Virus record (IMG/VR): IMGVR_UViG_3300010354_000904
Location: 1-20,087 of that record
DNA from: a virus
Strand: one strand, 5' to 3'
Length of the DNA: 20,087 bases
This document shows, in pieces, positions 1 through 20,087 of this stretch. How positions within the stretch are numbered: the stretch's first letter is position 1; the number at the start of each line of letters is the position of its first letter. The notes beneath the pieces are model-generated. The model saw only the letters and a program-made list of their open reading frames with translations, was not told where the DNA came from and made no database searches. The position numbers and the translations under genes were made by a program.

Positions 1-131
1 CGTATGCCGCAGCCATTGCCGACAACGCCATTGATGACGGCGTACCGCTACCCATGGAGCTTGTGGATAGCTTCGCCGCTGATTACGAACGCATCATCAC
101 CAGCCTCGTCACTGCCGCCACCGTCAAATGA
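1..131 (+). CDS. C-terminal end of an unidentified protein (partial)
   Basis: The frame whose codons begin at position 3 is open from the window edge to the TGA at 129-131 and encodes the last 42 residues of a protein, ending in LVTAATVK. Its stop overlaps the clamp start codon as ATGA (128-131), the same coupling used by many genes here, which supports this frame over the competing open frame at 4-219. The visible part is helical in character, with acidic stretches and no recognisable motif. No function can be assigned. Its position before a sliding clamp would fit a replication or early-late boundary gene, but that is only context. Confidence 0.6.
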   Translation, partial: YAAAIADNAIDDGVPLPMELVDSFAADYERIITSLVTAATVK

Positions 132-1168
132 AAGCCGTCACCTGCCAAGCAGATCTCGATCACGCGTTGCGCACCATTGCGCCAGCTGTTGGTCACCGCA
201 GCTCGCACCCGATCCTTGATTGCTGCCTGATCAATGCCGCTGCTGGCACCCTCACTATCACCGGCTTCAACCTTGATCTCGGCATCACCGTTACCATCCC
301 CGCTGCAGTGGATACTGATGGCGCTGTAGCGCTGCCGTATCGGCTGCTAGCTGGCCTTGTGAGCCGTTTTGATGGCGATGAGGCTCTGACCCTCGCAGAT
401 GGCGCTCTGACCGCCTCTAGCGGCTCCTACGGCCTAGCAGCGGCTGATGCGGCGGACTATCCCGCATTGCCTGTTGTCGACGCCGCTACGAGCGAGCTGC
501 ACCTATCCGCCGGTATCCGTGCCTGCATGGCAGCTGCCAGCACTGATGCCAGCAAGCAACTGCTCCAAGGCATCCACCTCGGCAGCGGTTACATGGAGGC
601 CACTGACGGGCATCGCCTCATGCGCTACCCCATCGACCTACCCGCCGGACTCGACGTGGTATTGCCAGCCAGTACCATGCGGCTGCTGCAGGATCGAGTG
701 GTCACCATCGCCATGGCAGCCGGTCAAGCTGTCATCAATGCCGGCGATGGCATCACCATCTACAGCCGCGTGCTAGATGGCACCTACCCAGATGTGGCTA
801 AACTGCTGCCCACTGAGTTCAGCAACGCCATCACCGCCGATCGTCGCCGCTTGACACGTGCACTAGAGCGTGTTGCCGTCATCGCCGACGCGCACAACTC
901 CATCGTCAAGATCGAGGCAGTAGGTGGCACCATTGCCATCACCGCCGAGGCAGACGCCAACAACGGCAAGGAGATGCTCAAGGTGGAAGGCACCTCTAAT
1001 GGAGCATGGGCGTTCAACGTCCACTACCTGCTAGACGGCATCAAAGCCTTCAAGCCCGCAGAAGCCATCACGCTGCACGCCAATACGGCAACCACACCCG
1101 TGGTGCTGACACCTAGCGGCATGGATGGTGTAACTTATCTGGTAATGCCCGTGCAAATTCGCGCATAA
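128..1168 (+). CDS. dnaN: DNA polymerase III beta-type sliding clamp
   Basis: This 346-residue protein resembles bacterial DnaN, the ring that encircles DNA and tethers the replicative polymerase. Visible signatures are the ATDGHRL segment near residue 157 (the domain 2 motif of beta clamps), LDGTYPDV near residue 215 (compare the VDGRFPDY type in bacteria) and the C-terminal VTYLVMPVQIRA, which matches the conserved end (YVVMPMRL in E. coli). The length is slightly below the usual 365-380 residues. The start is coupled to the upstream gene through ATGA. Its role is inferred to be processivity of phage or recruited host polymerase, and it may also give other phage proteins a docking platform. 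Its place directly before the terminase genes is unusual. A cellular gene is unlikely given the phage operon around it. Confidence 0.9.
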   Translation: MKAVTCQADLDHALRTIAPAVGHRSSHPILDCCLINAAAGTLTITGFNLDLGITVTIPAAVDTDGAVALPYRLLAGLVSRFDGDEALTLADGALTASSGSYGLAAADAADYPALPVVDAATSELHLSAGIRACMAAASTDASKQLLQGIHLGSGYMEATDGHRLMRYPIDLPAGLDVVLPASTMRLLQDRVVTIAMAAGQAVINAGDGITIYSRVLDGTYPDVAKLLPTEFSNAITADRRRLTRALERVAVIADAHNSIVKIEAVGGTIAITAEADANNGKEMLKVEGTSNGAWAFNVHYLLDGIKAFKPAEAITLHANTATTPVVLTPSGMDGVTYLVMPVQIRA

Positions 1169-1172
1169 AGAG

Positions 1173-1496
1173 GTGGCTAAAAAAAGCACCAACGTGGAGA
1201 TCGACGAGCGGATTAACACCGTTTACGATCTACTGTTGCGTGCTTACAGCCGTACACAAATCGTTCGATACTGTGCGGAGCACTGGAATGTTGGTGAGCG
1301 CCAAGCCGAAAATTACATGGCCCGCGCTCGCCAACTTCAGCAGCTTGATGCGGAGTTAGAACGCCCGCAGTGGCTGGCTTCTGCTATCTCAAGGCTGCAG
1401 GACTACGAGCGGCTTGCACGCGATAAAGGCAACCTCAGCATTGCAATCAAAGCGCTAGAAGATCAGGCCAAGCTGCTGCGGTTTGAAATCTCGTGA
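1173..1496 (+). CDS. Terminase small subunit
   Basis: A 107-residue protein with GTG start. Residues about 15-50 contain a predicted helix-turn-helix (LLLRAYSRTQIVRYCAEHW followed by a NVGERQAENYMARAR recognition-like helix), and the rest is helical (a possible oligomerisation region). This is the architecture of phage small terminase subunits, which recognise the packaging site and load the large subunit. It lies directly before the large terminase and overlaps it as GTGA (1493-1496). The purine-rich AAAGAGG directly abuts the GTG, so spacing is tight and the exact start is slightly uncertain. The assignment rests on fold type and position rather than a diagnostic motif. Confidence 0.78.
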   Translation: MAKKSTNVEIDERINTVYDLLLRAYSRTQIVRYCAEHWNVGERQAENYMARARQLQQLDAELERPQWLASAISRLQDYERLARDKGNLSIAIKALEDQAKLLRFEIS

Positions 1497-2842
1497 GCCT
1501 GCTAGCCGGCATTGTTGAACCCGGCAAACTGCTTGGGTTTATGGATGTTGCTACGCAGGAAGACACAGGCGATCTGCTCAACCGCATTCGCGCTGACCTG
1601 CACCCAGGGCAGCTTGCATTTGTCGATGACACTGCAACAGAGATCATTGGCATCTCAGCTGGCTACGGCGCCGGCAAGACACGTGCGTTGTGCGCTAAGG
1701 CTGTAATGCTGGCCGCGGCCAATCAGGGCTTCATCGGCGCAGTGATGGAACCCACTGGCCCATTGATCCGTGACATCTGGCAGAACGATTTCGAGAACTT
1801 CCTGGAGGCATACGACATCCCCTACACCTTCAGGGCTAGCCCGCTGCCGGAATACATGTTGCACCTGCCAGGCGGTGACACCAAAATCCTGTGCCGTAGC
1901 TTCGAGAACTGGAGCCGCATCATCGGCTTGAACCTTGCATGGGTGCTGGCTGATGAGATCGATACGGTGACGCCAAGCATTGCCAACAAGGCATTTCCCA
2001 AGATCCTTGGCCGCTTGCGCTCCGGCAATGTCCGCCAGTTTGGTGCTGCATCTACACCAGAGGGCTTCCGCTGGATGTGGAACACCTTCGGCAGTGAGGA
2101 TGCCAAAGGGCGTGCGGATCGCAAGCTCATCAAGATGCGATCAGCGGATAACCCGCACCTGCCGCCGGACTTTATTGAGCGCCTGGAAGCCAACTACGAC
2201 CCCAACCTGTTGCGGGCCTATCTCGATGGTGAGTTTGTCAACCTCACTACGGGCACCATTTACGACCGCTTCAACCGCGAGAAGCACGTCGTATCAGAGC
2301 TGCCTGACCTTGACCGCGAGCCATTGCGCATTGGCGTTGACTTCAACATTGGCAACATGTCCGCCATCATCGGTGTCCGCACCGGCAGCAGCCTGCTAGT
2401 GATTGATGAGATCAGCGGCGCCCATGACACCGACGCATTGGCGCACGAAATCCAGGCGCGTTACCCGCAGCGGCGTATCTACATCTACCCAGATGCCAGC
2501 GGCGGCAACCGCAGTACTAACGCAAGCCAGACCGATATTCAGATCTTGGAGTCCTACGGCATGTCCAACCAATCACCGCGTGCCAATCCTCCCGTCCGTG
2601 ATCGCGTGGCTGCTGTTCAGGCTTTGCTGGAAAACGGCAAGGGCCAAGTCAGGCTCACCATTCACCAACGCTGCAAACGGCTGATCGAATGCCTAGAGCT
2701 GCAGTGCTACACCGACAAGGGCGACCCTGACAAGGATGCCGGGCATGACCACATGAATGACGCACTGGGTTACTTGGTCTGGCGTGAGTTCAACCCGCTC
2801 CATGCCGGCGCTGGACGCACGACCGGAATCCGCCTTTACTGA
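1493..2842 (+). CDS. Terminase large subunit (packaging ATPase and nuclease)
   Basis: This 449-residue protein has both terminase domains. The ATPase part shows Walker A SAGYGAGKT (residues 55-63), Walker B WVLADE (150-155) with the catalytic acid, and the coupling motif AASTPEG (185-191). The nuclease part shows the RNase H-like acids GVDFN (D283), YPDASGG (D334) and HDHMNDALGY (D423). It powers DNA translocation into the prohead through the portal and cuts the concatemer. The length is typical of the family. The start is GTG overlapping the small-subunit stop. The gene ends in a 7-base tail-to-tail overlap with the small minus-strand gene at 2836-2979. Confidence 0.95.
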   Translation: MSLLAGIVEPGKLLGFMDVATQEDTGDLLNRIRADLHPGQLAFVDDTATEIIGISAGYGAGKTRALCAKAVMLAAANQGFIGAVMEPTGPLIRDIWQNDFENFLEAYDIPYTFRASPLPEYMLHLPGGDTKILCRSFENWSRIIGLNLAWVLADEIDTVTPSIANKAFPKILGRLRSGNVRQFGAASTPEGFRWMWNTFGSEDAKGRADRKLIKMRSADNPHLPPDFIERLEANYDPNLLRAYLDGEFVNLTTGTIYDRFNREKHVVSELPDLDREPLRIGVDFNIGNMSAIIGVRTGSSLLVIDEISGAHDTDALAHEIQARYPQRRIYIYPDASGGNRSTNASQTDIQILESYGMSNQSPRANPPVRDRVAAVQALLENGKGQVRLTIHQRCKRLIECLELQCYTDKGDPDKDAGHDHMNDALGYLVWREFNPLHAGAGRTTGIRLY

Positions 2843-2979
2843 GCACCCTGCCTGAGCGCAGCCTCAATGAAGAACGAGCCAAGGCTTGAGACGGTGCGAC
2901 CCTCAGCCTTGGCCTTTTGCTTGAGAAGCGCTGCTACCGCTACTGGCAGCACCACCTGGACCCGGACACCTTGCGCCAT
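2836..2979 (-). CDS. Small ribbon-helix-helix-like protein
   Basis: Read on the minus strand from ATG at 2979, this encodes 47 residues (MAQGVRVQVVLP ... SSLGSFFIEAALRQGAQ). A basic beta-strand-like start (VRVQVVLP), a helix rich in Ala/Lys, a turn with GRTVSS and a second helix (FFIEAAL) match the CopG/Arc ribbon-helix-helix pattern of small dimeric DNA-binding repressors. An upstream extension of 26 codons is open, but the pattern begins at this Met. The gene faces against the late operon, and its upstream region holds inverted repeats (2997-3041) that could be its operator. It could act as an autoregulator or as a moron-type gene. No strong ribosome binding site is seen. Confidence 0.6.
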   Translation of the reverse strand: MAQGVRVQVVLPVAVAALLKQKAKAEGRTVSSLGSFFIEAALRQGAQ

Positions 2980-2998
2980 GCTCTGATCGTGGTATGAT
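2971..2998 (+). promoter_or_regulatory. Candidate sigma70-type promoter with extended -10
   Basis: TTGCGC at 2971-2976 lies 16 bases before TATGAT at 2993-2998, which is preceded by TGG, giving an extended -10 (TGGTATGAT, 2990-2998). It would drive the HNH gene and downstream genes. It lies across the start codon of the minus-strand ribbon-helix-helix-like gene, so that protein could control it. A closely similar TGGTACGAT occurs at 7836-7844 in the same arrangement. Confidence 0.4.
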
Positions 2999-3041
2999 TT
3001 GCGGAGGATCGAACCCGATCCGCACACACCGTACCGCAAAT
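2997..3041. promoter_or_regulatory. Nested inverted repeats, candidate operator
   Basis: Two inverted repeats are nested between the divergent small gene and the HNH gene. The outer arms are ATTTGCGG (2997-3004) and CCGCAAAT (3034-3041). The inner arms are GGATCG (3006-3011) and CGATCC (3016-3021), separated by AACC. The outer right arm runs into the HNH start codon. Such symmetry beside a ribbon-helix-helix-like gene fits an operator. In RNA the same repeats could fold and occlude HNH translation. Confidence 0.4.
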
Positions 3042-3519
3042 GGAGGATTATTACCAATCAGCAGCATGGCAACGCAAACGCCAGCAGCGCCTTGACCACG
3101 ACCAGCACACCTGCCAAGGCTGCGGCATCACTGCCGCGCAATTAGCAGAGCTGGGTTGGCCATCACTGCAGGTTCACCACAAGAACGCTGGACCGCCGGA
3201 CTACCGTTACCCATCGTTTGGCAACGAGCAACTCACGGATCTTTTGACCCTGTGCTCTATTTGCCACGACGGCATTACCAATTCAGTCAGGCAACAGCGC
3301 TTCAAGTTGGACCCACGCAAGCAGGTGGCATCAGTCAGCGTTGCAGCGCCATCACTTTCTGTCCCCTTATCAACGAACCAACGTGTCCAACCTCAGTACG
3401 ATCCAGATCACAATTTCGGGCGAGTCTCCATTGCTGTGCCACAACGGGCAAACAGCAGATCCGCGAAATACCTACGCCAAGGCGATGAAGGCGGTGTCGA
3501 GCAAGCGGAAGAAAACTGA
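3040..3519 (+). CDS. HNH endonuclease
   Basis: The 159-residue product starts MEDYYQSAAWQRKR, the usual opening of phage HNH enzymes. It carries paired zinc ligands CQGCG (C25, C28) and CSICH (C72, C75), the catalytic VHH (H46-H47), the NEQL asparagine region (N62) and H76. This is a complete metal-dependent nicking or cutting module in about the first 80 residues. In HK97-like phages an HNH protein near the terminase is needed for cos cleavage and packaging, and position suggests the same here, though a homing enzyme is possible. The region after residue about 100 has no recognisable motif and overlaps the next gene in another frame for 137 bases, so this tail may be unconstrained. Confidence 0.85.
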   Translation: MEDYYQSAAWQRKRQQRLDHDQHTCQGCGITAAQLAELGWPSLQVHHKNAGPPDYRYPSFGNEQLTDLLTLCSICHDGITNSVRQQRFKLDPRKQVASVSVAAPSLSVPLSTNQRVQPQYDPDHNFGRVSIAVPQRANSRSAKYLRQGDEGGVEQAEEN

Positions 3520-3979
3520 CGCTGACTACGACGAGATGGCAAGGCTTGAATGGCTTGCTGGCTTGTACCGCTTCCGCGATGAGCTGGTTATCCCCGACTA
3601 CGTGCTCGAAGCGGTGTTTATCAACGGTGCCAAGAAGTCAAAGCGTGGCCCGCAAGCCAAGTGCGGCATGTTCTTCACTGAGCACGCACCGCTTGAGTTT
3701 CCTGGCAAGCCTGCTGAGATCAACGATGACACGCTTAGCGAGATGTTCGCTAGCGGTGAGTTCACCCACACTGTCGGAGTGAAGGTCGGCATGGCAAAGG
3801 TCATGCGCACCCGCCCGATGTTCCGCCACTGGAGCCTCAAGGCAACTGCGCAGTTTGACCCTGACGTGCTCAATCTGCGCGACATCGAAGAGATCGCCGT
3901 TGATGCTGGCAAGCTGGTCGGCCTAGGCGACTGGCGACCCAAGCATGGGCGATTCAGCACTGGCATCCTTGCGGTGTAA
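3383..3979 (+). CDS. Conserved phage protein of unknown function next to a 5-base-periodic array
   Basis: From GTG at 3383 the product has 198 residues (a TTG at 3341 gives 212). I chose GTG because IQITISGESPLL then falls at the N-terminus, as in similar phage proteins I recall with an N-terminal strand ending SPLL/TPLM. Other visible features are DADYDEMARLEWLAGLY (residues 46-62), KVMRTRPMFRHWSL (139-152) and a Gly-rich end GLGDWRPKHGRF (180-191). Alternating strands and helices with a Gly-rich C-terminal loop are reminiscent of RRM or RAMP (Cas7-like) folds, but this is speculative and no function is established. No ribosome binding site is evident, and expression may be coupled to HNH translation. 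Its stop codon is followed at once by the periodic element 3980-4320. Confidence 0.75.
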   Translation: MSNLSTIQITISGESPLLCHNGQTADPRNTYAKAMKAVSSKRKKTDADYDEMARLEWLAGLYRFRDELVIPDYVLEAVFINGAKKSKRGPQAKCGMFFTEHAPLEFPGKPAEINDDTLSEMFASGEFTHTVGVKVGMAKVMRTRPMFRHWSLKATAQFDPDVLNLRDIEEIAVDAGKLVGLGDWRPKHGRFSTGILAV

Positions 3980-4064
3980 GTCCAGGTGTGGTGAGACCGG
4001 GCTGGGACTGGCGGGATCAGACGAGAAAGGGCAAGCTAAGGTCCGGCATGGGCTGATTGATCTC

Positions 4065-4092
4065 AGCGCTGAGGGCTTCGGCCCTCTCCGCT
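4065..4092 (+). other. UUCG-capped hairpin inside the periodic array
   Basis: GAGGGC (4071-4076), loop TTCG and GCCCTC (4081-4086) form a perfect 6-bp stem with a stable tetraloop. AGCG (4065-4068) and CGCT (4089-4092) extend it beyond a 2x2 internal loop. It resembles a terminator stem but lacks a T-run. It coincides with the first break in the 5-base pattern. Confidence 0.7.
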
Positions 4093-4202
4093 GGGTTCTT
4101 TGGAATCCAGATTTGGTCTGTCAGGTTAGGGACAGGAAGGTTACGGCAAAGCCGGTTGTGGTCGGGATTAGTGAGTCAGGGACAGGCAAGGACTGCAGAC
4201 GG

Positions 4203-4245
4203 CAGTACGGAGGGTTATCCCTCCCTACTGTTCTCTTGGGAACAG
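4203..4245 (+). other. Two overlapping, mutually exclusive hairpins inside the array
   Basis: CAGTA (4203-4207) pairs with TACTG (4226-4230), and GGAGGG (4209-4214) pairs with CCCTCC (4219-4224) around a TTAT loop with one C-C mismatch. A second stem, CTGTTC (4228-4233) with GAACAG (4240-4245), shares bases 4228-4230 with the first, so the two compete. They fill the second break in the 5-base pattern. Confidence 0.6.
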
Positions 4246-4311
4246 GCCTGGTTTGGTGGTTTAGGGTGAGTTCTGTTAATGCGTGGCTGGGCACGGCTAG
4301 CCGAGGCTCTC

Positions 4312-4337
4312 AAGGGTTTGGGTAACACCAAACCCTT
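4312..4337 (+). terminator. 10-bp hairpin closing the array, possible terminator
   Basis: AAGGGTTTGG (4312-4321) pairs perfectly with CCAAACCCTT (4328-4337) across a 6-base loop, followed by the weakly T-rich TTAAACTTT. This could be a rho-independent terminator or a processing/3'-end stem for an array RNA. It lies 26 bases before the portal start, where I see no convincing new promoter, so full termination would isolate the portal gene. A partial terminator or RNA-end structure is more likely. Confidence 0.45.
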
Positions 4338-4363
4338 TAAACTTTGCCTATTGACGGTGCGTC

Positions 4364-5809
4364 ATGTACTCAGGTTTTGGCTTTTACGATCGACCCATTG
4401 CGCAGCGCAAGGTAACGCGCGTCCAAGACCCAAGCACGTCTTGGTACGCAATGGAACCGCATTGGATGCTCATTGAGGATCTACTGCAAGGCACTTATCA
4501 AATGCGCAAGCGCCATAGGCGTTATCTGCCGCAAGAGCCGAGAGAGTTAGATGAAAGTTATGATAATCGACTTGCTAGAAGTGTTTGCCCGCCTTACTAC
4601 GTCCGATTGGAGCGCATGTTAGCAGGGATGCTTACCCGCAAACCAGTCAGGCTCGACGATACGGCGGATGTAATCCGTGAGCAGCTTTTTGACGTAAATC
4701 TTTTGGGCGATGATTTAAATGTTTGGACATTCGACGTCACCCGCAAGATGGTGCGTTATGGCCACGTTGGTGTACTGGTGGATGCACCGGCTGATGGGGG
4801 TCGACCCTATTGGGTGAGCTACACGCCACGGCAGATCCTTGGCTGGCGTGCTGAGCAGCAGGAAGGTCGGCAGGTGTTGACGCAACTGCGGTTGGCTGAG
4901 ATCGTCAACGTGCCTGATGGCGAGTTTGGCGAAAAGGCAGTTGAGCAGATCCGCGTGCTAACGCCAGGTGAGTATCAACTGCATCAGAAGCAAGACAACG
5001 GTGACTTCCAGGTAATCGACGAAGGACGCACTAGTCTTTCTAAGATTCCATTCTCAGTCGCCTATGCGCAGCGCCATGGCTTTATGGAGTCACGCCCGCC
5101 GTTGGAGGATATCGCCGAGTTGAACCTTAAGGCATATCAAATCCAGAGCGACCTCGACAACCAGCTGCACATCAGCGCTGTGCCGATGCTGGCGTTCTAT
5201 GGCTTCCCGTCTGCAGCAGAGGAAGTCAGCGCTGGTCCCGGCGAGGCGATTGCATTCCCCGCAGAAGGGCGTGCAGAATATATCGAGCCTCAAGGCCGCA
5301 GCTTTGACTACCAGTTCCGCCGCCTAGAGCAGCTTGCAGCGCAGATCAACGAGCTAGGGCTATCGGCAGTGCTCGGCCAGAAGCTATCCGCTGAAACCGC
5401 CGAGGCAAAGCGCATTGATCGCAGCCAAGGCGACAGCACCATGATGGTGATTGCGCAAAACGTGCAGGACATGATCGACAACTGCCTGCAGTTTCATGCG
5501 CAATACATCGGCAACAACACCGCACCAGGCAGCAGCTACGTCAACCGTGATTTCCTAGGCACACGCCTTGAACCGCAGGAAATTCAAGCTTTACTACAGC
5601 TTTACACGGCTGGCACCATTACGCAGGAGACTTTGCTGCGTGAGCTTGCTGAGGGTGATGTTTTAGGTGATGACTTTAACGTAGATGAGGAGCTTGAGGC
5701 TACGGCCAATGCGGGGCTTGATCTACCATTTGCTGGACTGGATAACCGATCGACTAGTGGATCTGATGATCTGGATGGAACCGAGGAAGCCGAGGAAGCA
5801 GGAGCTTGA
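4364..5809 (+). CDS. Portal protein (DUF4055-like)
   Basis: This 481-residue protein is predicted to form the dodecameric ring at the prohead vertex through which DNA enters and to which the connector binds. Supporting segments are RMLAGMLTRKPVRL (about residues 83-96), the GHVGVLVDAP turn (about 133-142) and PYWVSYTPRQILGWR (about 147-161), which match the DUF4055 portal pattern as I know it. The acidic tail (DDLDGTEEAEEAGA) overlaps the next small gene. An imperfectly placed inverted repeat TGACG-gtg-CGTCA (4352-4364) ends on the A of the start codon, and no Shine-Dalgarno sequence precedes it, so start use may depend on upstream RNA structure. The position after terminase and before MuF is classical. 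Confidence 0.88.
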   Translation: MYSGFGFYDRPIAQRKVTRVQDPSTSWYAMEPHWMLIEDLLQGTYQMRKRHRRYLPQEPRELDESYDNRLARSVCPPYYVRLERMLAGMLTRKPVRLDDTADVIREQLFDVNLLGDDLNVWTFDVTRKMVRYGHVGVLVDAPADGGRPYWVSYTPRQILGWRAEQQEGRQVLTQLRLAEIVNVPDGEFGEKAVEQIRVLTPGEYQLHQKQDNGDFQVIDEGRTSLSKIPFSVAYAQRHGFMESRPPLEDIAELNLKAYQIQSDLDNQLHISAVPMLAFYGFPSAAEEVSAGPGEAIAFPAEGRAEYIEPQGRSFDYQFRRLEQLAAQINELGLSAVLGQKLSAETAEAKRIDRSQGDSTMMVIAQNVQDMIDNCLQFHAQYIGNNTAPGSSYVNRDFLGTRLEPQEIQALLQLYTAGTITQETLLRELAEGDVLGDDFNVDEELEATANAGLDLPFAGLDNRSTSGSDDLDGTEEAEEAGA

Positions 5810-6029
5810 TTACCACGTCAGCGCTTTGCCTGAAGAGGTCCTAGCCATCGTGCGCGTCAGCTGGTATAGGGAGGGCAAGGCTGACGAAGTAGATGAAACT
5901 ATCCTGTTTGAAGACGGCCAAAATGGTTATGAGGCATTTGCTGCATTAGTTGGCACTGCATTAAGCCAAGGCGCTAATGTCAGCATCCGCAGCGGTTATG
6001 CGCCGGAGGATTTAGGTATCCATCAATGA
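5775..6029 (+). CDS. Small acidic protein of unknown function
   Basis: The ATG at 5775 inside the portal tail opens an 84-residue frame (MEPRKPRKQELDYHV ... APEDLGIHQ). The segment LAIVRVSWYREGKADEVDE followed by YEAFAALVGTALSQGANVSIRSGY looks like a compact alpha/beta protein rather than shadow translation. The frame ends in an ATGA overlap with the MuF gene. Another in-frame ATG at 5766 is possible, and the longer upstream opening is just portal sequence in another frame. It has no recognisable family. Its place between portal and MuF suggests a head-assembly accessory. Confidence 0.6.
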   Translation: MEPRKPRKQELDYHVSALPEEVLAIVRVSWYREGKADEVDETILFEDGQNGYEAFAALVGTALSQGANVSIRSGYAPEDLGIHQ

Positions 6030-7213
6030 GCACACCGGAAGCGCTATATCGCAATGCGATCGATCTGAACCGCTACAGCAATAGCGTTGCGCGGCGTGTG
6101 ATCAATGCCTACAACGACATCATCATTGATGCGGTCAATCAACTGCGCACGATTGATGAGTTGTCGGCACCAGTCAAGGCTGCACGGCTCAGGGGAATCC
6201 TTGCGCAGCTCAAGGACTCGCTAGCGACCTGGGCAGGCGACAGCACAGAGCTGACGGCGCTGGAGCTGCAAGGCATTGCGCAGTTGCAGTCAGAGTTTGT
6301 TACTGACCAGCTTGCACGTGCATTACCCGTTGGTGCTCGTGATGCAGTGCGCACCGTTGAGATCAGCCCGCAATTTGCGCAGTCGGTGGTCACCACAGAT
6401 CCAACGCAGATCAATGTGGTGGCGTTAAGTGATGATCTGTTTGCAGCAGTGCAAGGCGCACCGCAAACGTTCAGTCTCACCGCAGCGCAAGGCGCCACAA
6501 TCACACTGCCAAACGGAGAGGTGGTCAGCAAAGCATTTCGCGGTATTGCGGTTGACCAGTCCGAGCGGTTCTCGCAAGTGGTACGGCAAGGATTGCTAAC
6601 GGGTGAGCCGACGCCAGCTATTGCAAAGCGGCTAGTTGGAAACCTTGAGTTTGGCGAGCAGGCCAAGACAGTTAAGCAGCTTGTTGCAGCAGGTGGCCAA
6701 GCAACAGCAGTAGCCGACAATCAGATCGTTACGCTTGTGCGCACCAGCATCAACCAAGTAGCCAATGCAGCTAGCCAGCAGGTATATGAAGCAAATCAAG
6801 ATATCACTAAAAAGTATCGCTATGTGGCAACACTGGATACCCGCACCAGCAGCATTTGCCGCGCATTGGATGGCCGTGAGTTTGAATACGGCAAAGGTCC
6901 GACTCCGCCGCAACATTTCAACTGCCGATCAACCACAGTGCCGGTGATCAACTACAAAGAACTGGGCTTTGATCCACCACCACCGAGCAAGCGCGCAGCA
7001 GCAGGCGGCATGGTGCCGGCGGATCAGACCTATGGGCAGTGGCTGGCTAAGCAAGATCTGCCAACGAAGGCCAAAGCACTAGGCGCCAGCAAAGTTCCGT
7101 ATTTCAATAGGCTTGCTGACAAATACGGCCCGACTGATGCCATCGCCAAACTCGTGCGTGATGACGGGTCAGAGTTAACCTTGGATCAACTACGCGCTCG
7201 GTACGGTGCCTAA
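6026..7213 (+). CDS. MuF/SPP1 gp7-type minor head protein
   Basis: A 395-residue protein with the C-terminal MuF signature: LVRTSINQVANAASQQVYEAN (about residues 236-256), YVATLDTRTSSICRALDGREF (about 266-286) and PTPPQHFNCRSTTVP (about 293-307), which includes the conserved Cys and the HFNCRS motif. The family binds portal and is packaged in small copy number inside the capsid; in SPP1 gp7 it influences DNA ejection. The start is coupled to the upstream gene (ATGA, 6026-6029) and the 3' end overlaps the next small gene. No C-terminal toxin domain is evident, as the remaining about 90 residues are short and basic. Confidence 0.9.
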   Translation: MSTPEALYRNAIDLNRYSNSVARRVINAYNDIIIDAVNQLRTIDELSAPVKAARLRGILAQLKDSLATWAGDSTELTALELQGIAQLQSEFVTDQLARALPVGARDAVRTVEISPQFAQSVVTTDPTQINVVALSDDLFAAVQGAPQTFSLTAAQGATITLPNGEVVSKAFRGIAVDQSERFSQVVRQGLLTGEPTPAIAKRLVGNLEFGEQAKTVKQLVAAGGQATAVADNQIVTLVRTSINQVANAASQQVYEANQDITKKYRYVATLDTRTSSICRALDGREFEYGKGPTPPQHFNCRSTTVPVINYKELGFDPPPPSKRAAAGGMVPADQTYGQWLAKQDLPTKAKALGASKVPYFNRLADKYGPTDAIAKLVRDDGSELTLDQLRARYGA

Positions 7214-7367
7214 GAAACCAGGCCTCTACGCCAACATCAACGCCAAGCGCAAGCGCATTGAAGCGGGCAGCAAGGAGCGCATGTCACGCAAGGGTGACCC
7301 CGATCGCCCGAGTGCTGCTGATTTCAAGGCTGCTGCGAAGACTGCCAAGAAGCCAAAGCGCAAATGA
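7206..7367 (+). CDS. Small basic phage protein (PKKPGLYANINAKRKR type)
   Basis: GTG at 7206 overlaps the MuF stop and opens a 53-residue frame ending in an ATGA overlap with the next gene at 7364. The product is strongly Lys/Arg-rich, with PGLYANINAKRKRIEAGS at the start and repeated AAKTAKKPKRK at the end. I recall near-identical N-termini in small proteins from many tailed phages, always near head or replication genes, with no known role. The basic composition would suit nucleic acid or capsid binding. Coupling at both ends supports its reality despite its size. Confidence 0.75.
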   Translation: MPKKPGLYANINAKRKRIEAGSKERMSRKGDPDRPSAADFKAAAKTAKKPKRK

Positions 7368-7639
7368 GCATCACCTATCGCGGCGAGCAGTTTGAGGGTT
7401 ACAACAAACCCAAGCGGACCCCGAAGCATCCGAACAAGTCGCACGCGGTATTGGCCAAGGAAGGCGACAAGGTAAAGCTGATCCGATTCGGTCAGCAAGG
7501 TGTTAGCGGCAGCCCAGCACGCGAGGGTGAATCCGCTGCAGCAAAAGCGCGGCGTGCATCATTCAAAGCGCGACACGCCAGCAACATCGCTAAGGGCAAG
7601 ATGTCTGCTGCGTATTGGGCTGACAAGGAGAAATGGTAG
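7364..7639 (+). CDS. Conserved small phage protein (possibly DUF6321)
   Basis: A 91-residue basic protein beginning MSITYRGEQFEGYNKPKRTP, with HAVLAKEGDKVKLIRFGQQGV in the middle and ARRASFKARHASNIAKGK near the end, closing AAYWADKEKW. This motif set is highly conserved among marine and freshwater tailed phages, and I believe it is annotated as DUF6321, though I cannot confirm that here. The role is unknown. The start overlaps the preceding gene by ATGA, and the 3' end overlaps the minus-strand gene 7590-7823 tail to tail by about 50 bases. Confidence 0.8.
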   Translation: MSITYRGEQFEGYNKPKRTPKHPNKSHAVLAKEGDKVKLIRFGQQGVSGSPAREGESAAAKARRASFKARHASNIAKGKMSAAYWADKEKW

Positions 7640-7823
7640 CCTCTTGGCAATGAATCCAGTCCTTTAGTTCTGCGACATACCAGCGCAGATCTTGTGCTTT
7701 TGCGGCGTGCCATCCGGCACCCGTCTGGCGATACAACCGCTCGTGGCGGTCGATTGCATTTAGCAATTCTTTAATCAGTGGATTCCAAGGATCACGGATT
7801 GGTGTATTCCACTCGCGTGCCAT
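7590..7823 (-). CDS. Small minus-strand protein of unknown function
   Basis: From ATG at 7823 on the minus strand the frame encodes 77 residues. The segment DPWNPLIKELLNAIDRHERL ... AQDLRWYVAELKDWI is strongly helical and amphipathic, with Trp and charged residues placed like a real protein, while the last 15 or so residues, overlapping the plus-strand gene, look unconstrained. The longer upstream opening to 8015 is shadow of the scaffold gene and is excluded. No known family is recognised. It is the second gene that points against the late operon, and like the first it faces a TGGTAYGAT motif and a hairpin. Confidence 0.55.
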   Translation of the reverse strand: MAREWNTPIRDPWNPLIKELLNAIDRHERLYRQTGAGWHAAKAQDLRWYVAELKDWIHCQEATISPCQPNTQQTSCP

Positions 7824-7835
7824 TGTCTTGGCTGC

Positions 7836-7870
7836 TGGTACGATGACAGCGTAATTAAGCCTGCGGCTTA
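7836..7870 (+). promoter_or_regulatory. Extended -10-like motif and hairpin before the scaffold gene
   Basis: TGGTACGAT at 7836-7844 resembles the extended -10 at 2990-2998, although no good -35 is present. Downstream, TAAGCC (7856-7861) and GGCTTA (7865-7870) form a 6-bp inverted repeat with a TGC loop that ends three bases before the scaffold start codon, where no Shine-Dalgarno sequence is seen. Together they could form a promoter/operator for the late head genes or a translational control stem. Confidence 0.35.
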
Positions 7871-7873
7871 TCC

Positions 7874-8551
7874 ATGTCTGATGAAACACAACTCCAGGAG
7901 CCTGCGGCTGCCGGGAGTGACAATAGCGAGGCACTGCAGCGCAGTGTTGAGGCGCTAGAACGCAAAAATCAAGAGCTGATTGCAGAGCTGCGGCAAGCCA
8001 AGAAATCCAAGGCACCAGATGGGGTCAATGTCGATGAACTGCTGGAGTTCAAACGCAACTACGAGCAACAGCAGCTCGAATCCCAAGGCAAGTACCAAGA
8101 AGCCCGCCAAGCTTTGGAGCAGCAGTTCCGTGAGGCGACGGTTGAAAAGGACCAGCGCATTGCAGAACTTGAAGCTCGAGTCCGCGAGCTAGAGCTGGTC
8201 ACGCCTGCAGTCACGGCACTGGCCGAAATCGTGCACGACCCTGACCTTGTACTGAAAACCAAGCTGTCGCCTGATGCAATCCAACGCGAGGCGGATGGCA
8301 CTGTGGTCGTCGTCGATGGCTACCAGCGCACGCCCGTACAGGAGTGGGCAAAACAAACGCTGCCCGCTTGGATGCAAAAGCAACCCAAGCCACAAGGCAG
8401 CGGCGCACCAACCGGCGGCAGCAATACTGCTATCCCAGCTGGCATGAGCAATCCATTCAACCGCGATAGCTTCAACCTCACCGAGCAAGCGCGGCTATTC
8501 CGTACAGATCGAGACCTATACGATCGCATGAAAGCAACAGCTAACCGTTAA
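7874..8551 (+). CDS. Capsid scaffolding protein
   Basis: A 225-residue protein with a long central coiled coil (residues about 20-115: heptad-rich stretches such as ALERKNQELIAELRQAKK and FREATVEKDQRIAELEARVREL). A less charged domain follows, including VDGYQRTPVQEWAKQTLPAWM, and the C-terminus is short and basic (RLFRTDRDLYDRMKATANR), as expected for a capsid-docking tail. Location directly before the major capsid gene, length and coiled coil all fit a scaffold that guides prohead assembly and then leaves. No protease motif is seen in this or neighbouring genes, so removal by exit or by host protease is open. Confidence 0.85.
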   Translation: MSDETQLQEPAAAGSDNSEALQRSVEALERKNQELIAELRQAKKSKAPDGVNVDELLEFKRNYEQQQLESQGKYQEARQALEQQFREATVEKDQRIAELEARVRELELVTPAVTALAEIVHDPDLVLKTKLSPDAIQREADGTVVVVDGYQRTPVQEWAKQTLPAWMQKQPKPQGSGAPTGGSNTAIPAGMSNPFNRDSFNLTEQARLFRTDRDLYDRMKATANR

Positions 8552-8594
8552 GATCTAGTTGTTCGCTCGTGATGGCTGCGCCGCATTGAGCCGA

Positions 8595-8605
8595 GGGCTG
8601 CGCCC
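8595..8605 (+). other. Short hairpin in the capsid gene leader
   Basis: The 84 bases between scaffold and capsid genes (8552-8635) hold one small inverted repeat, GGGC-TGC-GCCC. It shares the TGC loop with the stem before the scaffold gene. I see no convincing promoter or T-run. A modest GGTGA before the capsid ATG could serve as ribosome binding site. Confidence 0.3.
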
Positions 8606-8635
8606 ACATCCGTAAACCATTCCTGGTGATTCATC

Positions 8636-9667
8636 ATGGCGACTCTTCGCTCTGACATCATCATCCCCGAGGTATTTACTCCGTACGTTATTGAGCAGAC
8701 CACTCTGCGTGATGCCTTCCTGGCATCCGGCGTGGTGCAGCCCATGGCGGAGTTGAATGCTACCGAGGGTGGTGATTACATCAACGTTCCCTTCTGGAAA
8801 GCTAACCTCACTGGCGACTTCGAAGTGCTGACTGACAGCACCTCGCTGACCCCCGGCAAAATCACTGCTGACAAGCAAGTTGGCGTGATCCTGCACCGTG
8901 GCCGCGCCTTTGAGGCTCGTGACCTTGCAGCCCTTGCTGCTGGCTCAGACCCTATGGCTGCCATCGGCGCCAAGGTGGCTGATTACGTGGCCAACCAGCG
9001 TCAAAAAGACCTGATCAAGTGCCTTGATGGCGTGTTCGGCAGTCTGTCTGCCAACACCTCTAGCTCGGCATTCTTTGAGCTGGCTGTTGACTCTGAATCT
9101 GGCGACACCCGCGCCATCCTGTCTCCTCGTACTGTCAGCAAGGCACGCGCCAAGCTGGGTGATCAAGGCGATAAGCTGGCTGCCGTTGCAATGCACAGTG
9201 ATGTGTATTACGACTTGGTAGAGCGCAAAGCCATTGATTACATCACCAACACTGAAGCCCGCCTCGGCACGGCTGCTACTGGCGCCAGCACCATCAATGC
9301 TGTCGGCGGTTCCATTGTTGCTGCTTACGGCGAGGTCAACGTTCCCGTGTATATGGGAATGCGGGTGATCATCTCGGATGATCTGACTCCAACCAGCACC
9401 AACTATCCCATCTATTTCTTCACCCAAGGCGCTATTGCCAGCGGTGAGCAGATGGCGATGCAGACCGAAACCGATCGTGACATCCTCGCCAAGAGCGATG
9501 CCATGTCAATCGACCTGCACTACGTCTACCACCCAATCGGCGCTAAGTGGACTGTTGGCACTACCAACCCCACTCAAGCGCAGCTGGCTACGGTCGGCAA
9601 CTGGAGCAAGGTGTACGAAACCAAGAACATTGGTATCGTGCGTGCCACCGTCACTTCTAACTATTGA
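8636..9667 (+). CDS. Major capsid protein
   Basis: The 343-residue product has the expected length, neutral-acidic composition and position for a HK97-fold shell protein. It opens SDIIIPEVFTPYVIEQT, followed by GGDYINVPFWKANL (about residues 45-58) and a long helix QKDLIKCLDGVFGSL (about 122-136). This pattern is typical of the gp13-like/P2-like coat families in which an N-terminal IPEVF segment precedes the E-loop. There is no obvious N-terminal prodomain, consistent with use of a separate scaffold. The gene's codons look highly biased (many GCT, ACC, CTG), as expected for abundant protein. Family name is inferred, while the coat role is well supported by context. Confidence 0.88.
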   Translation: MATLRSDIIIPEVFTPYVIEQTTLRDAFLASGVVQPMAELNATEGGDYINVPFWKANLTGDFEVLTDSTSLTPGKITADKQVGVILHRGRAFEARDLAALAAGSDPMAAIGAKVADYVANQRQKDLIKCLDGVFGSLSANTSSSAFFELAVDSESGDTRAILSPRTVSKARAKLGDQGDKLAAVAMHSDVYYDLVERKAIDYITNTEARLGTAATGASTINAVGGSIVAAYGEVNVPVYMGMRVIISDDLTPTSTNYPIYFFTQGAIASGEQMAMQTETDRDILAKSDAMSIDLHYVYHPIGAKWTVGTTNPTQAQLATVGNWSKVYETKNIGIVRATVTSNY

Positions 9668-9678
9668 GGTAACTAACC

Positions 9679-10080
9679 ATGGCACAACCCTCCCAGTTTG
9701 AAACCAGCACTGAGCAGTATCTTTCCGCTAACTTTTACATCGCCTCTTCGGTGGCTGATGTGCAGTTCTGGACTGCTCCTGTGAAGTGCGAAGTGGTTAC
9801 AGTGCGTGAGGTTCACGCTGTTGCCGGTGATGACGGCAGTGCCGTTACTGGCACGATCCGTCGCTGCCAAGGCACTGAAGCGGCAACCGCTGGCGATGAC
9901 CTGCTCGGTACGACCAAGATCAACTTCAAGGGCACTGCTCTTACTGAGCAGACTCCTGCGTTGACGGATACTACCGCCAACCTCACCCTTGATGCCGGCA
10001 ACCGTCTGTCTTTGGACGTGACCGGTACTACCACCAACTTGGCTGGTGTGATCCTCACCGTGCTGCTGAAGCGCGTCTGA
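9679..10080 (+). CDS. Probable capsid decoration or head-stabilising protein
   Basis: A 133-residue protein rich in Thr, Ala and Val with short alternating beta strands (ANFYIASSVADVQFW, CEVVTVREVHAV, NLAGVILTVLLKRV) and no helix-rich part, consistent with a beta-sandwich or jelly roll. It follows the coat gene with a clear GAGGT ribosome binding site, and its codon use resembles the coat gene, suggesting high expression. These are typical traits of decoration proteins such as lambda gpD analogues, but no sequence motif proves it. It may also be a minor virion protein. Confidence 0.55.
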   Translation: MAQPSQFETSTEQYLSANFYIASSVADVQFWTAPVKCEVVTVREVHAVAGDDGSAVTGTIRRCQGTEAATAGDDLLGTTKINFKGTALTEQTPALTDTTANLTLDAGNRLSLDVTGTTTNLAGVILTVLLKRV

Positions 10081-10259
10081 TGGGATTGTTCGCCTTCCGG
10101 CGACTGCGTGACCGTGAGGCTGCTGCTACGGCGGTGGCCTCTCTTTCTATTGCAGAGCCTGAACTTAAACTAGAAACACAGGAGCCCCAGGGCGATGGCG
10201 ATCACGATCGTGGCCACCGTAGGGGCCGCAAACGCAAACTCTTACCTGACGCTGGCTGA
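10080..10259 (+). CDS. Small basic-tailed protein (MGLFAFRRLR type), overlapping
   Basis: ATG at 10080 overlaps the previous stop (TGATG) and gives a 59-residue frame ending TGA at 10257-10259. The product starts MGLFAFRRLRDREAAA, has an acidic/Gln middle and ends in GHRRGRKRKLLPDAG. I recall very similar small proteins between coat/decoration and connector genes of other tailed phages, which argues that this is real. Its last 65 bases overlap the connector gene in another frame, so that stretch is dual coding if both are translated. It has no known function; the basic tail suggests nucleic acid contact. Confidence 0.65.
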   Translation: MGLFAFRRLRDREAAATAVASLSIAEPELKLETQEPQGDGDHDRGHRRGRKRKLLPDAG

Positions 10260-10758
10260 TGCCACTGCCATCATTGATGGCTTTGTGGAAGATGCCGATG
10301 TGCAGCATTGGAACAGCGGCAATACTGACAGCCGCAACCGCGCATTGTTCACCGCAACGCAACGGCTAGACCGCGAGCGGTTTTTAGGTGCTCGCAGCAC
10401 TGATACTCAAGCGCTGCAATGGCCGCGTACCGGCGTGCGCAAGCCTGATACATACATCAATACCTACGCCGTCGGCTTTCCGTTCCGCATCACAACGGAC
10501 TACTACACCGACTCCGAAATCCCGACACAGATCAAATATGCGCAGGTAGTGCTCGCAGTATTCCTGCACAACAATACAGACGCACTGGGACTGAGCGGAT
10601 TAGAGGACTACAAGAACGTTAAGATCGGCAGTCTTGACGTGACACCAAATGTTGGCTTTGGCGCGGTTGGTGCCGATAAAGTGCCACCATTGATGGAGAG
10701 ATACTTGACCGGGCTTAGAATTAGTGGACCAGGCAACTTTGCAATCCGCCGGAGCTGA
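10195..10758 (+). CDS. Head-tail connector / adaptor protein (DnaT-like family)
   Basis: A 187-residue protein with NSYLTLADATAIIDGF (about residues 15-30), RNRALFTATQRLDRERFLG (about 48-66) and ALQWPRTGV (about 73-81). This combination (SY-x-S/T-x-x-A, a helix with LxxAT-x-x-LD and QxWPR) is typical of phage proteins annotated as putative DnaT-like single-strand binding or gp6-like adaptors, which attach beneath the portal. The helical first half and position before the closure and neck genes favour the adaptor role. GGAG at 10181-10184 serves as ribosome binding site with somewhat long spacing. Confidence 0.75.
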   Translation: MAITIVATVGAANANSYLTLADATAIIDGFVEDADVQHWNSGNTDSRNRALFTATQRLDRERFLGARSTDTQALQWPRTGVRKPDTYINTYAVGFPFRITTDYYTDSEIPTQIKYAQVVLAVFLHNNTDALGLSGLEDYKNVKIGSLDVTPNVGFGAVGADKVPPLMERYLTGLRISGPGNFAIRRS

Positions 10759-10761
10759 CCC

Positions 10762-11322
10762 ATGCCGCTCATCTCACCTGCTGGCAATGATTCGGTAGCA
10801 CGGCGCCGCAATGATGGCAGCTACTCCATGGGGGTAGCTGGTACGGCATTTCGCTCCACTGTCAGCATCACCCGCCCGAGCAATACCACCGCCTACACCG
10901 CAGGCGACGTGGTTGGCGATACCGGCGGCAGTGCAATCCTGACCCTAAGCAACATTGGCCCTAGCGGCGGCTATGTGCTGATCCAGTCAGCAGCGCTGAT
11001 CTTTAGCGATAGCAGCGTACCCAGCGGCATGGGTGCATTTCGCGTGCATTTCTACAACGCAAGCCCGACTGCCATTGCTGATAACGCAGCCTTTGATTTG
11101 GTGAGCGGCGACCGCGCAAGCTACATGGGCTTCATTGAGTTTGCAGCACCGCTGGATCTTGGCAGCACGATCTACACGCAGGTGGACTATCCAGGGCGGC
11201 TGATTAAACTTGCTGCAGGCAGCAGCACGTTTTACGCCGAGATTGAAACCCGTGGCGCTTATACGCCCGTCAGCGCTAGCACCGTGGAGCTGCGCGTCAG
11301 CACGCTGGAGGCTGGAATCTGA
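10762..11322 (+). CDS. Conserved beta-rich virion protein of unknown role
   Basis: The 186-residue product has AFRSTVSITRPSNTTAYTAGDVVGD (residues about 29-53), SGMGAFRVHFYNASPTAIADN and a C-terminal AYTPVSASTVELRVSTLEA. It is nearly all beta with many Ser, Thr and Gly, like head decoration or fibre-base proteins, and I recall the TRPxxTTAYTAGDVVGD motif in several environmental phages next to fibre-like genes. The stop overlaps the start of the following fibre-like gene (TGATG), so the two are probably made together. It might be an anchor for that protein on the capsid. Function is not proven. Confidence 0.65.
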   Translation: MPLISPAGNDSVARRRNDGSYSMGVAGTAFRSTVSITRPSNTTAYTAGDVVGDTGGSAILTLSNIGPSGGYVLIQSAALIFSDSSVPSGMGAFRVHFYNASPTAIADNAAFDLVSGDRASYMGFIEFAAPLDLGSTIYTQVDYPGRLIKLAAGSSTFYAEIETRGAYTPVSASTVELRVSTLEAGI

Positions 11323-12653
11323 TGCGTGGCTCTGCAGCATTTCGCGCCAGCGTCACGCCAGGCGGGGCTTTGGCGGGGCCGTGGACCCGCAACTTGCTGT
11401 GGTCTCGCGCACGCGCTGTGCCCTCGCTGGATCTGCGCTTTGCCGAGAACAAGTCGCTAACTGATGCCACCACAGGGCAGAACCTCGTCACCTTCACCCG
11501 CGCCAGCAGCGGCACCTACGTCGATAGCACCGGCACATTGCGGACGGCGACGACGAACGAGGCCCGCTTCGACCACGACCCTGTGACGGGCGAAAGCCTT
11601 GGGCTGCTGGTGGAGGAAAGTAGGACGAACCTCAGCCAACAGAGCGACAATTTTGCAGATGTCTACTGGGCAAAAACAGATTGCACAATTACTTCTAATG
11701 AATCCACGGCTCCAGACGGCACACTGACGGCTGATCTTTGGACAAATACTGGAACCTCTGGAGTCGTGCAAACTAGCATCACAAAGGATGCAACAGCTCG
11801 AACATATACTGGATCTTTATGGGTTAAAAGCAATGTCACTGCTTTTACGCTTTCTATTGATGCTGGGGGCACTGCCAATCGCGGAAGAGTTGTATTTAAC
11901 CTAAGTAATGGAACACTTACTAGCACATTGAACGACGGTGCCTTTACAAACACCAGCGGTACAATAACTGCTTATGCAGGTAATTGGTATCGGCTGACAG
12001 TTACCACTACAACCAGCACTGGAACAGTAATTCGCCTCAGGATGTTCTTTAGCAATGTTGGCGCAACCGCTCGCATCTGGGGTGCACAAGTGGAAGAAGG
12101 CGCTTTCCCCACCAGCTACATCCCCACCACCACAGCCGCCGCAACCCGCAGCGCTGACGTGGCGAGTATTACGGGGAATAACTTCTCGTCTTGGTATCGG
12201 CAGGATGAGGGGACGATATGGGCGAATGGGACAGCCCCAAATAAGTCGGTTGCAGGCTTTAGGACAAGAGGATTTTTAAGCATTAACAATGGAACGCAAA
12301 ACGAATCAATGCTTATGGGGCATTCAGCAACAGAAGGTGCATACAGAGGCTCTTTGTTTGTTGGCAATGTCAATCAATTTACTGTCAACGCTCAGCAAAC
12401 AATTCTCAACGTCTTCACCGCATCAAATAATTACACTGCTAAAACGTGCATAGCTTACAAAGCAAATGATTTAATACAGTCTGCAAACGGGCTGCTTACC
12501 TCTCCTGTATCAAGCGCATCTTTACCAGTTACAGACAGGATGAACATTGGGGACTCATTGACAGCAGATGGATACCTCAACGGCACCATCCGCCGCCTCA
12601 CCTACTGGCCCCAGCGCCTCCCCAACACCACCCTGCAGCAGATCACGCAATGA
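11322..12653 (+). CDS. Fibre-like / carbohydrate-binding virion protein
   Basis: The 443-residue product has a conserved N-terminal block LVTFTRASSGTYVDSTGTLR ... GLLVEESRTNL (about residues 54-104), which commonly occurs in phage fibre or head-attached proteins. Beta-rich modules like carbohydrate-binding or LamG jelly rolls follow (about 105-260 and 280-430), ending NGTIRRLTYWPQRLP. YWAK...GTSGVV...YTGSLWVKS and ARIWGAQVEEGAFPTSYIPT are typical jelly-roll segments. The role is inferred as binding host surface glycans. Both ends are GC-rich like the neighbours, but the middle (about 11640-12560) is visibly richer in A and T, suggesting modular exchange. Its location among head genes suggests a capsid-mounted fibre rather than a tail fibre. 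Confidence 0.75.
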   Translation: MRGSAAFRASVTPGGALAGPWTRNLLWSRARAVPSLDLRFAENKSLTDATTGQNLVTFTRASSGTYVDSTGTLRTATTNEARFDHDPVTGESLGLLVEESRTNLSQQSDNFADVYWAKTDCTITSNESTAPDGTLTADLWTNTGTSGVVQTSITKDATARTYTGSLWVKSNVTAFTLSIDAGGTANRGRVVFNLSNGTLTSTLNDGAFTNTSGTITAYAGNWYRLTVTTTTSTGTVIRLRMFFSNVGATARIWGAQVEEGAFPTSYIPTTTAAATRSADVASITGNNFSSWYRQDEGTIWANGTAPNKSVAGFRTRGFLSINNGTQNESMLMGHSATEGAYRGSLFVGNVNQFTVNAQQTILNVFTASNNYTAKTCIAYKANDLIQSANGLLTSPVSSASLPVTDRMNIGDSLTADGYLNGTIRRLTYWPQRLPNTTLQQITQ

Positions 12654-12931
12654 CACACTTTATACGCTTCCCCGATGAAGCCACCGGCAGGGATGCCCTA
12701 GAGGCTGTTGGTCTGCTCACTGAAGACGGTCAGTTCATTACCGCCTCCCACAGCCACGCCCTTGATGTTATTGGCGTCATCACCCGTGGTGGTGAATGGG
12801 ACCTAGATGGCAACGTCATCACCCCACCTGAAGTGCTCAACGGTTGGCACCTGAACTATGTGGGGTCGCTGCCTGAGGGGTGGAAGGAATTTGTGGTGGA
12901 ACCGGAGAATCCAGTTAGGGTGTGGGCATGA
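12650..12931 (+). CDS. Small protein linked to the fibre-like gene
   Basis: A 93-residue acidic protein coupled to both neighbours by ATGA overlaps. MTHFIRFPDEATGRDALEAVG at the start and GWHLNYVGSLPEGWKEFVVEP toward the end are distinctive. Similar short proteins often follow fibre or tail genes in phages, and the ending PEGWKEFVVEPENPVRVWA recalls short proteins in lambdoid and cyanobacterial phages. It may be a fibre chaperone or cap, but this is inferred from position only. Confidence 0.6.
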   Translation: MTHFIRFPDEATGRDALEAVGLLTEDGQFITASHSHALDVIGVITRGGEWDLDGNVITPPEVLNGWHLNYVGSLPEGWKEFVVEPENPVRVWA

Positions 12932-13284
12932 CATTATCCACACCGCTACGCAAGGTCGCCAGCAAGCTCATGGCGAAGTTTGGCGGTGAAGTAACGATTC
13001 GCACTGTCACAGCCGGTGCTTACAACACCACTACAGGCGCAATCACTGAAACCGTATCTGATACAGCAGTGCGTGGCGTCTTGGAGGATGTTAATGCACG
13101 CGAAGTCAATGAATTAGTGCAGGCTGGTGACAAGCGATTAACTATTGCAGCAGCAGATACCGCAGCTGTACCAAGCACCGCTGATCGCGTTGTGATCAGC
13201 AACATCAGCCATCAAGTGATTCGCGTGGTCACGATTGAGCAAGACAATGAGCCCATTACTTACGAGCTGATCCTGAGGGCATAG
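12928..13284 (+). CDS. Head closure / head-tail joining protein
   Basis: From ATG at 12928 (ATGA overlap with the upstream stop; AGGG seven bases before) the product has 118 residues. A GTG six bases earlier is an alternative start. It begins MTLSTPLRKVASKLMAKFGG, then shows alternating beta strands with a loop (GAYNTTTGAITETVSDT) and ends VIRVVTIEQDNEPITYELILRA. The fold pattern, length of about 110-120 and place after the adaptor and before the gp10-like gene match SPP1 gp16/HK97 gp7-type stoppers, which seal DNA in the head. A nearly identical layout is common in siphophages. Confidence 0.72.
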   Translation: MTLSTPLRKVASKLMAKFGGEVTIRTVTAGAYNTTTGAITETVSDTAVRGVLEDVNAREVNELVQAGDKRLTIAAADTAAVPSTADRVVISNISHQVIRVVTIEQDNEPITYELILRA

Positions 13285-13286
13285 CG

Positions 13287-13727
13287 ATGGCACGCCGCAT
13301 CAACCTATCTGACATCGGCAGTTACGCAACCGAGAAATACGAGCAGTTGCTGCGTGTAACGGTACTTGAAACTGACAAGCGACTGAAGGAAGCCAGCCCA
13401 GTTGATACGGGTCGGCTACGCCTTGCGTGGTCTATCAGCGAGCAAGGTACACCTGGTTACGACCCTGGCCCGCAAAACAGCGTTGCAGGCATTGCGCCAC
13501 CACGGCGGCTTGATTATCAAGTTGAGCGTGCAGGTAACGTGTATCACATCCACAACAACCTGCCATACACCGAGCCTGTCCTGTATGGCAATAACTTGCC
13601 ACCATCATGGCAGGGGCAGTGGCGATCTAAAAACAATCAGATCACTAAGGGCTATCCCGACGTGATCGCCCGCGAGATCACCAACTGGGCGCAGCAGCAA
13701 GCTAGCCGTATTGCGAGGCAAGACTGA
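13287..13727 (+). CDS. HK97 gp10-like neck/tail component
   Basis: A 146-residue protein with the family hallmark ASPVDTGRLRLAW (about residues 35-47), followed by a beta hairpin and YHIHNNLPYTEPVLYG (about 86-101). The ends are helical (ITNWAQQQASRIARQD). This family is a minor tail/neck component needed for joining of head and tail in HK97-like phages. The Pro-Val-Asp-Thr-Gly motif and the N-N-x-x-Y-x-x-x-x-E pattern are diagnostic. TGATG coupling with the tail terminator gene at 13725-13729 supports shared function. Confidence 0.85.
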   Translation: MARRINLSDIGSYATEKYEQLLRVTVLETDKRLKEASPVDTGRLRLAWSISEQGTPGYDPGPQNSVAGIAPPRRLDYQVERAGNVYHIHNNLPYTEPVLYGNNLPPSWQGQWRSKNNQITKGYPDVIAREITNWAQQQASRIARQD

Positions 13728-14152
13728 TGGCAGCCGTCAACCTAAACACCGTCCGCGCCACTATTGAAGGGCGGCTAGCAACTGAACTAGCGCTGGCACC
13801 AGTGCTGCCCGTTGTCTTCCACAATCAGCCGTACACGCCAACGCCCGCTAGCTCATGGGTGCAGTGCCTAGTGAGCTTTGGCAACAACAACTACCTGACC
13901 ATGGGCGGCACTACTGGCAGCTGCAATAGCGTCATTGGGTTGGTGCTGGTAAATATTTTCACCGCCAAGGGTGTAGGTCCCGGAGCTAACTACACCATCG
14001 GCAAACGCATTCGAGACCTTTACAATAGGGTTATCGTTAGCGGCGTTCACTTTGACCCGCCAACCGGCCCAGAGGTGGTGGCTGCGCCAGCTCCTGAGGG
14101 TTACTTCCAAACTCAGGTCAGAATGACCTTTGAAACCTTCGAGGATCTTTAG
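13727..14152 (+). CDS. Tail terminator protein (DUF4128-like)
   Basis: A 141-residue protein starting with the helix LNTVRATIEGRLATELA, then beta strands (VVFHNQPY, SSWVQCLVSFG), a helix with IGKRIRDLYNRV (about residues 92-103) and ending VRMTFETFED. This alpha/beta pattern matches tail terminators of the lambda gpU and DUF4128 type, which form the hexameric ring that stops tube growth and joins the tail to the head. The place before the tube genes is canonical. Confidence 0.8.
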   Translation: MAAVNLNTVRATIEGRLATELALAPVLPVVFHNQPYTPTPASSWVQCLVSFGNNNYLTMGGTTGSCNSVIGLVLVNIFTAKGVGPGANYTIGKRIRDLYNRVIVSGVHFDPPTGPEVVAAPAPEGYFQTQVRMTFETFEDL

Positions 14153-14154
14153 CC

Positions 14155-14571
14155 ATGGCTTTTTACCGAGGGCAGCAAGGCAGCGTCAAGTTTGACGATG
14201 CTGGCACCACTGCAGCAACCATCACTAGCACCCGCTCGTGGTCGCTAACTGTTGAGAAAGAATCGCTCGACACCACGGCGCTAGGCGCTACATATCGCGC
14301 CAATGTTGGGGGGCTCATCAGCGGCTCCGGGACTTGCGAGATCCTCTATACCGCATCTAGTGCCGACGAAACCAACGTCTTCATCGAGCACGTCAACACT
14401 GCCAACGATGCTGGCGAGGCTCTTTTCGAGCTGTACCTTGATACCAGTGGCACCAAGAAGATCACCTTTGATGGTGTGATCACCTCGGCTGAGTATTCTG
14501 CCACCGTAGGCGAGATCGAAGTCATTACCCTGAACTTCGTGACCAACGGTGCCATTTCGCTGGACATCTGA
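14155..14571 (+). CDS. Tail tube protein, first copy
   Basis: A 138-residue beta-rich protein, MAFYRGQQGSVKFDD, with TRSWSLTVEKESLDTTALGATY (about residues 26-47), GGLISGSGTCEILY and a C-terminal YSATVGEIEVITLNFVTNG. This is the pattern of siphophage tube proteins, in which hexamers stack around the tape measure. It shares about 55-60 percent identity by eye with the next gene over the full length, with identical MAFYRGQQG and GGLISGSGT blocks. AGGAT before the ATG may act as ribosome binding site. Confidence 0.82.
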   Translation: MAFYRGQQGSVKFDDAGTTAATITSTRSWSLTVEKESLDTTALGATYRANVGGLISGSGTCEILYTASSADETNVFIEHVNTANDAGEALFELYLDTSGTKKITFDGVITSAEYSATVGEIEVITLNFVTNGAISLDI

Positions 14572-14573
14572 TC

Positions 14574-14993
14574 ATGGCTTTCTATCGCGGGCAACAAGGC
14601 ACAGTCTTCTTTGATAAGGCTGGCGCTGGTGGTCTCTCGGAAATCGCAGCAGTGCGGTCATGGAGCATGACCGTTGAGAAGGAGTCGTACGATGCCACCT
14701 CGCATGGCGCCACCTACCGCGCCAACATCGGCGGGCTGATCAGTGGCTCCGGCACCATTGAGGTGATGTATGACGCTCCTGGATCTGGCGACAAGCTGGA
14801 TCTGATCAAGGACGCCAACCAAGCCACCGACGAAGCTGATGCAGCCGTTGAGCTGTATCTGGATGAAACCGGCGGCAAGAAGATCACCGGAACGATCGTG
14901 GTGACGAGTTCTGAATACGGTGCTACGGTTGGCGAGATCGAGATTGTGACGATCAACTTCGTCTCAAGCGGTACTCTCACACTTAGCATCTGA
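14574..14993 (+). CDS. Tail tube protein, second tandem copy
   Basis: A 139-residue paralogue of the preceding protein: RSWSMTVEKESYDATSHGATY, ANIGGLISGSGT and EYGATVGEIEIVTINF align without large gaps. Main differences lie in residues about 60-80 (PGSGDKLDLIKDANQATDEA versus SADETNVFIEHVNTANDAGE), which may form a surface loop or helix. It is coupled by TGATG to the chaperone gene. Its codons seem more biased than those of copy one, suggesting this may be the more abundant tube protein; the other may be a variant ring at one end. This is inference only. Confidence 0.82.
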   Translation: MAFYRGQQGTVFFDKAGAGGLSEIAAVRSWSMTVEKESYDATSHGATYRANIGGLISGSGTIEVMYDAPGSGDKLDLIKDANQATDEADAAVELYLDETGGKKITGTIVVTSSEYGATVGEIEIVTINFVSSGTLTLSI

Positions 14994-15352
14994 TGCCTGC
15001 TGCAAACCAGCGCCCGGTCGATCTACTCACGGGCGCTTTTGATCTGAACCAACGCCGTAAATTCAGCGTCACCAATGACGCTGGCGATGTGGTGCTGGAT
15101 CTTTACTTCAAGCCCATCACCCGCGCTGATCGCAAGAAGGCAACCACGCTTGCCGGTAGCGATGAAGCGCTAGAGATCAGCACGCAGATGCTGTGCCAGA
15201 TGGCAGAGCTTGAGGATGGCACCAAGGCGTTCGCCGCTGCTGATGCTGCCAAGCTGCAACGCGAGCTGCCAGAGCGTGTGCTGAACGAGCTAGAGCTGTT
15301 CCTGTTTGGCCTTGGCGGCGAAGCCGGTATTGAAGAAGCAAAAAAAGACTAG
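14993..15352 (+). CDS. Tail assembly chaperone G
   Basis: A 119-residue protein (PVDLLTGAFDLNQRRKFSV ... DLYFKPITRADRKKATTL, then helical ELPERVLNELELFLFGL) that ends just after a run of seven A's. Small helical proteins between tube and tape measure genes are the G component of the G/GT pair, which bind the tape measure and tube subunits during tail assembly. The gene is coupled to the second tube gene by TGATG. Ribosomes that slip at 15340-15346 make the GT fusion instead. Confidence 0.82.
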   Translation: MPAANQRPVDLLTGAFDLNQRRKFSVTNDAGDVVLDLYFKPITRADRKKATTLAGSDEALEISTQMLCQMAELEDGTKAFAAADAAKLQRELPERVLNELELFLFGLGGEAGIEEAKKD

Positions 15353-15522
15353 AGGAAGACTCTTGGTTATTCTTTGAGTTCTTCCTGGCATCAGAACTTG
15401 GCATGACGGTTAGCCGGTTGCGTACTGAGCTAACCGATGCCGAGTTTGTGCATTTTGCGGCGTACTACGAGGTAAAAGGTAAACGCGAGAAGATAGAGAT
15501 AGACAAGGCGCGGCACCGATAG
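15340..15522 (+). CDS. GT extension produced by programmed -1 frameshift
   Basis: The zero frame reads GCA AAA AAA GAC TAG, so the A AAA AAA sequence at 15340-15346 is a classic slippery site for -1 slippage. After slipping, reading resumes at 15346 and stays open to TAG at 15520-15522. It adds 58 residues (RLEEDSWLFFEFFLASELGM ... FVHFAAYYEVKG ... DKARHR), giving a G-T protein of about 176 residues. The SELGMTVSRLRTELTDAEF and AAYYEVKGKR segments match the T domain of many siphophages. T has no start of its own. The region would otherwise be an unexplained 195-base gap before the tape measure gene. Confidence 0.85.
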   Translation, partial: KKRLEEDSWLFFEFFLASELGMTVSRLRTELTDAEFVHFAAYYEVKGKREKIEIDKARHR

Positions 15523-15547
15523 ACTGACCGCATAGGGAGGTGCCGCT

Positions 15548-17545
15548 GTGGCTGTTGCTGTCGTTGACGTACAGGTAAATAGCCAAGGTGCTGTACGCAA
15601 CCTGCAGCAAGTCAACGCAGCGTCAAAGGCGGCTACCGCTGGTATTGGCACGCTGCGCAATGCAGTTGCCGGCTTAGTAGCAGGCTTCAGTGCTATTCAA
15701 ACAGCAAAGTTTGTATTCGCTAAAACTGCAGAGCTTGAATCCCAAACTCGCAGCATTCAGACACTGACGGGTAGCGTTCAACAAGCTAAGCAAATTATCC
15801 AAGAGCTGCAGCAACTTGGTGCAGCAACGCCGTTCACGGGCACTGAGCTGATCGAAAGCGCTAAGCGCTTGACGGCTTTTGGCGTTAGCGCCAAAGACGT
15901 GGTAGAAACCACCCGGCGGCTTGGTGATGTCGCAGGCGCAACTGGCGCAAACCTAGGGGAGCTGACACTTGCCTACGGTCAAGTCATTGCCAAAGGTAGG
16001 CTGCAAGGCGAAGAACTGCTGCAGTTCCAAGAGCGTGGTGTCGCGCTGCAGGATGAGCTGCGCAAGATGTATGGGCTCACCGGCGAGGAGTTCAGCAAAG
16101 CGCTAAGCAAAGGACAGATCAGCGCCAAGGCTGTTGAGGTAGCACTGCAGCGGCTCACAAGTGCTGGCGGCAAATATGCCAATGGCGCCATTGCCCAGAG
16201 CGATACTCTGAGTGGTCGGCTATCTACATTGCAAGATGGCATTGAAGGGCTGGCTCGTGGCATTGGAACTGCGTTATCGCCGGCAATTAAGGCAGTGCTG
16301 AATGAGGCAATTTTTGCCATCAATACAATTAATCAACTTATAGCAACAGGTGCCAGAGCCAGAGGATTTGGTCTTGGTCAAGGGCAGCGCAAAGATATTC
16401 TGAATCAAGCACGCGAAGAGGCTCTTGATATTCTTGGCCGAACATCACAAACAGGCCGAAGAATTTCAAATCCATTTGAGCGTGGAAGGCTGATTCAAGA
16501 ACTCACGGCGCAGCGTGAACGCGATCTAATCGAGGCTTATGGATTCCAGACGGGGCAAATAAAACCACAGGCCCGCGCTCCTCAAATGCCTACAGGTGTT
16601 CCACCTTTAGGCGCAGGGACCGGAGGCGGTGGTGGTGGCGGCAGATCTGGCGGCAAGTCCGCTGCTGAGCAAGTCAAGGTAATTAAGGACATCACCGCGC
16701 AAGAGTTGGAGCTGCGGTTGCGGCTTGGCATTGCGCAGCAAACACAAAATAAGCAGCAGGAGGCTTATTACACCAAGCAGCTTGCGTTGCTTGAAATTTC
16801 AAAACAAGAGATCGGACCCAATAAGCGTAGGGCTCAGATCATGGCGGCTGTTGTGGAATATGCCACAACGCTGAAAGAGATTAACGAAGCCGAAGCAAAA
16901 GTCACACTGCCGACGATCGTCGAGCGTATTGCCGACATGGCAGCAGGTTACGGCAAAGCACTTGACTTCACTATTCAGCTAACGGAGCAGCAAAAGCAGC
17001 AAAAGGCATTAGCTGATGGCCTTGCCGACACTATTGGTGAAGGGCTGGCGTCGTCCTTTAACGCATTGATCCAAGGCAGCGAGGACTTTGGCACTAGCCT
17101 CAGGCGCATCGCTTCTGGTGTGCTGATTGACATTGCCAACCAACTGCTGCGAGTGTTTGTCATCCAAAAGGCAATCAACGCCCTTAGCGGTTTGTTTGGC
17201 GGTGTGACTGGCGGCGGCGGCTTTGCGCCTGGCGTTGGATTTAACCCCAATGTGTTCTCCATGCCATCACTGCTTGGACGCGCCAAGGGCGGCAGCGTCA
17301 TGGCAGGGCAGCCTTATCTGGTAGGCGAGCGCGGTCCGGAGCTATTCATGCCAGGTCGCAGCGGCGGCATTGCACGTGCTGGGAGCTTCGGCGGTGGCGC
17401 CAATATCGTGGTCAACGTCGACGCAGGTGGCTCCAGCGTGCAGGGCGACTCCAATCAAGGCAAGCAGCTTGGTAGCGTGATCGCAGCTGCGGTGCAGGCA
17501 GAATTGGTGAAACAGCAGCGCCCTGGCGGCATCTTGGCACGCTAA
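15548..17545 (+). CDS. Tail tape measure protein
   Basis: A 665-residue protein with GTG start and a strong GGGAGG seven bases upstream (15535-15540). The N-terminal two-fifths is the conserved tape measure domain: VDVQVNSQGAVRNLQ, SIQTLTGSVQQAKQIIQEL, ATPFTGTELIESAKRL and QGEELLQFQERGVALQDEL. A Gly-rich linker lies near residues 357-372, followed by a coiled region. Residues about 497-555 form a hydrophobic helix region (ASGVLIDIANQLLRVFVIQ). The end KGGSVMAGQPYLVGERGPELF is the usual C-terminus. At about 0.15 nm per residue the length predicts a tail of roughly 100 nm. No peptidase or lysozyme domain is seen. Confidence 0.93.
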   Translation: MAVAVVDVQVNSQGAVRNLQQVNAASKAATAGIGTLRNAVAGLVAGFSAIQTAKFVFAKTAELESQTRSIQTLTGSVQQAKQIIQELQQLGAATPFTGTELIESAKRLTAFGVSAKDVVETTRRLGDVAGATGANLGELTLAYGQVIAKGRLQGEELLQFQERGVALQDELRKMYGLTGEEFSKALSKGQISAKAVEVALQRLTSAGGKYANGAIAQSDTLSGRLSTLQDGIEGLARGIGTALSPAIKAVLNEAIFAINTINQLIATGARARGFGLGQGQRKDILNQAREEALDILGRTSQTGRRISNPFERGRLIQELTAQRERDLIEAYGFQTGQIKPQARAPQMPTGVPPLGAGTGGGGGGGRSGGKSAAEQVKVIKDITAQELELRLRLGIAQQTQNKQQEAYYTKQLALLEISKQEIGPNKRRAQIMAAVVEYATTLKEINEAEAKVTLPTIVERIADMAAGYGKALDFTIQLTEQQKQQKALADGLADTIGEGLASSFNALIQGSEDFGTSLRRIASGVLIDIANQLLRVFVIQKAINALSGLFGGVTGGGGFAPGVGFNPNVFSMPSLLGRAKGGSVMAGQPYLVGERGPELFMPGRSGGIARAGSFGGGANIVVNVDAGGSSVQGDSNQGKQLGSVIAAAVQAELVKQQRPGGILAR

Positions 17546-17547
17546 TC

Positions 17548-17892
17548 ATGGCAACCTTTCCTGCGGTTACTCCTAGCTACGGCGCACAAAAAACAAGCCG
17601 CCCCCGCGTGCGCATTGCGCAGTTTGGCGATGGTTATGAGCAACGGACAAGCTTTGGCATCAATCAGAACCCAAAAGAATGGAGCCTAAGCTGGCAGAAC
17701 ATCACAGAAGCTAACTCGGATTCAATCGAGACATTTCTAGATGCTCGCGCTGCTGATGGCGCCAGTTTTGACTGGACACCACCCGCCGAGGCTACAAGTT
17801 ACAAATGGGTTTGTCTGGAATGGGACAAGCAGATCAACTACACAGGTAGAGCAACGATCACTGCCACCTTTCGCCAGGTATTTGAAGCATGA
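17548..17892 (+). CDS. Minor tail protein M-like
   Basis: A 114-residue protein with RPRVRIAQFGDGYEQRTSFGIN (about residues 18-39), FDWTPP (about 74-79) and TATFRQVFE at the end. These are the features of the lambda gpM/phage_min_tail family, a tail-tip component next to the tape measure. It lies two bases after the tape measure stop and overlaps the L gene by ATGA. The order tape measure-M-L-K-I is lambda-like. Confidence 0.9.
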   Translation: MATFPAVTPSYGAQKTSRPRVRIAQFGDGYEQRTSFGINQNPKEWSLSWQNITEANSDSIETFLDARAADGASFDWTPPAEATSYKWVCLEWDKQINYTGRATITATFRQVFEA

Positions 17893-18596
17893 CCGTACCG
17901 CAGTCGATACAGGAGCAGATCCAGCTCCTCAATCCTTCGGCCATTATTGAGCTGTTTCAGATGCAGCTCACCGAAGCGGTCAACGGTGTTGACGAGACGT
18001 TCTACTACCACGCTGGCACTAACGGTCTAACCACCAGCGTCGTATTCGCCGGCATTACCTACACGCCGTTTCCCATTGAGGTTGAAGGCTTTGACCTGAC
18101 ATCAAAGGGCACATTGCCGCGTCCGACGATGCGCATTTCCAACGTTGCCGGAACAATCACGGCATTACTACTGGTGTACAACGTCCTCAATGCCAAGGTC
18201 ACCCGCATCCGCACCTGTCAGAAATTCCTTGATGCTGTCAACTTCAGCGGTGGCGTCAACCCAACAGCCGATCCAACGGCCAAGTTCACCGACGAAGTTT
18301 GGTATGTGGACCGCGTAGTCCGCGAAAACATCGAGCTGGTGGAGCTGGAGTTGATTAGCAAACTGGACCTGATCAACCTTGTTTTGCCTCGCCGGCAAGT
18401 GCTGGAGCATTGCCCATGGAAGTATCGCGGTGCAGAGTGTGGCTATACCGGCAGTGCATACTTTGATATCAACGACAACGCTGTTGCCAATGCCAGCCAA
18501 GATGTGTGCGGCAAGCGGTACAACAGCTGCGCCAAGCGCTTCCCTACTGGCAACCTTCCCTTTGGTGGCTTCCCTGGAGCACGACTGCAGATCTGA
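17889..18596 (+). CDS. Minor tail protein L-like with four-Cys cluster
   Basis: A 235-residue protein with IIELFQMQLTE (about residues 19-29), a conserved core GFDLTSKGTLPRPTMRISNV and a C-terminal Cys-rich part. There, C175 and C184 (HCPWKYRGAECGYTG) plus C207 and C214 (DVCGKRYNSCAKRF) are placed like the ligands of the iron-sulphur cluster of lambda gpL. The protein forms part of the tail tip hub. The ending is FGNLPFGG-like (NLPFGGFPGARL), a known family signature. The last 32 bases overlap the K-type gene in another frame. Confidence 0.9.
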   Translation: MTVPQSIQEQIQLLNPSAIIELFQMQLTEAVNGVDETFYYHAGTNGLTTSVVFAGITYTPFPIEVEGFDLTSKGTLPRPTMRISNVAGTITALLLVYNVLNAKVTRIRTCQKFLDAVNFSGGVNPTADPTAKFTDEVWYVDRVVRENIELVELELISKLDLINLVLPRRQVLEHCPWKYRGAECGYTGSAYFDINDNAVANASQDVCGKRYNSCAKRFPTGNLPFGGFPGARLQI

Positions 18597-18885
18597 CGCT
18601 GAGGCGCACGCCTTGGCCGAGTTCCCGCGTGAATCTTGCGGTCTGATGGTGGATGGCAAGTATTGGCGGTGCCGCAATGTGGCAGAAGATCCCTGCGCTG
18701 ATTTCGTGCTGGATCCCCGCGACTACCTAGCGGCTGCACTGTCCGGTGCTATCGAGGCGGTAATCCACAGCCACCCAGAAGACACGCCGCCCAGCCCTGC
18801 TGACCTATCTGCCTGCGAGCAGTCCAAACTGCGCTGGTACATCTTCCAACTCGGCACTGGGCAATGGCTGACTATCAATCCCTGA
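18565..18885 (+). CDS. Tail tip K-type protein, MPN/JAMM metalloprotease half
   Basis: From GTG at 18565 the product has 106 residues; TTG at 18562 is an alternative start, and the longer opening upstream is shadow of gene L. The JAMM set is complete: E23 (PRESCG), H68 and H70 (IHSHP), S77 and D80 (SPAD). The protein is the N-terminal half of lambda gpK, a zinc peptidase-like tip protein thought to act in tip maturation or cell wall processing. Here it stops after the MPN domain, and the NlpC/P60 half is a separate downstream gene overlapping by 22 bases. No ATG start is available near the domain edge. Confidence 0.85.
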   Translation: MASLEHDCRSDAEAHALAEFPRESCGLMVDGKYWRCRNVAEDPCADFVLDPRDYLAAALSGAIEAVIHSHPEDTPPSPADLSACEQSKLRWYIFQLGTGQWLTINP

Positions 18886-19253
18886 TCGGGCGCGAGTGGG
18901 ATTACGGCAGGCAAGACTGCTACACGATTGTGCGCGACTACTTCGCGTTGCAGGGGATCACGCTTCCCAACTTTGATCGCCCCGACGAGCTGGAAGCCAG
19001 CCCCAGCATCTACCTACGCGAGGCAGTAGCACTGGGTTTCAAACAGGTGCCATTTGCTGAACGCCGACCCGGTGACGTGCTGATCATGCGACTCGGGACG
19101 CGGCACCCCATGCACGCAGCCGTGCTGGTGGATTACGACCGGATCCTGCATCACCTAGACGAAGCGCCTAGTGCCGTGGAAGACCTGCGCAGCTACTATG
19201 TAAAGAGCATTGCTGCGGTGTTCCGATATGCAGCGGGTTCGTCTGCTGGGTGA
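18864..19253 (+). CDS. Tail tip NlpC/P60 peptidase (K-type, second half)
   Basis: A 129-residue protein with the NlpC/P60 layout: C19 in YGRQDCYTIVRDYF, H84 in RPGDVLIMRL...HPMHAAVLVDYD and a further His in LHHL (H96/H97) as probable third residue. The family cleaves peptidoglycan peptide stems. In phage tips it is thought to aid local wall opening during DNA entry. With the preceding MPN protein it corresponds to a single lambda gpK divided in two. The 3' end overlaps gene I by 26 bases. Confidence 0.9.
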   Translation: MADYQSLIGREWDYGRQDCYTIVRDYFALQGITLPNFDRPDELEASPSIYLREAVALGFKQVPFAERRPGDVLIMRLGTRHPMHAAVLVDYDRILHHLDEAPSAVEDLRSYYVKSIAAVFRYAAGSSAG

Positions 19254-20087
19254 GCTGGGCGAACGGTACGGCACCGAGCACACCTACTACAACCTGCGCA
19301 CACCAGCGGACGCGATCAAGCTTCTGTGCATCAACATGCCGGAGCTACAGCAGGAGCTGATGACTGCCCACGAACGGGGCATTGGTTACCGCGTCCTGCA
19401 GGCTGATCAGGACATGGGCTACAGCGATCTGCGGCTACCAATCGGTCAGAACGACCTGGTGCTAGTGCCGGTTATTGCTGGTTCGGGCAAGGGTCTCACG
19501 CAAGTATTGATTGGTGTTGGCTTGATTGCCGCATCGTTTTTGATTCCAGGTGCTGCGGCTATTGGCACATTTGGATTGACTAAGGCGATTGCGGTCAAGG
19601 GTCTTGTTGCAAGTATTGGCGGATTTTTAACCTTAGGTGGAGTCGCCCAGCTGCTCTCACCGCAACCAACTGTTCCCACCCTCGGCAACCAACGATTTGG
19701 CGGCGGCACCAATGCCAGCACCCGTGGACCGCAAAGCCTGACCCGTGGCGCTGATGGCCAACAGTCTTACGCCTACACCGGCGCAGCCAACACGGTCGGC
19801 GTCGGTCAAACCATCCCCGTGGCTTACGGCAAGGTACTGATCGGCAGTCAGCTGCTATCCGCCAACGTTGAAGTCACCGACGAATCAGATCCATTGCAAA
19901 CCGCAATTCGTACACCAAGCAGCGAAACAGTTCGCATCGGTGGCGATGTTGTGCAATGGGGATTGAGCGATGTGCAAGGCATCTCTACACGCCGCACCGA
20001 TCAGGGTAGTTTTGGCGGCACCGATCAGGCCAATCTTTACTACAACATTGGCTTGTCAAATGGTGCTACTGCAACGTATTTCTTTGA
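19228..20087 (+). CDS. Tail assembly protein I-like (partial, 3' end outside window)
   Basis: ATG at 19228 opens a frame that runs to the window edge (286 complete codons, no stop). The N-terminal 90 residues (MQRVRLLGELGERYG ... QNDLVLVPVIAGSGKG) are the ubiquitin-like domain of lambda gpI. Then comes a Gly/Ala-rich hydrophobic segment (about residues 90-150: VLIGVGLIAASFLIPGAAA, GLVASIGGFLTLGGVAQLL), followed by a polar domain (GQTIPVAYGKVLIGSQLL, about 193-210). The I protein assists assembly of the J-type central fibre in lambda. The polar extension with TIPVAYG is common in longer I proteins or at the start of tip attachment proteins, so a fusion to a J-like part cannot be excluded. Confidence 0.88.
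   Translation, partial: MQRVRLLGELGERYGTEHTYYNLRTPADAIKLLCINMPELQQELMTAHERGIGYRVLQADQDMGYSDLRLPIGQNDLVLVPVIAGSGKGLTQVLIGVGLIAASFLIPGAAAIGTFGLTKAIAVKGLVASIGGFLTLGGVAQLLSPQPTVPTLGNQRFGGGTNASTRGPQSLTRGADGQQSYAYTGAANTVGVGQTIPVAYGKVLIGSQLLSANVEVTDESDPLQTAIRTPSSETVRIGGDVVQWGLSDVQGISTRRTDQGSFGGTDQANLYYNIGLSNGATATYFF

Follow-up and report, generated by a model that had tools for sequence, protein, structure and literature searches.

A predicted VIPR guide array with a linked HNH endonuclease gene in a phage related to cyanophages

The window analysed here is the whole stretch of 20,087 nucleotides of a viral contig (IMG/VR record IMGVR_UViG_3300010354_000904), whose genome is that of a phage related to cyanophages. 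Upstream of the terminase genes, positions 128-1168 encode a DNA polymerase sliding clamp (DNA_pol3_beta). The cassette described below consists of a small CopG-like gene, an HNH gene, vipr and three pentamer arrays with structured tails, and the portal gene lies directly downstream (Table 1).

Table 1. Features of the cassette and of the adjoining portal site, in window coordinates
Feature	Position	Strand	Remarks
CopG-like ribbon-helix-helix (RHH) gene	2836..2979	-	47 aa; divergent from HNH-vipr; Pfam RHH_5 E=2.2e-13
HNH endonuclease gene	3040..3519	+	159 aa; overlaps the vipr start by 137 nt
vipr	3383..3979	+	198 aa, GTG start; RAMP protein predicted to carry guides
vrRNA guide 1	3980..4049	+	14 pentamers; first unit GTCCA common to most relatives (leader); target not found
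3' tail of guide 1	4050..4109	+	three consecutive hairpins; fold z=-3.2; covariation in 22 homologous tails
vrRNA guide 2	4110..4189	+	16 pentamers; target not found
3' tail of guide 2	4190..4244	+	long hairpin with alternative pairing; fold z=-2.9; covariation
vrRNA guide 3 (last slot)	4245..4304	+	12 pentamers; predicted to decode to the portal gene of relatives
Terminal tail	4312..4337	+	10-bp hairpin, then T-rich sequence; fold z=-3.7
Own-portal site for guide 3	4700..4735	+	1-nt-skip match with mismatches, 20/24 (relatives 21/24); skipped base is codon position 3

The HNH gene precedes and overlaps vipr in every clade locus that extends that far. Among terminase-portal intervals it is present in 6/6 with Vipr and absent from 129/129 without Vipr. 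Its product matches PHROG HNH families (E ~4e-9), with a Pfam HNH match below the cut-off, and is a candidate vipr-accessory (vap) nuclease. In 52 of 63 VIPR-positive loci the RHH gene lies upstream of HNH at a distance of 61-173 nt, and among portal/terminase loci it is confined to the VIPR-positive ones. The small protein encoded by it is probably a regulator or an accessory protein of the cassette. The empty insertion site of relatives is found between abrB and the portal gene. In loci L006-L081 the terminase-portal interval differs in length from locus to locus (for example 6, 375, 894 or 1118 bases) and frequently contains an abrB-like gene; such variation suggests a hotspot of cargo insertion.

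Directly downstream of vipr, G recurs every five bases. The counts given in an earlier note on this DNA were reproduced exactly: the pentamers end with G in 16/16 units over 3976-4055, 16/18 over 4106-4195 and 13/16 over 4241-4320, that is 45/50. The period-5 power of G in the periodogram is 35.3 over 3976-4320 and exceeds all 10,000 shuffles, with maxima of 8.9 (5,000 mononucleotide) and 9.1 (5,000 dinucleotide); the second-best 345-base window anywhere in the sequence reaches 5.3. The signal ranges from the TAA at 3977-3979 to the terminal hairpin, and the first array base directly follows this TAA, as had been described. What was taken for one element of 340 bases is actually three separate arrays with structured tails between them. 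Their offsets in the window (3, 133 and 268) are each 3 mod 5, which agrees with the claim that the phase never slips; the common phase is nevertheless accidental in this contig, as relatives lack it (offsets of, for example, 3, 137, 265 and 390). An Rfam search of the element gave 0 matches above the gathering score, phage records showed no DNA similarity to it and a simple promoter scan no match, while a tandem-repeat scan found no identical CRISPR direct repeats with contiguous spacers. Loci L115 and L138 show an extra period-5 G signal that precedes the vipr end by about 1.1-1.25 kb, and another is seen upstream of vipr in L145 (1681-1751).

The gene upstream of the arrays is predicted, by profile search and structure modelling, to encode Vipr, a protein of Csm3-like RAMP fold. 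The profile search against solved structures gave a single match, 36pp ("SUSP1 Vipr protein", E=1.2e-81), and the product falls in phrog_4652 (function unknown in PHROG, E=6e-48). Pfam and PADLOC returned nothing, and NCBIfam only insignificant matches. The AlphaFold model of the window Vipr has a pLDDT of 93.6, and its best Foldseek matches are Csm3 and type VII Cas7 chains. The Csm3/Cas7-like RAMP fold polymerises on guide RNA. The early suggestion that each pentamer contacts one subunit of a filament was therefore close to right, as the adjacent protein is such a RAMP. Of 62 viral contigs examined, nearly all have period-5 G arrays next to a vipr homologue. The vipr relatives of Felixounavirus, Gordonia, Mycobacterium and Pseudomonas phages are likewise accompanied by such arrays, with a weak signal in the Pseudomonas case, so that the earlier mention of similar tracts beside related genes in other phages was correct. 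At the same locus of related phages, the array is kept where vipr is present and is absent where vipr is absent. The remark that no function had been assigned to such tracts is outdated by the description of VIPR in a 2026 preprint (PMC13142463). According to the main text of that preprint, VIPR comprises a RAMP protein and guides of alternating GGY/NN, by which DNA is read with a one-base skip; the systems of phage SUSP1 and of a Pseudomonas fulva prophage act by repression, on either strand and without a nuclease. The preprint sorts VIPR into seven classes.

Over 44 loci of the clade, the unit matrix shows G (0.91), G (0.76) and C/T (0.95, no G), followed by two positions at 1.96 and 1.98 bits. 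The earlier view that the other four bases vary thus holds for the last two, which are near-random, and fails for the rest of the GGYNN unit. The window units follow this pattern less strictly than the clade as a whole, with the second G in 28/44 and Y in 36/44, which counts against the assignment as a VIPR array; their numbers per guide (14, 16 and 12) lie within the 9-16 GGY/NN repeats of the VIPR criterion. For decoding, 146 guides were extracted and their NN pairs were matched against about 2.9 Mb of phage loci. This target set centres on portal, terminase and vipr genes, and in the first-fetched loci the predicted arrays had been masked. With a skip of one base, 20 guides score 19.0-25.5 while 278 shuffled guides reach 17.0 at most, and the best natural targets in the clade match at up to 24/24. 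Contiguous (skip 0) and skip 2 decoding gave maxima of 18.5 and 18.0, with only isolated near-limit values above the shuffles. Skip 3 decoding also yields high scores, which we read as putative matches to unmasked homologous arrays. The skipped base falls on the codon wobble position in most matches with a clear gene frame, on either strand. By computation, the clade analysis supports the published 1-nt-skip rule in another phage group, giving the noncontiguous guide code of 2026 separate backing and supplying over a dozen natural guide-target pairs.

The tails between the arrays show covariation. Among 22 aligned tails, 8/11 pairs vary on both sides and 100% of the cells are paired. The tail element B (GCAGC) is complementary to both the preceding and the following element, with covariation in each pairing; this double pairing of one segment concerns the A3 tails, in the window those at 4050-4109 and 4190-4244. 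Since the two pairings are mutually exclusive, the tail may switch between a precursor form and a mature form. The last hairpin with its T-rich stretch (4312-4337) is a probable terminator by prediction, and is not among the results of a simple terminator scan. The array separators of Gordonia and Mycobacterium phages carry a TTCGANT loop resembling the tRNA T-arm (L145, 2980-3027 and 3095-3145; L147, 4703-4757 and 4853-4900; L148, 4210-4270 and 4327-4380) and might recruit tRNA-processing enzymes; ARAGORN on these actinophage tails gave no complete tRNA and one partial call. In phage wV8 the 58-base repeats annotated as DR_4 (L149, 3259-3316 and 4652-4709) fall inside the vrRNA array and tail, and several copies of the GTGCAGACGTCTGCAC palindrome are found after the arrays in L144 (5400-5560).

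Guide 3 of the window, with the NN series CT TT GG AG GA CT AA GT TG AC TA GA, reads as directed to the portal gene of sister phages without the cassette, adjoining the cassette site. It matches the relatives' portal at 23-24/32 and its own portal, at 4697, at 22/32, and 0/3000 shuffles match the portal equally well. The guide is a drifted form of the L085/L087 guide, and its 21/24 in most relatives, versus 23/24 for L085/L087, counts against this assignment. Targets of guides 1 and 2 were sought in four scans of viral contigs, with no or only chance-level matches, which also counts against it; 386 genomes of the cyanobacterial phylum likewise contained no target. Little weight can be given to the lack of targets elsewhere in the genome, because the database is centred on portal, terminase and vipr.

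Across the clade, targets are concentrated in the last slot. Among loci with a visible array end, 19/38 last-slot guides have a target at a score of at least 17.5, compared with 4/100 guides of other slots (Fisher p=1.6e-9, the related loci being not fully independent). On the window-type backbone, within the about ±5 kb of the relatives covered by the search, the last-slot guide matches portal nt 58-372 of cassette-less relatives in 14/16 loci, and internal-slot guides have no match in that portal region. The last-slot targets group in about six site families. A second backbone shows matches in the terminase gene, about 300 nt upstream of HNH, for two last-slot guides (L112_159 and L109_234) and one slot-1 guide (L140_39); the targets of L112_159 and L140_39 lie about 93% along the terminase gene.

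The flank of the cassette is also distinctive. Cassette-bearing phages are like cassette-less ones in terminase and abrB, and divergence is limited to the portal 5' end. Their portals start at 71-76% identity and several regain at least 95% within 60-150 nt; cassette-less control portals are flat, near 96%. The L094 portal shows 71-78% at the start and then 96-100%, and compared with L088 its first 120 nt are 98% identical and positions 240-480 are 78% identical. This divergent 5' end appears to be a transferred flank that either homing or ordinary recombination could have moved. Cassette-less portals fit a bearer's guide better than the bearer's own portal does. Selection for self-escape is not supported by this alone, own portals being comparably divergent at many other windows (fraction at least as divergent as the own site, 0.06-0.55).

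We conclude that the region is most probably a guide array of three vrRNA guides belonging to a phage-encoded VIPR system (probability about 0.92). On the features that can be tested computationally, namely the protein, the GGYNN unit, the tails, the code and the accessory gene, VIPR membership is secure. Vipr would coat the guide RNAs, each subunit gripping one GGY anchor and presenting the NN dinucleotide that follows. Together, these dinucleotides would read double-stranded DNA as NNxNNx, with the skipped base on codon wobble positions. Each of the three pentamer tracts would be one guide, closed by its structured tail. By analogy we infer that the ribonucleoprotein assembles and binds target DNA in vivo. 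The pattern of targets suggests that the last guide would attack the portal gene of co-infecting cassette-less sister phages, either by a block of transcription or by cutting via the linked HNH protein, with the bearer's own portal as the poorer match. The last-slot pattern fits competition with kin.

What such an attack would consist of admits two accounts. The last guide may steer the HNH protein to the gene flanking the empty site in cassette-less sister phages, where repair would copy the cassette together with a piece of the portal 5' end. Such RNA-guided homing extends the VIPR reading and is not an exclusive alternative to it; if true, it would mean that a mobile cassette spreads with the help of RAMP-based RNA guidance. 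The strict linkage of HNH to Vipr and the aim of last-slot guides beside the insertion site speak for it, as do the terminase matches upstream of the HNH gene on the second backbone. A site about 93% along a gene is poor for repression and is likewise counted for homing. The divergent portal flank of bearers, with a 5' end shared by L094 and L088, is expected too, but ordinary homologous recombination of the cassette with one flank gives an equal footprint, and own-site mismatches are not clearly above the own portal's divergence elsewhere. Cleavage of the target by HNH is a prediction, and the SUSP1 and P. fulva systems, in the main text of PMC13142463, repress without a nuclease. We regard homing as possible, at somewhat less than even odds. 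In the other account, the guides only block transcription of competitors' essential packaging genes, with HNH as a passenger or in another role. This is also a tentative reading that falls a little short of an even chance: repression of targets on either strand is published (PMC13142463, main text) and the portal 5' end suits a roadblock, but the position of the target beside the cassette's insertion point in two backbones and the strict HNH linkage are left unexplained.

Self-regulation, in which guide 3 would regulate the portal gene of its own phage, is improbable. The portal directly downstream holds the 20/24 site, but relatives match equally or better, and for L085/L087 the own site ranks near the bottom of 112 portals (19/24 versus a median of 22). 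Stacked two-tetrad G-quadruplexes, the other half of the earlier interpretation, or a purely structural G-rich RNA can be dismissed as extremely unlikely: GG recurs every five bases in most units, but the second G is missing from 16/44 window units, it is GGY that is conserved, the two variable bases decode to targets, and the arrays are linked to a RAMP protein. That interpretation is thus supported in its filament part only.

As a VIPR guide array, the region can be compared with four known systems. TRAP-binding RNA carries (G/U)AG every five bases. The array shares with it the five-base period of G contacts, but here there is no conserved A, the protein fold is another and the variable bases are informative. 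In free-standing (intronless) homing endonucleases, such as SegF of phage T4, the nuclease gene adjoins a site that is intact in relatives, and the flank of the bearer is divergent. The cassette likewise has a nuclease gene beside the target site of cassette-less relatives and a divergent flank in the bearer, whereas site recognition would be by guide RNA and cutting is hypothesised. With class 1 CRISPR-Cas (Csm3/Cas7) it has in common the RAMP fold, guides between conserved structured elements and periodic skipping of target bases. It differs in the pentamer code inside the guide, in skipping every third target base where CRISPR skips every sixth, and in that no other cas genes were recognised among the few neighbouring genes examined. 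The closest likeness is to the VIPR systems of SUSP1 and P. fulva as described in the main text of PMC13142463: the Vipr family, GGY/NN pentamer guides of similar length, structured 3' tails, the 1-nt-skip code with the skip on the wobble position, the location in phages and the phage targets. Differences from these systems, again relative to that main text, are the overlapping HNH nuclease as an accessory together with the divergent RHH gene, another tail structure, and a terminal guide aimed at a cassette-flanking gene. Its HNH and RHH genes, its type of tail and the targeting by the last slot set the cassette apart as a distinct VIPR variant relative to the main text of PMC13142463, beyond which it adds a constant overlapping HNH gene, a usual RHH gene, predicted last-slot targeting of the portal and a divergent portal 5' end.
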